From Comamonadaceae bacterium (GTDB lineage: Bacteria > Pseudomonadota > Gammaproteobacteria > Burkholderiales > Burkholderiaceae_C), in contig JAIYCB010000044.1 in assembly GCA_027488215.1 (NCBI GenBank), positions 62,001 to 126,000 of the forward strand: a stretch of DNA of 64,000 bases, read 5' to 3'. The translations under genes and the position numbers were made by a program. Of the stretch, positions 1 to 64,000 are shown piece by piece (positions within the stretch are counted from its first letter, which is position 1; the number at the start of each line of letters is the position of its first letter). The notes under the pieces were generated by a model. It ran no database searches. It saw only the letters and a program-made list of their open reading frames with translations, and was not told the origin of the DNA.

Positions 1-211
1 AAGAAGTGTCCAGTTGCGCCACCGCATTCACGAAGTCAGGGCCCTGGGCCTGATGTGGTGCACTGCGGTACAAGCGCGATCGGGCGATCAATCGCGTACC
101 AGGCAATTTATCCAGCGCTTCAAAGGCTTGCAGCACGGCCTGCCGTGCATCGCCCAAGTTGGCCCCCAAGGCCACCCAGGCGGTCACAGGCTCGCGCACA
201 AGGGTCTGCAT
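1..211 (-). CDS. folK: Partial FolK, 2-amino-4-hydroxy-6-hydroxymethyldihydropteridine pyrophosphokinase
   Basis: This ORF is not in the ORF track because the window edge cuts it off. The 70 visible N-terminal residues read MQTLVREPVTAWVALGANLG and continue with LYRSAP and QGPDFVNAVA, the opening signature of HPPK. FolK transfers pyrophosphate from ATP to hydroxymethyl-dihydropterin in cytoplasmic folate synthesis. The ATG lies 15 nt after the pcnB stop with only a weak upstream AGG, so it is probably the last visible gene of the minus operon, and pcnB-folK is a common proteobacterial pair. The C-terminal part with the catalytic aspartates is outside the window. Confidence 0.88.
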   Translation of the reverse strand, partial: MQTLVREPVTAWVALGANLGDARQAVLQAFEALDKLPGTRLIARSRLYRSAPHQAQGPDFVNAVAQLDTS

Positions 212-226
212 GGTGTGCCTGGCGGC

Positions 227-1774
227 TTATTCGGCGCTGCCCGACTCACCCCCGGCACCGGATGGGCGACGGCGGCGGCGGCGTTTTTTGGGTGCGGCTG
301 CATCGCCAGGCTCTCCAACGGACGCAGTAGGAGCGGCCTCATTCGGTGACTGGGCCGCGCCCTCGGGCCGGGGCGCACGGCGCGCACGGGGCTTGAGAGT
401 TTGCAGGGCCTGTTGTTCGGCTTTGGCGGCTTGCACCAGGTCTTCGCGTTCGGCATCGCTGGCCATGCTGAACTCTTGCCACCAATCGGCCAAGCGCACA
501 TCGATTTCTTCGATGTCAGCACGCAAGCGCAAAAAGTCAAATCCTGCCCGAAAGCGTGGCTGCTCAACCAGGCCAAACGGCGTGCTGCCCACGCGCTTTT
601 CAAAGCGCGGCTGCATCATCCAGATCTCGCGCATGTCGGCTGCCAGCTTGCCGCGGCCCGACACATCGCCGATACGCGCATCAAACACCTCGTCGATCGC
701 TTCTTGGAGCGCGGGATACGGGTGCTCTTTGCGCGCCAGACGCTTGGCCCAACCCTCGCGAACATCGGCCCACAACACGCAGGCCAACAAGAAACTGGGC
801 GCCACCGGCTTGCCCTCGCCCACACGGCGATCGGTGTCGGACAGTGCCGCTTGCACAAAAGGGGTTTCGACCCGCTCCACCACCACATCGAGCAAAGGGT
901 AAATACCGGACGCCAGGCCCAACTTTTTCAGCTGCTCTATCGAGGCCAACGCATGCCCTGTTTGCAGCAGCTTGAGCATCTCGTCAAACAAACGGCTTTG
1001 CGGCACATCGGACAACAAAGTGCTGGCTTGAACCAGCGGTTTGGCGGTTTTGCTCTCGAGCTTGAAGCCCAGCGGGCTGAGTTTGGCGGCAAAGCGAACG
1101 GCGCGGATGATGCGCACCGGGTCTTCGCGGTAGCGGGCCACCGGGTCACCAATCATGCGCAGCACGCGTTTTTTCGCATCCTCAATACCGCCGTGATAAT
1201 CCACCACAGTCTGTGACTCGGGGTCGTAATACATGGCGTTGACGGTGAAATCACGGCGCGTTGCGTCTTCGTCTTGCGGACCCCAGACGTTGTCGCGCAA
1301 CACACGGCCGCTGGAATCCACAGCATGCTGCATGCCTTCGAGTTGACGCTTGCTGGTGCGTTCATTGCCTTTGACCTGCTCGGCCGCGGCGTTGTCCAAA
1401 TGCGCCCGAAAAGTCGACACCTCGATCACTTCGTTGTCCCGGCCTCGACCGTACACCACATGCACGATGCGAAAACGACGACCGATGATGAAAGCACGGC
1501 GAAAAAGGCCCTTGACCTGATCGGGCGTGGCATCGGTGGCCACATCAAAGTCTTTCGGACGCAAGCCCAACAGCAGATCCCGCACCGCACCGCCCACGAT
1601 GTAAGCCTCAAATCCGGCTTGCTGCAAGGTGTGCGTCACGTGGATGGCGCGTTCGTCCACCAAGGCGGGGTCGATGCGATGCACCGAAGCGGGCACCTCG
1701 GTGCGGCGGCCAAAGTGGGGCTTGTTGCTTTTGGGCGCTTTGCCCATCAGCTTATCGATGAAATTTTTGATCAT
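227..1774 (-). CDS. pcnB: Poly(A) polymerase I
   Basis: 515 residues. PcnB adds 3' poly(A) tails to RNA and promotes decay. The N-terminal nucleotidyltransferase head is clear: GGAVRDLLLG followed by KDFDVATDATP, which carries the metal-binding D-x-D, then RRDFTVNAMYYDP of the tRNA-nucleotidyltransferase/PcnB family. The PcnB-type RNA-binding region follows. The tail ends in an arginine-rich stretch (KKRRRRRRP) typical of PcnB rather than CCA-adding enzymes. The protein is somewhat longer than the E. coli enzyme, mainly in the basic tail. Its ATG overlaps the stop of the upstream HAD gene by 4 nt, which suggests translational coupling. Confidence 0.95.
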   Translation of the reverse strand: MIKNFIDKLMGKAPKSNKPHFGRRTEVPASVHRIDPALVDERAIHVTHTLQQAGFEAYIVGGAVRDLLLGLRPKDFDVATDATPDQVKGLFRRAFIIGRRFRIVHVVYGRGRDNEVIEVSTFRAHLDNAAAEQVKGNERTSKRQLEGMQHAVDSSGRVLRDNVWGPQDEDATRRDFTVNAMYYDPESQTVVDYHGGIEDAKKRVLRMIGDPVARYREDPVRIIRAVRFAAKLSPLGFKLESKTAKPLVQASTLLSDVPQSRLFDEMLKLLQTGHALASIEQLKKLGLASGIYPLLDVVVERVETPFVQAALSDTDRRVGEGKPVAPSFLLACVLWADVREGWAKRLARKEHPYPALQEAIDEVFDARIGDVSGRGKLAADMREIWMMQPRFEKRVGSTPFGLVEQPRFRAGFDFLRLRADIEEIDVRLADWWQEFSMASDAEREDLVQAAKAEQQALQTLKPRARRAPRPEGAAQSPNEAAPTASVGEPGDAAAPKKRRRRRRPSGAGGESGSAE

Positions 1775-2439
1775 TCTTGAAACAGTTCGAGGATGCGCCA
1801 GCCACGCTCTGTGGCCAGTTGACGCAACCGAGCGTCAGGATTCGTTGCCACCGGATGGTGGGCTTTTTCCAAAAGAGGCAGGTCGTTCATGGAATCTGAG
1901 TAAAAACTCATCTCCACATCACGCCATCCCAGACCTCGCGTGGCCAACCATTGCGCGACACGGGTCACTTTGCCTTCGCGAAATGAGGGCGTGCCCTTGA
2001 TTTCACCGGTGATCCAGCCGCTGTCGTCGCGTTCGAGCTCCACCGCGATCAACTCGCTCACCCCAAAAGCCTGGGCAATCGGACGGGTCACAAACTCATT
2101 GGTAGCGGTCACGATCATGACCATGTCGCCCGCATGCTGGTGCGATCGTACCAGCGCCAGGGCCTCGGGCGTGATGCGCGGGCGGATCACTTCGTCCATG
2201 TAGCGGGCATGCGCCTGCGCCGCTTCAACTGCACCACGCTCTCGCGCGGCGCGGGTGGCAAATCTCACGTAATCATGGATATCGAGCGTGCCCGCTTGGT
2301 AATGGGCATAAAACTCGTCGTTGCGTTGGCTGAACACGGCCGGATCGGTCCAGCCCATTTCTGTGGTGAACACGCCCCAGGTGTGGTCGGAGTCCAGTGG
2401 CAGCAAGGTGTGGTCCAGGTCGAACAGCGCGAGTTTCAT
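1771..2439 (-). CDS. HAD-superfamily subfamily IB phosphatase (SerB-like)
   Basis: 222 residues. The HAD motifs are complete: motif I DLDHTLLPLDSD with the nucleophile and acid/base aspartates, motif II VTATNEF, a motif III lysine region, and motif IV YSDSMNDLPLL. The layout (short N-terminus, helical cap between motifs I and II) matches the HAD-IB group that includes phosphoserine-phosphatase-like and CicA-like proteins. The substrate cannot be read from sequence; a small phosphomonoester is likely. The start overlaps the hda stop by 4 nt and the stop overlaps the pcnB start by 4 nt, so it is embedded in the operon. Confidence 0.88.
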   Translation of the reverse strand: MKLALFDLDHTLLPLDSDHTWGVFTTEMGWTDPAVFSQRNDEFYAHYQAGTLDIHDYVRFATRAARERGAVEAAQAHARYMDEVIRPRITPEALALVRSHQHAGDMVMIVTATNEFVTRPIAQAFGVSELIAVELERDDSGWITGEIKGTPSFREGKVTRVAQWLATRGLGWRDVEMSFYSDSMNDLPLLEKAHHPVATNPDARLRQLATERGWRILELFQE

Positions 2440-3122
2440 TCGTTCTCCAGCATGGCGCGCACCAGCGGAATGGTCAGGGCGCGCTGCGTTTGCAAAGCAT
2501 AGTGGTCCAGGTTGTCCAGCAGTTGCATCAAACTGCCCAGATCCCGGGAAAATCGATTGAGCATGTAGGACATCACCTCGTCGCTCAAAAAAAGGCCCCG
2601 CGCATCGGCCGCCTGGCGCAGCACAGCGCGGCGCTCAGGTTCCTGCAAAACCTGCAGGGCATGCACATGTCCCCAGCCCAAGCGGGTGCGCAGGTCATCG
2701 CGCAGTTTCAGATCGGCTGGGGGCAAAGCACCTGCGGCCAACACCCAGCGCGGCGAACCGCTGCGGGGCGTCAAGGCGTTGACAAACCATTTGAAGGCCC
2801 TGTGCTGTTGCTCGCTGTTGTACAGGTGTACATCGTCCATCAGCACGGCGGTCCAATCGTCGCTGAACTCGGGCGGGTCCATGGTGTGAGCGTCCAGCCA
2901 GCCGACCTGTTCACCCTGATCTTGTAGCGCATGATGTACCGCATGCAGCAAATGCGTCTTGCCTGAGCCGTTCTCACCCCAGAGGTAGCTGGGCACCGGA
3001 GCGCGGGTGCCGCCTGTCGTCCATAAGCGCAGGTGGCTCACGGCAGCTTCGTTGGGGCCTGCAAAAAAATTATCCAGCGATGGCGTCGAGGCCAAGCCGA
3101 TGTCCAAAGCCATTTGCTTCAT
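2436..3122 (-). CDS. hda: DnaA regulatory inactivator Hda
   Basis: 228 residues, a short AAA+ protein homologous to the DnaA ATPase domain. Residues 3-8, QMALDI, fit a beta-clamp-binding motif of the kind Hda uses to dock on DnaN. Walker A is WGENGSGKTHLL and Walker B is VLMDDVHLY. Hda with DNA-loaded clamp stimulates ATP hydrolysis by DnaA and so limits re-initiation. There is no DnaA domain IV, and the length fits Hda. The ATG overlaps the stop of the AI-2E permease gene by 4 nt. The alternative DnaA-related name DnaA-like/HdaA is the same family. Confidence 0.92.
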   Translation of the reverse strand: MKQMALDIGLASTPSLDNFFAGPNEAAVSHLRLWTTGGTRAPVPSYLWGENGSGKTHLLHAVHHALQDQGEQVGWLDAHTMDPPEFSDDWTAVLMDDVHLYNSEQQHRAFKWFVNALTPRSGSPRWVLAAGALPPADLKLRDDLRTRLGWGHVHALQVLQEPERRAVLRQAADARGLFLSDEVMSYMLNRFSRDLGSLMQLLDNLDHYALQTQRALTIPLVRAMLENE

Positions 3123-4234
3123 GCCTGATCGGACCCCTTTTCGCCTGCACCTGAGCCGCTTTTGAGGTACAGATCGCTTTGCAGGTATTGCATGCGCAAA
3201 CGGCGCAGACCCACCAGCAAGACCGCGCTGGCAGGCAAAGCAATCAGAACACCCACAAAGCCGAGCACCTGACCAAAAGCCATCAGAGCCAAAATGACCG
3301 CCAGCGGGTGCAAACCGATCCGCTCACCCACCAGGCGGGGGGTGAGCACGAAGCTTTCAATCAATTGTCCCAGGCCGTAGACCACAGCCACCATGATCAG
3401 CGCCTGGGCCGATGCAAACTCCAGCAAGCCCGCCAAAAGCGCGAGCACCAAACCCAGACCAAAACCCAAATAGGGCACAAACACCGCCAGTCCAGTGAAT
3501 ACGCCGATGGGCAGAGCCAGGTCCAATCCAAACAAACTCAGGCCCACTGAATAAAACAAGGCCAGCGCCAACATCACCAACAACTGCCCGCGCAGGTACT
3601 CACCCAGAACAACGTCACAGTCGTGCATGAAACCGTCAAAACGCTCGCGCAAAGCCGGTGGCACCAACTCGAACACGCTGTTGACGAGCCGAGTCCAGTC
3701 GTACAACATGAAAAACAAGGCCACGGGCACCAAAACTGCGTAGCCCGCCAAGGCCAGCGCCACGCTGCCACCCAGTTTGAGTGAGGACATGAGCGGAGCC
3801 CACCAGTCTTCACGGTTGGCACTCAGGTAAGTCACCACATGGTTTTTCAGATCGGCCAGATCCAGCGAAACGTTCAGCCCCAGCTGAACAAGCAAGGGAT
3901 TGATCACATCGGCAAGACGGTCGAGCAGCAAAGGCAATTGCTGTTGTAACAAGGGCCATTCGCGCACCATAATCGGCACCAGCAACAAAAACAAACTCAA
4001 AAGGGCCAGCAAAGCCAACACCTCCACCAGCACCACTATCAGGGCACGCGGCAAACGTCCACCGGCAACGCCCTCCAGCCTGATCACCAAGGGATGCAAA
4101 ACATAGGCCATGACCGCGGCAATGACGAATGGGGCAAGAACGGGCGCCAATAGCCAGAAAACCAGCACGGCTGCTAGGGCCACGCCCAGCCAGGCGGCCA
4201 GTCGGGTCATTAAAAAAGGCAGGGGGGCTTGCAT
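3119..4234 (-). CDS. AI-2E family transporter (PerM/YdiK-type permease)
   Basis: 371 residues with about eight hydrophobic helices. The N-terminal pair ([20 protein letters not shown] and the following segment), a long central soluble segment, and a C-terminal helix bundle with [15 protein letters not shown] fit the AI-2E exporter family (TqsA, PerM, YdiK). Members have been linked to autoinducer-2 export or Na+/H+ antiport; the substrate here is unknown. It is the first gene of the five-gene minus operon ending in folK, and it diverges from purM over about 130 nt. AI-2E next to hda and purM is a familiar order in betaproteobacteria. Confidence 0.85.
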
Positions 4235-4363
4235 GCGGTCTCTTGTGTTGCCAGGGTCGCGCCCGAACGATCAGGGCTAACCCTTAAAATAGACTTTGAT
4301 TTTAGTCTGCCAGCCCGTTCATCAGCCCCTTCCCCATTCTCACGCCCCAATCGGGCCAAAACC

Positions 4364-5395
4364 ATGACTCAAACCCCTCTTTCCTACAAAGACGCTGGCG
4401 TCGACATCGTTGCAGGAGACGCGCTGGTCGAGCGCATCAAACCCCTGGCCAAGAAAACCATGCGGGAAGGCGTATTGGCCGGCATCGGCGGGTTTGGTGC
4501 CCTGTTTGAAGTGCCCAAGCGCTACAAGGAGCCCGTTCTGGTGAGCGGTACCGACGGCGTGGGCACCAAACTCAAGCTGGCATTTGAATGGAACATGCAC
4601 GACACCGTCGGCATCGACCTGGTGGCTATGAGCGTGAACGACGTGCTGGTGCAAGGCGCCGAGCCACTGTTCTTTCTGGACTACTTTGCCTGCGGCAAGC
4701 TCGACGTGGACACTGCAGCGGCCGTGGTCGGCGGCATTGCCAAAGGCTGCGAGCTGTCAGGCTGCGCCCTGATCGGCGGCGAAACCGCCGAGATGCCCGG
4801 CATGTACCCCGCGGGGGAATACGACTTGGCCGGATTTGCAGTCGGTGCGGTTGAAAAATCGAAAATCCTCACCGGCCAGAACGTGAAAGCGGGCGATGTG
4901 GTGCTGGGCCTGGCCTCGAGTGGCGTGCATTCCAACGGCTTTTCGCTGGTGCGCAAGTGCATTGAGCGCGCAGGTGCCAATGCACCTGCAACGCTGGATG
5001 GCAAGCCCTTCAAGCAAGCCTTGATGGAGCCCACCCGCCTTTATGTGCTGAACATGCTGGCGGCCTTGGCCAAACACCCGATCAAAGCCTTGGCCCACAT
5101 CACCGGCGGTGGCTTGCTCGAAAACATTCCTCGCGTACTGCCCGACGGACTGGCCGCTCACCTGCAAAAAGGCAGCTGGCCCCAGACCGAGTTGTTTGCC
5201 TGGTTGCAAAAAACAGCGGGCATTGACGACATCGAGATGAACCGCACCTTCAACAACGGCATCGGCATGGTGGTGGTACTGGACGCGGCCGAAGCCGAGG
5301 CCTGCGCCGCCACATTACGCGGCTTGGGAGAGGCGGTTTACACCATCGGACATATTGCAAACCAAGGTGATGGTGCGCAGGTGGTGGTGGCCTGA
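4364..5395 (+). CDS. purM: Phosphoribosylformylglycinamidine cyclo-ligase (AIR synthetase)
   Basis: 343 residues from the ATG at [15 protein letters not shown]. The track's upstream start adds 45 residues that do not look like PurM. The enzyme closes FGAM to aminoimidazole ribotide with ATP in purine synthesis. Family signatures include [10 protein letters not shown], the D-M-SVND segment ([20 protein letters not shown]), [11 protein letters not shown] and [16 protein letters not shown]. The length is close to that of E. coli PurM (345). It is a single gene facing the hda operon. The downstream neighbour converges on it with a 43-nt gap in which I saw no clear terminator. Confidence 0.96.
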
Positions 5396-5438
5396 GCTTT
5401 CAGACTCTGAGCCTCAAGCAGCCTGCCTGGGCGCGCTG

Positions 5439-6299
5439 TCAAAGCGCCGAGAGCTCGCTGACCCGGTTGCGAAGGGCCGCCGTGTCGGGTGCGGAAGGCG
5501 AGGCCTCCAGATACAGCCTCAAGTCCTGCAAGGCTTCATGAACATGCCCCAACTCGGCATGCACCAAGCCCCGGTCGCGCCGCTCGGACCAAACCTCAGG
5601 CAGCAAAATCACCAGCCGGTCCAGCACCTGCAGCATGCGCGGCCAATCTTCCTGTGATCGAAAAATTTCTTTCAAGTTGCGCAACATGCGGGCCAGCATG
5701 TCACGAGGCGGGCAGGCTTGCAAATACAAGCCCAATGGGGTTTCACCCTCGTCCAAGTCAGCTGCAGCGGACTGGTCTACTGGTTGCCGGTAGGGGCTCA
5801 GACGCTCGGACAAGTCGTCCAGCCCCAAAGATTCACCCGTCAGCGGATCCAGCACCACCAGCCCCCCCTCCAGCGCCACTTTGACCAAAAAATGACCTGG
5901 GAAAGAGATGCCATGCGCCTGCAACTCCAAACCACGGGCAATCTCAAGCCAGATCACCGCCAGAGAAATCGGGATGCCCCGGCGTGTGCGCAACACCTCA
6001 AAGAGATAACTGTTCTCGGGCGCGTAATAGTCATTGGCATTCACCCCGAAACCCAGATCCTTGTAAAAAACCTGCGTCAGGATCGCAAGGCGAGTCAGAT
6101 CATCGGCCTCGTCAGGGATGCGCGCCGTGACCCGTTTGAGCAAGCGCTCCACATCGTCCAGAACCTTCTGTACGTCGAGTGTGGGCTCTTCGTCTTGAGC
6201 CAAACTGGCGGCAGCCTCCAACAATGGAAAATGCTCATCACTTTGCACCAAGCTGGCAAAGTAGTCCAAAGGCGTCGGGGCAGAAAAATTCAGCGCCAT
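5439..6299 (-). CDS. SirB1/YchA family protein (transglutaminase-like plus TPR)
   Basis: 286 residues. The central part (YYAPENSYLFEVLRTRRGIP, then SLAVIWLEIARGLELQAHGISFPGHFLVKV) is the SirB1 transglutaminase-like core. The C-terminal third (DWPRMLQVLDRLVILLPE, then HAELGHVHEALQDLRLYLE) has TPR-like helices. The biochemical role of this family is not established. It starts 10 nt after the murJ stop on the same strand, so the two are probably co-transcribed. Convergent with purM. Confidence 0.87.
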   Translation of the reverse strand: MALNFSAPTPLDYFASLVQSDEHFPLLEAAASLAQDEEPTLDVQKVLDDVERLLKRVTARIPDEADDLTRLAILTQVFYKDLGFGVNANDYYAPENSYLFEVLRTRRGIPISLAVIWLEIARGLELQAHGISFPGHFLVKVALEGGLVVLDPLTGESLGLDDLSERLSPYRQPVDQSAAADLDEGETPLGLYLQACPPRDMLARMLRNLKEIFRSQEDWPRMLQVLDRLVILLPEVWSERRDRGLVHAELGHVHEALQDLRLYLEASPSAPDTAALRNRVSELSAL

Positions 6300-6309
6300 C
6301 GGAAATCCT

Positions 6310-7875
6310 TCAGCGTTTGAGGAAGGCCTTGAGCCGCAAACCCATGGCCCACAACGCCCCGAAATAAAGCAAGGCCGAACCGGTCAAAATCGCCATCATC
6401 CAGCCAATGCGCAGCCAGGCCTCTTGGCGCATGGCAACCCAAGGCAAATAATTGGCCGCGAACCAAAGCAAGGCGGTCAACAAACTCGTGGCCAGCAGCA
6501 CCTGCAAACCAAAGCGCCACCAACCGGGTTGTGGCTTGTAACTGCCCCGGCGCAGCAGCCCCACCAATAACCACAAGGCATTGACCAAAGCGCCCAAGCC
6601 AATGGACAGCGCCAGCCCGGCATGAGCCAAATGAGGCACCAGCAGCACGTTGAACACCTGCGTGAGCACCAACACCACCACAGCAATGCGCACCGGGGTG
6701 CGGATGTCCTGGCTGGCGTAATAGCCCGGTGCCAACACCTTGATGGCCACCAGGCCCAACAATCCCACACCATAGCCCGTCAGGGCCAAAGTGGTTTGTT
6801 GAACATCTCGGTCAGTGAAGGCCCCATAGTGGTAAAGCACCGACACCAGAGGCTGTGAAAAAACCAGCAAAGCCGCCGCACAAGGCAAAGCCAAGAGCAA
6901 CACCAATCGCAAACCCCAGTCGAGCATTTCGGCATAACGCTCGCCGTCTCCAGTAGCTTTGGCCGCCGCCAACTGGGGCATCAGCACCACACCCAAGGCC
7001 ACGCCCAAAATGGCCGTCGGGAACTCCATCAGTCGGTCGGCATAAGTCAGCCAACTGACGCTGCCCGGGGTCAGGTGCGAGGCAATTTGGGTGTTGATGA
7101 GCAAGGAAATCTGCGCCACACCCACACCCAACAATGCCGGGCCCATCAGTCGCAAAATGTTCAAGGTGGCGGGATTGGTCCAGGCCTTTCTGACAACGGT
7201 GGGTCGCAAGCCCAAACGGGGCAGCAAACCCAATCGGGCCAAAGCCGGAATCTGAACTGCCAACTGCAATACACCACCCACCATCACACCCACGGGCAAA
7301 GCATAGATGGCCTCCACACCTTGTTTGGCCAACCAAGGCGACAAAAACCAAGTGGCGGCAATCACGCTCACATTCAGCAGCACGGGCGTGGCCGCAGGCA
7401 CAGCAAAACGCTTCCAGGTGTTCAATATCCCCGCCGACAAGGCCACCATCGACATGAAGGCAATGTAGGGGAACATCCAGCGCGTCATGTTCACCGCCGC
7501 GTCGTAGCCCCGGGCATCTTGCTGCAATCCGCTGGCCAAGGCCCACACCAGCCAAGGCGAGGTCAAAACACCCAAGATTGACAAGACCAGCACCGACCAG
7601 GCCAGCGCCGTGGCCACGCTGTCGATGGCCTCCCGGGTGGCCGCATCGCCATGCTGAGCTCGACTGGCGGCCAACACCGGTACAAAAGCCTGGCTGAACG
7701 CCCCTTCAGCAAACAGACGGCGAAATAAATTCGGAATCCGAAAAGCCACATTGAACGCGTCCGTCAGGGCACTGGCGCCAAACATCGATGCCATAAGCAA
7801 CTCGCGCACCAAACCCGTGACCCTGGAAGCCAGGGTGAAAATTGACACAACAGAAGCAGATCTAAGAAGACTCAC
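6310..7875 (-). CDS. murJ: Lipid II flippase MurJ
   Basis: 521 residues from the preferred GTG start ([20 protein letters not shown]). This aligns with the usual MurJ N-terminus, whereas the track adds [12 protein letters not shown]; an ATG at 7908 is the alternative, and neither start has a strong Shine-Dalgarno. The protein has about 14 membrane helices and MurJ/MOP features: [20 protein letters not shown] and [17 protein letters not shown], with the conserved arginines near the N-terminus. It flips lipid II across the inner membrane for peptidoglycan synthesis. Divergent from rpsT, a very common arrangement (mviN-rpsT). Confidence 0.93.
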
Positions 7876-7996
7876 AGTGGTCGAGTGTAGCGGCCCCCTT
7901 CTTGCCATCAAAAGACCTGTGCCCAGCCGGATTTGCCGATGGGCTCAGGAAAATGGCAGCCCGCTGGCATGGAGTGTCTGGATCGCACCTGCAGTC

Positions 7997-8005
7997 TGCT
8001 AGAAT
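7997..8005 (+). promoter_or_regulatory. Extended -10 promoter element of rpsT
   Basis: TGCTAGAAT is a good extended -10 (TGnTATAAT-like) about 47 nt upstream of the rpsT ATG. No convincing -35 is seen 17 nt upstream, which is acceptable for an extended -10. Predicted by eye. Confidence 0.5.
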
Positions 8006-8051
8006 GCCGGGTTCGCTGGACATCATCCTCAGACACCGAAAGAACATTGAT

Positions 8052-8354
8052 ATGGCATCCGCTAAACCCAAAAAGAAAAACCCCCGTCTTGCCTCCGGCC
8101 GTAAACGCGTCCGCCAAGACATCAAAATCAACGCTGCGAACTCTTCACTGCGTTCTAAATACCGCACTGCTGTGAAAAACGTCGAAAAAGCCGTTGCAGC
8201 AGGCGACAAGACCAAAGCCACCGAGTTGTTTGCCAAAATGCAAACCGTGGTGGACACCATTGCCGACAAGGGCATCTTCCACAAGAACAAGGCTGCTCGT
8301 GACAAGAGCCGCTTGAGCGCCAAAGTCAAGACTTTGGCACTTGCCGCAGCCTGA
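8052..8354 (+). CDS. rpsT: 30S ribosomal protein S20
   Basis: 100 residues starting [20 protein letters not shown], a lysine-rich three-helix protein that binds 16S rRNA. The track ORF starts 150 nt too early; the methionine at 8052 is the family start. It is slightly longer than E. coli S20 (87), as is usual in betaproteobacteria. Monocistronic, with its own extended -10 promoter and a downstream hairpin/T-tract. It diverges from murJ. Confidence 0.97.
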
Positions 8355-8433
8355 TCCGCTCCACCAGATCAACAGCCCGGCGAGGCTCAGTCCTCGCTGC
8401 CGTTTGAAACGGGTGCGCTGTCCGCGAACACTG

Positions 8434-8465
8434 AACCGCTCTGGTGCAAACCTTGGCGGTTTTTT
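8434..8465 (+). terminator. Rho-independent terminator after rpsT
   Basis: AACCGC and GCGGTT pair around a 16-nt partly paired loop and run directly into TTTTT. It lies about 80 nt after the rpsT stop. Confidence 0.65.
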
Positions 8466-8576
8466 CATGGGCGCTCGTCATCCGCCGGGGCAGGGCATTG
8501 GCGGGTTCCTCATGACTCGCTTCGCTCGTAAGAATCGTCACCCACCAACGCCCTACCCCCAGCTGAGCGAACTGGC

Positions 8577-8600
8577 AATAAAAAACCGCCCCTGGGCGGT
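8577..8600 (-). terminator. Rho-independent terminator after the DUF3579 gene
   Basis: Read on the minus strand, ACCGCC and GGCGGT form a tight hairpin with a 4-nt loop followed by TTTTTTATT. It starts about 14 nt after the DUF3579 stop. Confidence 0.8.
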
Positions 8601-8613
8601 CGGTTCTTGGGTA

Positions 8614-8934
8614 TTATTTTTTGGGGGGTGGGTCAGGCAACAAACAAGCTTCGGCCACTTGCAAGCCATTGTCGCGCGCGAAGTTCATCACAAAATCCCA
8701 GGCCATGACGTTGTGCTCGCGCAGATCGTGGTTCACGATCACACACTTGACCCCGGCCAACGTGGTGGGAATGCACCAAGGAGAATAACTCAGATGGCTG
8801 CCCGGTGTGGCTCCACCGGGGCGAAAGGGGCTCATGACGCCCGCCAGGCGTTCGGCCCAGTCGCTGGGTCGGAAATCCTTGCCGTCCTGGGTGATGCCCT
8901 GGATGAAAACTTGTTTGACGTTGTTGGAAACCAT
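8614..8934 (-). CDS. DUF3579 domain protein
   Basis: 106 residues, with GITQDGKDFRPSDWAERLAG, MSPFRPGG, YSPWCIPTTLAGVKCVIVNHDL and WDFVMNFARDNGLQVAEACL, the conserved layout of DUF3579. The function is unknown; the family is widespread in betaproteobacteria, often near rpsT/argD as here. A strong terminator follows it. Upstream, a minus-strand TACAAT (8999-9004) abuts a palindrome identical to the putative GntR operator at 40342, so it may be one of that regulator's targets. Confidence 0.85.
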   Translation of the reverse strand: MVSNNVKQVFIQGITQDGKDFRPSDWAERLAGVMSPFRPGGATPGSHLSYSPWCIPTTLAGVKCVIVNHDLREHNVMAWDFVMNFARDNGLQVAEACLLPDPPPKK

Positions 8935-9004
8935 CGGATAGAGGTGTAAATCAGTCGGACCCGCAGCGCGGGATCGCCACCCACAGGTTTACACAAGTAT
9001 TGTA

Positions 9005-9016
9005 TCTTATATAAGA
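9005..9016. promoter_or_regulatory. Putative GntR-type operator TCTTATATAAGA between DUF3579 gene and argD
   Basis: A perfect 12-bp palindrome, identical to the one in the mdh/gntR intergenic region. It lies 70 bp upstream of the DUF3579 start and 128 bp upstream of argD. A minus-strand -10-like TACAAT directly abuts it. The assignment to GntR rests only on identity with the other site. Confidence 0.5.
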
Positions 9017-9144
9017 CTTGAAGCCACCTGCGAACCCCTTGAAAAAGGCTGAAATGAAATGGCCACTCCCTGCTCTTTCTGCCTCTAAAATTACAGGTCA
9101 ACGGCTCCTTGTGTTGGGCCGATTTTTATTTCAGGAGTTCAAGA

Positions 9145-10347
9145 ATGTCCGCTTTCATTGAAGCCGCCTCACCGCACACCATGAACACCTATGGCCGACT
9201 GCCCATCGCACTCAGCCATGGTCAAGGTTGCCGAGTTTGGGACATCAATGGCAAATCCTACTTGGACGCGCTGGCGGGCATCGCCGTGAACACGCTGGGG
9301 CACAACCACCCCGATCTGGTACCTGCACTGCAGGATCAAGTCAGCAAGATGATCCACAGCTGCAACTATTTCCATGTGCCCAACGCCGAGGTTTTGGCGG
9401 CCAAACTGGTCGAGCTGTCAGGCATGACCAATGTGTTCTTCTGCTGCACCGGCTTGGAGGCCAATGAAGCGGCCATCAAGTTGGCGCGCAAATACGGTCA
9501 CGACAAGGGCATCGACAAACCCGAGATCGTGGTTTATGAGAAAGCTTTCCACGGCCGCAGCATCGCCACCCTGAGCGCCACCGCCAACGAGAAGCTTAAA
9601 AAAGGTTTCGGCCCCATGCTCGACGGCTTTTTGCGCGTGCCGGTCAACGACATCGAGGCCCTGAAAAAAGCCACCGAAGGCAACCCCAATGTGGTGGCTG
9701 TGTTCATGGAAACCATCCAGGGCGAAGGCGGCATCAACCCCATGCGCATCGAATACTTGAAACAAGTGCGCGCACTGTGCGACCAAAAAGACTGGCTGAT
9801 GATGATTGACGAGGTGCAGTGCGGCATGGGCCGCACGGGCAAGTGGTTTGCACACCAGTGGGCAGGCATCGTGCCCGACGTGATGCCGCTGGCCAAGGGT
9901 CTGGGCTCGGGCGTACCGATCGGCGCGGTGGTGGCAGGCCCCAAGGCCGCCCACATCTTCCAGCCCGGTAACCATGGCACCACCTTTGGTGGCAACCCAC
10001 TGGCCATGCGCGCCGGAGTCGAGACCATCCGCATCATGGAGAAAGACGGCCTGATGGCCAATGCGGCGCGGGTCGGCGACCATCTGCGTACTTGCCTTGA
10101 AAAAGCCCTGGCAGGGGTTGAAGGCGTCAAAGAAATCCGGGGCCAGGGCTTGATGTTGGGCGTTGAACTCGACCGCCCCTGCGGCCCCATTTGGAGCCGC
10201 GCGGCCCAAGCCGGACTGCTGCTGAGCGTGACCGCCGACAGCGTGATCCGTCTGGTGCCACCACTGATCATGACCGAGGCCGAAGCGGAGGAAGTGGTCG
10301 CCATACTGACGCCCTTGATCAAGACCTTTTTGGCAGAGTCGCCATGA
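9145..10347 (+). CDS. argD: Acetylornithine aminotransferase (class III, PLP)
   Basis: 400 residues from MSAFIEAASPHTMNTYGRLP, with CAGGAG 8 nt upstream; the track's start is 12 codons too early. It is a class III aminotransferase with DEVQCGMGRTGKWFAHQ and the PLP lysine in LAKGLGSGVPIGAVV. In arginine synthesis it transfers an amino group from glutamate to N-acetylglutamate semialdehyde. The family is close to succinylornithine and GABA aminotransferases; the ATGA overlap with argF supports ArgD. Confidence 0.9.
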   Translation: MSAFIEAASPHTMNTYGRLPIALSHGQGCRVWDINGKSYLDALAGIAVNTLGHNHPDLVPALQDQVSKMIHSCNYFHVPNAEVLAAKLVELSGMTNVFFCCTGLEANEAAIKLARKYGHDKGIDKPEIVVYEKAFHGRSIATLSATANEKLKKGFGPMLDGFLRVPVNDIEALKKATEGNPNVVAVFMETIQGEGGINPMRIEYLKQVRALCDQKDWLMMIDEVQCGMGRTGKWFAHQWAGIVPDVMPLAKGLGSGVPIGAVVAGPKAAHIFQPGNHGTTFGGNPLAMRAGVETIRIMEKDGLMANAARVGDHLRTCLEKALAGVEGVKEIRGQGLMLGVELDRPCGPIWSRAAQAGLLLSVTADSVIRLVPPLIMTEAEAEEVVAILTPLIKTFLAESP

Positions 10348-11309
10348 GCAACGCCCCATCGCCTGTGCGGCATTACCTTCAATTCACTGACCTGAGTGCC
10401 GACGAATACGCGCACGTCTTGACCCGCGCTGCCGAGATCAAACGCAAGTTCAAAGCCTACGAGAAGTACCACCCGCTGGCCGACCGCACGCTGGCGATGA
10501 TTTTTGAAAAAGCCAGTACCCGCACCCGCGTGAGCTTTGAAGCCGGCATGTACCAGCTCGGCGGCTCGGTGGTGCACCTGACCACCGGCGACAGCCAGCT
10601 GGGCCGCTCCGAGCCCATAGAAGACAGCGCCCGCGTCATCAGCCGTATGACCGACATCGTGATGATCCGCACCTTTGGCCAGGACAAGATCGAGCGCTTT
10701 GCCTCGCACTCGCGTGTGCCCGTCATCAACGGCCTCACCAACGAGTTCCACCCCTGCCAGATCCTGGCCGACATCTTCACCTTCATCGAGCACCGTGGCT
10801 CACTCGGGGCCGGAGGCAACGTCCTCGACTGTCTCCAGGGCAAGGTAGTGGCCTGGGTCGGCGACGGCAACAACATGGCCAACACCTGGCTGCAAGCGGC
10901 CGAATTGCTGGGCTTCACGGTACACCTGAGCACCCCCAGCGGCTACGAAGTCGATCAAACCGTCGCGGGCCTGCGCAGCAATGCCAGCTACAAAGTGTTC
11001 AAAGATCCACAAGACGCCTGTCGAGGCGCCGACCTGGTCACCACCGATGTGTGGACCAGCATGGGCTACGAGGCCGAAAACGAAGCCCGCAAAAAAGCCT
11101 TTGCCGACTGGTGTGTGGACGAAGCCATGATGCAAGCAGCCAAACCCGACGCCCTGTTCATGCACTGCCTGCCCGCCCACCGCGGTGAAGAAGTCAGTGC
11201 CGAAGTCATTGACGGCCCGCAATCGGTCGTGTGGGACGAAGCCGAAAACCGAATGCATGTGCAAAAAGCCCTCATGGAGTTTTTGCTCTTGGGCCGCGTG
11301 AACGTCTGA
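10344..11309 (+). CDS. argF: Ornithine carbamoyltransferase
   Basis: 321 residues from MSNAPSPVRHYLQFTDLSAD; the track start lies inside argD in another frame. The enzyme converts ornithine and carbamoyl phosphate to citrulline. The carbamoyl-phosphate loop FEKASTRTRVSFEAGM, the HPCQILADIFTF segment and the ornithine-site HCLPAHRGEE are all present. The ATG overlaps the argD TGA (ATGA), so translation is probably coupled. Confidence 0.96.
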   Translation: MSNAPSPVRHYLQFTDLSADEYAHVLTRAAEIKRKFKAYEKYHPLADRTLAMIFEKASTRTRVSFEAGMYQLGGSVVHLTTGDSQLGRSEPIEDSARVISRMTDIVMIRTFGQDKIERFASHSRVPVINGLTNEFHPCQILADIFTFIEHRGSLGAGGNVLDCLQGKVVAWVGDGNNMANTWLQAAELLGFTVHLSTPSGYEVDQTVAGLRSNASYKVFKDPQDACRGADLVTTDVWTSMGYEAENEARKKAFADWCVDEAMMQAAKPDALFMHCLPAHRGEEVSAEVIDGPQSVVWDEAENRMHVQKALMEFLLLGRVNV

Positions 11310-11310
11310 C

Positions 11311-11619
11311 ATGTCCGCCTGCACCACCTGTGGCGCTTGCTGCGTGAGCTTTCGAGTGGACTTTTCCGTTTACGAATACGAAGACGGCGGCGGCGATGTG
11401 CCCGCTGGGCTGGCCTCGCCCATCACTGAGCACACCTGCCGCATGCGCGGCACCGACCACAGCCCACCACGCTGTGCCGCGCTTTATGGCAAAACTGGCG
11501 AGAAAGCCATTTGTGGCATTTACGAATGGCGACCTTCGCCCTGCCGTGAGTTTGAAGAAGGCAGCCCTGCCTGCGAGCAAGCCCGCCGCCGCCACGGCCT
11601 GACTGCGCTGAACGTCTGA
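11311..11619 (+). CDS. YkgJ family cysteine-cluster protein
   Basis: 102 residues with a conserved cysteine set: CTTCGACC at residues 4-11, then CRM, RCAALYG, AICGIYEWRPSPCREFE and a final C. This is the pattern of the YkgJ (UPF0153) family, thought to bind zinc or an Fe-S cluster; its function is unknown. It starts 1 nt after the argF stop, so it is co-transcribed with the arginine genes. The kyn genes start 64 nt later with a palindrome between. Confidence 0.85.
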   Translation: MSACTTCGACCVSFRVDFSVYEYEDGGGDVPAGLASPITEHTCRMRGTDHSPPRCAALYGKTGEKAICGIYEWRPSPCREFEEGSPACEQARRRHGLTALNV

Positions 11620-11625
11620 ATTTCA

Positions 11626-11644
11626 CGGTTGTTGGAAATAACCG
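11626..11644. promoter_or_regulatory. Inverted repeat upstream of kynB
   Basis: CGGTTGTTGGAAATAACCG has 5-bp perfect outer arms (CGGTT/AACCG) plus inner TT/AA symmetry. It lies 39 nt before the kynB ATG. A second small inverted repeat, CCACA..TGTGG at 11648-11663, follows. Could be an operator for a kyn regulator encoded elsewhere, since no Lrp/KynR-like gene lies nearby. Confidence 0.35.
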
Positions 11645-11682
11645 ACACCACAGTATTTTGTGGGGTGCTACCTTCGCACACC

Positions 11683-12309
11683 ATGAAAAAACTTTGGGAC
11701 ATTTCCCCGCCTGTTGATGCGCAAAGCCCGGTATTTCCGGGCGACACACCTTACACCCAGCAATGGGCCGCCACGCTGTCGGACACCTGCCCCGTGAACG
11801 TGAGCGCCATCACCTTGTCGCCCCATGTGGGGGCGCACGCCGATGCGCCGCTGCACTACGACCCGCAAGGTGCGGCCGTGGGCGCTTTGGACCTGCAGCC
11901 CTTTCTGGGCCGTTGCCGCGTCATCCATGCGCTCAACGCCAGCCCACTCATCACCTTGGCGCACTTGCAGGATGCACTGTCCGATCTGCCCCCACGCGTG
12001 CTGGTACGCACTTACCGCCAGTTTCCACTCGGGCAGTTCGACACCCATCTCACCGGATTTGACCCCGTCTGCGTCCAGCACTTGGCCGATCTGGGCGTGA
12101 TGCTGATTGGCACCGACAGCGCCAGCATCGATCCGGCCGAGAGCAAAGCCCTGCCAAGTCACCAAGTGATCCGCCAACGCGGCTTGCGCGTGCTGGAAAA
12201 CCTCCTGCTCGATGAGGTGCCCGAAGGCGATTACGAGCTGATCGCCCTGCCCCTCAAACTCATGACCGCGGATGCGAGCCCGGTGCGTGCTGTCTTGCGC
12301 GAACTTTAA
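11683..12309 (+). CDS. kynB: Kynurenine formamidase
   Basis: 208 residues from MKKLWDISPPVDAQSPVFPG; the track's upstream start adds an unrelated 18 residues. It is a cyclase-family metal hydrolase with HVGAHADAPLHY, the histidine/aspartate metal motif, and GTDSASIDPAESKALPSH later. It hydrolyses N-formylkynurenine to kynurenine and formate. It opens a kynBUA operon (gaps of 23 and 10 nt) covering tryptophan to anthranilate. The length is typical of bacterial KynB. Confidence 0.94.
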   Translation: MKKLWDISPPVDAQSPVFPGDTPYTQQWAATLSDTCPVNVSAITLSPHVGAHADAPLHYDPQGAAVGALDLQPFLGRCRVIHALNASPLITLAHLQDALSDLPPRVLVRTYRQFPLGQFDTHLTGFDPVCVQHLADLGVMLIGTDSASIDPAESKALPSHQVIRQRGLRVLENLLLDEVPEGDYELIALPLKLMTADASPVRAVLREL

Positions 12310-12332
12310 AAACCATTCAGGGACAAACCACC

Positions 12333-13619
12333 ATGATGAACCTCACCCCCAGCCTGCATGACTGTGAATTGCTCGACGCGCAAGACCCGCTGCGCTCAAT
12401 GCGTGATCAATTTGACTTGCCCGCTGGCGTGATCTACCTCGACGGCAACTCGCTGGGCGTGCTGCCCAAAACCGCGCCAGCCCGCGTAGCCCATGCCGTG
12501 ACACACGAATGGGGGCAAGATCTGATCAAGAGCTGGAACAGCGCGGGCTGGTTCACCCTGCCCCAGCGCGTGGGCGACAAAATCGCCCGCGTGATTGGGG
12601 CTCAGCCGGGTGAAGTGGTGGCCGCCGACAGCACTTCTATCAACCTGTTCAAGGTGCTGGCCGCTGCGCTGCACATCGCCGCCGCAGACCACCCGCACAA
12701 AAAGAAGATCGTCAGCGAACGCAGCAACTTCCCCACCGACCTCTACATCGCAGAAGCCTTGTGCAAAGAACGCGGCTTCACACTGCAACTGGTCGAGGCC
12801 GACGAGATCGCCGCCGCCCTGCAAGCCGATGTGGCGGTGCTCATGCTCACGCATGTGAACTACCGCACAGGCGCCATGCACGACATGCAGGCCCTCACCG
12901 CGCAAGCCCATGCGCACGGCATCCTCACCGTGTGGGACCTGGCGCACAGCGCAGGCGCGGTGCCGGTTGACCTGAACGGCTCAGGCGCCGACTTTGCCGT
13001 GGGCTGCGGCTACAAATACTTGAACGGTGGCCCCGGTGCCCCGGCTTTTGTATGGGTGCACCCGCAACACACTGACCGTTTCTGGCAGCCTCTGGCCGGA
13101 TGGTGGGGCCATGCCGCGCCCTTTGCCTTCACGCCCGACTACCAACCCGCCCAAGGCATCACCCGCTACCAGTGCGGCACCCAACCCATCCTGAGCCTGA
13201 CCGCGCTCGATTGCGGGCTGGACGCTTTTTTGAGTGCCGAAGCGCAGGGTGGCATGGCTTCGCTGCGCCAAAAGTCATTGGCGCTCACGGGCCTCTTCAT
13301 GCAGCTGGTGCGCACGCGCTTGCACGGTCACGGCTTTGGCATCGCAACACCTGCGCAAGAAGGCCTGCGCGGCTCGCAAGTGAGTTTGACCCACGCCGAA
13401 GGCGCTTACGCCATCGTGCAAGCCTTGATCGCACGCGGCGTGATCGGTGACTTCCGCGCGGGCGATGGCGGCCAACACCCGGACATCTTGCGTTTTGGGT
13501 TCACGCCGCTTTACATCGGTTACGCCGATGTATGGCATGCGGCCGAGCACCTGTGCCAAGTCATGCAAAGTGGTGAGTGGCAAGACGCCCGCTTTGCCCA
13601 GAAAAACGCCGTGACCTGA
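12333..13619 (+). CDS. kynU: Kynureninase
   Basis: 428 residues, a PLP fold type I enzyme. It starts [20 protein letters not shown], then [14 protein letters not shown], and carries the PLP lysine region [16 protein letters not shown]. It cleaves kynurenine to anthranilate and alanine. It follows kynB and precedes kynA in the same operon. The length matches the family (about 415-430). Confidence 0.95.
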
Positions 13620-13629
13620 AAGGCCCGAC

Positions 13630-14514
13630 ATGAGTTCCTGCCCTTTCTCCGCCACCAACACAGCCAGCGCCAGCACAGCGCCCGGCGAGCGCATCGTGCA
13701 AGAAGAAAAAGCCCAGCTCGACTTTGACGGGCGCATGAGCTACGGCGACTACCTGCAGCTCGACGCCATCTTGAATGCGCAACAACCGCTCTCGCCCGAC
13801 CACAACGAGATGCTGTTCATCGTGCAGCACCAAACCAGCGAGTTGTGGATGAAGTTGATGCTGCACGAGCTTCAAGCGGCCATGCACAACATCGCGGCCG
13901 ATGAACTGCCCGACGCCTTCAAGAAGCTCGCCCGCGTCAGCCGGGTCATGGAGCAACTGGTGCACGCCTGGGATGTGCTGGCCACGATGACACCGCCCGA
14001 GTACAGCGCCATCCGCCCTTACCTGGCGCAATCGAGCGGCTTTCAGAGCTGGCAATACCGCTGCATCGAGTTTGCGATGGGCAACAAGAACGCCGCCATG
14101 CTGCAGCCCCACGCCCACCGGCCCGATCTTTCGGCCATCGTGCAGGCGACCTACGAAGCTCCGTCGCTGTACGACGAGTGCTTGCGCCTTTTAAAGCGAC
14201 GTGGCTTGGCTGTGCCCGACAGCCACACCCAACGCGACTGGCGTCAGCCCTACCCAGCCAGCGAAGCCGTTGAAAGCGCCTGGCTGCAGGTCTACCGTGC
14301 GCCCCAGCAGCACTGGGATTTGTATCAAATGGGCGAAGAGCTGACCGACCTGGAAGATGCTTTTCGCTTATGGCGTTTTCGTCATGTCACCACGGTGGAA
14401 CGCGTGATCGGCTTCAAACGCGGCACGGGCGGCACGGGCGGCGTGAGCTATCTGCGCAAGATGCTGGATGTGGTGCTTTTTCCAGAAATCTGGACGCTGC
14501 GCACTCAGCTGTGA
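13630..14514 (+). CDS. kynA: Tryptophan 2,3-dioxygenase
   Basis: 294 residues. It has the heme dioxygenase signature [20 protein letters not shown] and the C-terminal [15 protein letters not shown] substrate/heme loop. It opens the indole ring of tryptophan to N-formylkynurenine, the first step of the pathway although it is last in the operon. Starts 10 nt after kynU. Confidence 0.96.
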
Positions 14515-14612
14515 AGACGCCCTCCCAAGAATGACCCGGCTCTGAACAATGGGGCACCGACAAGTGTATTCATTTGCACTAACATGCCTGCTTCCGTCAT
14601 TGGGGAGAATCC

Positions 14613-15080
14613 GTGCAACTGAACATCAACGGCCAAAGCCGCACATCCACCGCCGACCCGCGCATGCCCCTGCTTTGGGTACTTCGCGACGAACTCAACC
14701 TCACGGGCACCAAGTTCGGCTGCGGCATCGCCGCTTGCGGAGCCTGCACGGTGCATGTGGGCGGCCAACCCGTCCGTTCGTGCGTGATGCCCGTGTCGGC
14801 TGTGGCCAATCAACCCATCAAAACCATCGAGTCCCTGGGCACGGCAGAAAAGCCGCACCCCCTGCAAGCGGCCTGGATCGCTGAGCAAGTCCCGCAATGC
14901 GGTTACTGCCAAAGCGGCATGCTGATGGCCGCCGCTGCCCTGCTCGACAAAAACCCCAAGCCCAGCGACGCCGACATCGACGCCGCCATGACCAACCTGT
15001 GCCGCTGCGGCACTTATCAGCGCGTGCGCGCCGCCGTCCACCGCGCTGCAGCGCAAATGAAGAATGGCGGTGCCGCATGA
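14613..15080 (+). CDS. [2Fe-2S] subunit of IorAB-type molybdenum hydroxylase
   Basis: 155 residues from a GTG start with GGGGAG upstream. The plant-type cluster motif is KFGCGIAACGACTVHVGG; the second cluster is GYCQSGMLM with NLCRCGTYQRVR. This matches the small iron-sulfur subunit of the xanthine-dehydrogenase family, in the isoquinoline 1-oxidoreductase (IorA) branch. It passes electrons from the molybdopterin subunit encoded downstream; the two genes overlap by ATGA. The substrate is unknown. Confidence 0.9.
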   Translation: MQLNINGQSRTSTADPRMPLLWVLRDELNLTGTKFGCGIAACGACTVHVGGQPVRSCVMPVSAVANQPIKTIESLGTAEKPHPLQAAWIAEQVPQCGYCQSGMLMAAAALLDKNPKPSDADIDAAMTNLCRCGTYQRVRAAVHRAAAQMKNGGAA

Positions 15081-17344
15081 AACGCCGCACCTGGTTACTC
15101 AGCGCACTCGGCGCGACCGGCGCATTGGTCGTCGGCTGGGGCGTCATGCCCGCACGCTCACGTTTGGGCTCACCCGAACTCATGCTGAAAACCCAAGGCG
15201 ATGTGGCCTTGAACGGTTGGATCAAGATCGCCGCCGACGGCGCAGTGGTGCTGGCCATGCCCCGCAGCGAAATGGGCCAAGGCGTGCACACGGCGCTGGC
15301 CATGCTGGTGGCCGAAGAACTCGATGTGCCCCTGAACCGTGTGCGTCTGGAGCAAGCCGGTGGCGACAGCATTTACGGCAATGTGGCCATGCTGGTGGCC
15401 AGCCTGCCCTTTCACCCGCTGGACAGCGAAGGCGAGCACAAGCCCACCAAGATCAAGATGGGTGAATGGCTGGTGGGCAAAGTCGCGCGAGAACTGGGCC
15501 TCAACGCCACCGGTGGCTCGTCTTCGATCGCCGACCTGTGGGACCCTATGCGCATGGCCGCTGCCACCGCACGCGCCAGTCTGTTGCAAGCGGCTGCTGC
15601 GACATGGAAAGTGCCCGCCAGCGAAATCACCGTGACCCAGGGCGTGATGCAACACGCTTCGGGCAAATCGGCGCATTACGGTCAGATGGTGGCCGCTGCA
15701 TCGGGCAGCACGCCCTCGGGCATCCAAACCAAACCGCGGGAGAAGTGGCAGCTCATCGGTCAACCCGCCCCTCGCACCGACATCCCCTCCAAAGTCACAG
15801 GGCAAGCCACTTTCGGCTTGGACGTGCGTCTGCCCGGCATGCTGTTTGCCGCCGTGCAGATGTGCCCCATGCTGGGCGGCAGCGCTGGGTCCATGGACAC
15901 GAAAGACGCCTTGGCGTTGAAAGGTGTTTCCAAAGTTTTGCCGCTTGACGCTTGGGGTGGCGGCACGGGGGGTTTGGCCGTGGTGGGACAAACCACCTGG
16001 CACGCACGCCAAGGCGTGCAGGCCGTCAAAGTGCAGTGGCAGCCCCCTGCCTCGGGCACATTAGACTCACAGCGCATCCAGGCCAACCTGCTCAAGGCTT
16101 TGAACGAAGAGAGCGGCTTCACCTTCCATGAACAAGGCGTGCCCACCCAAGCCGAAAAAGCCGCTACCACCCGCCTCGATGCCCTGTACCAAGCGCCCTA
16201 CCTGGCCCACGTGACGTTGGAGCCGATGAACTGCACGGCGCAATTCAAAGACGGCAAGGTCGAGATCTGGGTGCCCACGCAAGTGCCGCAAATGGCGCGC
16301 GACATGGCCGCCAAAGTAGCCAAGGTGGACAAAGAGAAAGTGACGGTCAACGTCACCCAACTGGGCGGTGGATTCGGTCGTCGCCTGGACGTCGACTTTG
16401 TCGGCCAAGCCGTGCAAGTGGCCATGGCCTGCGAAGGCCAGCCGGTACAGCTGAGCTGGTCGCGTGAAGAAGACATGAAGCACGACTTTTACCGACCCAT
16501 GCACCTGGCCAAGTTCCAGGCTTCACTGGACGACAAAGGCGAAGTCACCAGCCTGCGCATCAAGTCGGCCGGTGACGCCATCACCCCACGCTGGATGGCG
16601 CGTGCAGCGCCTCACCTGTCGGGCCCCATCGACATGCCCGACAAAACCACCTCCGAAGGCCTGTTCGATTTGCCCTACGGTTTTGCCAGTCAACACATGA
16701 GCCATGTGGCCACGAAGTCCGGCGCGCCCGTAGGCTTTTGGCGCTCGGTCGGCCATTCGCACAACGCCTTCTTTTCGGAAAGCTTCATCGATGAGCTGGC
16801 CGCCGCCACCCAACAAGACCCGCTGGCCTTCCGCTTGAAGCTGTTGAAAGAGGCGCCGCGCTACGCCGCTGTGCTGAAGCTGGCGGCCGACAAAGCGGGC
16901 TGGGGCACAACACTGCCCGCAGGCCGTGCGCGGGGCATCGCGCTGCACAAATCCTTTGGCTCCATCGTGGCGCAAGTGGCCGAGGTCTCGTTGACCGAAG
17001 GCCAGATCCGCGTGCACCGTGTAGTCTGCGCCATCGACTGTGGCACCGTCGTCAACCCCGGCACCGTGGCCCAGCAAATGGAAAGCAGCGTGGTCTTTGC
17101 CCTGAGCGCCGCGCTTTTCGGCAAGATCGACATCGTGGGCGGCGTGGTCCAACAAAGCAACTTTGCTGACGCCCCCATGCTCACGCTCAACCAGACCCCG
17201 GTGGTGGAAACCCACATCGTGCCCAGCACCCGCCACCCGGCTGGCGTGGGCGAACCTGCCGTACCGCCCTTGGCCCCGGCAGTGGGCAATGCCTTGTTTG
17301 CCCTCACAGGCAAGCGACAAAGGGCCTTGCCTTTGGGGGTGTGA
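15077..17344 (+). CDS. Molybdopterin-binding subunit, IorB-type (xanthine dehydrogenase family)
   Basis: 755 residues from MKRRTWLLSALGATGALVVG, a Tat-like or membrane-anchoring N-terminus (RRTWLL plus hydrophobic stretch); the track start is 60 codons too early. Motifs of the family include MPRSEMGQGVHTALAMLVAE, QLGGGFGRR, GFWRSVGHSHNAFFSESFID and a C-terminal GVGEPAVPPLAPAVGNALF. IorB-type proteins are single long chains hydroxylating N-heterocycles or aldehydes in the periplasm. No cytochrome c gene, often the third partner, follows: the next gene converges with only 2 bp between the stops. The substrate cannot be assigned. Confidence 0.87.
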   Translation: MKRRTWLLSALGATGALVVGWGVMPARSRLGSPELMLKTQGDVALNGWIKIAADGAVVLAMPRSEMGQGVHTALAMLVAEELDVPLNRVRLEQAGGDSIYGNVAMLVASLPFHPLDSEGEHKPTKIKMGEWLVGKVARELGLNATGGSSSIADLWDPMRMAAATARASLLQAAAATWKVPASEITVTQGVMQHASGKSAHYGQMVAAASGSTPSGIQTKPREKWQLIGQPAPRTDIPSKVTGQATFGLDVRLPGMLFAAVQMCPMLGGSAGSMDTKDALALKGVSKVLPLDAWGGGTGGLAVVGQTTWHARQGVQAVKVQWQPPASGTLDSQRIQANLLKALNEESGFTFHEQGVPTQAEKAATTRLDALYQAPYLAHVTLEPMNCTAQFKDGKVEIWVPTQVPQMARDMAAKVAKVDKEKVTVNVTQLGGGFGRRLDVDFVGQAVQVAMACEGQPVQLSWSREEDMKHDFYRPMHLAKFQASLDDKGEVTSLRIKSAGDAITPRWMARAAPHLSGPIDMPDKTTSEGLFDLPYGFASQHMSHVATKSGAPVGFWRSVGHSHNAFFSESFIDELAAATQQDPLAFRLKLLKEAPRYAAVLKLAADKAGWGTTLPAGRARGIALHKSFGSIVAQVAEVSLTEGQIRVHRVVCAIDCGTVVNPGTVAQQMESSVVFALSAALFGKIDIVGGVVQQSNFADAPMLTLNQTPVVETHIVPSTRHPAGVGEPAVPPLAPAVGNALFALTGKRQRALPLGV

Positions 17345-17346
17345 GC

Positions 17347-18576
17347 TCAGCCTCCACGCAGCGTCTTGAGGATTTTTTGGCCGCCACGGCCATTAACTTC
17401 CATGCCAAGACGCTGTTGTTCGGCGCGGATCGCCTCGCGAGATTTTTCGCCCAGCATGCCGTCGATGGGGCCGATGTCGTGGCCGCGCATCGTCAGCAGG
17501 CCTTGCAGCTCACGCCGCTCGGCACGTGACAGACCCGCGTCGTCGGTGGGCCAAGGCGTGGCGAAGGAGCCACCGCCACGCAGGCGGTCGCTCAAGTGGG
17601 CAATCGCCAATCCGTAGCTTTCGGCGGCGTTGTAGCTGTAGAGCGCATCAAAGTTGCGCGTTACCAAAAACGCCGGGCCGTTGGCACCGGCCAAGGTCAG
17701 CAAGCCCACGTTGCCTAAACTTTCTGGCAAGGCAGAACCATCGATGCGGCGCACGCCACGGGCAGCCCAGTCGGCCACTGGACGCTTGGTGCGCCTGCCC
17801 TCACCCGCCAAAGAGATGCCTGCTGGCAACTTCACCTCGATGCCCCAGGGCAGGCCTCGCTGCCAGCCGGCTCGGGCCAAAAAGTTGGCCGTGGAGCCCA
17901 GCGCGTCCACGCTGCTGTCCATGAGGTCGGCGCGGCCGTCACCGTCAAAGTCAACCGCCAGGCGTTCAAAGGTGGTGGGCATGAACTGGGTGTGCCCAAA
18001 GGCCCCCGCCCATGAGCCCACAAAACGCTCGGGCGCAATGTGCCCAGCTTGCAAAATGCGCAGCGCAGCAAAAAATTCGCCCCTGAAAAAGCTTTGACGC
18101 CGCCCGTGGCACGACAGCGTGCCCAGTGCTTGCACCAACGGGTACTTGCCAAATGTCTGCCCGAAATTGCTCTCCACGCCCCACACCGCCACCACCGTGG
18201 CCGGGTCCACGCCAAAACGCTCTTCGGCACGCACCAGCGCCTGGCGGTGCTGCGTCAAACGCGCCGCACCATCGCTCACGCGCTCCTCGTCCACCAGCGC
18301 CGACATGTAGTCCCAAATGGCGGTGCGAAATTCGGGCTGAAAGTTCAGCTTTTCGATCACGCTGAAGTCGGCCTGCAAGCCGGCCGTATGACGCGCCCAA
18401 GTGGCGTCGCTCACCTTGCCTGTGCGCGCCGCCGGACGCAGTTCGGCCATGCAAGCCGACAAATCGGTGTTTTGCGCCCAAGCTAAAGGGGCGAGCCATG
18501 CGCTGGCCAGCACCGCGCTCATGGCAGCAGCTCGAAACAGCGCCTTGGTGCATGGCTTGGATGGACGTGGAGTCAT
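17347..18576 (-). CDS. Lytic murein transglycosylase (MltB family, with PG-binding domain)
   Basis: 409 residues from MTPRPSKPCTKALFRAAAMS, with AGGGA upstream; the longer track start lacks support. A signal peptide ends at about LAPLAWAQ. The catalytic domain has the glutamate in VWGVESNFGQTFGKYP, GAFGHTQFMPTTFERLAVDF and DGRADLMDSSVDALGSTANF (SLT_2/MltB). The C-terminus (RRELQGLLTMRGHDIGPIDG) is a peptidoglycan-binding domain. It cleaves glycan strands to 1,6-anhydromuropeptides in the periplasm. No clear lipobox, so it is soluble or loosely attached. Confidence 0.9.
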   Translation of the reverse strand: MTPRPSKPCTKALFRAAAMSAVLASAWLAPLAWAQNTDLSACMAELRPAARTGKVSDATWARHTAGLQADFSVIEKLNFQPEFRTAIWDYMSALVDEERVSDGAARLTQHRQALVRAEERFGVDPATVVAVWGVESNFGQTFGKYPLVQALGTLSCHGRRQSFFRGEFFAALRILQAGHIAPERFVGSWAGAFGHTQFMPTTFERLAVDFDGDGRADLMDSSVDALGSTANFLARAGWQRGLPWGIEVKLPAGISLAGEGRRTKRPVADWAARGVRRIDGSALPESLGNVGLLTLAGANGPAFLVTRNFDALYSYNAAESYGLAIAHLSDRLRGGGSFATPWPTDDAGLSRAERRELQGLLTMRGHDIGPIDGMLGEKSREAIRAEQQRLGMEVNGRGGQKILKTLRGG

Positions 18577-18664
18577 GAGGAAAAGTCCCTGAGAGTTTGT
18601 AGGCGTGTGAATGCGCGCCAGCGAATGTTCAGCGGAAAGCAGACGAACGGCAAAGGCCTGGCGT

Positions 18665-19876
18665 TCACCGGTCCAAGGGTGCCCCGCCACCATACAACCA
18701 AGGCACATCCATCAACCGTTCGCCCAAGAGCCGCATCGACAGGTTGCGCCCCAGTGCCACCAAGCCTTCGGCATGGAAGATGCGGCCGTTGCGGATGGCA
18801 CGCGCTTGCACGCGGGCGTTGCGCGCCCAACGCTGCTCGGCATAGGCCTGCAGCTGCCCAGACACAGATGCGCTGCCAGCGCTCAAGCAATGCGCAAGCG
18901 CCTGCGCGTCTTCGATCGCCATGCCCGCGCCTTGGGCCAGATAGGGGCGCATCGGGTGCGCCGCGTCGCCCAGCAAGGCCACGCGGCCTTGCGCCATCTG
19001 GCTGGCCTCGCTCAAGGGCGCACGGTCATGCAGCGCCCACTGCCGCCAAGCAGGCACCGATGCCAATCTTTCATGCAAATCACGCCCCACCGCGCCCATC
19101 GCCTGAATCAGCGCCTGAGTGTGCCCGACGGCATCCCAGGTTTCGGCCTGCGCTGGTTTCTCGCCCTGCACGATGGCCACCAGATTGAGCCACTGCCCGC
19201 TGCGCACAGGGTAATGCACCACATGCAGGCGCGGGCCCATCCAGACGGTGACTTCATCTGAGCGCAAATGCGCGGGCAAATCTTTCTGCGCCACCAGTGC
19301 CCGGTAAGCCAAATGCCCGGTGAAGCGGGCTGGTGCATCGCCCAGCAACTGCTGGCGCACAGCGCTCCACACACCGTCGGCACCGATCAGGGCATCGGCA
19401 TGCACGCTGGGTTCATCGGCAGAATTCACCTCCACACCACCAGCGGTCTCGCGCCAGCCTTGCACCGTCTGGCCCAAACGCACTTGCACGCCTGCGGCCA
19501 ATGCGGCATCGTGCAGCAGATTTTGCAAGTCGGCGCGGTGGATGGTGGCGTAAGGTGCACCATACAAGGCCTGCGCCCGCTCGCCCAGGGGCAAATTGCC
19601 CAGCACTTGCCCCGTCTGAGCATCCCGCGCTTGCAATCGCGTGGGGAAAGCCGCTACCTGTACCAGCGCGTCGCCCAAGCCCCAGACCTGCAAAATGCGC
19701 GTCACATTGGGACCGATCTGGATACCCGCGCCCACCTCGCTCAGCTGCTGTGAGCGCTCGAACAACTCCACCGGCACACCCTTTCGGGCACACGCCAAAG
19801 CAGCAGCCAGCCCACCGATGCCACCACCGGCGACCACAACTTGATGGAGCCTAGATGGGGCCATGTTGCTTGTCAT
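18665..19876 (-). CDS. FAD-dependent monooxygenase (salicylate/3-hydroxybenzoate hydroxylase-like)
   Basis: 403 residues from MTSNMAPSRLHQVVVAGGGI. The class A flavin monooxygenase motifs are intact: GGGIGGLAAALACARKG for the ADP-binding fold, ALIGADGVWSAVR (the DG motif), and RVALLGDAAHPMRPYLAQGA (the GD motif). Such enzymes use NAD(P)H and O2 to hydroxylate aromatic rings, for example salicylate or 3-hydroxybenzoate. The substrate cannot be read. It lies near kynBUA, whose product is anthranilate, but on the opposite strand, so a pathway link is speculative. Confidence 0.82.
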   Translation of the reverse strand: MTSNMAPSRLHQVVVAGGGIGGLAAALACARKGVPVELFERSQQLSEVGAGIQIGPNVTRILQVWGLGDALVQVAAFPTRLQARDAQTGQVLGNLPLGERAQALYGAPYATIHRADLQNLLHDAALAAGVQVRLGQTVQGWRETAGGVEVNSADEPSVHADALIGADGVWSAVRQQLLGDAPARFTGHLAYRALVAQKDLPAHLRSDEVTVWMGPRLHVVHYPVRSGQWLNLVAIVQGEKPAQAETWDAVGHTQALIQAMGAVGRDLHERLASVPAWRQWALHDRAPLSEASQMAQGRVALLGDAAHPMRPYLAQGAGMAIEDAQALAHCLSAGSASVSGQLQAYAEQRWARNARVQARAIRNGRIFHAEGLVALGRNLSMRLLGERLMDVPWLYGGGAPLDR

Positions 19877-20050
19877 GCGTCCATTGTGCCCCGGCTGGGG
19901 AGGAGGTCTCAGGCGACCATCACCCACCCATCAGCAAAAGCAAGCCCTGCACCACTGAAAATTTCCGGTCATGTGAGACCAGAGCAGCCGCGCCGATGAA
20001 CAGCGCCGGGCATGGGTCTGGGCTGGCTTTCAAGGTCGGAGTAAACCGCC

Positions 20051-21046
20051 TCAGCGTCCGTTCAATGGATAAGAGGGATCGTTGTAACCGGGTGTGGACG
20101 GATGACCCGGAGCCACCAAGCTGTTGACCAAGGCCTCGTCTTCTGCAGTGATTTCAACGTCCAGCGCCCCGGCGTAATCTTGCCACTGAGCCAGGGTGCG
20201 GGGGCCCGCGATGACCGCGCTGACATGGCGGTTGGCCAGCACCCAGGCGGTGGCAAAGTGGGCCAACGACACGCCCTTGCGCTCGCAATGCTGACGCAGG
20301 GTTTGCGCAATATGCAACGACTCGGCACGAAACTCGGTCTCCATGATGCGCTTGTCGCCACGGGCGGCTCGGCTGCCTTCTGTAGGCGTCTGTCCTGGCG
20401 CATATTTGCCCGTGAGAACCCCACGCGCGATGGGGCTGTAAGGCACCACGCCCAGGCCGTAATGACCACAGGCCTCCAGAATCTCCACCTCGGGCAAACG
20501 GTTCAGCAGGTTGTAATAAGGCTGACACACGACGGGGCCAGGCATGTTCATCTGACGGGCCATGTTGACCATCTCGGCAATACGCCAGCCTCTGAAATTG
20601 GACACGCCCCAATAGCGGATCTTGCCCTGGCGCAGCAAAGCCTCGATGCCCCGCAGGGGCTCCTCCAGGTTCATGCCGTTGTAGTCGCGGTGCAGGTAAT
20701 AAATGTCCAAATGGTCAGTGTCCAGGCGACGCAGACTGTCTTCACAGGCGCGCAGCATCCAAGTGCGCGAATAGCCTTGATGGTTGGGCTGGGTCGACAT
20801 CGGGTTACCGACCTTGCTGGCCAAGACCCAGTGCTGACGTTGCCCTTTGATCACCTGACCGACGATCTCTTCGGATTTTCCCAGCGTGTAAATGTCGGCG
20901 GTGTCAATGAAATTGCAGCCCTTTTCTTGCGCATCGGCCACGATGGAGCGCGCATCCTCGAGCGGCGTCTGGTCACCGAACATCATGGTGCCCAAACAAA
21001 GGCGGGAAACTTTCAGGGAGCTTTTGCCCAAGGTGGTGAATTTCAT
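20051..21046 (-). CDS. Aldo/keto reductase
   Basis: 331 residues from MKFTTLGKSSLKVSRLCLGT, with AAGGA upstream; the track start is 15 codons early. It is a TIM-barrel NADPH reductase with FIDTADIYTLGKSEEIVGQV (Asp and Tyr of the tetrad), the lysine in VLASKVGNPM, and the histidine in DIYYLHRDYNG. It resembles the YajO/Tas-like AKR group. The substrate is unknown. Flanked by intergenic stretches of under 200 bp with no other feature seen. Confidence 0.87.
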   Translation of the reverse strand: MKFTTLGKSSLKVSRLCLGTMMFGDQTPLEDARSIVADAQEKGCNFIDTADIYTLGKSEEIVGQVIKGQRQHWVLASKVGNPMSTQPNHQGYSRTWMLRACEDSLRRLDTDHLDIYYLHRDYNGMNLEEPLRGIEALLRQGKIRYWGVSNFRGWRIAEMVNMARQMNMPGPVVCQPYYNLLNRLPEVEILEACGHYGLGVVPYSPIARGVLTGKYAPGQTPTEGSRAARGDKRIMETEFRAESLHIAQTLRQHCERKGVSLAHFATAWVLANRHVSAVIAGPRTLAQWQDYAGALDVEITAEDEALVNSLVAPGHPSTPGYNDPSYPLNGR

Positions 21047-21238
21047 GGGTGTCCTTAAGGTGAGCGTTTCGGCATCGAAGGCTAAACCCATTGCACAACC
21101 TATGCTGTCACCTGCGCAAAGTCTGCCAAGTCGTGAGGCACCTCAACCAATCCAGGTTTGGATCGATTCCCGCCCCCCAAAAACCAGTCTTGACTGTGCA
21201 CAAGCCGAATAGCTTCGACAGCACACTGGCGGCTGCAT

Positions 21239-22693
21239 TCACAAAAAACCCAAATCCGTAGGGTAGTCCGGCCGTCCAGCCGATTTTCCAAAATGTTTCA
21301 GATTAGGCAGGATCCTTGCAAGCTCACCCTCCTCAACGCCAAACCACCGCCCAAGCGTCGCGGCAAACTGGTCAGTGGATGTACGAGGCAGAAGTCGACC
21401 TTGCCCAACATGCCATTGGTCTTGCGGGTCCTTGCTGTCGGTAGCGCTGACCGGTGGAGCCTCCCCATAAAACCGAGCACCTTTAACGGCACCGCCAACC
21501 ATGAAATGGTGCGAACCCCAGCCATGGTCCGATCCGTTGCCGTTGGATGTGAGGGTGCGCCCAAAATCAGATGCAGTGAAAGTGGTGACCCTGTCAGAGA
21601 TCCCCAGTTCCACGGTAGCTTTGTAAAAACTAGAAATGGCCTGGTCCACCTCTTGCAAAAGACCGGGTTGACGTGCGACCAAGTTGTCATGCAGGTCAAA
21701 GCCCCCCAATGAGACCATGAACACCTGGCGCTTGACCCCCAATCGCTGCCGTGCACCAATCAATCGAGCCACCATGCGCATTTGGCGTGAAAGATTGTTT
21801 TCGACAAAAGTCGTGCTCAAGTTGACGTAGGACAAAGCCTCAGAGACTTTGCCTTCGGCAGCCAGGGCCCGCCGCATCACGTTGTTGTATTCGTTTTGCA
21901 GCACATGGGTCCTGTTTTGCTGGATCATGTTCAGCAGTGTCGATCTCATGCCCGAGTTGACGCCAAAAAACCAGTCACCCTCCTGAAGGGCACGCACTTT
22001 GATGGCTCCACTGGTGCTGCACTGGTACTGGAGGGCATCTTGTCCAGACAGGAACACGCTGTTACCCGTGACTGAAATGCAAGTGAAAAGGGATTGGCTG
22101 TTGCTGGGCAAAGCAATATCACCAAGACGACCGCCCCAACCGATGGTGGAGCCTTCTGGCGAAGAGGATTGCCATACCGATTGCTGATCGTTGTGCGAAA
22201 AGAGCTTAGGCGGCATGGGATAGGATTGGGTCTCAAACTGTTGGCGCGTTAAAGGCACAACCAGCGGGCCCACATTGAGCTGGACACCAGCCTGCCCACT
22301 GTTGAACAGCCCAGCAAGGCCAGTCATGGAGGGGTGAAGGGCATATTGGCGGCCTTCAGGCAAAGCTGGGGTAGGTTTGAGCACCGTATTGGCCAGCGCT
22401 GCACGAGAGAGCACGATGCCGCCAGCCGCGGAACCTGCACCGGCCGCCCGTATATCGGCATAGCGGCGATGACTGGCTTCGTCGTAGGTAACCACCGTAT
22501 TGGCATAGTCGTTTCCGCCATACAGAAAAACGCAAACCAAGGCCTTGTAATCGTCACCATTGAAAGCGGCAGCTTCGCTCATCGCGGCAAGCTGCACCGC
22601 CCAAGGCGCGGCCGCACCGGCGGCAGCCATCAGGCTGCTTTTTTGCAAAAACGCTCGACGAGACTGATCGCTGACTGTTTCTGGGGAATTCAT
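21239..22693 (-). CDS. DUF1501 family exported protein (Tat signal)
   Basis: 484 residues from MNSPETVSDQSRRAFLQKSS, with GTGGAG upstream. The N-terminus SRRAFLQK plus an alanine-rich stretch is a Tat signal. The body (VCVFLYGGNDYANTVV, LFSHNDQQSVWQSS, TASDFGRTLTSNGNGSDHGW with HHFMVGG) is DUF1501, a sulfatase/phosphatase-like fold with unknown substrate. It directly follows the DUF1800 gene, and such pairs recur in many bacteria, suggesting a joint envelope or extracellular role. Confidence 0.87.
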   Translation of the reverse strand: MNSPETVSDQSRRAFLQKSSLMAAAGAAAPWAVQLAAMSEAAAFNGDDYKALVCVFLYGGNDYANTVVTYDEASHRRYADIRAAGAGSAAGGIVLSRAALANTVLKPTPALPEGRQYALHPSMTGLAGLFNSGQAGVQLNVGPLVVPLTRQQFETQSYPMPPKLFSHNDQQSVWQSSSPEGSTIGWGGRLGDIALPSNSQSLFTCISVTGNSVFLSGQDALQYQCSTSGAIKVRALQEGDWFFGVNSGMRSTLLNMIQQNRTHVLQNEYNNVMRRALAAEGKVSEALSYVNLSTTFVENNLSRQMRMVARLIGARQRLGVKRQVFMVSLGGFDLHDNLVARQPGLLQEVDQAISSFYKATVELGISDRVTTFTASDFGRTLTSNGNGSDHGWGSHHFMVGGAVKGARFYGEAPPVSATDSKDPQDQWHVGQGRLLPRTSTDQFAATLGRWFGVEEGELARILPNLKHFGKSAGRPDYPTDLGFL

Positions 22694-22705
22694 CGTGATC
22701 TCCAC

Positions 22706-24577
22706 TCAGCGCTGGATGAGGTAATCCGGACTGCTCATGACCAACAACAAGGCCCGCGCGACTTGCTGGCGACGGACATCGTCTGATGCGTACTGAAGGT
22801 TGACCTGATCCAAGGCCTGGCTGATCGCTTGGCGTGTGGCATCGGACATTTGACCCGCACACAACAACAAGTTCAGGTGTTGCACCAAAGCATTGCCATT
22901 ATCCGCAAACCCGATTTCGCTGCTGTAGTCAGGCACGATGTCGGGGCCGTCTGTCGCGGTAGGGTTCATCGGGTTGTGGGGCAGCTCTGGTGCCCTGATC
23001 CACATGCCACGGTGCAGGAAAGTCTGCAGATAGTTGATGTAGGAGGACACCGTGCTTTCATTGACAAGCTGAAATTCGGGTGCCGTCGCACCCCGGCTGG
23101 CCAGCACCGTTCCGGGAGGAACGTAGCCCGGTCGAAAGAAGTTGAAGACCGAAGGTGCCATGAGGGGGCTTTGCGCCAGCGATTCCTCGGCGGACCAGGT
23201 GGGTGCGCCAACTTTCCAGGTACCTCTGAGGGATTTGGCTTGAAAAGTGTGAGCCCATTGAGCAATGCGAACCACCGGTTCACGCAGCTTCCCAAAGTCA
23301 TTTGAAACGAGACTTTCAGGTCCAACTGCATCCTTGTCGAGCAATATGGCAGTGAAAACTGCTGCCAAATCTCCTCGAACCCCTTGACCATTGTTATTGA
23401 ACACACTGGCAACCCGTGCCACGTATCCAGGGGCGGGATGACTGGTGACCAGCCGTTGAATCATCTGTCGCGAAAAGAAGGGGCCGACATTGGGATGCTT
23501 AAACAGTGTATCAAGCGCTATCCGTAGGCTATTGGGGCCATCCGTGCCTGCCGGAATTCGGACACCCAAAAAACTCTTTTCGGCGTCCGAGTGACTCCTG
23601 GAATTGAATTTCATCGCCTTGCGCGTAAAGGCCAGATTGCGCACCCGAAAGTGAGGTGGTACGGGGCTATTGAAAAAACCATCCCCTTCATCCTCACCAT
23701 AGCCTGTAAAGACTTTGGCCAAGTTGCTGACGTCCTTCAGTGCGTAGGTCTCGATCGGCTGCCCATTGGCTCCTATTTTGGGCGTGCCGTCCAGAGACAG
23801 TTCGACCAAGCCGATGGTGAAAAGCTGCATGACCTCGCGAGCAAAATTTTCATCGGGCACTCGACCTGATTGAGGGTCCTCTTTCTGATTGCCCAGGGTG
23901 TTTAAGAAAGACCCCATGGCATGGCTGAGTGTGATGTGCTCGAGCAATGTTCGGAAGTTACCGAAGGCATGTTCACACAAAAGGTCCCAATAACGGGCCA
24001 TGTGGAAGGCGGGCCAGTTCAACTGCAGACCGTTGCCGGACACCACGAAAAACTCAGACAAAGCCAGCGCAATGCGTCGTCTGACCTGGTCCGGCGACGC
24101 CATGATTTGGTACCAAACCATGTAATTGGTCAGGTTGTCTTTGAAGAAATATTCGTGCTCATTGATGGCGTCATAGCCTTTGGCCTGGAGCCATTCCCAG
24201 CCACCTTGGCTGCTGGGCTTGGACATGGCTTGGGCCAACCAAGGGCCATAGCCCAGCGTTTGAACCGCCTTGATTTCATCGTAGCGGGCGCTGAACTGAG
24301 CATGCTGAAGAAATCGGGACGCTTGAACCTGAGAGATCCCACTGGCAGGAAGTACTTCCGGGATAGGCGCTGAGCCACCGCCGCCACAAGCGCTCAGGAA
24401 TGCCACCAATCCAGAGGGCAGTGCATACCGAAGAACCTGAGATTGATCCGCGGCTTCTGAAGGAGTCAAGCCTGGGACATCCTCAAGCGGCTCGTCCTTA
24501 TTCTCAGAGCCTTGGAAGGCCAAGGTGTCCGATTGCCCGAGCCCTGAATGGGGCTCGCTTGTCTTGGAATTGCGCAT
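22706..24577 (-). CDS. DUF1800 family protein
   Basis: 623 residues from the ATG at MRNSKTSEPHSGLGQ, with GCAGG 6 nt upstream; the track uses an upstream TTG. The DUF1800 core includes ARFLQHAQFS-like RFLQHAQFSARYDEI, PDQVRRRIALALSEFFVVSG, PDENFAREVMQLFTIGLVEL, FSRQMIQRLVTSHPAPGYV and the C-terminal LLVMSSPDYLIQR. Before it, the ALPSGLVAFLSACGGGGS segment looks like a lipobox after an unusually long N-terminal extension of about 55-60 residues. Function unknown. Partner of the DUF1501 gene. Confidence 0.85.
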   Translation of the reverse strand: MRNSKTSEPHSGLGQSDTLAFQGSENKDEPLEDVPGLTPSEAADQSQVLRYALPSGLVAFLSACGGGGSAPIPEVLPASGISQVQASRFLQHAQFSARYDEIKAVQTLGYGPWLAQAMSKPSSQGGWEWLQAKGYDAINEHEYFFKDNLTNYMVWYQIMASPDQVRRRIALALSEFFVVSGNGLQLNWPAFHMARYWDLLCEHAFGNFRTLLEHITLSHAMGSFLNTLGNQKEDPQSGRVPDENFAREVMQLFTIGLVELSLDGTPKIGANGQPIETYALKDVSNLAKVFTGYGEDEGDGFFNSPVPPHFRVRNLAFTRKAMKFNSRSHSDAEKSFLGVRIPAGTDGPNSLRIALDTLFKHPNVGPFFSRQMIQRLVTSHPAPGYVARVASVFNNNGQGVRGDLAAVFTAILLDKDAVGPESLVSNDFGKLREPVVRIAQWAHTFQAKSLRGTWKVGAPTWSAEESLAQSPLMAPSVFNFFRPGYVPPGTVLASRGATAPEFQLVNESTVSSYINYLQTFLHRGMWIRAPELPHNPMNPTATDGPDIVPDYSSEIGFADNGNALVQHLNLLLCAGQMSDATRQAISQALDQVNLQYASDDVRRQQVARALLLVMSSPDYLIQR

Positions 24578-24616
24578 CGAATGCCTGCGAGAGATGGTCA
24601 AGTGTGGTTGCAGTGA

Positions 24617-25579
24617 TCAGGCTACAGGCACAAATTGGTAACCGTTGCCAGAGGACTCGATTTTGCCAAACGCTGGAAATGGAAAGTGGAAGCCGCCAGC
24701 GGTCATTTTTTCATTGACCAGCATTTCAAAAATTCGGCGACGGCTTAGTCGGGCCATCTCGGGGTTCATATCGAACACCACGGCCCAGTCGGGGTTGCGA
24801 GCAAACAAGGACGGCACGTTGGTGATGTCGGCCACATAGGCAAACGATTGGCCTTCAGAGCGCGCCGCGAACAAAGTATGACCGGGGGTGTGGCCAAAAG
24901 CAGCCACAGACTGAATGCCAGGGGCCAGGGTGCTGCCGGGCTCGAACTTGACCAATTGGTCCGAAGTCAACCCAGTCAAGGCTCGCCTGACGGCCCCAAA
25001 GGCGCCTTGCATCTGTGCTGGTGCTGCCGCGATGCGGGCTTCGTCTGTCCAGAAAGCGTGCTCAGGTGCAGGCACATGCACACGGGCGTTGGGGTAAACC
25101 AAGTTGCCGTTTTTGAACCGCAAACCGTTGATGTGGTCGCCATGAAAGTGACTGAGCACCACGTTGTTGATGTCTTCAGGCTTGAAACCCGCAGCAGCCA
25201 GATTGCCCAGCAACTTGCCCGTGGTGGGCGGGCCGTTGTCGGCAAAACCGGTGTCAAACAAATAGCGTTGGTTGCCGTTGATCAACAAAAACGGTGTGTA
25301 AGGCACATCGATGTAATCGGTGGGCAGGTTTTGCGAGGCCAGCAAAGCCTTGACTTGGTCGAGCGGTACGGCAGGCACAAACTCTTGCCCGAGCGGGCGG
25401 CGCACAGCGCCATCGTTCAGGGCAATGACCTCCATGGCCCCCAATTTCATCCGCCGAAAGCCCACCGAGGGCAAGTCGGGTGGGCCGAACTGCGGCGTGT
25501 TTTGTGACCAGACGGAAGAAAAGGTCAAGGCGGTGGCACTGGCCAAGCCTGTACCCAGAAAATGGCGGCGGTTGAGCAT
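24617..25579 (-). CDS. Exported metallo-beta-lactamase-fold hydrolase
   Basis: 320 residues. NRRHFLGTGLASATALTFSS is a Tat signal. The MBL metal motif is VVLSHFHGDHINGL, followed by FGHTPGHTLF and YVADITNVPSLF. The family resembles quorum-quenching-type and methyl-parathion-hydrolase-like exported MBL enzymes, but the substrate is not determinable. It ends about 40 nt before the DUF1800 gene starts on the same strand, so co-transcription is possible. Confidence 0.85.
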   Translation of the reverse strand: MLNRRHFLGTGLASATALTFSSVWSQNTPQFGPPDLPSVGFRRMKLGAMEVIALNDGAVRRPLGQEFVPAVPLDQVKALLASQNLPTDYIDVPYTPFLLINGNQRYLFDTGFADNGPPTTGKLLGNLAAAGFKPEDINNVVLSHFHGDHINGLRFKNGNLVYPNARVHVPAPEHAFWTDEARIAAAPAQMQGAFGAVRRALTGLTSDQLVKFEPGSTLAPGIQSVAAFGHTPGHTLFAARSEGQSFAYVADITNVPSLFARNPDWAVVFDMNPEMARLSRRRIFEMLVNEKMTAGGFHFPFPAFGKIESSGNGYQFVPVA

Positions 25580-25771
25580 GAGTTCTCCAAAAAAAGTTCT
25601 TCTACCTTACGCTGAACCCGGGCCATCTCCAAAGTCGAGCAGATTGACCATGGTCCGTGCTCGGACATGCATCGGTGGTTCGAAGATGCGCCCCTGACTT
25701 TGCCCTGCCCTTTCAAATCCCCGTGAAGACGACTAAAACCACGGCCTGAGAGGCACGCACCCGCTCAAGAA

Positions 25772-26794
25772 TCAGGGGTAACTCGCTTTGATGGCCTTCA
25801 TCAAGTCAGCAACAAAACGGTTGGCCGCGCTGGAACTCGCGCCAATCCAGCCAAAGCGTTGGGAGGCGGTGGGGCCGGAACCATAGGTGCGCATGCCTCG
25901 ATCGATAGGCCCCGCCAACAAACCGTGCGCGGCTTCATCGTAGAACCAAAATTCCAGAGGCTGGCCCTCGGCCCTGAGTTGCTCGCCCCATTGAAAAGGC
26001 GATAAGCCCTGCGCCGCTGGATTCATGCGAAGACTGCAGCGTTGGGCCGTGCCTGGCGCGGCGCCTTCGGCAGGCTGGTTCACCACACAGGGGTCGGTGC
26101 GCAGGTGCATCCAGTCGTCGGCCGTTCTGCCGCCGTAGTTGTCGATTTTGCCGAACACCATTTTGAGGGGCACCCGAATCTGATCAGGCATGCCAATGCC
26201 TGCCGACGGCGCCCCTTCAGAAAACACCATCCGGACATGCGCGGGATCGACCACAGCGGCCATGTTCAGCGCGACACTGCCGCCGTTGGACAGCCCATGG
26301 ATGTACAGGCGTGTGGTGTCAATGCGGGCGTTTTGACGAATCCAGTGGTAAGCCCCAAGGGTGGCTTTGAAGATCATGCGCTGACGTGATTCATTGGTGG
26401 CGCCAGTCAAAAACAGCGAGGTACCGCGGTACTGAAAACCGTTCATCTCATAGGCATCAAACAACAAAGTGGCTACCCCTCGCGCGTTCATCCGCCGGAC
26501 CATTTCCTGCTCGGCCGAGCCGGGTCCATTGCCCCCGTGGGCAATGATCATCAAAGGCGGCTTGTCGGCCAACTTGTCCGCAAACAATCCCGGCATCGAC
26601 AATTGGACGGATCGATGGCACGGATCAAACTCGGCCAAAGGGCCTTGGACCCGGTGAAATCCAGGTCTGATTTCTACCAATTGAGCCACGCCCGGGGGCG
26701 CTGGCCGACAGTCTGATTGGGCATGCACGGAGCTCATCAAGACCAGGGCTGTGATGAAAGTGCAGCCCCTGTGGCCGTGAACGGATAAAGCCAT
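25772..26794 (-). CDS. Secreted alpha/beta hydrolase (dienelactone hydrolase/PHB depolymerase-like)
   Basis: 340 residues. A signal peptide is visible (FITALVLMSSVHAQ). The oxyanion region is IIAHGGNGPGS, the nucleophile elbow LYIHGLSNGGSVALN (G-L-S-N-G), and a late histidine lies in DEAAHGLLAG; the acid is probably the aspartate of FGKIDNYGGR. This gives a Ser-Asp-His esterase. The substrate is unknown; the family includes dienelactone hydrolases and polyester depolymerases. Separated by about 190 nt from the MBL gene. Confidence 0.78.
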   Translation of the reverse strand: MALSVHGHRGCTFITALVLMSSVHAQSDCRPAPPGVAQLVEIRPGFHRVQGPLAEFDPCHRSVQLSMPGLFADKLADKPPLMIIAHGGNGPGSAEQEMVRRMNARGVATLLFDAYEMNGFQYRGTSLFLTGATNESRQRMIFKATLGAYHWIRQNARIDTTRLYIHGLSNGGSVALNMAAVVDPAHVRMVFSEGAPSAGIGMPDQIRVPLKMVFGKIDNYGGRTADDWMHLRTDPCVVNQPAEGAAPGTAQRCSLRMNPAAQGLSPFQWGEQLRAEGQPLEFWFYDEAAHGLLAGPIDRGMRTYGSGPTASQRFGWIGASSSAANRFVADLMKAIKASYP

Positions 26795-26939
26795 TAAACG
26801 TCTCCAAGAAGTGCTTGTGAACCACCCCCTCTACAGGGTGGAAATCGGTCAGAGAATACAACGCCCTTCAAATACACAAACAGATTTCTGTGATGTCAGG
26901 AACCTTGCTTGGCTTCAGCAACAGATTGAAAAATTAACC

Positions 26940-26948
26940 TGATAATAG
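26940..26948 (+). promoter_or_regulatory. Candidate extended -10 for an intergenic RNA
   Basis: TGATAATAG is an extended -10 (TGnTAATAG) in the 363-bp gap between the hydrolase and the IPTL-CTERM gene. No good -35 is seen. Weak evidence alone; it counts because a + strand terminator lies 163 nt downstream and no plus-strand gene lies between. Confidence 0.3.
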
Positions 26949-26954
26949 AAGGAA

Positions 26955-27141
26955 ACAGAGATCACGTCCACTGTTATGACAGCATTGAGCAGTGGTGGAT
27001 CGGTCACCAATTCAAACCTGTCAGATCAAGCTTGCGGCTGCCTTGAGCGGGCCTTGATCATGACCCTGATCTGTCCAGGTCGCCTTGGCCATCACTCCAA
27101 TGCGCTTCCGGCCCCGCCCGAACCATCTTACGGGGCTTTTT
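26955..27141 (+). ncRNA. Candidate small RNA between an extended -10 and an orphan terminator
   Basis: The 363-bp gap 26795-27157 holds no credible gene. On the + strand an extended -10 at 26940 and a strong hairpin/T-run at 27111 bracket about 185 nt. The small plus ORFs crossing it run through the terminator and look non-coding. It would be transcribed convergently to the giant surface-protein gene. The 5' end is approximate, and no expression evidence is available. Confidence 0.3.
27111..27141 (+). terminator. Orphan + strand terminator before the IPTL-CTERM gene
   Basis: GCCCCG, a 14-nt loop, CGGGGC, then TTTTT. On the minus strand no T-run follows, so it is directional. No + strand gene precedes it. 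It may end a small RNA or stop antisense transcription into the giant gene. Confidence 0.6.
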
Positions 27142-27157
27142 GATGGGGGTCGGTACA

Positions 27158-30100
27158 TCACTTTTCTGTTCGCACACCCTTGGGCATGCAAAAACACAGG
27201 GCGATCCATACCATCAAGCCAACAAGCAGCAGCATGGCCCATTCACTCAAGGTGGGAATCGCCGTTACAGATTCAGACAAAGTCATCAGGGCTGGGCCAC
27301 CCGGGTCGCTTATGACACCGTCCGCGGTCAAGTCGTCATCACCAACCCCCCCGTCCTGTATGGACAAAGTGACGCTCATTCGATCAGGGGCAAATTGAAC
27401 CTGACTGCTGGGCAAGAAATACCAATGATCCTGACTGCAAGCTGTACCTGAACATCCGAATCCATCAGGGCTTTTACCGTACTTCATGTAGCCAGCCCCA
27501 ACAGGGATCGGTGCACTGAAATAGATCGTGGCTGCCGCGACAGAACCCGGTACGCCGTTGACCATCTCAAAGCGAAGCATGCCGACAGGAAATTGAATTC
27601 CGGGTGGCGGTGGAGACTGCGGGGAGTTCACTGCACCCTGTACCGGTACAAACTGAGCACTGGATGAGTTCAAGATCCATTGGTTGCTTGATGGCAGAAC
27701 GACCACAGACCCTTTTGTTGAACCATCTGGCAAATTGACCCAGGAAGCGTTGCAGCTGGCAGCGCCCGTATTTCCGGTGCATGTCCAACTGTACTGACCA
27801 GCACCCGATTGAACCGCAGATGCGACGCCAGCCGAACAAAGATTCTGCGTCGGCAGGCTGCTGAAAGATAGACCCATAGAACTGCCGCAGCTGCCTTGAA
27901 TCAAGGACACCGTCAATGTCATGGTGGTGCTGGCAGCCGCATAGGTGCTGTCAGCAGCTTTGTAGACTGTGATGGTGACGCTGCCAGGAGCGATGCCATT
28001 GACATGACCTGATGCGCTGACTGTCGCAATGGCCATGTTGGAACTGCTGTAGGTCAGCGCACCCGATCCGTTGCCACCTGAAACCGTGATGGTCCCTGTG
28101 TCCCCCACATTCAGGTTGACAGGACTGAGCGCTGCAGTGATAGATTGGCTGGCCAGGTTGACCGTGAGGGTGTAGGTCTGTGAAGCCTGTGCGTTATAGC
28201 CTGCGGAGGCTGCTTGAGTGGCGGTGATGGTGGCGGTACCTGCCCCCATAGGCGTCACAGCCCCAGTGCTGGGGTTGACATTGGCTACCGTTGAGTTGGA
28301 GCTGGCGTAGCTGATGGCGCCATAGCTGCCGCCCGAGAGACTGGATGTGGCGGCATTGGTCAGTGATGCGACCATGCTGACAGAGGCTGTACCAGGCGTT
28401 GCAAAAGTGAGCACAGGCGTGGGCAGCACCACCGTCACGCTGACGGTGGCCGTGGCCAAGGTGTAAGTGGAGTCGGCCGCCTTGGTGGCGGTGACGGTAC
28501 AGGTCTGGGCTGTAGGTCCAGCGGTCAACACCCCGGTGCTCGAATCGATCGAACAAGAACCGCTGGTGACAGCGTAAGAGTCAGGCCCGCTTCCCGAACC
28601 GCCAGACACTGAAATGGTGGACGTACCGACGGATGTGTAGACCGTGCTCGCTGAAGCTATGGCCGTGATGGATTGGGGAGCCTTAGGCGTCACGGGGTTG
28701 GACGCGGAAGAGGCGGCACCTGTTCCCAGACTGTTGGTCGCAGTCGCGGTGCAGGTGTAGGTCTTGCCGTTGGTCAAGCCGGTCACCGTGATGGGCGATG
28801 CGCTACCTGTAACTGTGCCTGTTACACCTCCATCGCTAGATGCGCAAGTCATTGCAAACCCAGTGATGACGGCGCCTCCATTGAAGACGGGTGCAGTGAA
28901 TGTCACAGACGCTTGGGCGTTACCTGCCGTGGCTGTGCCCATGGTCGGCGCATCCGGCACTGTTGCAGCCCGTGTCACGGTGGTTGTATATGTCTGCACA
29001 GTGACGCCATCTTGCGCTGTGACCGCTGTGGTGATGGTGTTGCTGCCAATGGCCAGAGGGATCGTGCCACTGGCGCTGCCACTGGACACCATCGTTCCAT
29101 TGACCCTTGCTGTTGCATTGCTATCTGTCACCGTGGGTGTCACTGTGATCCCGCTTGTGGCGTACGGGACGGAAGCCGTGTAGCTTGTTGTTCCGCTGGT
29201 AAATGCAGGTGACAGCGTTCCACTGGACAGACTCAAACTTGCAAGGGTGGCAACACTCGAAGCAGTGACCGTCAACGACGCAGTTGCCGAGGCGGTGTCA
29301 TAAATGCCACTCGCTGCTTGGTTAGCGGTGATGGTAGTTGTCCCAACACCGTTGATGGTGATGGTCGAGCCGCTGATCGTTGCAACACTGGCATTGCTGG
29401 ATGAATAGCTGATGGCCCCAGAACTCGCAGAGGTGGGTGGCGTGATGGTGGGCGCACTGCTCCCGTAGACGATGTTCGATGCACTCAACGAGAAACCCGA
29501 TAGAACAGGGGTGACAAGGTTGACAGTGAAAGTGACCGTGCTGGTCGTCGCAGCGACAGCATTGTTGGCATCTTGAACTGAAAAAACGATGTTGGACGTC
29601 GTGAACCTCGCGTTGGGTGTACCGGTGACTGCGCCCGTACTGGCATTCAGAGCAAGGCCGGATGGGAGTGTTCCAGAGCTGATGAAATAGTTCAAAGGTG
29701 TGTAGCCGCCTGACCCCGTCAGGGGGGTGAAACTGCTCATGGCCGTTCCGGCAGTCAAGGTTTGTGAGGTCGTCACTGCCGTCGCCGTCGGCCGCGAAAC
29801 GACCGAGACGCCTTGCAGTACTTGCGTTGCAGCGTTGTAGTTCACGTTTCCAGCCTGGTTGGCATGGATGGTGCAGGTGCCTGAACCAATGAAGCTCACA
29901 ACACCACTGCTGATGGTGCAAACTGCTGCACTGCCAACACTGATCGTGAACGTCACTGCAAGACCAGATGTCGCGCTTGCCGTTGGCGTGTAAGTATTGC
30001 CGCCAACCGATCCCCTGAAAGGAGCAGACGAGGTGAAACTGACGGTCTGAGCACCCTTGGCGACTGAAATGTTTACCGAGCTTGTTGCACCGAATTGTGG

Positions 30101-31363
30101 GGCTACATTGTTCGCGTCTTTGACCCCGAAAGTCACAGAGGTGGTTGAAGAGGCCGCGGAAGGGGTGCCGCTGACCTGCCCTGTCGAACTGTTCAGTGTC
30201 AGACCTGCAGGCAAGGTGCCAGAGCTGATGAAGTAAGTCAGCGGCGCTGTACCACCGGAGCCAGTGATCGGCGTAAAGCTGGTGGCCGTTCCAACGGTCA
30301 GATTGCGGGACGTGGAGTCGGGTGATCCAGTGGGTCTGGCAAGCACAGTGAAACTCACCGTTGCCGTTGTAGAGGCAGACAAGTTGAGCGAGTCTCTCAC
30401 CGCAACGACGACATTGTTGCTGTAGGTGCCAGTAGGTGTGCCGCTGATCACACCCGTGCTGGCATTGAGCGTGATGCCCGAGGGGAGCGTGCCTGCGCTA
30501 ATGTAGTAGGTGAGCGATCCGTTGCCGCCGGAGCCCGTCAGGGGCGTGATGCCAGTCATTGCACCACTCACTGTCAGATTCTGGGCGGCCACCCCATTGT
30601 TTGTTGCCGTGGGTGGAATCACGTAAGTGAAGAGCGAGTTGGCAGCATTCGATCCAACGGTATTTGTGACCACCACACTGGCAGTGCCTGCGGTTCCGGC
30701 CGGTGTAACGGCTGTGATGCTGGTCTGGCTGCTGACGATATAACTTTGAGCAGCCACGCCACCAATGGTCACACCCGTTACCACGGTTGTCAGGACACTG
30801 TTCTGACCGAAGTCCTTGAACTGACTGCCGGTAATGGTGATCGAGGTACCGCCGTTTGTCGTTCCGGATGTCGGAGAAATGCTGGTGACGGTCGGAACGT
30901 TGGGCGTTCGAGCATAGACACCGTAATAATTGACGCCATTCAAGGAGCTGAACGCGGCGTGAGTCGAAGCGCCCAAGGTCGGGCCCACTGTGTATGTGAA
31001 CACATCCCCTACCGCATATTGCGTGTTGACGGCAATGGTTTTCGATATGCCTGAGCTGCTGACAATCGAATTGAGCGTAACGTTGTTTCCGTAGTTAGTG
31101 TTTTGTGTTTTGCAGGCCGCTGTGAGCGTGATGATCAAGGTGTCGCCTGGATACGACAAGTTATCAAAAACGTTACTGCTGCATCCGTAGGAAATATTCA
31201 AGGTTGCCGCTTTTACTGTCATGGCAGACAGGGCCGTCAGCCCACAGGCGAACAAGACGCCCAGTATGCAGGTCCGCATCCAGACCAGCATCAGAGCTGG
31301 CCATAGCCCATTGCAGAGGGATAAGCGGTTGAGCGTGTTCAATGCATTGGCTTTCACGGCCAT
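27158..31363 (-). CDS. Giant multi-Ig-domain surface protein with IPTL-CTERM sorting tail
   Basis: 1401 residues from the ATG at MAVKANALNTLNRLSL; the track adds 11 residues, and MRTCILGVLFACGLTALSAM at 31279 is another start. A signal peptide is followed by a cysteine-containing domain, an IPT/TIG domain (about 165-260, SISPTSGTTNGGTSITITGS), three He_PIG-type Ig repeats (GSGG...TLPxGLTLNxSTG), Big-like domains (SYSSSNASVATISGS), a cadherin-like sandwich, an Fn3-like domain, and a late domain resembling choice-of-anchor U. It ends AIPTLSEWAMLLLVGLMVWI plus a basic tail: an IPTL-CTERM signal, processed in known systems by exosortase H. No exosortase gene is in the window. Preceded by a receiver-less DNA-binding protein gene 4 nt upstream. 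Likely an adhesin or matrix protein. Confidence 0.85.
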   Translation of the reverse strand: MAVKANALNTLNRLSLCNGLWPALMLVWMRTCILGVLFACGLTALSAMTVKAATLNISYGCSSNVFDNLSYPGDTLIITLTAACKTQNTNYGNNVTLNSIVSSSGISKTIAVNTQYAVGDVFTYTVGPTLGASTHAAFSSLNGVNYYGVYARTPNVPTVTSISPTSGTTNGGTSITITGSQFKDFGQNSVLTTVVTGVTIGGVAAQSYIVSSQTSITAVTPAGTAGTASVVVTNTVGSNAANSLFTYVIPPTATNNGVAAQNLTVSGAMTGITPLTGSGGNGSLTYYISAGTLPSGITLNASTGVISGTPTGTYSNNVVVAVRDSLNLSASTTATVSFTVLARPTGSPDSTSRNLTVGTATSFTPITGSGGTAPLTYFISSGTLPAGLTLNSSTGQVSGTPSAASSTTSVTFGVKDANNVAPQFGATSSVNISVAKGAQTVSFTSSAPFRGSVGGNTYTPTASATSGLAVTFTISVGSAAVCTISSGVVSFIGSGTCTIHANQAGNVNYNAATQVLQGVSVVSRPTATAVTTSQTLTAGTAMSSFTPLTGSGGYTPLNYFISSGTLPSGLALNASTGAVTGTPNARFTTSNIVFSVQDANNAVAATTSTVTFTVNLVTPVLSGFSLSASNIVYGSSAPTITPPTSASSGAISYSSSNASVATISGSTITINGVGTTTITANQAASGIYDTASATASLTVTASSVATLASLSLSSGTLSPAFTSGTTSYTASVPYATSGITVTPTVTDSNATARVNGTMVSSGSASGTIPLAIGSNTITTAVTAQDGVTVQTYTTTVTRAATVPDAPTMGTATAGNAQASVTFTAPVFNGGAVITGFAMTCASSDGGVTGTVTGSASPITVTGLTNGKTYTCTATATNSLGTGAASSASNPVTPKAPQSITAIASASTVYTSVGTSTISVSGGSGSGPDSYAVTSGSCSIDSSTGVLTAGPTAQTCTVTATKAADSTYTLATATVSVTVVLPTPVLTFATPGTASVSMVASLTNAATSSLSGGSYGAISYASSNSTVANVNPSTGAVTPMGAGTATITATQAASAGYNAQASQTYTLTVNLASQSITAALSPVNLNVGDTGTITVSGGNGSGALTYSSSNMAIATVSASGHVNGIAPGSVTITVYKAADSTYAAASTTMTLTVSLIQGSCGSSMGLSFSSLPTQNLCSAGVASAVQSGAGQYSWTCTGNTGAASCNASWVNLPDGSTKGSVVVLPSSNQWILNSSSAQFVPVQGAVNSPQSPPPPGIQFPVGMLRFEMVNGVPGSVAAATIYFSAPIPVGAGYMKYGKSPDGFGCSGTACSQDHWYFLPSSQVQFAPDRMSVTLSIQDGGVGDDDLTADGVISDPGGPALMTLSESVTAIPTLSEWAMLLLVGLMVWIALCFCMPKGVRTEK
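29600..30560 (-). repeat. Three diverged tandem-type He_PIG repeats inside the giant gene
   Basis: Copies at about 30414-30555, 30141-30280 and 29600-29732 encode the same 45-residue pattern (TPLTGSGG, YFISSGTLPxGL, LNASTGxVxGTP). The first two are adjacent domains, and the third is separated by a different Ig-like domain. The DNA copies are visibly similar, consistent with domain duplication. Boundaries approximate. Confidence 0.7.
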
Positions 31364-31367
31364 CTTT

Positions 31368-31664
31368 TCAAGGCTTGAAAAGCGCCAGTTCATCAAAGAA
31401 CTGGTAGCCCACGTTGCGAATGGCTTCGATCACGGCGCCCTCGGCACCGGCCTCGTGCAGCTTTTTGCGCAGTCGCACCATGCGCACCTGGATATTCGCT
31501 TTCTGGGCGTCATCCGGAGTCAATCCCATGCAATGCGCAACACGTGTAAAGTCCAGCCGCGCGTCGGGTGATTGCGCAAATGCTTGGAGCAATGTGGCTT
31601 CGGTGGCAGTGACACGGACGGTACCTGCAGACCCTGTCAGATCGAGTTTGTGAAGTGTGAGCAC
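31368..31664 (-). CDS. Stand-alone OmpR/PhoB-type winged-helix protein (no receiver domain)
   Basis: 98 residues from a GTG (MLTLHKLDLTGSAGTVRVTA). The upstream frame stays open but offers no better start and no receiver domain. It matches, end to end, the C-terminal half of the response regulator 200 bp upstream: compare VRMVRLRKKLHEAGAEGAVI and EAIRNVGYQF with VRITRLRKKMTQVGAPGHCL and EAIRNIGYQL. It is therefore a decapitated paralogue, probably arisen by partial duplication. It ends 4 nt before the giant surface-protein start, so the two are likely co-transcribed. It could act as a constitutive or competing DNA binder. Confidence 0.75.
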   Translation of the reverse strand: MLTLHKLDLTGSAGTVRVTATEATLLQAFAQSPDARLDFTRVAHCMGLTPDDAQKANIQVRMVRLRKKLHEAGAEGAVIEAIRNVGYQFFDELALFKP

Positions 31665-31703
31665 AGCATCCGGAAAAATGACGAGATGCTGTGCATTAAA
31701 AGC

Positions 31704-31782
31704 AAGGTTAGGTTAGGAACCTTTCAAATGCTTGCAGCGCATTGAATGGCTCTAAAAGACCATTAATGAAGGCTTATGAAGG
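31704..31782. promoter_or_regulatory. Repeat-rich upstream region of the winged-helix/giant-protein genes
   Basis: Two direct repeats ATGAAGG (31766-31772 and 31776-31782) are spaced exactly 10 bp, one helical turn, as for OmpR/PhoB-family boxes. An inverted repeat AAGGTT(8)AACCTT lies at 31704-31723. Both sit in the 197-bp gap between the response-regulator stop and the winged-helix gene, where a regulator of this operon could bind. Assignment is inference. Confidence 0.4.
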
Positions 31783-31861
31783 ATTTAGTAAGAAGAAGAA
31801 AGATTTTTATCGGTGCCACACTCCCCACTACTGGAATGAGGCCATCTGCTGCGGCGCGGTC

Positions 31862-32560
31862 TCAGTGCATAACCTGTACAGGTACCTGTAATTGGTAACC
31901 AATATTGCGAATCGCCTCCAGGCAGTGCCCGGGTGCACCCACCTGCGTCATTTTTTTGCGCAAACGGGTGATGCGCACTTCCAGGCGCGTTTTGCCTGCT
32001 TCGACGCTGTCTATGCCAAACAACTCGAGCAGCTGCCAGTTCTCCAGCCGACCAGACGGGGCTCGGGCAAAGCTTGTGAGCAATGCTTCTTCTGTGCCAC
32101 TCAGGCGCACGATGCCAGCAGGCCCCCGCAGTTCGCGTTGATGCAGCGCCAATGGGCCCAGTGCTCCCAGGCCTGTGGTGTGATGCGCCTGGCGGCGCCG
32201 AGCAAAACTGCTGATGGCGGCCGATAATTCTTCAAACGGAACGGGCTTGGACAGATACATGTCTGCGCCGCAGTCATAGCTGTCGACTTTGTCCTGCAAG
32301 TGTGTCCGTGCCGAAATGATGGCGATACCGACCAGGGGCTGTACTTGACGGATGCGGCGCGACAGGCTGAAACCATCTTCGCCGGGCAGATTGAGATCGA
32401 TGAGAAACAGATCGGCCGACTCTCCGCGTGCCTTGTCTTCCACCTCTTCAGCACAGCTCAGCGCCAGCACGCGATGCCCCTGTGCTCGCAAAATATCGGC
32501 CGTGACTTCGCGCAAGTCGTCATGGTCTTCCACCAGAACGATGCTCAGGCAGGTAGCCAT
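31862..32560 (-). CDS. OmpR-like response regulator
   Basis: 232 residues. The receiver domain has acidic residues EDHDD at 11-15, the phospho-acceptor Asp55 in LIDLNLPGEDGF, a Thr/Ser switch region in IAIISARTH, and the lysine in LSKPVPFEEL. The C-terminal winged-helix domain (about 135-228) contains LRKKMTQVGAPGHCLEAIRN. It overlaps the 3' end of the sensor kinase gene by 16 nt, so the pair is cognate. A truncated copy of its DNA-binding domain lies just downstream. Its likely target is the IPTL-CTERM gene. Confidence 0.87.
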   Translation of the reverse strand: MATCLSIVLVEDHDDLREVTADILRAQGHRVLALSCAEEVEDKARGESADLFLIDLNLPGEDGFSLSRRIRQVQPLVGIAIISARTHLQDKVDSYDCGADMYLSKPVPFEELSAAISSFARRRQAHHTTGLGALGPLALHQRELRGPAGIVRLSGTEEALLTSFARAPSGRLENWQLLELFGIDSVEAGKTRLEVRITRLRKKMTQVGAPGHCLEAIRNIGYQLQVPVQVMH

Positions 32561-34434
32561 AGTTCAAAACAGATCATGGTGGGTTGAGGTCGGTATCGCA
32601 GTTCTGCATGCATGTGTTGCGCCAGATTGTGCGATAAAAACAGACCCAGACCCGTACCCGACTGCCTCAGCGCCATTGCACTGCGGTAGTACTTGCTAAA
32701 GAGCTTATCGGCATCTGGCCAGCCGACAGATCCCGGAGCATTGCAGATCTGCAACACCATGCCTGCACGGCCGTCAGCATGGCCCTGTGGGGACAGGCTG
32801 ATGCGAATGCTTTGATCGGGGTCGCCATACTTCAAAGCGTTTTCCACCAAGTTGTTGACAATGATCTGAACGTACTGGGGGTCGGTATGGACAAAGGCAG
32901 GGCCTATGACGTCGACTACAAAGCGACTTGAAGCCTGATGCTCATGCAACCAATGCCCCAACTGCTCGGCCAGATCAATCCGCTTATTGTCCAGTTGGAA
33001 TGGTTGCTCCACCAATCGGTCAGTTTGTACACAGCGCTCGAGGATGGATTGCATGCTGCGTATGGATCGACCGACAAACCCTTGTGTGCGCTTGTCAGCC
33101 GACATCCCTTGCAGGCTCATTTCGATGACAGCCAGCGGTGTTTTCAGCTCATGCATCAGCATGTTGAGCATTTGCGACTGATCCTGACGGCGACGGGTTT
33201 CAATGGCCAGCTGCTCGCGCGACAAAAATAGATGGTTGGCCACTTCCTGCCGGATACGTTCTGACCGACGCGCACGCACAATCAGCAAAACGGTCATGAA
33301 CAGCCCAGAGATCAAGCCGTAGAGCAACACGCCGTAGATCGAAAGCATGGTGCCATCCACCAGTCCCAGGCTGGGTAAGATGCTCAAGGCCAGCGCCAAC
33401 AAAATGCTCACATAATAGGCAACCAAGGCCCATTTAGGCAGGTGGTAGCTGATGTTTCTATCGGGCTGTTGCGGTGTTGATGGCAGACTCAGTGATACCA
33501 GCAACATCACAAGGATTGCTGCTGCATTCAGATGCATGTTCAGGCGCAGTGCATCCCATTTGTAGCCAAGCATCAGCAAGCCCATGGCCACAGCCGATGT
33601 CCCTATCAGCATTTGCATGAGTCTGTGCCCCCACCAAGCCAAGGTGTATTCACGCAGGAGTCGGTACTCAAACACCAGCGATGAGCCGGTTGTCAACAGC
33701 ACCAGCCAGCAGTACATCAGATCCAGTGTTTGAGGCGAAAAGGCTTCCGCGGAAATACTTCGGTGGTAGCCCAGGTAGCTGGCGGTGTAAATCCACAGGA
33801 TGGTTTGTCTGATGGCAAAAGCCCCATTGACCGGATCTCTGTCACGTAGCCACGCCAGCAGAACCCAGATCAGAAATGACAGGATCACCGCTATCAAGGC
33901 GGAATAGATGAGCCACAAGGCGTGTTCGGTTCGCAACATATCACGCGGGGTCAGGGCTTCGACGTGGATCAGTTGCGTGCTGGCAGTGGCAAGGCGCAGC
34001 CAGATTTGACGAGAACTGGGCTCAACCGATATGAAAAATGTGTGGTGAAGCGATTCGAATTCGGTGGATTGCCAGGGGCTCAGATCGCCCACTTTTCGAT
34101 GTCCTGAAAAACTCCCGCGGTCTGCTGGGTCGAACAATGTGATTTCGTCCAGATAGACCGGACGGATTCGCAGCACCAGGGTGTTGGACTGGATGGTGTC
34201 AGCCCCGGGTATTTGCAACCTGATCCATTGCACATGGGGACTGAAGCCTTTGCTCAGTACACCTGTATAGGGTTGGTAGTTTTGTTGCTGTGCCTGTTCG
34301 AAACTGGCTTGGCCAGTCACGTCGCTCCAGTAGGCCCTCTCCAGAATCCGATCGCTAGCCCATGCCTGACCGGCAAGAAGCCCAAAGATGAAGGCCTTCA
34401 GTGCGATCCAAAGCCAAAACCGAAAGACAGTCAC
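32545..34434 (-). CDS. 7TMR-DISM sensor histidine kinase
   Basis: 629 residues from a GTG (MTVFRFWLWIALKAFIFGLL) with GGAG 6 nt upstream; the track GTG 12 nt earlier lacks a Shine-Dalgarno. A signal peptide is followed by a periplasmic 7TMR-DISMED2-like beta domain (YWSDVTGQASFEQA, HVQWIRLQI), seven helices, then HisKA with MLMHELKTPLAVIEM and HATPase with NNLVENALKYG and GTGLGLFLSHNLAQ. The G1 segment reads NAPGSVG instead of the usual DxGxG. These receptors often sense carbohydrates or envelope cues; the ligand here is unknown. A 50-codon ORF precedes it with GTGA overlap. Confidence 0.85.
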   Translation of the reverse strand: MTVFRFWLWIALKAFIFGLLAGQAWASDRILERAYWSDVTGQASFEQAQQQNYQPYTGVLSKGFSPHVQWIRLQIPGADTIQSNTLVLRIRPVYLDEITLFDPADRGSFSGHRKVGDLSPWQSTEFESLHHTFFISVEPSSRQIWLRLATASTQLIHVEALTPRDMLRTEHALWLIYSALIAVILSFLIWVLLAWLRDRDPVNGAFAIRQTILWIYTASYLGYHRSISAEAFSPQTLDLMYCWLVLLTTGSSLVFEYRLLREYTLAWWGHRLMQMLIGTSAVAMGLLMLGYKWDALRLNMHLNAAAILVMLLVSLSLPSTPQQPDRNISYHLPKWALVAYYVSILLALALSILPSLGLVDGTMLSIYGVLLYGLISGLFMTVLLIVRARRSERIRQEVANHLFLSREQLAIETRRRQDQSQMLNMLMHELKTPLAVIEMSLQGMSADKRTQGFVGRSIRSMQSILERCVQTDRLVEQPFQLDNKRIDLAEQLGHWLHEHQASSRFVVDVIGPAFVHTDPQYVQIIVNNLVENALKYGDPDQSIRISLSPQGHADGRAGMVLQICNAPGSVGWPDADKLFSKYYRSAMALRQSGTGLGLFLSHNLAQHMHAELRYRPQPTMICFELWLPA

Positions 34435-34583
34435 CGCTGGCTCCACTGAGTTTCGAGCATCAGCTCGGGGTTGAACGGCCGACCCAAAACTGCATCGTCG
34501 AAGGCGCCAAAATCGTCAGCGGCGATCATGCGTTGCAGTATGCCGGCGGTCAGCAGAAGTTCGGATGCGCTCATGGAAATCAT
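34431..34583 (-). CDS. Small ORF (50 aa) translationally coupled to the sensor kinase
   Basis: Too short for the ORF track. It begins MISMSASELLLTAGILQRMI and ends LMLETQWSQR. Its TGA overlaps the GTG of the kinase gene (GTGA), the usual coupling geometry. It is acidic, with no membrane segment, and is not recognised. The Shine-Dalgarno is weak. The alternative is that it is a leader peptide or a chance ORF, but the overlap, same strand and position at the head of the operon favour a real gene. Confidence 0.5.
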   Translation of the reverse strand: MISMSASELLLTAGILQRMIAADDFGAFDDAVLGRPFNPELMLETQWSQR

Positions 34584-34743
34584 GGGGCGTATTCTCAGGG
34601 TTTTGTCCAGGAATGCTTACGGGCACAATCCAGATGCGAATTTACAGGATCCGCACCTGGTTCAGGCATGGATACAGCATGAATACACCGTTTTTTGCAG
34701 GCGGCAATTGGACCCGACATCCCCCGCTTGAGCTCACCATGCA

Positions 34744-34774
34744 AAACGGCCCCGGGATCGCCCCGGGGCCGTTT
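34744..34774 (-). terminator. Terminator after acnB
   Basis: AAACGGCCCCGG, a 7-nt loop and CCGGGGCCGTTT form a perfect 12-bp stem about 22 nt after the acnB stop, with a T-rich tail on the minus strand. The stem is symmetric and could also act on + strand transcripts. It separates acnB from the sensor-kinase operon. Confidence 0.85.
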
Positions 34775-34796
34775 CTTGGTCTCAGCCAATCAACGC

Positions 34797-37388
34797 TTAC
34801 GCGGCCACACCCTTGGCGTTTTCCACATATTCTTCAATCTGGTTGAAGTTCATGTACTTGTAGATCGCCGCGCCGTCTTTGTTCACGATGCCCATGGCTT
34901 CATGGTATTCGGCGACTGTCGGGATGTGGCCCAGCTTGGACGCGATCGCCGCCAACTCGGCGCTGGCCAGGAACACGTTTGTGTTCTTGCCCAGGCGGTT
35001 GGGGAAGTTGCGTGTGCTGGTGGACACCACCGTGGCGCCTTCACGCACTTGGGCTTGGTTGCCCATGCACAGCGAGCAGCCAGGCATTTCGGTGCGGGCA
35101 CCGGCGGCGCCGAAGTTGGCGTAGTGGCCTTCCTTGATCAGCTCGCTCTCGTCCATCTTGGTCGGTGGGGCCACCCACAGCTTGACCGGGATGTCGCGGC
35201 TGCCGCCGAGCAGCTTGGCCGCGGCGCGGAAGTGACCGATGTTGGTCATGCACGAACCGATGAACGCTTCGTCGATCTTGGTGCCCGCCACGTCGGACAA
35301 GAACTTGGCGTCGTCCGGGTCGTTGGGGCAGCACAGGATCGGCTCTTTGATCTCGTTCATGTCGATTTCAATGACGTGGGCGTACTCAGCGTTCTTGTCG
35401 GCTTCGAGCAGTTCGGGCTTGGCCAACCAGGCTTCGACCTTCTCGATGCGGCGGGCCAAGGTGCGTGCGTCGGCATAACCGTCAGCGATCATGTTCTTCA
35501 TAAGCACCACGTTGGACTTCAGGTACTCCTCGATCGGCTCCTTGTTGAGCTTGATCGTGCAACCGGCAGCCGAACGCTCGGCAGACGCGTCGGACAACTC
35601 AAACGCTTGCTCGACCTTGAGGTTGGGCAGGCCTTCAATTTCCAGGATGCGGCCCGAGAACTCGTTGATCTTGCCGGCCTTGGCCACGGTGAGCAGGCCC
35701 TTCTTGATGGCATACAGCGGAATCGCATGCACCAAATCGCGCAGGGTCACGCCAGGCTGCATTTCGCCTTTAAAACGCACAACAATAGACTCGGGCATGT
35801 CCAAAGGCATCACACCCGTGGCCGCACCAAAGGCCACCAAACCCGAACCGGCGGGGAAGGAAATGCCGATGGGGAAACGGGTGTGCGAGTCGCCGCCAGT
35901 GCCCACTGTGTCGGGCAAAAGCAGGCGGTTGAGCCAGCTGTGGATCACACCGTCACCGGGACGCAGGGACACGCCGCCGCGGTTGCTCATGAACGCAGGC
36001 AATTCGCGGTGGGTCTTGACGTCCACGGCCTTGGGGTAAGCCGCGGTGTGGCAAAAGGACTGCATCACCATGTCGGCGCTGAAGCCCAGGCAAGCCAAGT
36101 CTTTCAACTCGTCGCGGGTCATCGGACCCGTGGTGTCTTGTGAACCCACGGTGGTCATCTTGGGTTCGCAGTAGGTGCCGGGGCGCACGCCTTGGCCTTC
36201 GGGCAAACCAACCGCACGGCCAACCATTTTCTGGGCCAAGGTGAAACCCGCCTTGGTGGCCGCTGCAGGTGCTGGCAGGCGGAAGACGGTGGAAGCGGGC
36301 AGACCCAGGAACTCGCGCGCCTTGGCAGTCAGCGAGCGGCCAATGATCAGGTTGATGCGGCCACCGGCGCGCACTTCGTCAAACAGCACATCGCTCTTGA
36401 GTTGGAAGGTGGTGACGGTTTGGCCGTCCTTCACGATCTTGCCTTCGTAGGGCAAGACATCGACCACGTCGCCCATGTTCAGGCCGCTGACATCGACTTC
36501 GATCGGCAAGGCGCCGGAGTCTTCTTGGGTGTTGAAGAAGATGGGGGCAATCTTGCCGCCCAAAGTCACGCCGCCAAAACGCTTGTTCGGCACGAAGGGG
36601 ATGTCTTCACCAAAGCCCCAGATGATGCTGTTGGTGGCCGACTTGCGGCTGGAGCCGGTGCCGACCACGTCGCCCACGTAAGACACCAAATGGCCTTTTT
36701 TCTTGAGCTCTTCGATCATGGCCATGGGGCCGCGCTTGCCGTCTTCTTCGGGCTTGAAGGGTGCGCCTTCGCGGGTGTTTTTGAGCATCGCGAGGTAGTG
36801 CAGCGGGATGTCGGGGCGGCTCCAGGCGTCGGGCGCGGGCGACAGGTCGTCGGTGTTGGTTTCACCTGGCACCTTGAAGACGGTGATGGTGATTTTTTTC
36901 TCGACTTCGGGGCGGCTGGTGAACCACTCGGCCTCGGCCCAGCTTTGCATGACTTCTTTGGCCTTGGCGTTGCCCGCCTTGGCTTTTTCGGCGACATCGT
37001 TGAAGAAGTCGAACATCAGCAGGGTTTTCTTCAGGCCTTCAGCGGCCACGCCAGCCACTTCTGCGCTGTCGAGCAATTCGATGAGCGGGTGCACGTTGTA
37101 GCCACCCACCATGGTGCCCAGCAGCTCGGTGGCCTTGGCTTTGGAGATCAAGCCTACGCTGATTTCGCCGTGCGCTACAGCGGCCAAGAAAGAGGCCTTG
37201 ACCTTGGCAGCATCGTCCACACCCGGTGGCACGCGGTGGGTCAGCAGGTCCATCAAGAAGGCGTCTTCGCCTGCAGGTGGGTTCTTGATCAGTTCGATCA
37301 GTTCGGCCACTTGTTTGGCATCAAGAGGCAGGGGCGGGATGCCCAATGCAGCGCGTTCGGCTGCGTGTTCACGGTACGCTTTCAACAT
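34797..37388 (-). CDS. acnB: Aconitate hydratase B
   Basis: 863 residues. The order is AcnB-type: helical HEAT-like domain first ([20 protein letters not shown]), then the swivel domain, then the Fe-S catalytic domains. Signatures include [60 protein letters not shown] with a cluster cysteine, and [12 protein letters not shown] with two more cluster cysteines. It interconverts citrate and isocitrate in the TCA cycle. Last gene of the minus block mdh, lyase, exported protein, acnB. The large antisense ORFs in the track are shadows. Confidence 0.96.
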
Positions 37389-37412
37389 GGTTTTTTCTCC
37401 GGTCAGTCAAAG

Positions 37413-38111
37413 TCAATCGTTGGATCTGCCCATGCCGGTTTTGTCAAACAGGCTGGGCGGCGGGTTGGTTTTCATGCCTTGGCCATAGGCCACTTGCTTG
37501 GGGTGCGCACATTCGTCGGCAACTCGAAGGCCCTTTTTCTGGTCCATCAACATGGACTTGTTGGCCAGTTGCAACCAAACGGCACCAGCTTTTTTATCTT
37601 CCAGACGCAGAGCGCCGGTACTGGTGCGCACGGGGTACATGCGGTAGCGAAAGCCTTTGCCCTGTACATGGAAATAGCCAGGCGCTGCCGTATCGGCTTC
37701 AACACGCACGCTGGCCCCCATCTCACAGGGCATGAGGCCTTGGTGAATTTGCTGGGCAATGGCCAAGTCTTGCGACATCGGATCTGACGCACTTTGGGTC
37801 ACAGGGGCCGCTTCAGCCAAACCAGAATCCACAGGTGCCAGGGTCGGCGCAGCGGCCGGGGAAGGAGGTGCAGACCCCACGCTGTGCATGGGCTGCACCT
37901 CGGTCCATGCAGGCAGCGGCTGCATGGGCGCAAGAGACTGGGCCTCGGCAATGGCGCGGGCTTGCAGGCGTGCCGTGAGATCGGCAGATGCACGGGCTTT
38001 GGCCTGCGCGGACGACTGAGAAAGCTGAGCCTTGGCACCTGTCTGCCCCTGGCTTTGCGCCCAGGCAGGCAGCAAAGTGGCAAAGACCAGAACAACAAGG
38101 CTATTGCGCAT
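37413..38111 (-). CDS. Uncharacterised exported protein between acnB and the CoA-ester lyase
   Basis: 232 residues from MRNSLVVLVFATLLPAWAQS, with AAGGGAAG upstream; the track start 30 nt earlier would give an ATGA overlap with the lyase stop and is the alternative. A signal peptide is followed by an Ala/Gln/Pro-rich low-complexity linker (to about residue 120) and a compact C-terminal domain with two cysteines (LMPCEMGASVRVEAD, DECAHPKQVAYGQG). Not recognised as a named family. The position suggests co-expression with TCA genes, but nothing indicates function. Confidence 0.75.
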   Translation of the reverse strand: MRNSLVVLVFATLLPAWAQSQGQTGAKAQLSQSSAQAKARASADLTARLQARAIAEAQSLAPMQPLPAWTEVQPMHSVGSAPPSPAAAPTLAPVDSGLAEAAPVTQSASDPMSQDLAIAQQIHQGLMPCEMGASVRVEADTAAPGYFHVQGKGFRYRMYPVRTSTGALRLEDKKAGAVWLQLANKSMLMDQKKGLRVADECAHPKQVAYGQGMKTNPPPSLFDKTGMGRSND

Positions 38112-38137
38112 GGACTTCCCTTTGAAGACTGCGGGCA

Positions 38138-39157
38138 TCATGACAGGCTGCGTTCCGGGCTCTTTGGAGCCACGTCAAAAAAAGCCAACATCGGAGCGGG
38201 CAAATGGCAGCCCGTCTGGTGGGCACGCTCGATCAGTTGCCAGAAAAAACGGTAACTGGCCCGGTCATGCAATTGACCTGCGTGGCTGATGGGCGCCCAG
38301 CTGGCCGCTTGGGCGGCCAAGATGATCTGGCTGGCTTGGTCAATTTGTGCCTCACTGGGCGCCATGGCCTCCAGGATGGGGCGAATCTGGTCAGGGTGGA
38401 TGCTCCACATGCGTGTGTAACCCAGCTCACGGGCCGCTTTTTGGGCCGCCATGCGCATCGCTTCGGTATTTTTAAATTCAGTGACTACGCAGTGTGACGG
38501 CACCTTGCCGTGTGCGTGACAGGCGCTGGCGATCTCGAGCTTGGCGCGTAGCACCAGTGGATGCGTAAATTGCCCTTGGATGCCCATGCCCTCAGCGGGT
38601 ATCGCGCCAGCATGGGCCGATACAAAATCCATCAGCCCAAAACTGATCGATTGCACGCGAGGGTGCGCCGCGATGTCAAAGGCCCGGTGCACGGCAGCGG
38701 GCGATTCGATCAACACATGCACCGGCAACTGGCCAGCTCCGGCGCTGATCAAAGCAGCTTGAGCGCGTTCCACATCGGCCACGCTCTCGACTTTGGGCAC
38801 CATGATGTGCGTCAAAGCTTGCCCTGCACGGCCCGCGATGTGGCTCATGTCGGCTTCAAAACTGGGGTGGTCCACCGGATGGACCCGCACCGCAATGCGC
38901 GCATCGGCGCGAGCGGCTTTTGTGGCCAATGCCAACTCGGTCACCAAGGCTGCGTGTTCGGCTTCGCCACCCACTGGCGCACCGTCTTCACAGTCCAGGG
39001 TGACATCGAAAACGCAAGTGCCGAACTCCTGCGTCATCTCGGCCTGCAGCTGCAGGCTCTTGCGCATCCGCGCCTCCACACCGCTGTAATGGTCACACAC
39101 CGGCAGCTGCACGCTCCCGGCTTGTGCCCCCAGCAAAATGTGGCGCGGATGACTCAC
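38138..39157 (-). CDS. HpcH/HpaI-family CoA-ester lyase (malyl-/citramalyl-CoA lyase-like)
   Basis: 339 residues with the CitE/malyl-CoA lyase fold: VFDVTLDCEDGAPVGG, the arginine in RIAVRVHPVDH, HIMVPKVESVADVERA, VHVLIESPAAVHRAFDI and SISFGLMDFVSAHAGA. The metal-binding glutamate and aspartate positions are present. It could cleave malyl-CoA or beta-methylmalyl-CoA or hydrolyse malyl-CoA; the exact activity is not determinable. It starts about 20 nt after mdh, so it is likely co-transcribed with malate dehydrogenase and aconitase. Confidence 0.85.
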   Translation of the reverse strand: MSHPRHILLGAQAGSVQLPVCDHYSGVEARMRKSLQLQAEMTQEFGTCVFDVTLDCEDGAPVGGEAEHAALVTELALATKAARADARIAVRVHPVDHPSFEADMSHIAGRAGQALTHIMVPKVESVADVERAQAALISAGAGQLPVHVLIESPAAVHRAFDIAAHPRVQSISFGLMDFVSAHAGAIPAEGMGIQGQFTHPLVLRAKLEIASACHAHGKVPSHCVVTEFKNTEAMRMAAQKAARELGYTRMWSIHPDQIRPILEAMAPSEAQIDQASQIILAAQAASWAPISHAGQLHDRASYRFFWQLIERAHQTGCHLPAPMLAFFDVAPKSPERSLS

Positions 39158-39177
39158 TTTGAAGACTTTTCCCTGAA

Positions 39178-40164
39178 TCAGATCAGGTGAGCCACGCCCG
39201 CTTGTTCGTCGGTCAACTCTTTCAGAGTCTTGTCGATGCAGCCTTGGCTGAATGCATCGATGTCCAGACCTTCAACCACTTTGTACTGGCCGTTTTCGCA
39301 GGTGACGGGGAAACCGAACATGACGTCCTTGGGAATGCCGTACCAGCCTTGCGACGGGATACCCATGGTGACCCACTTGCCGTTGGTGCCCAGGGCCCAG
39401 TCGCGCATGTGGTCGATGGCGGCGTTGGCAGCCGACGCGGCAGAGGACAAACCACGGGCTTCGATGATGGCGGCGCCGCGCTTGCCCACGGTGGGCAAGA
39501 ACACGTTGGCGTTCCACTCTTGGTCGTTGATCATGGCCTTGACCGACTCGCCCTTGATGGTGGCAAAGCGGTAGTCAGCATACATGGTGGGCGAGTGGTT
39601 GCCCCAGACGCACAGCTTCTCAATGTCAGCTACGGCCTTGCCGGTCTTTGCAGCGATTTGCGACAAGGCGCGGTTGTGATCCAGGCGCAACATCGCGGTG
39701 AAGTTGCCAGGCTTCAGATCGGGTGCGGATTTCATGGCGATGTAGGCGTTGGTGTTGGCGGGGTTGCCCACGACCAGCACTTTGACATCACGCGAAGCGA
39801 CAGCGTTGAGGGCTTTGCCCTGTGCGGTGAAGATGGCTCCGTTGATGGCCAGCAGCTCAGCGCGCTCCATGCCGGGGCCGCGTGGACGTGAACCGACGAG
39901 CAAAGCGTAGTCGGTGTCCTTGAAAGCGGTCATGGGGTCAGAGTGGGCTTCCATGCCCACCAACAACGGGAACGCGCAGTCTTCGAGTTCCATCATCACA
40001 CCCTTGAGCGCTTTTTGCGGGCCTTCTACAGGCACTTCGAGCAATTGCAGGATAACGGGCTGGTCTTTGCCCAACATTTCGCCAGAGGCGATGCGAAACA
40101 ACAATGCATAACCGATTTGACCTGCTGCGCCGGTGACGGCAACGCGGACGGGCTTTTTGCTCAT
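39178..40164 (-). CDS. mdh: Malate dehydrogenase (NAD-dependent)
   Basis: 328 residues. The Rossmann motif is [20 protein letters not shown]; the substrate loop has [14 protein letters not shown]; the catalytic histidine is in [14 protein letters not shown]. This is the large-loop MDH of betaproteobacteria, similar to the cytoplasmic/chloroplast type. It oxidises malate to oxaloacetate. First gene of the minus TCA operon, divergent from gntR across a 238-bp gap with a palindromic operator. Confidence 0.96.
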
Positions 40165-40331
40165 GGTGGAAAACTCCGAAGTGTTGAAAACAAACGTTGC
40201 GGCCTGTCACCAACATTCATGTCAGCAAGGCCATCCGGGACACCGGACACACGCCCACGGTCTTTGTCCAAAAGCCGCAAGCGCAAGCAAACAGCTTTTG
40301 AGTTTACCCGCGAAAACCCTGATTCGTCAAT

Positions 40332-40359
40332 TTGTCTTATGTCTTATATAAGATATGAT
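40332..40359 (+). promoter_or_regulatory. Putative gntR promoter with TTGTCT / TATGAT spaced 16 bp
   Basis: TTGTCT (40332-40337) and TATGAT (40354-40359) fit a sigma-70 promoter 44 nt before gntR. The palindrome at 40342-40353 lies exactly between the two hexamers, a classic repressor position. Confidence 0.45.
40342..40353. promoter_or_regulatory. Putative GntR operator TCTTATATAAGA in the mdh/gntR gap
   Basis: A perfect 12-bp palindrome, with an extra half-site TCTTATG just upstream at 40335. It lies between the predicted -35 and -10 of gntR and 178 bp upstream of mdh. Likely autoregulation and control of mdh by the adjacent GntR protein; inference. Confidence 0.6.
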
Positions 40360-40402
40360 GACACTTCTGACATGCTCCTGAACTGCATGCCCGGCACGCC
40401 CC

Positions 40403-41191
40403 ATGAACCACACCTTACCCCAGACCGAAGCACCAGCTGCTGCCGCTGCAGACTCCCCAGCCACTGCCCCCGCTTTTAGCCCTCTGTATCAACAAATCAA
40501 AGGGCTCATCTTGCAAAGCCTGCAGGCCAGCGAGTGGAAACCAGGCGAGTCCATTCCCAGCGAAATGGAATTGGCCTCACGCTACCGGGTCAGTCAAGGA
40601 ACAGTGCGCAAAGCCATCGACGAGTTGGCCAGCGGGCACCTGCTGATCCGCAAGCAAGGCAAGGGCACATTTGTCGCGACCCATGCCGAGCACCAGGTCC
40701 AATACCGTTTTTTGAAGCTGGTACCCGATCAAGGCGACCTGAACACCGAAGGTCCCGCCCAGCGCGAAATCGTCGACTGCAAGCGGTTACGTGCTTCTGC
40801 CGAGATCGCCCGAGCATTGGCTTTGCGTTCTGGCGACACCGTGGTGCAAGTTCGAAGAGTTCTTTCGTTTGCAAATATCCCAACCATTCTTGAAGACCTC
40901 TGGTTGCCCGGCACTGCTTTCAAAGGTTTGTCGGCCGAACGCCTGGCCGATTACCACGGCCCCATGTACGCCCTGTTTGAAACTGAGTTTGGTGTGCGCA
41001 TGGTGCGTGCCGAAGAAAAGATTCGGGCCGTGTTACCCGACAAGGCCCAAAGGGAATTGCTGAAATTGCCCCCCAGCACGCCTTTGCTCAGTGTGGAGCG
41101 CGTTGCCTACACTTACAACGACACCCCGATGGAGTTGAGGCGCGGCTTTTATCGCACCGATACCCATCACTACCGCAACGATTTGAACTGA
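40403..41191 (+). CDS. GntR/HutC-family transcriptional regulator with UTRA domain
   Basis: 262 residues. An Ala/Pro-rich N-terminal tail is followed by a winged helix (LYQQIKGLILQSLQASEWKP, SRYRVSQGTVRKAIDELASG, KQGKGTFVA) and a UTRA effector domain from about residue 100 (LLSVERVAYTYNDTPMELRR). Effectors in this family are small metabolites. It sits between mdh-acnB and sdhCDABE-gltA with matching palindromes before both, so it probably governs TCA genes; the effector may be a TCA intermediate. Confidence 0.88.
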   Translation: MNHTLPQTEAPAAAAADSPATAPAFSPLYQQIKGLILQSLQASEWKPGESIPSEMELASRYRVSQGTVRKAIDELASGHLLIRKQGKGTFVATHAEHQVQYRFLKLVPDQGDLNTEGPAQREIVDCKRLRASAEIARALALRSGDTVVQVRRVLSFANIPTILEDLWLPGTAFKGLSAERLADYHGPMYALFETEFGVRMVRAEEKIRAVLPDKAQRELLKLPPSTPLLSVERVAYTYNDTPMELRRGFYRTDTHHYRNDLN

Positions 41192-41210
41192 CCTGAGACC
41201 CCCTCCTACG

Positions 41211-41222
41211 TCTTGTAGAAGA
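41211..41222. promoter_or_regulatory. Putative GntR operator TCTTGTAGAAGA upstream of sdhC
   Basis: It matches 10 of 12 positions of the 40342 palindrome. GTCTT/AAGAC arms are perfectly symmetric over 14 bp (41210-41223). It lies 98 nt before the sdhC ATG and upstream of a possible TAGAAT -10. Inferred operator. Confidence 0.5.
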
Positions 41223-41319
41223 CTGTCGCTGAAATGCTCACGTCAGTTTGTTGCGTTGCAATAGAATTCACCAGCTTGTTATTTACAACACGAACGCGTT
41301 TCACCCAGAAAGTACCTAC

Positions 41320-41751
41320 ATGACCGAACTCGTCCGCAAGCGGCCTGAATTCCGCAACATCAACGCCCTGAAAGACTTGCCTTCGTACCGCCTGCCGGCT
41401 GCTGGCATTGTCTCCATCCTGCACCGCATCAGCGGTTTCCTGATGTTCTTGCTCATGCCCCTGTTCATCTGGATTTTTGACAACTCCATCACTTCCGAAG
41501 TGTCGTTTGCCAAGCTTTCAGCGGCATTCGGTATCGGCATCGGCTTTGTGCCCGGCTGGTTTTTCAAGCTCTTGGTCCTTTCGCTCATCTGGGCCTACCT
41601 GCACCACTTCATCGCCGGCATGCGCCACATCTACATGGATGCCTTCCATGCTGTGACCAAAGAATTCGGTAAATCCTCTGCAGTGGCCACTTTGGTGCTG
41701 AGCTTGGGCTTGACCGCCGTACTGGCAGCCAAGCTGTTTGGTTTGTACTGA
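41320..41751 (+). CDS. sdhC: Succinate dehydrogenase cytochrome b556 subunit
   Basis: 143 residues from MTELVRKRPEFRNINALKDL; the track start is 24 codons early. Three membrane helices. SIVSILHRISGFLMF-type quinone-site segment (VSILHRISGFLMFLLM) and HHFIAGMRHIYMDAF, with the heme b histidine, are family signatures. Membrane anchor of complex II. First gene of sdhCDAB-sdhE-gltA. Confidence 0.95.
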   Translation: MTELVRKRPEFRNINALKDLPSYRLPAAGIVSILHRISGFLMFLLMPLFIWIFDNSITSEVSFAKLSAAFGIGIGFVPGWFFKLLVLSLIWAYLHHFIAGMRHIYMDAFHAVTKEFGKSSAVATLVLSLGLTAVLAAKLFGLY

Positions 41752-41791
41752 TTTCTCTGCCCCTCACTCAAAACAACAAGGAAACTGACCT

Positions 41792-42160
41792 ATGTCGTCC
41801 GTGAATTACGGCTCCAAACGCATCGTGACCGGTGCAGGCTACGGCTTTCGTGACTGGCTGGCCCAACGTGTGACCGCCGTCTTGATGGCCTTGTTCACCG
41901 TGGTCTTGCTGGCCCAAGTGATCTTCACTTCCGGCGCTATTGGCTACGAAGAATGGGCTGGCATTTTTGCGCCTCAATGGATGAAGGTTCTGACCTTCTC
42001 CGTCATCATCGCCCTCCTGTACCACGTCTGGGTCGGCATGCGTGACATCTGGATGGACTATGTCAAGCCACTGGCACTTCGCCTTGCTTTGCACGTCTTC
42101 ACCCTCGTCTGGCTGGTCGGCTGTGCAGGCTGGGCTGTTCAGGCCCTGTGGCGCCTGTAA
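41792..42160 (+). CDS. sdhD: Succinate dehydrogenase membrane anchor subunit
   Basis: 122 residues, three membrane helices. It has the heme/quinone segment YHVWVGMRDIWMDYVKPLAL, including the conserved His, Asp and Tyr. It forms the membrane part of complex II with SdhC. Starts 40 nt after sdhC. Confidence 0.93.
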   Translation: MSSVNYGSKRIVTGAGYGFRDWLAQRVTAVLMALFTVVLLAQVIFTSGAIGYEEWAGIFAPQWMKVLTFSVIIALLYHVWVGMRDIWMDYVKPLALRLALHVFTLVWLVGCAGWAVQALWRL

Positions 42161-42213
42161 CGCGGCAGCCCTCGCCTGTCATTGCGCTGAAACCACACCA
42201 ACCAAGATAAACC

Positions 42214-44019
42214 ATGAGCTATACCAAAGACAAAATCACCACCCGCAAGTTTGACGTCGTGATCGTCGGCGCCGGTGGTTCGGGCATGCGTGCCTCGCTA
42301 CAACTGGCCCGTGCTGGCCTCAATGTGGCTGTACTTTCAAAAGTGTTCCCCACCCGTTCGCACACTGTGGCAGCCCAAGGTGGCATCGGTGCCTCTCTGG
42401 GCAACATGTCCGACGACAACTGGCATTACCACTTTTACGACACCATCAAGGGCTCCGACTGGCTCGGTGACCAGGATGCGATCGAATTCATGTGCCGCGA
42501 AGCGCCTAAAGTCGTGTACGACCTCGAACATATGGGCATGCCATTTGACCGCAACCCCGACGGCACGATTTACCAGCGCCCCTTTGGTGGTCACACCGCC
42601 AACTACGGCGAAAAGCCTGTGCAACGCGCTTGCGCTGCGGCTGACCGCACCGGCCACGCCATGCTGCACACCCTGTACCAGCAAAACGTGGCGGCCAAAA
42701 CCAGCTTCTTTGTGGAGTGGATGGCCCTTGACCTGATCCGCGACGCCGAAGGCGACGTGGTCGGCGTGACCGCCCTTGAGATGGAAACCGGCGACCTGCA
42801 CGTCTTGCATGCCAAGACCGTGCTGATGGCCACTGGTGGCGCAGGCCGCATTTATGCTGCCTCCACTAACGCCTTCATCAACACCGGTGACGGCTTGGGC
42901 ATGGCCGCTCGTGCGGGTATTCCTTTGGAAGACATGGAGTTCTGGCAATTCCACCCTACCGGCGTGGCCGGTGCTGGTGTGCTCTTGACCGAAGGATGCC
43001 GTGGTGAAGGCGCGATCTTGCTCAACAGCAATGGCGAGCGCTTCATGGAGCGTTATGCGCCCACCCTGAAAGACTTGGCACCACGCGACTTCGTTTCCCG
43101 CTGCATGGACCAGGAAATCAAGGAAGGCCGTGGCTGTGGCCCCAACAAGGATTACGTGTTGCTCAAGCTGGACCACCTGGGGTCTGACACCATCCACAAG
43201 CGCCTGCCCTCGGTCTACGAAATCGGCGTCAACTTCGCCAACGTCGACATCACCAAAGAGCCGATCCCGGTGGTGCCCACCATCCACTACCAAATGGGTG
43301 GCATCCCCACCAACATCAACGGCCAAGTGGTCACGCAAACCGCAACCGACCACAACGCCGTGGTCAATGGTCTTTACGCTGTAGGCGAATGCTCTTGCGT
43401 GTCGGTGCACGGCGCCAACCGCTTGGGCACCAACTCGCTGCTCGACTTGTTGGTGTTCGGCCGTGCGGCTGGCAACCACATCGTCGACTTCGCATCCAAG
43501 ACCAAGTCGCACAAGCCTTTGCCCGCCGACGCTGCCGATTACACATTGGGTCGCCTGAACAAGCTCGAAGGCCGTGGCGGTGAATACGCACAAGACGTGG
43601 CCAACGACATGCGTGCCGCCATGCAGCAACACGCAGGCGTGTTCCGCACCCAGGCTTCCATGGACGAAGGCGTGCAAAAGATCGCCGCCATCCGCGAGCG
43701 TGTCAATGCGATCGGCCTGAAGGACACTTCCAAAGTGTTCAACACCGCCCGCATCGAAGCCCTGGAAGTGGACAACCTGATCGAAGCCGCGCAGTCCACC
43801 ATGGTGTCTGCCGCTGCCCGCCGCGAGTGCCGTGGTGCCCACACTGTGAGCGACTACGAGCGTCCAGTGGATGATGCCGCAGCCCCATTGGGCCGCGACG
43901 ATGCCAACTGGATGAAGCACACCCTATGGCACAGCGCCGACAACAGCTTGACCTACAAGCCTGTGAAGCTCAAGCCCCTCACCGTGGATTCCGTGCCACC
44001 CAAGGTTCGTACTTTCTAA
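42214..44019 (+). CDS. sdhA: Succinate dehydrogenase flavoprotein subunit
   Basis: 601 residues. The FAD-binding motif is VIVGAGGSGMRASLQLARAG, the covalent FAD histidine is in TRSHTVAAQGGIGASLG, and the substrate segment is HGANRLGTNSLLDLLVFGRA. It oxidises succinate to fumarate. Full length. The 527-codon antisense ORF in the track is a codon-bias shadow. Confidence 0.97.
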   Translation: MSYTKDKITTRKFDVVIVGAGGSGMRASLQLARAGLNVAVLSKVFPTRSHTVAAQGGIGASLGNMSDDNWHYHFYDTIKGSDWLGDQDAIEFMCREAPKVVYDLEHMGMPFDRNPDGTIYQRPFGGHTANYGEKPVQRACAAADRTGHAMLHTLYQQNVAAKTSFFVEWMALDLIRDAEGDVVGVTALEMETGDLHVLHAKTVLMATGGAGRIYAASTNAFINTGDGLGMAARAGIPLEDMEFWQFHPTGVAGAGVLLTEGCRGEGAILLNSNGERFMERYAPTLKDLAPRDFVSRCMDQEIKEGRGCGPNKDYVLLKLDHLGSDTIHKRLPSVYEIGVNFANVDITKEPIPVVPTIHYQMGGIPTNINGQVVTQTATDHNAVVNGLYAVGECSCVSVHGANRLGTNSLLDLLVFGRAAGNHIVDFASKTKSHKPLPADAADYTLGRLNKLEGRGGEYAQDVANDMRAAMQQHAGVFRTQASMDEGVQKIAAIRERVNAIGLKDTSKVFNTARIEALEVDNLIEAAQSTMVSAAARRECRGAHTVSDYERPVDDAAAPLGRDDANWMKHTLWHSADNSLTYKPVKLKPLTVDSVPPKVRTF

Positions 44020-44082
44020 AGATTGTCTGGGCCGCGCACCAACAGTAGCGGTCCAATACCCGAATACACCAGGAGTTCTTTC

Positions 44083-44787
44083 ATGACCCTACGCACTTTT
44101 CAGATCTACCGCTACGACCCTGACAAGGACGCCAAGCCCTACATGCAAACCATCCAGGTTGAATTGGACGGCAACGAACGCATGTTGCTCGACGCCCTGA
44201 TGAAACTCAAGGCCGTGGACCCCAGCATTTCGTTCCGCCGCTCCTGCCGCGAAGGCGTGTGCGGTTCGGACGCGATGAACATCAACGGCAAAAACGGTTT
44301 GGCTTGTCTCACCAACATGAACACCTTGCCCGGCACCATCGTGCTCAAGCCCCTCCCCGGCTTGCCCGTCATCCGCGACGTGATCGTGGACATGACCCAG
44401 TTCTTCAAACAGTACCACTCGATCAAGCCCTACCTGATCAACAGCACCATCCCGCCCGAGACCGAGCGCCTGCAAAGCCCGGAAGAGCGTGACGAGCTGA
44501 ACGGTTTGTACGAATGCATCTTGTGCGCCAGCTGCTCGACCAGCTGCCCCAGCTTCTGGTGGAACCCCGACAAGTTTGTGGGCCCTGCCGGTTTGCTGCA
44601 GGCCTACCGCTTCATCGCCGACAGCCGTGACGAAGCCACCTCAGAGCGCTTGGACAACCTGGAAGACCCTTACCGTCTGTTCCGCTGCCACACCATCATG
44701 AACTGCGTCGATGTTTGCCCCAAAGGTCTGAACCCCACCAAGGCGATCGGCAAGATCAAAGAAATGATGTTGCGTCGCGCTGCCTGA
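44083..44787 (+). CDS. sdhB: Succinate dehydrogenase iron-sulfur subunit
   Basis: 234 residues from MTLRTFQIYRYDPDKDAKPY, with AGGAG upstream; the track start is 20 codons early. The 2Fe-2S motif is SCREGVCGSDAMNINGKNGL with a following C; the 4Fe-4S is CILCASCSTSCPSFWW; the 3Fe-4S is CHTIMNCVDVCPKGLNP. It carries electrons from SdhA to quinone. TGATG overlap with sdhE. Confidence 0.97.
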   Translation: MTLRTFQIYRYDPDKDAKPYMQTIQVELDGNERMLLDALMKLKAVDPSISFRRSCREGVCGSDAMNINGKNGLACLTNMNTLPGTIVLKPLPGLPVIRDVIVDMTQFFKQYHSIKPYLINSTIPPETERLQSPEERDELNGLYECILCASCSTSCPSFWWNPDKFVGPAGLLQAYRFIADSRDEATSERLDNLEDPYRLFRCHTIMNCVDVCPKGLNPTKAIGKIKEMMLRRAA

Positions 44788-45095
44788 TGACCGTCACCCC
44801 GATACTGGAAGATGCGTCGCTCGTCGGCGCTGACCGCCTCGCGCCTTTGAGCGAGCGCTCGCTGAGCAAGCTGCGCTGGCGCAGCCGACGCGGATTGCTC
44901 GAGAACGATTTGTTCATCGAGCGCTTTTTCAACCGGCATGCCGCTGGCCTGACGGTTGGACAGGCTCGGGGGATGTATGCGCTGATGGATCTTTCAGACA
45001 ACGATCTCATGGACTTGCTGCTGCGCCGGAAGGAACTGCAGACCGAGATCAGCACGCAAGAGGTGCGAGAAGTCCTGGACATGCTGAGAGCGTGA
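44787..45095 (+). CDS. sdhE: FAD assembly factor SdhE
   Basis: 102 residues from MTVTPILEDASLVGADRLAP; the track start is 24 codons early and lies in sdhB. It contains the RGxxE motif in RRGLLENDLFIERFF, needed for SdhA flavinylation. It overlaps sdhB by one nucleotide and lies 42 nt upstream of gltA. The 20-residue N-terminal extension relative to short SdhE proteins is common in Burkholderiales. Confidence 0.9.
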   Translation: MTVTPILEDASLVGADRLAPLSERSLSKLRWRSRRGLLENDLFIERFFNRHAAGLTVGQARGMYALMDLSDNDLMDLLLRRKELQTEISTQEVREVLDMLRA

Positions 45096-45137
45096 GCCTG
45101 CAAAGGTTCAAATCTGGAAACTTAGAGGAAACCCACC

Positions 45138-46436
<1,299 letters not shown>

Positions 46437-46456
46437 TTGCTTGTCACCTTGCAACG

Positions 46457-46483
46457 AAAGCCCGCCTTGTGCGGGCTTTTTTT
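46457..46483 (+). terminator. Terminator of the sdh-gltA operon
   Basis: AAAGCCCGC, a 5-nt loop, GCGGGCTTT, then further Ts: a perfect 9-bp stem 20 nt after the gltA stop. Confidence 0.92.
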
Positions 46484-46502
46484 CGGCTAAAGATCTGCGG
46501 AA

Positions 46503-47600
46503 TCAAACGATCCGTCCAAGCCGCCACCAGGCCCAGGCGCAACCCCAGCACACCAGCAGCATGCCCAGCAAGGCGCACAAGGCCGAGACTTCGGTGCGCC
46601 GATGCTTTTTGAGCACGATCTTGCTGCTCAGGGACTCGTAAATCTTGACCAGGTCCTGGCGGTTGTCAGCGCTGAAGTATTCAGCGCGGGTGATTTCGGC
46701 GATTTTTTTCAAACTGGCCTCGTCCAGCTTGACCCGCATTTGCATGCCTTGGGCTTTGAGCAATGTGCCCTGGGCCGTGCCCACCCCGACGGTGTAGACA
46801 CGCACCCCCAGGTCGGCGGCCACTTGGGCCATCTTCAGGGCGTCAGGACCTGCATTGCTTTGGCCATCGCTGAGCAGCACGATGGCCGCTGCCGTATTGG
46901 AGCCAGGTGGCACTTTGGGCAGGTTCAACGGTTTGTTTGGCAAGGCATTGGATGGTGCGGTGCCGGTTGCGGCGGGTGATGATCCACCCAGGGGTGTTCC
47001 AGTTGGAGCTTGTGGGTTGGTTTCGCCGTCGATCAGCCCACGCACATCCAGGCCCGAGCCGGGCAGCATGGCGTGGAGCGCTATCACAATGCCACTGCCC
47101 AGGGCCGAACCCGGCTGCAGGCTCAGTTGGTCGATGGCCTGGATGACCAGGTCGCGTTGGTCTGTGGGTGCTTGCACCAGCGCAGCTGCCCCCGCCACGC
47201 TGACCACTCCCAATTTGACTTGGCCAGGTTGCCCCAGCACAAAGCTTTTGGCAGCCGACTGTGCGGCTTCGATGCGGCTGGGTTGTACATCGGTGGCACG
47301 CATACTGCCCGAACTGTCGATGGCCAGCATCACGGTGTCGATGCGGCTGGGCAAGAGCAAGATAGCCTGTGGCCTGGCGATCGCGAAAAGCAAGCCCGCC
47401 AGCCCCAGCAGCACCAGCAGCGCCGGGGCGTGTCGCATGAAGCGCAGGGTGGCCGCACCGGTGTTCATGCTGGCCGAGGGCCACGCCCTTTTCACGCCAC
47501 GGCGCTGCCATGCGATGTACAGGCCCAGCCACAGCGGCAAGGAGGCCAGCAGCCACAACAAGCGTGGCCAGACGAACTGGATCGAGTGCCATTCAGGCAT
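46503..47600 (-). CDS. VWA-domain membrane protein (BatA/BatB-like), first copy
   Basis: 365 residues from MPEWHSIQFVWPRLLWLLAS; the track start adds 18 codons inside the DUF58 gene. Two N-terminal membrane helices, a von Willebrand A domain with the MIDAS motif MLAIDSSGSMRATDV and later LLSDGQSNAGPD, and a C-terminal helix. It overlaps the DUF58 stop by 8 nt. These proteins act with MoxR AAA+ ATPases, probably in envelope protein maturation. Paralogue of the gene at 50690. Confidence 0.87.
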   Translation of the reverse strand: MPEWHSIQFVWPRLLWLLASLPLWLGLYIAWQRRGVKRAWPSASMNTGAATLRFMRHAPALLVLLGLAGLLFAIARPQAILLLPSRIDTVMLAIDSSGSMRATDVQPSRIEAAQSAAKSFVLGQPGQVKLGVVSVAGAAALVQAPTDQRDLVIQAIDQLSLQPGSALGSGIVIALHAMLPGSGLDVRGLIDGETNPQAPTGTPLGGSSPAATGTAPSNALPNKPLNLPKVPPGSNTAAAIVLLSDGQSNAGPDALKMAQVAADLGVRVYTVGVGTAQGTLLKAQGMQMRVKLDEASLKKIAEITRAEYFSADNRQDLVKIYESLSSKIVLKKHRRTEVSALCALLGMLLVCWGCAWAWWRLGRIV

Positions 47601-48663
47601 GGGCACTCCCAGCGACAAAGGGCCGCGTGCTGGTGAAGGGGGCAGCACGACCACCGGTGCTCAATTGGCTGGCGCGTTTTCGCAGTTGTGCAAAACGCAG
47701 CAGGGCTTGGTCCATCGCTTCGTCGGTGTTCAGCTCCAGGCAGTCCACACCGGCTTGGGACAGGCTGCTCAGCAAAGCGGCTTCACGGTCCTGGGCCTGC
47801 TGGGTAAAACGTTGGCGAAATGCGGCATCGTTGCCGTCGACCAGCAGTTGCTCACCCGACTCGGCGTCTTGCACGAGCAGCATGCCGGTGTCGGGCCATG
47901 CCATCTCCAGCGGGTCGCGCAGACGCACCGCCACCACTTCATGGCGTCTGGCCAACTGGGCCAGGCTTTTTTCCCAACCTGGTGGGCTGATGAAGTCAGA
48001 CACCACAAACACCGCCGAGCGCCGCTTGAGCACCGACTGGGCCTGCGCCAGCCAAGGCCCCAGCGCGCTGGTCTGTACGTCGCTGGCATGCACTGGCGTT
48101 TGGCCCGCCTGCAGCATCTGATGCACGATGTGCAGCAAATGCCGCCTGCCGGAGCGGGCGGGTATCACGCTCTGGGCACGGTCTTGTCCAGTGAACAGCA
48201 GCAGGCCCACACGGTTACCGTGTTGTGACAGCATCTTGGACAACACCGTCACAGCGCTGCAGGCCAGCTGGCGCTTGCTGATGGGGCCCGAACCAAAAGC
48301 CACCGAGGCAGAAAGGTCGACCACAAACCAGGCGGCGATTTCTCGGTCTTCCTGGTGTTCGCGCACATACGGGGTCTGCATGCGGGCGGTCACATTCCAG
48401 TCGATGTGGCGCACGTCGTCGTGCGCCTGGTATTCGCGCAAATCGGCCAGCACCAGGCCGCTGCCGCGAAACAGGCTGCGGTAGTCGCCTTGCAGTTGCC
48501 CATCGAGCCGTTTGAGCACGGTCCATTCCAGCCTTTGCAGCCATTGAGCGGCGTTGGGCCAGGACGTGTCTGCGGCGGGCGCGCCAAGCACCGGGCCCTG
48601 GGGCTGCCCGCTGCCAGCGGCAGCCACGGCCTCAGTTCGTTTCTTGCGCAGCCAGCTGAACAT
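47593..48663 (-). CDS. DUF58 domain protein
   Basis: 356 residues. DUF58 signature DYRSLFRGSGLVLADLREYQ, then DDVRHIDWNVTARMQTPYVR and EDREIAAWFVVDLSASVAFG, is a degenerate VWA-like domain. Partner of MoxR and VWA proteins; mechanism unknown. Its ATG lies 32 nt inside the 3' end of the moxR gene, so expression is tightly linked. No membrane helix is obvious. Confidence 0.88.
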   Translation of the reverse strand: MFSWLRKKRTEAVAAAGSGQPQGPVLGAPAADTSWPNAAQWLQRLEWTVLKRLDGQLQGDYRSLFRGSGLVLADLREYQAHDDVRHIDWNVTARMQTPYVREHQEDREIAAWFVVDLSASVAFGSGPISKRQLACSAVTVLSKMLSQHGNRVGLLLFTGQDRAQSVIPARSGRRHLLHIVHQMLQAGQTPVHASDVQTSALGPWLAQAQSVLKRRSAVFVVSDFISPPGWEKSLAQLARRHEVVAVRLRDPLEMAWPDTGMLLVQDAESGEQLLVDGNDAAFRQRFTQQAQDREAALLSSLSQAGVDCLELNTDEAMDQALLRFAQLRKRASQLSTGGRAAPFTSTRPFVAGSAHA

Positions 48664-49681
48664 GGCGGTCCAGAGGTTGACTCGGTGCGGGCACGGCCTG
48701 CAGGATTTTCAGGATCAGCGCATCGGCCGTCATGCCATCAGACAAGGCTTCGTACGACAGCACCAGGCGGTGGCGCAGCACGTCGGGCACCAGGTCGATC
48801 AGGTCTTGCGGCAGCGCGTAAGGCCGCCCGCGCAAGAAGGCCAGCGCCCGTGCACCTTCGATCAGGGCGATGGTGGCGCGGGGGCTGGCACCAAAGGTCA
48901 AATAGGGCGCCAGTTCGGGCAAGCCAAAGCGCAAGGGATCGCGCGTGGCGGCCACCAGTTTCACGGCGTATTGCACCAGGGCCGGGTCCACATAGCCCTG
49001 GCGGCACTGTGCCTGCAGCGCCATGAGTTGTGCGGTGTCGGCGACGGCCGCTGCGGTGGCGGGCATGCCGGTCACGCGTTGCACGATCACGAACTCTTCT
49101 TCCTCGGTGGGGTAGCCCACCAGCACCTTCATCATGAAGCGGTCTACCTGCGCTTCAGGCAAAGGGTAGGTGCCTTCGGTCTCGATCGGGTTTTGCGTAG
49201 CCATCACCAAAAAGGGCCGAGGCACGGCATGGGTTTCGCCCGCAATGGTGACTTGCCGCTCCTGCATGACTTCGAGCAGAGCGCTTTGCACTTTGGCGGG
49301 GGCACGGTTGATTTCGTCGGCCAGCAACAAGTTGGCAAACACCGGTCCCAGCACGGTGCTGAACTCGCTTGTTTTGGGGTTGAAGATCCGGGTGCCCACC
49401 AGGTCGGCAGGCAACAAATCGGGTGTGAACTGGATGCGCTTGAAGCTGCCACTCACGGTTTTTGCCAGCGTGTTCACGGTGAGGGTTTTGGCAAGCCCCG
49501 GCACGCCTTCAATCAGCAAGTGGCCTTGCGCCAGGATGGCCACCAGGATGCGTTCGAGGAATGCATCTTGCCCCACCACCACGCGTTTGACTTCGTAGAG
49601 CACGCGTTCCATCAGCGCGGCGTTGACAGCTGCGCTGTGGGGCGTCTTGCCCTGGTTCCATGCCAATTCAGAGGGGTTCAT
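48632..49681 (-). CDS. MoxR family AAA+ ATPase
   Basis: 349 residues from MNPSELAWNQGKTPHSAAVN. Walker A GVPGLAKTLTVN, Walker B LLADEINRAPAKVQSALLEV, sensor 1 in FLVMATQNPIETEGTYPLPE. MoxR proteins are chaperone-like ATPases working with VWA proteins through MIDAS. Heads the moxR-DUF58-VWA operon. The S1C protease upstream on the same strand ends 29 nt before it. Confidence 0.92.
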   Translation of the reverse strand: MNPSELAWNQGKTPHSAAVNAALMERVLYEVKRVVVGQDAFLERILVAILAQGHLLIEGVPGLAKTLTVNTLAKTVSGSFKRIQFTPDLLPADLVGTRIFNPKTSEFSTVLGPVFANLLLADEINRAPAKVQSALLEVMQERQVTIAGETHAVPRPFLVMATQNPIETEGTYPLPEAQVDRFMMKVLVGYPTEEEEFVIVQRVTGMPATAAAVADTAQLMALQAQCRQGYVDPALVQYAVKLVAATRDPLRFGLPELAPYLTFGASPRATIALIEGARALAFLRGRPYALPQDLIDLVPDVLRHRLVLSYEALSDGMTADALILKILQAVPAPSQPLDRHVQLAAQETN

Positions 49682-49710
49682 GCACAAAGCCTTTCAGGAT
49701 CAGATTGTCA

Positions 49711-50634
49711 TCAAAACGGCGGCATGCCCATACCACCACCCGCGCTTTCAATGGTGGCGGCAAACACGATGCCGATGAAGGTGCGGGCCGAGGTGGGATT
49801 GAGGATGGCGGTCACGATGCCCACCACTTCGCCGGCCATGTTGATCAGGGGCCCACCCGAGTTGCCGGGGTTGGCGGCGGCATCGGCCTGGATCAGGCCA
49901 CGCATCATGGTTTTGCCTTCAGAGCCGAACGACCGGTTCAGGCCCGAGACCACACCGGCCGAGACCGAGGGACCGATGCCGAACGGAAAACCGACCGCCA
50001 CCACTTCGTCACCCGGCTGCAGGTTCTGGCTGCTGCCCAAGGTGGCGGGCTGCAAATCGTCGGGCAGGCGCTTGGCCTTGATCACGGCCAGATCATTTTC
50101 GGGTTGCACACCTATCACCAGAGCCTCTGACTCCGTACCATCGGCAAAAGTAACCTGGATGCGCTTGGCGCCTTGCACCACATGCAAATTGGTCAGGATA
50201 ACGCCTTCTTCCGAGATCACAACACCAGAACCCACGCCGGTGTTTTGCATTTCGCCCTTGGGATTTTTTCTGTCTTCGTCCTGGGTTTGCACACGCACCA
50301 CCGAAGGCGCGATCAGCTGCGCGGCGCGGGCAGCCCGCGAAGGCAGGTCTTGGGTGTTCAGGGTGTGCAGCACCGCCGCGTTGATGTCATCTTGGGTCAG
50401 CCGCTGCGGTGTGCCCGCTTGCCGGGTCAGGGCCCAAGTGAGCGTGGCCGTGAGAAGAGCGCACAGCAGCAACGCAGCCCAAAGCGGCAGGGTTTGAAAC
50501 CGCTGGGTGATGCTGCGAGCGCTGCGGGAGGCCGCGCCTACAGGATGAGTCAACGCCGCTTTTGCCGGTGCAGCAGGCAATCTGACAGCCTCTTGTGCAG
50601 AGGGCTTTCGGCTGTAAAGCGCAGCGCGTTTCAT
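49711..50634 (-). CDS. Membrane-anchored S1C (DegP/HtrA-like) serine protease without PDZ domain
   Basis: 307 residues. A basic cytoplasmic tail of about 48 residues precedes a membrane helix (LPLWAALLLCALLTATLTWA) and the periplasmic trypsin-like domain. The triad is the His in VILTNLHVVQG, Asp in QPENDLAVIKAK, and Ser in ANPGNSGGPLINMAG. It stops shortly after the protease domain (TIESAGGGMGMPPF), so the PDZ domains usual for DegS/DegQ are missing. Proximity to MoxR-DUF58-VWA suggests a joint envelope function; divergent from the second VWA gene. Confidence 0.87.
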   Translation of the reverse strand: MKRAALYSRKPSAQEAVRLPAAPAKAALTHPVGAASRSARSITQRFQTLPLWAALLLCALLTATLTWALTRQAGTPQRLTQDDINAAVLHTLNTQDLPSRAARAAQLIAPSVVRVQTQDEDRKNPKGEMQNTGVGSGVVISEEGVILTNLHVVQGAKRIQVTFADGTESEALVIGVQPENDLAVIKAKRLPDDLQPATLGSSQNLQPGDEVVAVGFPFGIGPSVSAGVVSGLNRSFGSEGKTMMRGLIQADAAANPGNSGGPLINMAGEVVGIVTAILNPTSARTFIGIVFAATIESAGGGMGMPPF

Positions 50635-50689
50635 CGTGGTTGGGGCCTTCGGTGATACAGTGTGCAGACTTCATAGCACGCCGCACAAC

Positions 50690-51763
50690 ATGCACTTTAT
50701 CTGGCCCGAGCTGCTTTGGCTATTGCTGTTGATCCCCCTGTTGGTGGTGGGGTACATCCGGGCTTTGCGCCGCAAACGCACCTCGGTGGTGCGTTACTCC
50801 AGCATTGACCTGATTCGGCCAGCTTTAGGACGGGGGCACCGGATCCGCAGACACATCCCACCTGCGCTCCTTTTGTGCGCCCTGTCTTTGGTCTTGCTTG
50901 GCACCGCCCGCCCCAGTGCCCGGATCTCTTTGCCTGCCGACTACCTGACTCTGGTGCTGGCCATGGATGTGTCACGCAGCATGCTGGCTGAAGACGTACC
51001 GCCCAGCCGAATTGTTGCCGCCCAGCAGGCGGCCAAAACCTTTCTTCAGGAACTGCCACGCCATGTGCGCGTGGCCGTGGTGTCTTTTGCGGGCAACGCC
51101 CAGTTGGTGCAAGGCGTGACGGACCAGAAAGACGAGTTGATGGCTGCCATTGACGGCTTTCAACTGCAGCGCGGCACGGCCACCGGCAGTGGCTTGCTGG
51201 TGGCACTGAACACCTTGTTGCCCGAATCCGCCATTGACTTGGAGTCGGTCTTGTATGGCGCCGAGTTCAAGTCGGGCAAGCTCGAGGCGCAAGGCGGCGC
51301 GCTGTCGGGGCGTTCCCTGGACCAGCGCCCTGACACGGGTGCACAAGCGCCGTCCAAACCGGTGCCTGTGGGTTCGTACACCGCTGGTGCGGTGATCTTG
51401 TTGTCCGACGGGCGCCGCACCACCGGACCTGATCCTGTCGAAGTGGCCAAATGGGCGGCTTCCAAGGGGGTGCGTGTTTACACCGTGGCCTTTGGCACGC
51501 CCAATGGGTTCATACCTGGTTTGGAGGGCTTTTCTTTTTATGCCAAGGTGGACGAAGAGGCTTTGCAAAAAGTGGCCGAAACCACGGGCGCCGAGTTTTT
51601 CAGAGCCACCAATGCAGGTGATTTGGCCTTGATCTATCAGCACCTGTCGTCCAAGTTCACCCTTGAAAGACGCGACACCGAAATCACCGCTTTGCTGGCG
51701 GCGCTGGCCGGGGTTTTGGTGTTGCTGGCCATGGGCTTGTCGATGCGCTGGTTCCGACACTGA
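50690..51763 (+). CDS. VWA-domain membrane protein (BatA-like), second copy
   Basis: 357 residues from MHFIWPELLWLLLLIPLLVV; the track start is 18 codons early. It has the same architecture as the copy at 46503: two N-terminal helices, MIDAS DVSRSMLAEDVPPSR, VILLSDGRRTTGPDP and a C-terminal helix. It is the better-conserved BatA-like member (RRDTEITALLAALAGVLVLL). It diverges from the protease gene over 55 nt. No TPR (BatC-like) partner is present. Confidence 0.87.
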   Translation: MHFIWPELLWLLLLIPLLVVGYIRALRRKRTSVVRYSSIDLIRPALGRGHRIRRHIPPALLLCALSLVLLGTARPSARISLPADYLTLVLAMDVSRSMLAEDVPPSRIVAAQQAAKTFLQELPRHVRVAVVSFAGNAQLVQGVTDQKDELMAAIDGFQLQRGTATGSGLLVALNTLLPESAIDLESVLYGAEFKSGKLEAQGGALSGRSLDQRPDTGAQAPSKPVPVGSYTAGAVILLSDGRRTTGPDPVEVAKWAASKGVRVYTVAFGTPNGFIPGLEGFSFYAKVDEEALQKVAETTGAEFFRATNAGDLALIYQHLSSKFTLERRDTEITALLAALAGVLVLLAMGLSMRWFRH

Positions 51764-51896
51764 CATGCGGTATGCAGACCCGATTCACCCAACGCCATCG
51801 AACACAACGCGAACTTAGCAAACGAGGCAGCATGCCTCTTGTCTGAAGAATCAGCTCAATCCACTTGAGTACAGCCAGCAATTCATCAAGGTGAAC

Positions 51897-52775
51897 ATGA
51901 CCCCCATTGATCCTGAACTTCGGCGCACTTGGCTTTTTGGTCCGGGCGCAGACTCTGCAGCACACGGTGCGATGGTTGCCAGCCCCGCAGATGCGCTGAT
52001 TGCTGACCTCGAAGACTTCACCCCACCACAGCGTCGTCCTCAAGCCCGCGAGAGCATCGCAGCGCTGCTGGCCCACTGGCGCACGGCAGGCAAGGTGGCG
52101 GTGGTTCGCATCAACGACTTGGCTACAGATGGGCTTGTCGATCTGAGTGCGGCCATGCCAGGCCGTCCCCATGTGGTCGCCTACCCGATGGCTGCAAGCG
52201 CTGAACAAATGAGGACATTGCACGAAGCGATCACCGCCATGGAGAGAAACCTTGGCATAGAGTTGGGGACCACTGAAATACTGCCTGTTTGTGAAACCGC
52301 ATTGGGCGTGGTGGACGTGCGCAACATCGTGGCCGGTAGCAGCAGAATCCGTTGCGCTCTGCTGGGCGCTGAAGACCTTGCAGCCGACCTGTGCGCCGAG
52401 CGCCAACCGGATGCCAATGAGTTGGACTACGCCAGGCGTCGTTTCATACTCGAGTGTCGCGCTGCCGCGGTAGAGCCTGTGGATGCCCCTTACACCTTTG
52501 CAGATGCCGAAGGCGCCTTTAACGAGACCCAGTACAGCAGGCGACTTGGGTACCGCAGCAAGTCACTCGTGCGGCCTGACCATGCTGCCCCGCTCAATTC
52601 AGCATTGACCCCCAGCCATGCGGATGTAGATCGCGCCAGCGCCATGGTCACGGCCTTTGAGGCTGCACGCGCTCGGGGCGAGGACCGGACGCTCGTTGAC
52701 GGGCTTTGGGTGGAAGTGCCCACCTACCGCAATGCACTGAGAACGCTAGAGCGGGCACGGCGGCTGACAGCCTGA
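51897..52775 (+). CDS. HpcH/HpaI-family CoA-ester lyase (CitE-like), second copy
   Basis: 292 residues from MTPIDPELRRTWLFGPGADS, with AAGGTG upstream; the track starts two codons earlier at GTG. CitE-like features: DALIADLEDFTPPQRRPQAR, VAVVRINDLATDG, ILPVCETALGVVDVRNI and CALLGAEDLAADL. Probable lyase or thioesterase for malyl- or citramalyl-CoA-like esters; not citrate lyase proper, since citC/D/F are absent. Distinct in sequence from the copy at 38138. Followed by an SDR gene on the same strand. Confidence 0.82.
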   Translation: MTPIDPELRRTWLFGPGADSAAHGAMVASPADALIADLEDFTPPQRRPQARESIAALLAHWRTAGKVAVVRINDLATDGLVDLSAAMPGRPHVVAYPMAASAEQMRTLHEAITAMERNLGIELGTTEILPVCETALGVVDVRNIVAGSSRIRCALLGAEDLAADLCAERQPDANELDYARRRFILECRAAAVEPVDAPYTFADAEGAFNETQYSRRLGYRSKSLVRPDHAAPLNSALTPSHADVDRASAMVTAFEAARARGEDRTLVDGLWVEVPTYRNALRTLERARRLTA

Positions 52776-52839
52776 GACGAGACCCATCATTGGGCGTGAA
52801 TTTTTCTTCACCCCACCTATCCAAAAACTTAATTCAGCC

Positions 52840-53649
52840 ATGAAAACAGCCAAAAATTTTTCTCCAGTTGTCGTCGTCACCGGAGGCGCTCGCGGTATTG
52901 GTCTGGAGATTTGCCACACTTTCCTCAAGCGCGGTTACCGCGTAGCGGCTCTGGATACAGACAAGGAAACGTTGACCAAAACCAAAGTCCATTTCAACAA
53001 CCCCGACTTCCTCGCGATTCACTGTGATGTGTCCAAGCCCCACCAAGTATCACGCTCTGTCGCTCGAATCGAGAAAAAATTCGGTCGCATCGATTCACTC
53101 GTCAACAACGCTGGCGTCGCCATTTTCAAACCGATACTGGAAGTGACTTGGCAAGATTGGCGCTACATCATGGACACCAATTTGGACGGTGCCTTTTGGT
53201 GCACCCAGTCATGTGCCAAGGTCATGCTCAAAAACGGGGGTGGAAGCGTCGTCAACATTGCTTCGATCTCGGGCCTCAGAGCCAGCACCCTCAGGGTGGC
53301 CTACGGCACCAGCAAAGCGGCCATCATCCACCTCACCAAACAGCAAGCGGCTGAATTGGGGGATGTTGGCATCCGCGTGAACTGCGTCGCTCCCGGACCC
53401 GTGGCCACTGAAATGGCCAAGTTGGTCCACAGCAAAGCCATCATCAAAGATTATCACGACACCATTCCCATGAACCGGTATGGCAGCACAGAAGAAATCG
53501 CCAATGCAGTGGCTTTTCTTTGCAGCCGTGAAGCCAGTTACATCAATGGCCAAACCATCGCGGTCGACGGTGGGTTTGATGCTTCAGGTGTCGGCTTGCC
53601 CACTTTGCGCAAAAATCGCAAAATCGTGTTGCCATCCAAGCAGAAGTGA
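52840..53649 (+). CDS. Short-chain dehydrogenase/reductase
   Basis: 269 residues. Classical SDR: VVVTGGARGIGLEICHTFLK, DSLVNNAGVAIFKP, serine in VVNIASISGLRAS and YGTSKAAIIHLTKQ (YxxxK). It is NAD(P)-dependent; the substrate is unknown. It starts 64 nt after the CoA-ester lyase gene, so they may form a small operon. A short basic tail (LRKNRKIVLPSKQK) extends beyond the usual C-terminus. Confidence 0.87.
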   Translation: MKTAKNFSPVVVVTGGARGIGLEICHTFLKRGYRVAALDTDKETLTKTKVHFNNPDFLAIHCDVSKPHQVSRSVARIEKKFGRIDSLVNNAGVAIFKPILEVTWQDWRYIMDTNLDGAFWCTQSCAKVMLKNGGGSVVNIASISGLRASTLRVAYGTSKAAIIHLTKQQAAELGDVGIRVNCVAPGPVATEMAKLVHSKAIIKDYHDTIPMNRYGSTEEIANAVAFLCSREASYINGQTIAVDGGFDASGVGLPTLRKNRKIVLPSKQK

Positions 53650-53736
53650 TTCCCTTGCCGAATTTGATGGACCTCAATCAGCGAACCAGAATGCAGAAAG
53701 GCATTTGAATTCTCTGCACCCAACCGGAGACTGTAC

Positions 53737-55476
53737 ATGCGTCCGATCTTTCTCGCACCCACAATGCTGATGATCAGCCTGGCCCTGGCGGGCTGCGGCT
53801 CGATGTCCCGGCTCACGCCTGCACCCCAATTGACGCCAGCCCAACCAGCTGTTTTGCTGAGCTGCGAGAACCTCACAGGGTTTACTTTTCCCAACACCAC
53901 CATTTCTGCCGCAAGGGTGGTGGCTCCAGGCGCTTTAAGCAATGCGGGTCAGCCTGTAGGCGAGCACTGCCAAGTGACAGGCCAAATGAACCGCCGCATC
54001 GGCATGGTGGACGGGCAGAACTATGCGATCGGCTTCGAAATGCGCCTGCCCCGCCAATGGAGCGGCCGCTACCTCTACCAGGGCAACGGGGGCACCGACG
54101 GCATGGTGGTGACGGCCGATGGCGGTGCCTCCATGGGCAGCGGCGGCATTTTGCGCCACGGACTCCAGCAAGGCTTTGCGGTGATCAGCTCCGATGCAGG
54201 ACACACCTCGGCGCAAAACCCTTTGTTCGGACTCGATCCACAGGCCCGGCTGGACTACGGCTATCAGGCGGTCGGCACGCTCACGCCCATGGCCAAGGCC
54301 CTGATCCGGGCGGCCTACGGCAAAGGGCCAGACCGCTCCTACATTGGCGGCACCTCCAATGGCGGACGACACGCCCTGGTGGCCGCTTCCCGCTATGCCG
54401 CCGAGTACGACGGCATTCTGGCCAACGCACCGGGCATCCATCTGCCCAAAGCGTCGGTGTCCAACCTCTCGCATGTCAAACGCTGGAGCTCGGTGGCCAC
54501 CACCCAGATGGTCAATGGACTGCCGGATTTGGAATCGGCCTTGCCGGTGGCCGAACGTCGTCTGATCGCCAACGCCATCCTTTCTCGCTGCGATGCGCTC
54601 GACGGCCTGGTCGATGGTCTGGTGCAGGACACCGACGCCTGCCGCAGCGCCTTCGACCTGCAGCGTGATGTGCCCACCTGCAGCGCAGCGCGCGATGGCA
54701 GTTGCCTGAGCAGTGCCCAAAAATCGGTGGTGGCTGCCGCATTCGCCCCGGTCAGGCGGGCCAGCGGCGAGGCGTTCTACCCAGGCTTCCCCTTCGACCC
54801 GGGCATCGCCCAGCCGGGCTGGGCGGAATGGAAGTTCCGCAATTCGGTGAGGACGGCCCGTAACCCGGTCTCTGTGGGCTTCATTTTCTCGACACCGCCC
54901 TCATCCGATCTGGCCAAGGCCCGGGACCCTTCTCGCACCCTGGCCTTTGCGCAGAACTTCGACATCGAAACCGAAGCGCCCAAGATCTTTGCGACCAACA
55001 GCACCTACACCGAAAGCGGCATGTCGTTCATGACGCCGCCCCAGGCACACCGACTCGACGCGCTGCGGGAGCGCGGTGGCAAGATCATCGTGGTGCACGG
55101 CACGTCCGATCCGATCTTCTCGATCGACGACACCGTGGCCTGGTACAAGGCACTCGACGCGCACCACCGTGGGCAGGCCAATACATTCGCCCGCTTCTTC
55201 CCGGTGCCGGGCATGGGCCACTCGCGCGGAGGTCCCGCGACCGAGCAGTTCGATGCGCTCGGTGCGCTGGTTGAGTGGGTGGAATACGGGCGCGCGCCCG
55301 ACCGCATCGTGGCGGGTGTGCGCGGTCCGGGCAACCCGGGCGGTGCCAACCCCGATGTGCCGGCTTCGTGGTCGCCCACACGCACCCGGCCGCTGTGCCC
55401 TTACCCATTGATCGCACGCTTCAAGGGGGGCGACAGCGATTTGGCAGCAAGTTTTGCCTGCGAGACCGGTCCTTAG
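53737..55476 (+). CDS. Tannase/feruloyl-esterase-family lipoprotein
   Basis: 579 residues. LMISLALAGCGSMS gives a lipobox with cysteine at residue 20, so it is probably membrane-attached. Tannase-family core: GYLYQGNGG-like RYLYQGNGGTDGMVVTADG, the nucleophile serine in SYIGGTSNGGRHALVAASRY, the aspartate in VVHGTSDPIFSIDD, and the histidine in GMGHSRGGPATEQF. The cysteine normally before the serine and after the histidine is replaced by Thr and Ser. It hydrolyses an ester, perhaps of an aromatic acid or hydroxyacid; substrate unknown. Confidence 0.85.
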   Translation: MRPIFLAPTMLMISLALAGCGSMSRLTPAPQLTPAQPAVLLSCENLTGFTFPNTTISAARVVAPGALSNAGQPVGEHCQVTGQMNRRIGMVDGQNYAIGFEMRLPRQWSGRYLYQGNGGTDGMVVTADGGASMGSGGILRHGLQQGFAVISSDAGHTSAQNPLFGLDPQARLDYGYQAVGTLTPMAKALIRAAYGKGPDRSYIGGTSNGGRHALVAASRYAAEYDGILANAPGIHLPKASVSNLSHVKRWSSVATTQMVNGLPDLESALPVAERRLIANAILSRCDALDGLVDGLVQDTDACRSAFDLQRDVPTCSAARDGSCLSSAQKSVVAAAFAPVRRASGEAFYPGFPFDPGIAQPGWAEWKFRNSVRTARNPVSVGFIFSTPPSSDLAKARDPSRTLAFAQNFDIETEAPKIFATNSTYTESGMSFMTPPQAHRLDALRERGGKIIVVHGTSDPIFSIDDTVAWYKALDAHHRGQANTFARFFPVPGMGHSRGGPATEQFDALGALVEWVEYGRAPDRIVAGVRGPGNPGGANPDVPASWSPTRTRPLCPYPLIARFKGGDSDLAASFACETGP

Positions 55477-55655
55477 GAATTTGCAGCATGGTCACGCTCT
55501 CGCAGGCAATGAACTCATTGGTTGACCAAAGTGATGGATATTCTGCACCACGGCGACATTGGTTCGCACACTTTAAGTCACAGACAGTTTGATTTCTTGC
55601 TCACGGCCCCATCTTTTCAAAGCATGAGGGCTTATTAAAAACCGTTGAGATTTGC

Positions 55656-57854
55656 TCACCGAACGATTGGGGCAATGCTGCTGTACTGGTCCGTCCACAG
55701 CCTCAAACTCGGTTGGTCATAAGGCTCGTGCCTGAGCAAACGACCCTGATCGTCCCGAACTTCGCGGTTAACAGAAGGGTTTGCCTTCAGATAAGCCTGG
55801 TCCTGCGTCATGATGAAGTGCAGGTTCCTTCTCACATTGCGCATCTCATCGAAGGCCTGGTATTTGTGCCGATAGGCCATGCCCAAAACCTCGGCTTGGG
55901 CTTTCACAATCGGGTAAAGATTCAAATAAGCGTTCGTGATGTTGATCGCGATGTGACCATCCGGCTTCAAGTGGTTGCGGTAAATCTGAAACGCCTCACG
56001 GGTCAGCAAATGGATGGGTACCGATCCGCCTGTGAAAGCGTCCAGCACAATCACGTCGTACAACTTGTCTTTGGGCAATTGCTCCATGCGCAAGCGGGCA
56101 TCCCCCAACATAATGTTCTGCTCACCCGCTTTGCAGGTGGACAAGTTGTCAAACCACTTCTGCGCAAACTGCACGGCCGCAGGGTTGATTTCATAAAAGT
56201 CATAGGCATCGGCTTGGCGTGCATAGTTGGCCAAGGTACCCGCACCCAAACCAATCAAGGCCACCGACAACGACGGCTTTTGGTCCATGGCCCACAGCAA
56301 GGTCTCACCGATACCGCTGTCACGCGCGTAGTACGTGGTCGGCACATGGCGCAACGCATCAGATAAAAACTGCTGTCCGTGGGTCACGTTCCCACTGAAA
56401 AAGACACGGTCGTTGCGTTCGGGCTCAGAGTTAAAGCGTCGCTCCTTGACCGACACGGTGCCATAAAAATTCCGCACTTGGTCGAGCAAAACTTCCGTTC
56501 GATCATCCTTGCGGACCTCACGCCAAGACCACGGGTTTTGCATGACAAATAACAGCGCCACCATGACCAGTGCCGTTACCCCCCCCACAACACGAGGCAC
56601 AAGTCCACGAATTTTCACCGCAGAACGGAACAACACATGGCACGCCAACAAAGCCACCAGGACCAGCGCCAACAACCACTCATGGTAGTCGTCAAAGAAC
56701 TGGGTGGCCACGAGGGTGACGAACAAGCCTCCGAAAGCCCCCCCAACCGACATACACAGGTAGAACTCGGTCAAGCGACGCGTATCCACCGGCCTGCAGC
56801 GGTACAACTCACCGTGACACAGCATGCACACCACAAACAGCAAGGCGTAGTGTGACCATCGCACCTCATTGACGCCATAGTCCCAATCGATACCGAGCCA
56901 ACGCGGTATGTCGTTCAAGCCCGAAGTGGCCATCAACAAAACCAGCGTGAGAAACGCAAACAACTTCGGGCGGTACCAGCGAGGATGGTCAAAGGTCAGG
57001 ATGAAAGTGACCAGGTACAAACCCAGCGTCGAAATCCACAGCCTTGGCTCGGGTGCCACATCGTGGCTGATCTGATCGGTGGTCGCAATGAAAACCAATG
57101 AGGCCAATGCCGGCAATGCCACCCAGGACAGACGCTGAACCAGGGAGGGTTTCAGCGTGCTGACCGCGTCCCCCAGTGTGGCTGGCACACCCCCTGCCCC
57201 GTCAGAATGGGTTGCGCCAACGGCAGTCTTGTTTTGCCATGCGCCCAAAGCCACCGGCAAACACAGCAAGGCAAACACCCAAAAGCCCGCGGTCCAAAGA
57301 CGACCCATTTCCTGCTGCTCCAGCCAAGGCTCCAGCACATACGGAAATGACAAAAGTGCGAGGAACGAGCCCACATTGGACAAAGCATACAAACGAAAAA
57401 CCGATGAGGCGTGTGCTGTGCTGGTGAACCAGTGCTGGACCAAAGGCCCGGTGGTCGCCAAACAAAAATAAGGCAAACCCACACTCGCACCCAAAATCAG
57501 CAGAACCTGAAAAACCGGGGAGTCAGGTGATTCGGGACGCAGCTCCGCGCCAGGAAGCACTCTGGCCGCCAGCAAGGCTGCCACGACCAACAAGATCACA
57601 TGGATACGCGCCTGGGTTTTCCGGGAGGGCAACGCTGCCAAAGCATGGGCATACAGGTAGCCCAAACACAACAGGCTTTGGAAAAACAGCATGGCTGTGG
57701 TCCACACTGCGGGACTGCCGCCAAACCATGGCAGGATTTGTTTGCTGAGCAGGGGCTGAACCTGAAACAACAAAAAAGCGCTCGTAAATATCGTCAGCGC
57801 AAAAGGCAAGAAACTCCAGGGATTGGGGGATTGGCTTGGTAAGGGACGGGTCAT
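55656..57854 (-). CDS. Membrane-fused spermidine-synthase-like protein
   Basis: 732 residues from MTRPLPSQSPNPWSFLPFAL; the track uses a TTG 24 nt upstream. The N-terminal two thirds hold about ten or more membrane helices (FALTIFTSAFLLFQVQPLLS, SVFRLYALSNVGSFLALLSF). The C-terminal domain from about residue 475 is a SAM-binding spermidine-synthase fold: SVALIGLGAGTLANYARQ, YDFYEINPAAVQFA, VIVLDAFTGGSVPIHLLTRE. Such fusions are widespread; whether they make polyamines is not established. Downstream it converges on the tannase gene with 179 bp between and no clear terminator. Confidence 0.85.
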   Translation of the reverse strand: MTRPLPSQSPNPWSFLPFALTIFTSAFLLFQVQPLLSKQILPWFGGSPAVWTTAMLFFQSLLCLGYLYAHALAALPSRKTQARIHVILLVVAALLAARVLPGAELRPESPDSPVFQVLLILGASVGLPYFCLATTGPLVQHWFTSTAHASSVFRLYALSNVGSFLALLSFPYVLEPWLEQQEMGRLWTAGFWVFALLCLPVALGAWQNKTAVGATHSDGAGGVPATLGDAVSTLKPSLVQRLSWVALPALASLVFIATTDQISHDVAPEPRLWISTLGLYLVTFILTFDHPRWYRPKLFAFLTLVLLMATSGLNDIPRWLGIDWDYGVNEVRWSHYALLFVVCMLCHGELYRCRPVDTRRLTEFYLCMSVGGAFGGLFVTLVATQFFDDYHEWLLALVLVALLACHVLFRSAVKIRGLVPRVVGGVTALVMVALLFVMQNPWSWREVRKDDRTEVLLDQVRNFYGTVSVKERRFNSEPERNDRVFFSGNVTHGQQFLSDALRHVPTTYYARDSGIGETLLWAMDQKPSLSVALIGLGAGTLANYARQADAYDFYEINPAAVQFAQKWFDNLSTCKAGEQNIMLGDARLRMEQLPKDKLYDVIVLDAFTGGSVPIHLLTREAFQIYRNHLKPDGHIAINITNAYLNLYPIVKAQAEVLGMAYRHKYQAFDEMRNVRRNLHFIMTQDQAYLKANPSVNREVRDDQGRLLRHEPYDQPSLRLWTDQYSSIAPIVR

Positions 57855-57961
57855 GATCGCGCTTAGACTGGAAATCAAACCAGCACTTTCAAATTGATAA
57901 AAAATTCAACGCCTTGCCATCCATACAAACAGCAAACCTTCTTTTCACACCTGAACAGCAC

Positions 57962-58110
57962 CGATTTTACAATTGCCAATTTGAATAATGTCCCGTCGTT
58001 GTGATGGGTTAAAAGTTGTTTTTCAAGTCATTAAAAATTAAATTAAAATTTTATTTTTGTATATTTTTATATTTAATAATTTTTAATTTTTTTATGTTAG
58101 CCGAGCCCTT
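57962..58110. other. AT-rich intergenic island with A/T tracts
   Basis: Part of the 427-bp gap between divergent genes. About 100 bp (58010-58100) is almost entirely A and T with repeated A4-6 and T5-7 tracts, in sharp contrast to the GC-rich surroundings. It may be curved DNA, a promoter upstream element, or a binding site for a nucleoid silencer. Immediately after it a 31-codon ORF (58111-58206) is visible but unsupported. Confidence 0.6.
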
Positions 58111-58281
58111 ATGCGTGCAAAAAATCAACATGGCTTCCGAATCAAGGGTAAACACCAGTCGGCAATAAATACAGGTTTCATCAAAGTTAATGCAAATAAA
58201 GAATAATCTTATTTTTAACCAAGGCACTGCCTTTGCTCAGATCTGCATGGCCAAATCCAACGCGTTTCAAAGGAATCGATC

Positions 58282-59151
58282 ATGAAGTTATCCCGTGTTT
58301 TGTTGCCCATCCTGCTGACCAGCTGGCTCAATGTGGCCTGCGCATCCACCACCGCCACACCTGCCGCCAACACGGCCAGCCCAAAACCCGCCACAACGAC
58401 CTACGAGCCCGTGCGCGGTCAAGCCGGCAAAGATGTGATCTGGATCCCAACCCCGGAAGGTCTGATCGACAAAATGCTCACTGCAGCCAAGGTCACCGAT
58501 CAAGACAGATTGTTTGATTTGGGCGCAGGTGACGGCATCATCGCCATCACCGCAGCACGCAAATTCGGTGCCAAATCGGTGGGCATTGAGTACAACCCCG
58601 ACATGGCCCAGTTTGCCCGTCGCAAGGTTGCCGAAGCTGGCGTGACCGACAAAGTGAAGATCATCACAGGGGACATCTTCCAAGAAGACTTCAGTTCTGC
58701 CACCGTAGTCACCCTCTATCTGATGCCTCATCTCAACTTGAAGCTGCGTCCCATCTTGCTCAAGATGAAGCCTGGCACTCGGGTGGTCTCGCATGCCTTC
58801 ACCATGGGCGACTGGGAGCCCGATGAAACCATGTCTTACCAACACTCACAAGGCTATTTTTGGGTGGTCCCCGCACAAATAGAGGGGGATTGGGTGATGA
58901 CGGGGTTGGGCGAAGGACCCATGCGCATGAGCATGAGTCAATCCTTTCAAAACATTGGCGGGATTCTCACCCGTGGCAGCCAAACCCATGCCATGTTGGG
59001 TGCCAGATTGCGTGGCGATGAAATCAAATTCCAATTCATCACTCAGGACCGCAAGGTGCACGCCTTCTCTGGCCGCGTAGAAGGTCGCCGCATCACGGGC
59101 ACGGTTGTCTCTGATTACATGCATACACCCGTCGAAATCACCCGGCCTTGA
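58282..59151 (+). CDS. Exported class I SAM-methyltransferase-like protein
   Basis: 289 residues. MKLSRVLLPILLTSWLNVAC is a signal peptide, perhaps a lipoprotein signal with Cys20 (LNVAC). A Thr/Ala/Pro-rich linker follows. The Rossmann methyltransferase motifs are intact: RLFDLGAGDGIIAITAAR (motif I), VGIEYNPDMAQFAR, KVKIITGDIFQEDF and VTLYLMPHLNLKLRP. The C-terminal region (about 190-289) is beta-rich. SAM is not known to be available outside the cytoplasm, so either the enzyme is retained or it binds something else. A downstream APC permease is 30 nt away on the same strand. Confidence 0.8.
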   Translation: MKLSRVLLPILLTSWLNVACASTTATPAANTASPKPATTTYEPVRGQAGKDVIWIPTPEGLIDKMLTAAKVTDQDRLFDLGAGDGIIAITAARKFGAKSVGIEYNPDMAQFARRKVAEAGVTDKVKIITGDIFQEDFSSATVVTLYLMPHLNLKLRPILLKMKPGTRVVSHAFTMGDWEPDETMSYQHSQGYFWVVPAQIEGDWVMTGLGEGPMRMSMSQSFQNIGGILTRGSQTHAMLGARLRGDEIKFQFITQDRKVHAFSGRVEGRRITGTVVSDYMHTPVEITRP

Positions 59152-59180
59152 GACACATTTGATAGAAACAACCGAGTTGG

Positions 59181-60557
59181 ATGACACTGATGAAACCTGA
59201 TAGTTCTGCCCCCGCCAAGATGCTTCGTTTGCTGCACCCTCTTTCAGCCGTGGCGCTCATTGTGGGCATCGTGATCGGTGCTGGCATTTTCAAAACCCCC
59301 TCACTGGTGGCCGGCATCAGTGGCGATGCTGGGTGGGCTCTGGTTTTGTGGATGGCAGGCGCCCTGATCTCCATCGTGGGCGCCCTGTGCTACGCAGAGC
59401 TTTGCACCGCGTACCCTAGTGCCGGGGGTGACTATCACTTTTTGCACAGGGCTTTTGGGCGGAACCTTTCTTTCATCTACGGCTGGTCGCGCGCCACGAT
59501 CATCAACACAGGTTCCATCGCCTTGCTGGCCTTTGTTTTTGGCGATTACATGAGTACGCTGGTGAACCTGGGCGCCTACTCAAGCGCCATCTGGGCACTG
59601 CTCATTGTTGTGGTCTTGACGGTTGTCAACCTTGCCGGAATTCACGCCTCTTCGCGCATGCAAACCTGGTTGACTTTGACTGAAATTGTGGGCTTGCTGG
59701 CGGTTGTTGCGGCTGGGTTTTGGGTTGATGCCCCGGCCTCTGGCGCCATCCAATGGTTTGCACAAGCGCCTGCGCCAGCGCAATGGGGTCTGTGTCTGGT
59801 CTTTGTCTTGCTGACTTTCGGTGGCTGGAATGAGGCGGCCTACATCTCGGCTGAATTGAAGGGCGGACCCCGCACCATGGTCTGGGTCATCTTGGCGAGC
59901 ATGCTCACCTTGACGGTCATTTACCTTTTGGTCAACGCCGCATTGCTCTTGGGCCTGGGCTTGAGTGGCTTGAGCCAAAGCAAAACCGCTGCAGCCGATC
60001 TGCTGGGACTGGCCTTTGGCCCTTGGGCGCAAAAAGCACTCGGCTTGTTTGTGGCCATTGCCGCATTGACCAGCATCAACGCCACCATGTTTGTCGGCGC
60101 GCGCACCAACTTTGCAGTTGGCAGCGACTGGAAAGCCCTGCGGAAACTGGGTCAATGGCAACTGGACATCGGCAGCCCCAAACAGGCGTTGCTCCTACAG
60201 GCTCTGATCAGCATTGGCCTGATTGCATTGGGTACCCAAGAAGCTGACGGCTTTTCAGCCATGGTTGAATTCACCGCCCCCGTGTTCTGGGGTTTCCTGT
60301 GCATGGTCGGGCTGGCCTTGCTGTGGTTGAGACAAACAGACCCCCACACCAATCGACCCTTTAAAGTACCGCTCTACCCTGTGCTGCCCCTGATTTTCTG
60401 TGCCGTCTGCGCATGGTTGACCTATTCCAGCGTCACCTATGCCATCTCTCAAAAAGCCATTCACGTCTCTCTCTGGCTCATTGCCAGCGGCGTTTTGGCC
60501 TTGCTGATTTTGCGTGCACGAGAAAAAACCTTCGACCAACTACCCAACCAAATTTGA
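59181..60557 (+). CDS. APC-family amino acid permease
   Basis: 458 residues, about 12 membrane helices. The first helix IVGIVIGAGIFKTPSLVAGI has the GxGIF-type unwound motif of the APC superfamily; LCYAELCTAYPSAGGDYHFL is the second signature. It resembles the LAT/YfnA-like amino acid permeases. Substrate unknown. Starts 30 nt after the methyltransferase-like gene, likely co-transcribed. Confidence 0.87.
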   Translation: MTLMKPDSSAPAKMLRLLHPLSAVALIVGIVIGAGIFKTPSLVAGISGDAGWALVLWMAGALISIVGALCYAELCTAYPSAGGDYHFLHRAFGRNLSFIYGWSRATIINTGSIALLAFVFGDYMSTLVNLGAYSSAIWALLIVVVLTVVNLAGIHASSRMQTWLTLTEIVGLLAVVAAGFWVDAPASGAIQWFAQAPAPAQWGLCLVFVLLTFGGWNEAAYISAELKGGPRTMVWVILASMLTLTVIYLLVNAALLLGLGLSGLSQSKTAAADLLGLAFGPWAQKALGLFVAIAALTSINATMFVGARTNFAVGSDWKALRKLGQWQLDIGSPKQALLLQALISIGLIALGTQEADGFSAMVEFTAPVFWGFLCMVGLALLWLRQTDPHTNRPFKVPLYPVLPLIFCAVCAWLTYSSVTYAISQKAIHVSLWLIASGVLALLILRAREKTFDQLPNQI

Positions 60558-60738
60558 TGTTCACAAAGTAGGGGCCATGTCAACAATTCCTCATTCAAGC
60601 ATTCTTTCAAGGCTCATTGCGGCCCGGAGAAGGCTCAATGCACATGGAGTTTTCATGACCTCTGATGGCGACACAGCCAGTCAACAGGATCAACCCAAGA
60701 AATCCAAAAACAACACCATCCAAAGTAGTTATTTAATT

Positions 60739-61611
60739 TTATTTTTTAAGCCAAATCAAAATTTGATCCGTGACCGACTGCGGTTGCTCTCGATGCAAAA
60801 AATGACCCGCTTTTTCGATCAGTTGAAATTCATATTCTGAAGAGAAGTATTGAGATTGCTCCAGCATCAACTCAGAACGCAAGTCCTCTGCACCGCACAG
60901 TGCGAGCGTGGGCACGCAGATTGGACGCGCCATTCTGCCCCTTAATTCAGCATGATCAGGATTGAATTTGTCCTGATCAAACATTGCTCGGTAGTAGCCC
61001 AGGGTGGCCGTCAGAACGCCGGGCTGAGATAACATTTGCTTGACACTTCGAATGTGATCTTCATCCTTGAAACCTTCAACGGTCCAGTACTCCCATAGAT
61101 AATCTATGAATGCCATGTCACTTTGTAGTATGGCTTTCTCGGGTAAGTCTTTCAGTTGAAAAAACCACCAATGGAATGACCGATGGATGTGCTTGGCATC
61201 CAGAATACTTTGCCCAACCTTTTCGGGGTGAGGAACAGCCATCAGAACAGCTCGCCTGAATAATTCGGGATAAGCTGCCAACAATCCATAACCGATGATC
61301 GCGCCCCAATCTTGTCCTACCAAATGACAGGTTTCTTGCGGACAAATCATCTGAGTGAACTGCGCCACTTCGTGGACCAGCGTTGCCTTGTCATAAAAAC
61401 CATCCAGCGGAACCACTGTGGGTGGATAACCTTTGAGGTAAGGCGCTATCACCCGATACCCTTTCGCACTCAGCGCTTCGATCTGGTGACTCCAAGTCAA
61501 TGCGTGATCAGGAAAACCATGCAACAAAATCACAGTGGGACCGATGCCCTGCTCAATGTATGCAAAACTTAACTGGCCGACTTGAATGAATTTATTTCCA
61601 ATATTGATCAT
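60739..61611 (-). CDS. Alpha/beta hydrolase, epoxide-hydrolase/dehalogenase-like
   Basis: 290 residues. HGFPDHALTWSHQIEALSAK gives the HGxP oxyanion motif. The nucleophile elbow CHLVGQDWGAIIGYGLLA carries Asp (G-x-D-W-G) rather than Ser, as in epoxide hydrolases and haloalkane or fluoroacetate dehalogenases. The base is His in EKAGHFLHREQPQSV. A tryptophan-rich cap (HWWFFQL) follows. Substrate unknown. Its A/T-rich codon usage differs from most of the window. Confidence 0.83.
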   Translation of the reverse strand: MINIGNKFIQVGQLSFAYIEQGIGPTVILLHGFPDHALTWSHQIEALSAKGYRVIAPYLKGYPPTVVPLDGFYDKATLVHEVAQFTQMICPQETCHLVGQDWGAIIGYGLLAAYPELFRRAVLMAVPHPEKVGQSILDAKHIHRSFHWWFFQLKDLPEKAILQSDMAFIDYLWEYWTVEGFKDEDHIRSVKQMLSQPGVLTATLGYYRAMFDQDKFNPDHAELRGRMARPICVPTLALCGAEDLRSELMLEQSQYFSSEYEFQLIEKAGHFLHREQPQSVTDQILIWLKK

Positions 61612-61649
61612 GATTTTAATTTCAAGAAAGCTATTTAAGGTAAATGTAT

Positions 61650-62429
61650 TTACTTGATATGCAGACCACCATCCACCACCAAATTAGTACCTGTAATAAA
61701 TGACGCTTCTGAAGATGCCAACCACAAAACAGGCCAAGCGATTTCTTCTGGCGTTGCCCAACGACCAAGTAAAGATGTGTCTTGTCGCTCTGTTTTAAGT
61801 TGCTCAACAGATTTGCCTATTTTGCGAGCTCTTTCCAGATGAAATTCAGTCAGTGTTGAGCCTGGGCTTACTGCATTCACTCGCACTCCATGCTCAGCCT
61901 CTTCAAATGCCAATGAACGCGTTAAAGAAATCTGGGCTGCTTTTGTTGCATCGTACAAAGGCATACCTTTTCTGGCTTTTAGTGCATAACAGGAGGAGAT
62001 GTTCACGATAGAACCGTGTCCTTTTTCTCTCAGATGAGGCAGTGAAGCATGGCAGTAATGCGTGATACCCGCCAAATTGACAGTGACAATTTCGAGCCAT
62101 TCGGCTTCAGAAGCTTGACTGGCCGTGACATAGCTGCGCATCGATGCGTTGTTCACCAATACATCCAAGCCTCCGAAAGCACTCACACAATCCGAGACAG
62201 CTTTGTCTGCCAGGTCACGGTCTGCCACATTGGCCCTGAAACTCAAAGCACGGGCGCCGGGTTGTGACTCTTGTATTTGACGGCATGTTTTGTCGAGGCC
62301 GTTGACATCGGCATCCACCAAAAAAACTGCCGCGCCCTCTGCACAAAAAATTTTTGCCACAGCCGCGCCTATTCCGGAACCGCCACCGGTAATGAGCGCA
62401 ACTTTGCCTTTGAGACGTCCTTGATCCAT
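61650..62429 (-). CDS. Short-chain dehydrogenase/reductase
   Basis: 259 residues. VALITGGGSGIGAAVAKIFC (TGxxxGxG), DVLVNNAS (NNAG variant), serine in SIVNISSCYALKA and YDATKAAQISLTRS. C-terminal WLASSEASFITGTNLVVDGG is typical. NAD(P)-dependent oxidation of a hydroxy or diol intermediate is likely. Between the hydrolase-like gene and a Bug protein gene on the same strand, 4 nt after the latter's 3' end. Confidence 0.87.
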   Translation of the reverse strand: MDQGRLKGKVALITGGGSGIGAAVAKIFCAEGAAVFLVDADVNGLDKTCRQIQESQPGARALSFRANVADRDLADKAVSDCVSAFGGLDVLVNNASMRSYVTASQASEAEWLEIVTVNLAGITHYCHASLPHLREKGHGSIVNISSCYALKARKGMPLYDATKAAQISLTRSLAFEEAEHGVRVNAVSPGSTLTEFHLERARKIGKSVEQLKTERQDTSLLGRWATPEEIAWPVLWLASSEASFITGTNLVVDGGLHIK

Positions 62430-62433
62430 AAAA

Positions 62434-63417
62434 TCATTCAGCTTTTGTGCCGGTGTCTTTGATCACTTTTCCCCAACGCTTTATTTCTGATGCTATCCAA
62501 TCGCGAAACTGATGGGGTGTTGTGGCAACGATTTCAAACTCCATTTCCAATAACCGTTTTGTTATTTCTGGAGATCTCACAATTTTGACGATTTCACGGT
62601 TATAGCGCTCAATAATTGGTTGAGGGGTACCGCCTGTCGTTAGAAAACCAATCCAAGAAGTGGCCTCAAAATCCGGATATCCAGATTCACCCAACGTTGG
62701 AATCTCAGGTGTACTTGCGAAACGCTTTTGACCAGATGTGGCCAGCAGTTTCAAACGACCTTCTTTGACAAATTGCTGAACATTTCCAGGGACCAAGAAA
62801 GCAGCTTGAATATTTCCGCTAATTAAATCTGTGACAGCTGGACCCGCACCGCGGTAAGGAATATGTGTCATGTGGAACCCAGCTGCCGACTTGAACATTT
62901 CCATTGTCAGATGTGAAGCACTGCCCATGGCAACAGAGCCATAAGAATACTTACTTGGATTCGTTTTGGCCTTGTCTACGAAATCCTTGACATTGTTGAA
63001 TCCGGCCGCAGGATTCACAACAAGGTATTGCGGTGCCTTGACCATCAAAGTGATGGGTGCAAGATCTTTGACTGGGTCATAGGGCATCTTGTCAAAAAGA
63101 CTGACATTGATTGCGAGCGGACCGTTGTAACCAATCAACAAGGTATGTCCATCGGGCGCTGCTTTGGCAACCATATCTGCACCGATGTTGCCACCGGCAC
63201 CAGGTCTATTTTCAACCACCACGGGTTGCCCCAATACTTCTTGCAATTTGGGGGCAATGAGTCGCGCCAGAACATCATTGGTACTTCCAGTGATGGGCAC
63301 AATGACTCGAATCGGCTTCGTCGGAGACCATTCTTGGGCCGAGGCTGCGAATGGTGACAACAGACCCAAGCCAAGCAAGGCAAAGACGGAAAAATGACGG
63401 CGCTTTAGATGTTTCAT
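62434..63417 (-). CDS. Bug/TctC-family periplasmic substrate-binding protein
   Basis: 327 residues. Signal peptide (FSVFALLGLGLLSPFAASAQ). Bug signatures: WSPTKPIRVIVPITGSTNDV, VVVENRPGAGGNIGADMVAK, HTLLIGYNGPLAINVSLFDK. These proteins deliver carboxylates or aromatic acids to tripartite or other transporters, or serve as sensors. No TctA/B genes are nearby. Flanked by a Rieske oxygenase and an SDR gene in one orientation, suggesting an aromatic acid as ligand. Confidence 0.9.
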   Translation of the reverse strand: MKHLKRRHFSVFALLGLGLLSPFAASAQEWSPTKPIRVIVPITGSTNDVLARLIAPKLQEVLGQPVVVENRPGAGGNIGADMVAKAAPDGHTLLIGYNGPLAINVSLFDKMPYDPVKDLAPITLMVKAPQYLVVNPAAGFNNVKDFVDKAKTNPSKYSYGSVAMGSASHLTMEMFKSAAGFHMTHIPYRGAGPAVTDLISGNIQAAFLVPGNVQQFVKEGRLKLLATSGQKRFASTPEIPTLGESGYPDFEATSWIGFLTTGGTPQPIIERYNREIVKIVRSPEITKRLLEMEFEIVATTPHQFRDWIASEIKRWGKVIKDTGTKAE

Positions 63418-63455
63418 TTTGTCTCCTGTTGATGATCACTGTTTTGAATTTGAAT

Positions 63456-64000
63456 TCATATCGAGTAGACAGGTTCGTCTAAGCCATTGGCCAAGTGTGT
63501 TTTCGCCCAAATCAAGGGGTCTTCACTCTTGGGCAACAAGACACCTGCAGGTCGAACCCGTTGTTCACTGGCGACCAATGCAGGCGGTTCAAGCCCTTGC
63601 TCAAGCGCCACTGCAGCATCGTGCAACATGCGACGGGCCATGACAATTGCGCGATCCGAAGGTAGCAATTTTTCTGACGCATGGTCTTGAATGGGTCCCA
63701 TGCTTTCTTGAAGCGAATAGTCTTGGGCTGAAAAACCAAACACACCGCTGTACGCACGCTTTTCTTGTTGGGCTTTTCTGTCCATCAAATAATCATTGTT
63801 GCGGTTTGCTTTGGGAATAAAGCTGCCTGGTTCTTCGTATTCAACATGGATGCCTTTTCCTGCGGACATCGCTTCATATTCTTCTGTGGTCAATGGTTGT
63901 TTGGGCTGCCAATTGATGCTCCATGCCCAACATTCGTGGTCGTTGATGGGCACCCATGCGTGACCGCCCAGCGCATGTTGACCAAAGGGTGGAATCATGG
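63456..64000 (-). CDS. C-terminal part of a Rieske non-heme iron oxygenase (phthalate-dioxygenase-like), cut by window edge
   Basis: About 181 residues, continuing past 64000. The segment AYSGVFGFSAQDYSLQESMG and PIQDHASEKLLPSDRAIVMA with RRMLHDAAVALEQG is typical of the C-terminal domain of phthalate 4,5-dioxygenase-type oxygenase components. The Rieske cluster would lie beyond the edge. Methionine at 63998 is probably internal. The 38-nt gap to the Bug gene suggests an operon. Confidence 0.8.
   Translation of the reverse strand, partial: MIPPFGQHALGGHAWVPINDHECWAWSINWQPKQPLTTEEYEAMSAGKGIHVEYEEPGSFIPKANRNNDYLMDRKAQQEKRAYSGVFGFSAQDYSLQESMGPIQDHASEKLLPSDRAIVMARRMLHDAAVALEQGLEPPALVASEQRVRPAGVLLPKSEDPLIWAKTHLANGLDEPVYSI

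Follow-up and report, generated by a model that had tools for sequence, protein, structure and literature searches.

The window, by which we mean the whole 64,000-nucleotide stretch of DNA analysed here, comes from a Limnohabitans genome and carries TCA-cycle genes on both sides of a gene for a GntR-type regulator (Table 1). The palindrome TCTTATATAAGA lies within the gntR promoter and closely precedes the divergent mdh promoter, in which TTGAC and TA(A/C)ACT are kept in most genera. It is flanked by the gntR hexamers TTGTCT (40332-40337) and TATGAT (40354-40359) with a spacer of 16, and these coordinates confirm the arrangement described in an earlier sequence-only reading of this DNA. Around the core there is a larger four-heptad symmetry, GTCTTAT-GTCTTAT-ATAAGAT-(ATGATGA), which the sequence-only reading does not mention. 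A full site consists of two GTCTTAT and two ATAAGAC heptads; at gntR/mdh of this genome the gntR -10 region stands in place of the fourth. The 10/12 copy with GTCTT/AAGAC arms that the same reading had placed before sdhC was likewise found (TCTTGTAGAAGA, 41211-41222).

Table 1. Genes and predicted regulatory features in the window
Feature	Position	Strand	Basis or remark
DUF3579 protein, conserved predicted target	8614..8934	-	PF12112
Second exact operator (predicted)	9005..9016	.	Abuts DUF3579 -10 (TACAAT, 8999-9004, - strand); 128 bp from argD
argD, acetylornithine aminotransferase family, possible target	9145..10347	+	TIGR00707
acnB, aconitase B	34797..37388	-	Pfam; own exact operator in some other genera
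Protein between lyase and acnB (exported, according to the sequence-only reading)	37413..38141	-	No Pfam match
CoA-ester lyase-like protein, HpcH/HpaI family, downstream of mdh	38138..39157	-	Pfam; 20 bp gap
mdh, malate dehydrogenase	39178..40164	-	Profile searches
mdh promoter TTGACG-18-TAAACT	40301..40330	-	Promoter match; operator centre at about -53
gntR promoter TTGTCT-16-TATGAT, operator inside spacer	40332..40359	+	Promoter scan; layout conserved
Heptad half-sites GTCTTAT GTCTTAT ATAAGAT, three of four	40334..40354	+	Sequence; matches published SdhR consensus
Core palindromic operator TCTTATATAAGA, SdhR-type, predicted	40342..40353	.	Sequence; genome count; exact or one mismatch in 79/79 close relatives
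gntR, GntR HTH + UTRA regulator, SdhR orthologue	40403..41191	+	PF00392, PF07702; family- and order-wide orthologues
Degenerate operator-like site GTCTTGTAGAAGAC, lineage-limited	41211..41222	.	Centre at about -57 from likely sdhC start
sdhC promoter element TTGTTGCGTTGCAATAGAAT	41248..41267	+	Conserved where operator is not
sdhC, sdhD, sdhA, sdhB	41320..44787	+	sdhC by Pfam; sdhD/A/B by position and conserved order of tblastn matches
gltA, citrate synthase	45138..46436	+	Pfam

The whole 3.07 Mb genome contains three exact copies of TCTTATATAAGA, compared with about 0.002 expected under a Markov model trained on the 64-kb window. Of the two other copies, both absent from the sequence-only reading, one separates DUF3579 from argD; the other precedes aceA (isocitrate lyase), where a one-mismatch copy lies exactly 30 bp from the exact one. 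With up to two mismatches allowed, the reversed-motif control gives 18 matches versus 6 for the true motif. The count alone thus lends no significance to the two-mismatch sdhC copy, which therefore needs other support.

The sequence-only reading had proposed searching for the motif genome-wide and in related genomes, and its association with gntR/mdh was upheld both in close relatives and in many families of the order. The best gntR matches come from Limnohabitans records (91-92% identical). Our close-relative set comprised 80 related loci, and in all 79 that have sequence upstream of gntR the palindrome is present there with at most one mismatch (exact in 70). In a family set of 121 genomes representing 120 genera, exact copies occur in 111 genomes and total 214, versus 5 for the reversed motif. 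GntR was found in 118 of these genomes; the three lacking it are all among the ten without an exact site (Fisher p = 0.0004). The remaining seven of those ten do encode GntR: three of them carry a one-mismatch copy next to gntR, and four have not even a one-mismatch site at that position.

The motif recurs at a small number of promoters. In 31 genera we located 67 exact copies, of which 65 fall at mdh/gntR (27), aceA (22), DUF3579/argD (11) or acnB (5). The 22 aceA sites are distributed over 18 loci, four of which have exact pairs, and the DUF3579/argD operator is found in the same place in 11 other loci. At one aceA locus (L005:3612-3653) the two operators stand 30 bp apart, a distance seen again in several genera, with a conserved AAGTNNTTGATT block upstream. 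The DUF3579 protein of the window, whose -10 box abuts the palindrome, has a relative of known structure (PDB 2l9d). In a genome from another family (G267), copies precede genes for trans-aconitate methyltransferase and a second isocitrate lyase type, as well as aceA, acnB and DUF3579; trans-aconitate 2-methyltransferase (L214:1198-2012) is a modifier of an aconitase inhibitor. In genome G135 an exact site separates gntR from the methylcitrate genes prpB-prpC. Outside the four target regions, exact sites precede a MocR-type gene (L154) and a ketopantoate-reductase-like gene with a class III CoA-transferase gene behind it (L120). The AT-rich genome G159 has three near-identical ATAATGAAGATATCTTATATAAGAC copies (L209, L210), which matched none of the reference genes used and are probably an unrelated repeat.

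The product of gntR combines a GntR-type HTH domain (PF00392, 67 bits) with a UTRA domain (PF07702, 109 bits). Its distant orthologues in other families, at 32-36% identity, retain the order mdh-operator-gntR-sdhCDAB. In these proteins identity falls to about 31% in the ligand domain, whereas the segment VSQGTVR, which from family knowledge of GntR HTH domains we take to be the recognition helix, is essentially unchanged (S for Q in one protein). Paralogues at a similar distance (33-40% identity) mostly have VSIGTLR instead. Since both the site and VSQGTVR are kept at 32-36% identity, while equally distant paralogues carry VSIGTLR, the link between GntR and the palindrome is strongly supported. 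This covariation is the best available computational evidence that GntR would read the palindrome, which very probably represents the DNA docking site of the neighbouring regulator and would connect citric-acid and glyoxylate cycle genes in a wide range of bacteria. It also singles out the residues that track the operator. The central claim of the sequence-only reading, that the adjacent GntR has its operator in the palindrome and is thereby linked to TCA-cycle genes, thus gains support from co-conservation, from recurrence at aceA, acnB and DUF3579/argD, and from the fit to SdhR.

The position of the palindrome relative to promoters suggests how it may work. At gntR, DUF3579, acnB and the downstream aceA site it lies directly before the -10 box, mostly within 0-2 bases, as would be expected for a polymerase-blocking repressor. 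At mdh its centre precedes the likely start by about 53 bases, and an extra half-site lies next to the -35 hexamer. From the observed sites, their positions, their co-conservation and the covariation of the recognition helix we infer a model for binding, its sign, the ligand and the transcripts affected. A dimer, or two cooperating dimers on a four-heptad site, would bind the gntR -35/-10 spacer, leading to autorepression, likely by steric occlusion. At DUF3579 and aceA, and at acnB in other genera, the bound regulator would lie against the -10 box. The repressor would be released when its UTRA domain binds a metabolite, probably a TCA- or methylcitrate-cycle compound of the di- or tricarboxylate type. 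Because the mdh operator is positioned just upstream of -35, both signs are possible there: repression via the outer half-site or activation. The genes behind mdh, up to acnB, would follow mdh.

The connection to sdh is of a different kind. The gntR gene ends at 41191 and sdhC starts at 41320, and the same gene order is found in other genera and families. A terminator scan of this interval on the plus strand revealed no terminator-like structure; this makes read-through from the autoregulated gntR promoter the simplest tie to sdh. The 41211 site was itself considered as a typical terminator and rejected, as no T-run follows it and the scan detected none. Among the 80 close relatives the site is retained in 11 and missing in 69, and sites with at most one mismatch precede sdhC in only 2 of 48 more distant loci. 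Thus, the motif stands ahead of gntR/mdh orthologues, but mostly not ahead of those of sdhC, and the putative sdhC operator is the least conserved part of the system. Within the Limnohabitans clade, however, GTCTTGTAGAAGAC (as a 14-mer) is 99% conserved in 12 sequences compared with 70% for the adjoining flank, and therefore looks constrained. The sdhC promoter element TTGYTGCRTTGCAATAGAAT (TTGCTGC..TGCAA) is widely kept and is common to two phasin genes and sucC in this genome; in the form TTGTTGCGTTGCAATAGAAT it resembles a PhaR-type (polyhydroxybutyrate regulator) box. Accordingly, of the claim that the palindrome governs most local TCA-cycle genes, the part concerning gntR and mdh with its downstream genes stands, while that concerning sdhCDAB-gltA is weak. 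Control of the latter is weakly supported and would hold only if the gntR transcript reaches sdhC or the weak local site works. Of the two, read-through from the gntR promoter is the more plausible link. In the model, sdh-gltA would be tied mainly by the shared read direction of gntR and sdhC, with a weak additional site before sdhC in this Limnohabitans clade only.

Could the palindromes have arisen by chance, or simply be promoter-like AT-rich sequence, with TATATAAGA resembling -10 elements? They do overlap promoters, but the rarity of the motif genome-wide, the comparison with its reversed form and the short list of targets contradict this idea; we rejected a chance origin on the counts given above and regard this explanation as a whole as exceedingly improbable. 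It also seems unlikely that the palindrome is bound by a different regulator, with gntR and mdh among its targets by coincidence. Such a regulator would account for the GntR-positive genomes that lack an exact site, but not for the absence of the site where GntR is absent, nor for recognition-helix residues that follow the site even when overall divergence is the same, nor for a mdh-operator-gntR-sdh unit that stays intact across families.

A more serious contender, to which we give slightly less than even chances, is a narrower target set, limited to the promoters of gntR/mdh, aceA and DUF3579/argD. In this view the 41211 site would be an RNA hairpin or a remnant with no regulatory role, and sdh would have its own control via the conserved element TTGCTGCGTTGCAATAGAAT. 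On one hand, the sdhC site is confined to a subclade, and TTGCTGC..TGCAA, the element common to phasin genes and sucC, is kept before sdhC where the site is missing. On the other hand, the contrast between the 14-mer and its flank in the 12-member clade argues against a mere remnant, as do two distant genera in which sdhC is preceded by an exact or one-mismatch site. This alternative is a restricted version of our preferred explanation and is compatible with it. Taken together, the sequence evidence makes it highly probable that the GntR/UTRA protein encoded next to the palindrome, an SdhR orthologue, uses it as its operator, with the repression mechanism and the sdh-gltA tie proposed above. 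Far more tentatively, and with the likelihood rather against it, a single metabolite-responsive repressor might, in most of the order, set how the TCA cycle and the glyoxylate shunt are balanced, together with the methylcitrate cycle in some families, with DUF3579 as a dedicated component. The predictions provide a testable map of central carbon control in an abundant freshwater genus and its order, and predict shared control of isocitrate lyase and DUF3579, a protein family without assigned function.

Among known regulators, HutC, the histidine utilisation repressor, shares the GntR HTH and UTRA domains with the gntR product. The latter, however, scores 115.3 bits against the HutC equivalog TIGR02018, below its 220-bit cut-off. 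The operator differs too: sites of the HutC subfamily mostly have 4 nt between GT and AC (PMC4494728). Of known structures, PDB 3cnv, a ligand-domain chain of a 'putative GntR-family transcriptional regulator', matches residues 99-262 over its full 162-residue chain (E 3e-55) and is probably the ligand domain of an orthologue. It covers this domain only, and the search output gives neither ligand nor function for it; even so, a related ligand-domain structure makes an effector search practical.

The closest counterpart is SdhR, a member of the HutC subfamily of the GntR family, predicted by Suvorova, Ravcheev and Gelfand (J Bacteriol 2012, as cited in PMC4494728). Within the papers open to searching, we found no experimental work, with binding or expression data, on an SdhR-type regulator or operator. 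The SdhR consensus TCTTATGTCTTATATAAGACATAAGA is a palindrome with additional symmetry (Suvorova et al., PLoS One 2015, PMC4494728); compared by eye with 40335-40360, it agrees at 22 of 26 positions, with an exact core. The subfamily architecture, the operator with outer symmetry and the gene beside sdh are all as in SdhR. The expected order of a GntR-type HTH followed by a UTRA domain is present in the gntR product, and the regulator gene is adjacent to sdhCDAB, a trait we assume from the name SdhR. For an operator directly before sdhC, the candidate is the clade-limited two-mismatch site. Relative to the SdhR consensus, the -10 box at gntR/mdh of this Limnohabitans takes the place of the outermost heptad towards gntR. 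In another family, prpB and prpC are divergent to the orthologue, a further link to SdhR. Judged by these features, the system is that of the already predicted regulator SdhR, and this locus is a member. To that prediction our analysis adds the Limnohabitans target set, the covariation of the recognition helix, the -10-abutting geometry and the poor conservation of the putative sdhC operator.
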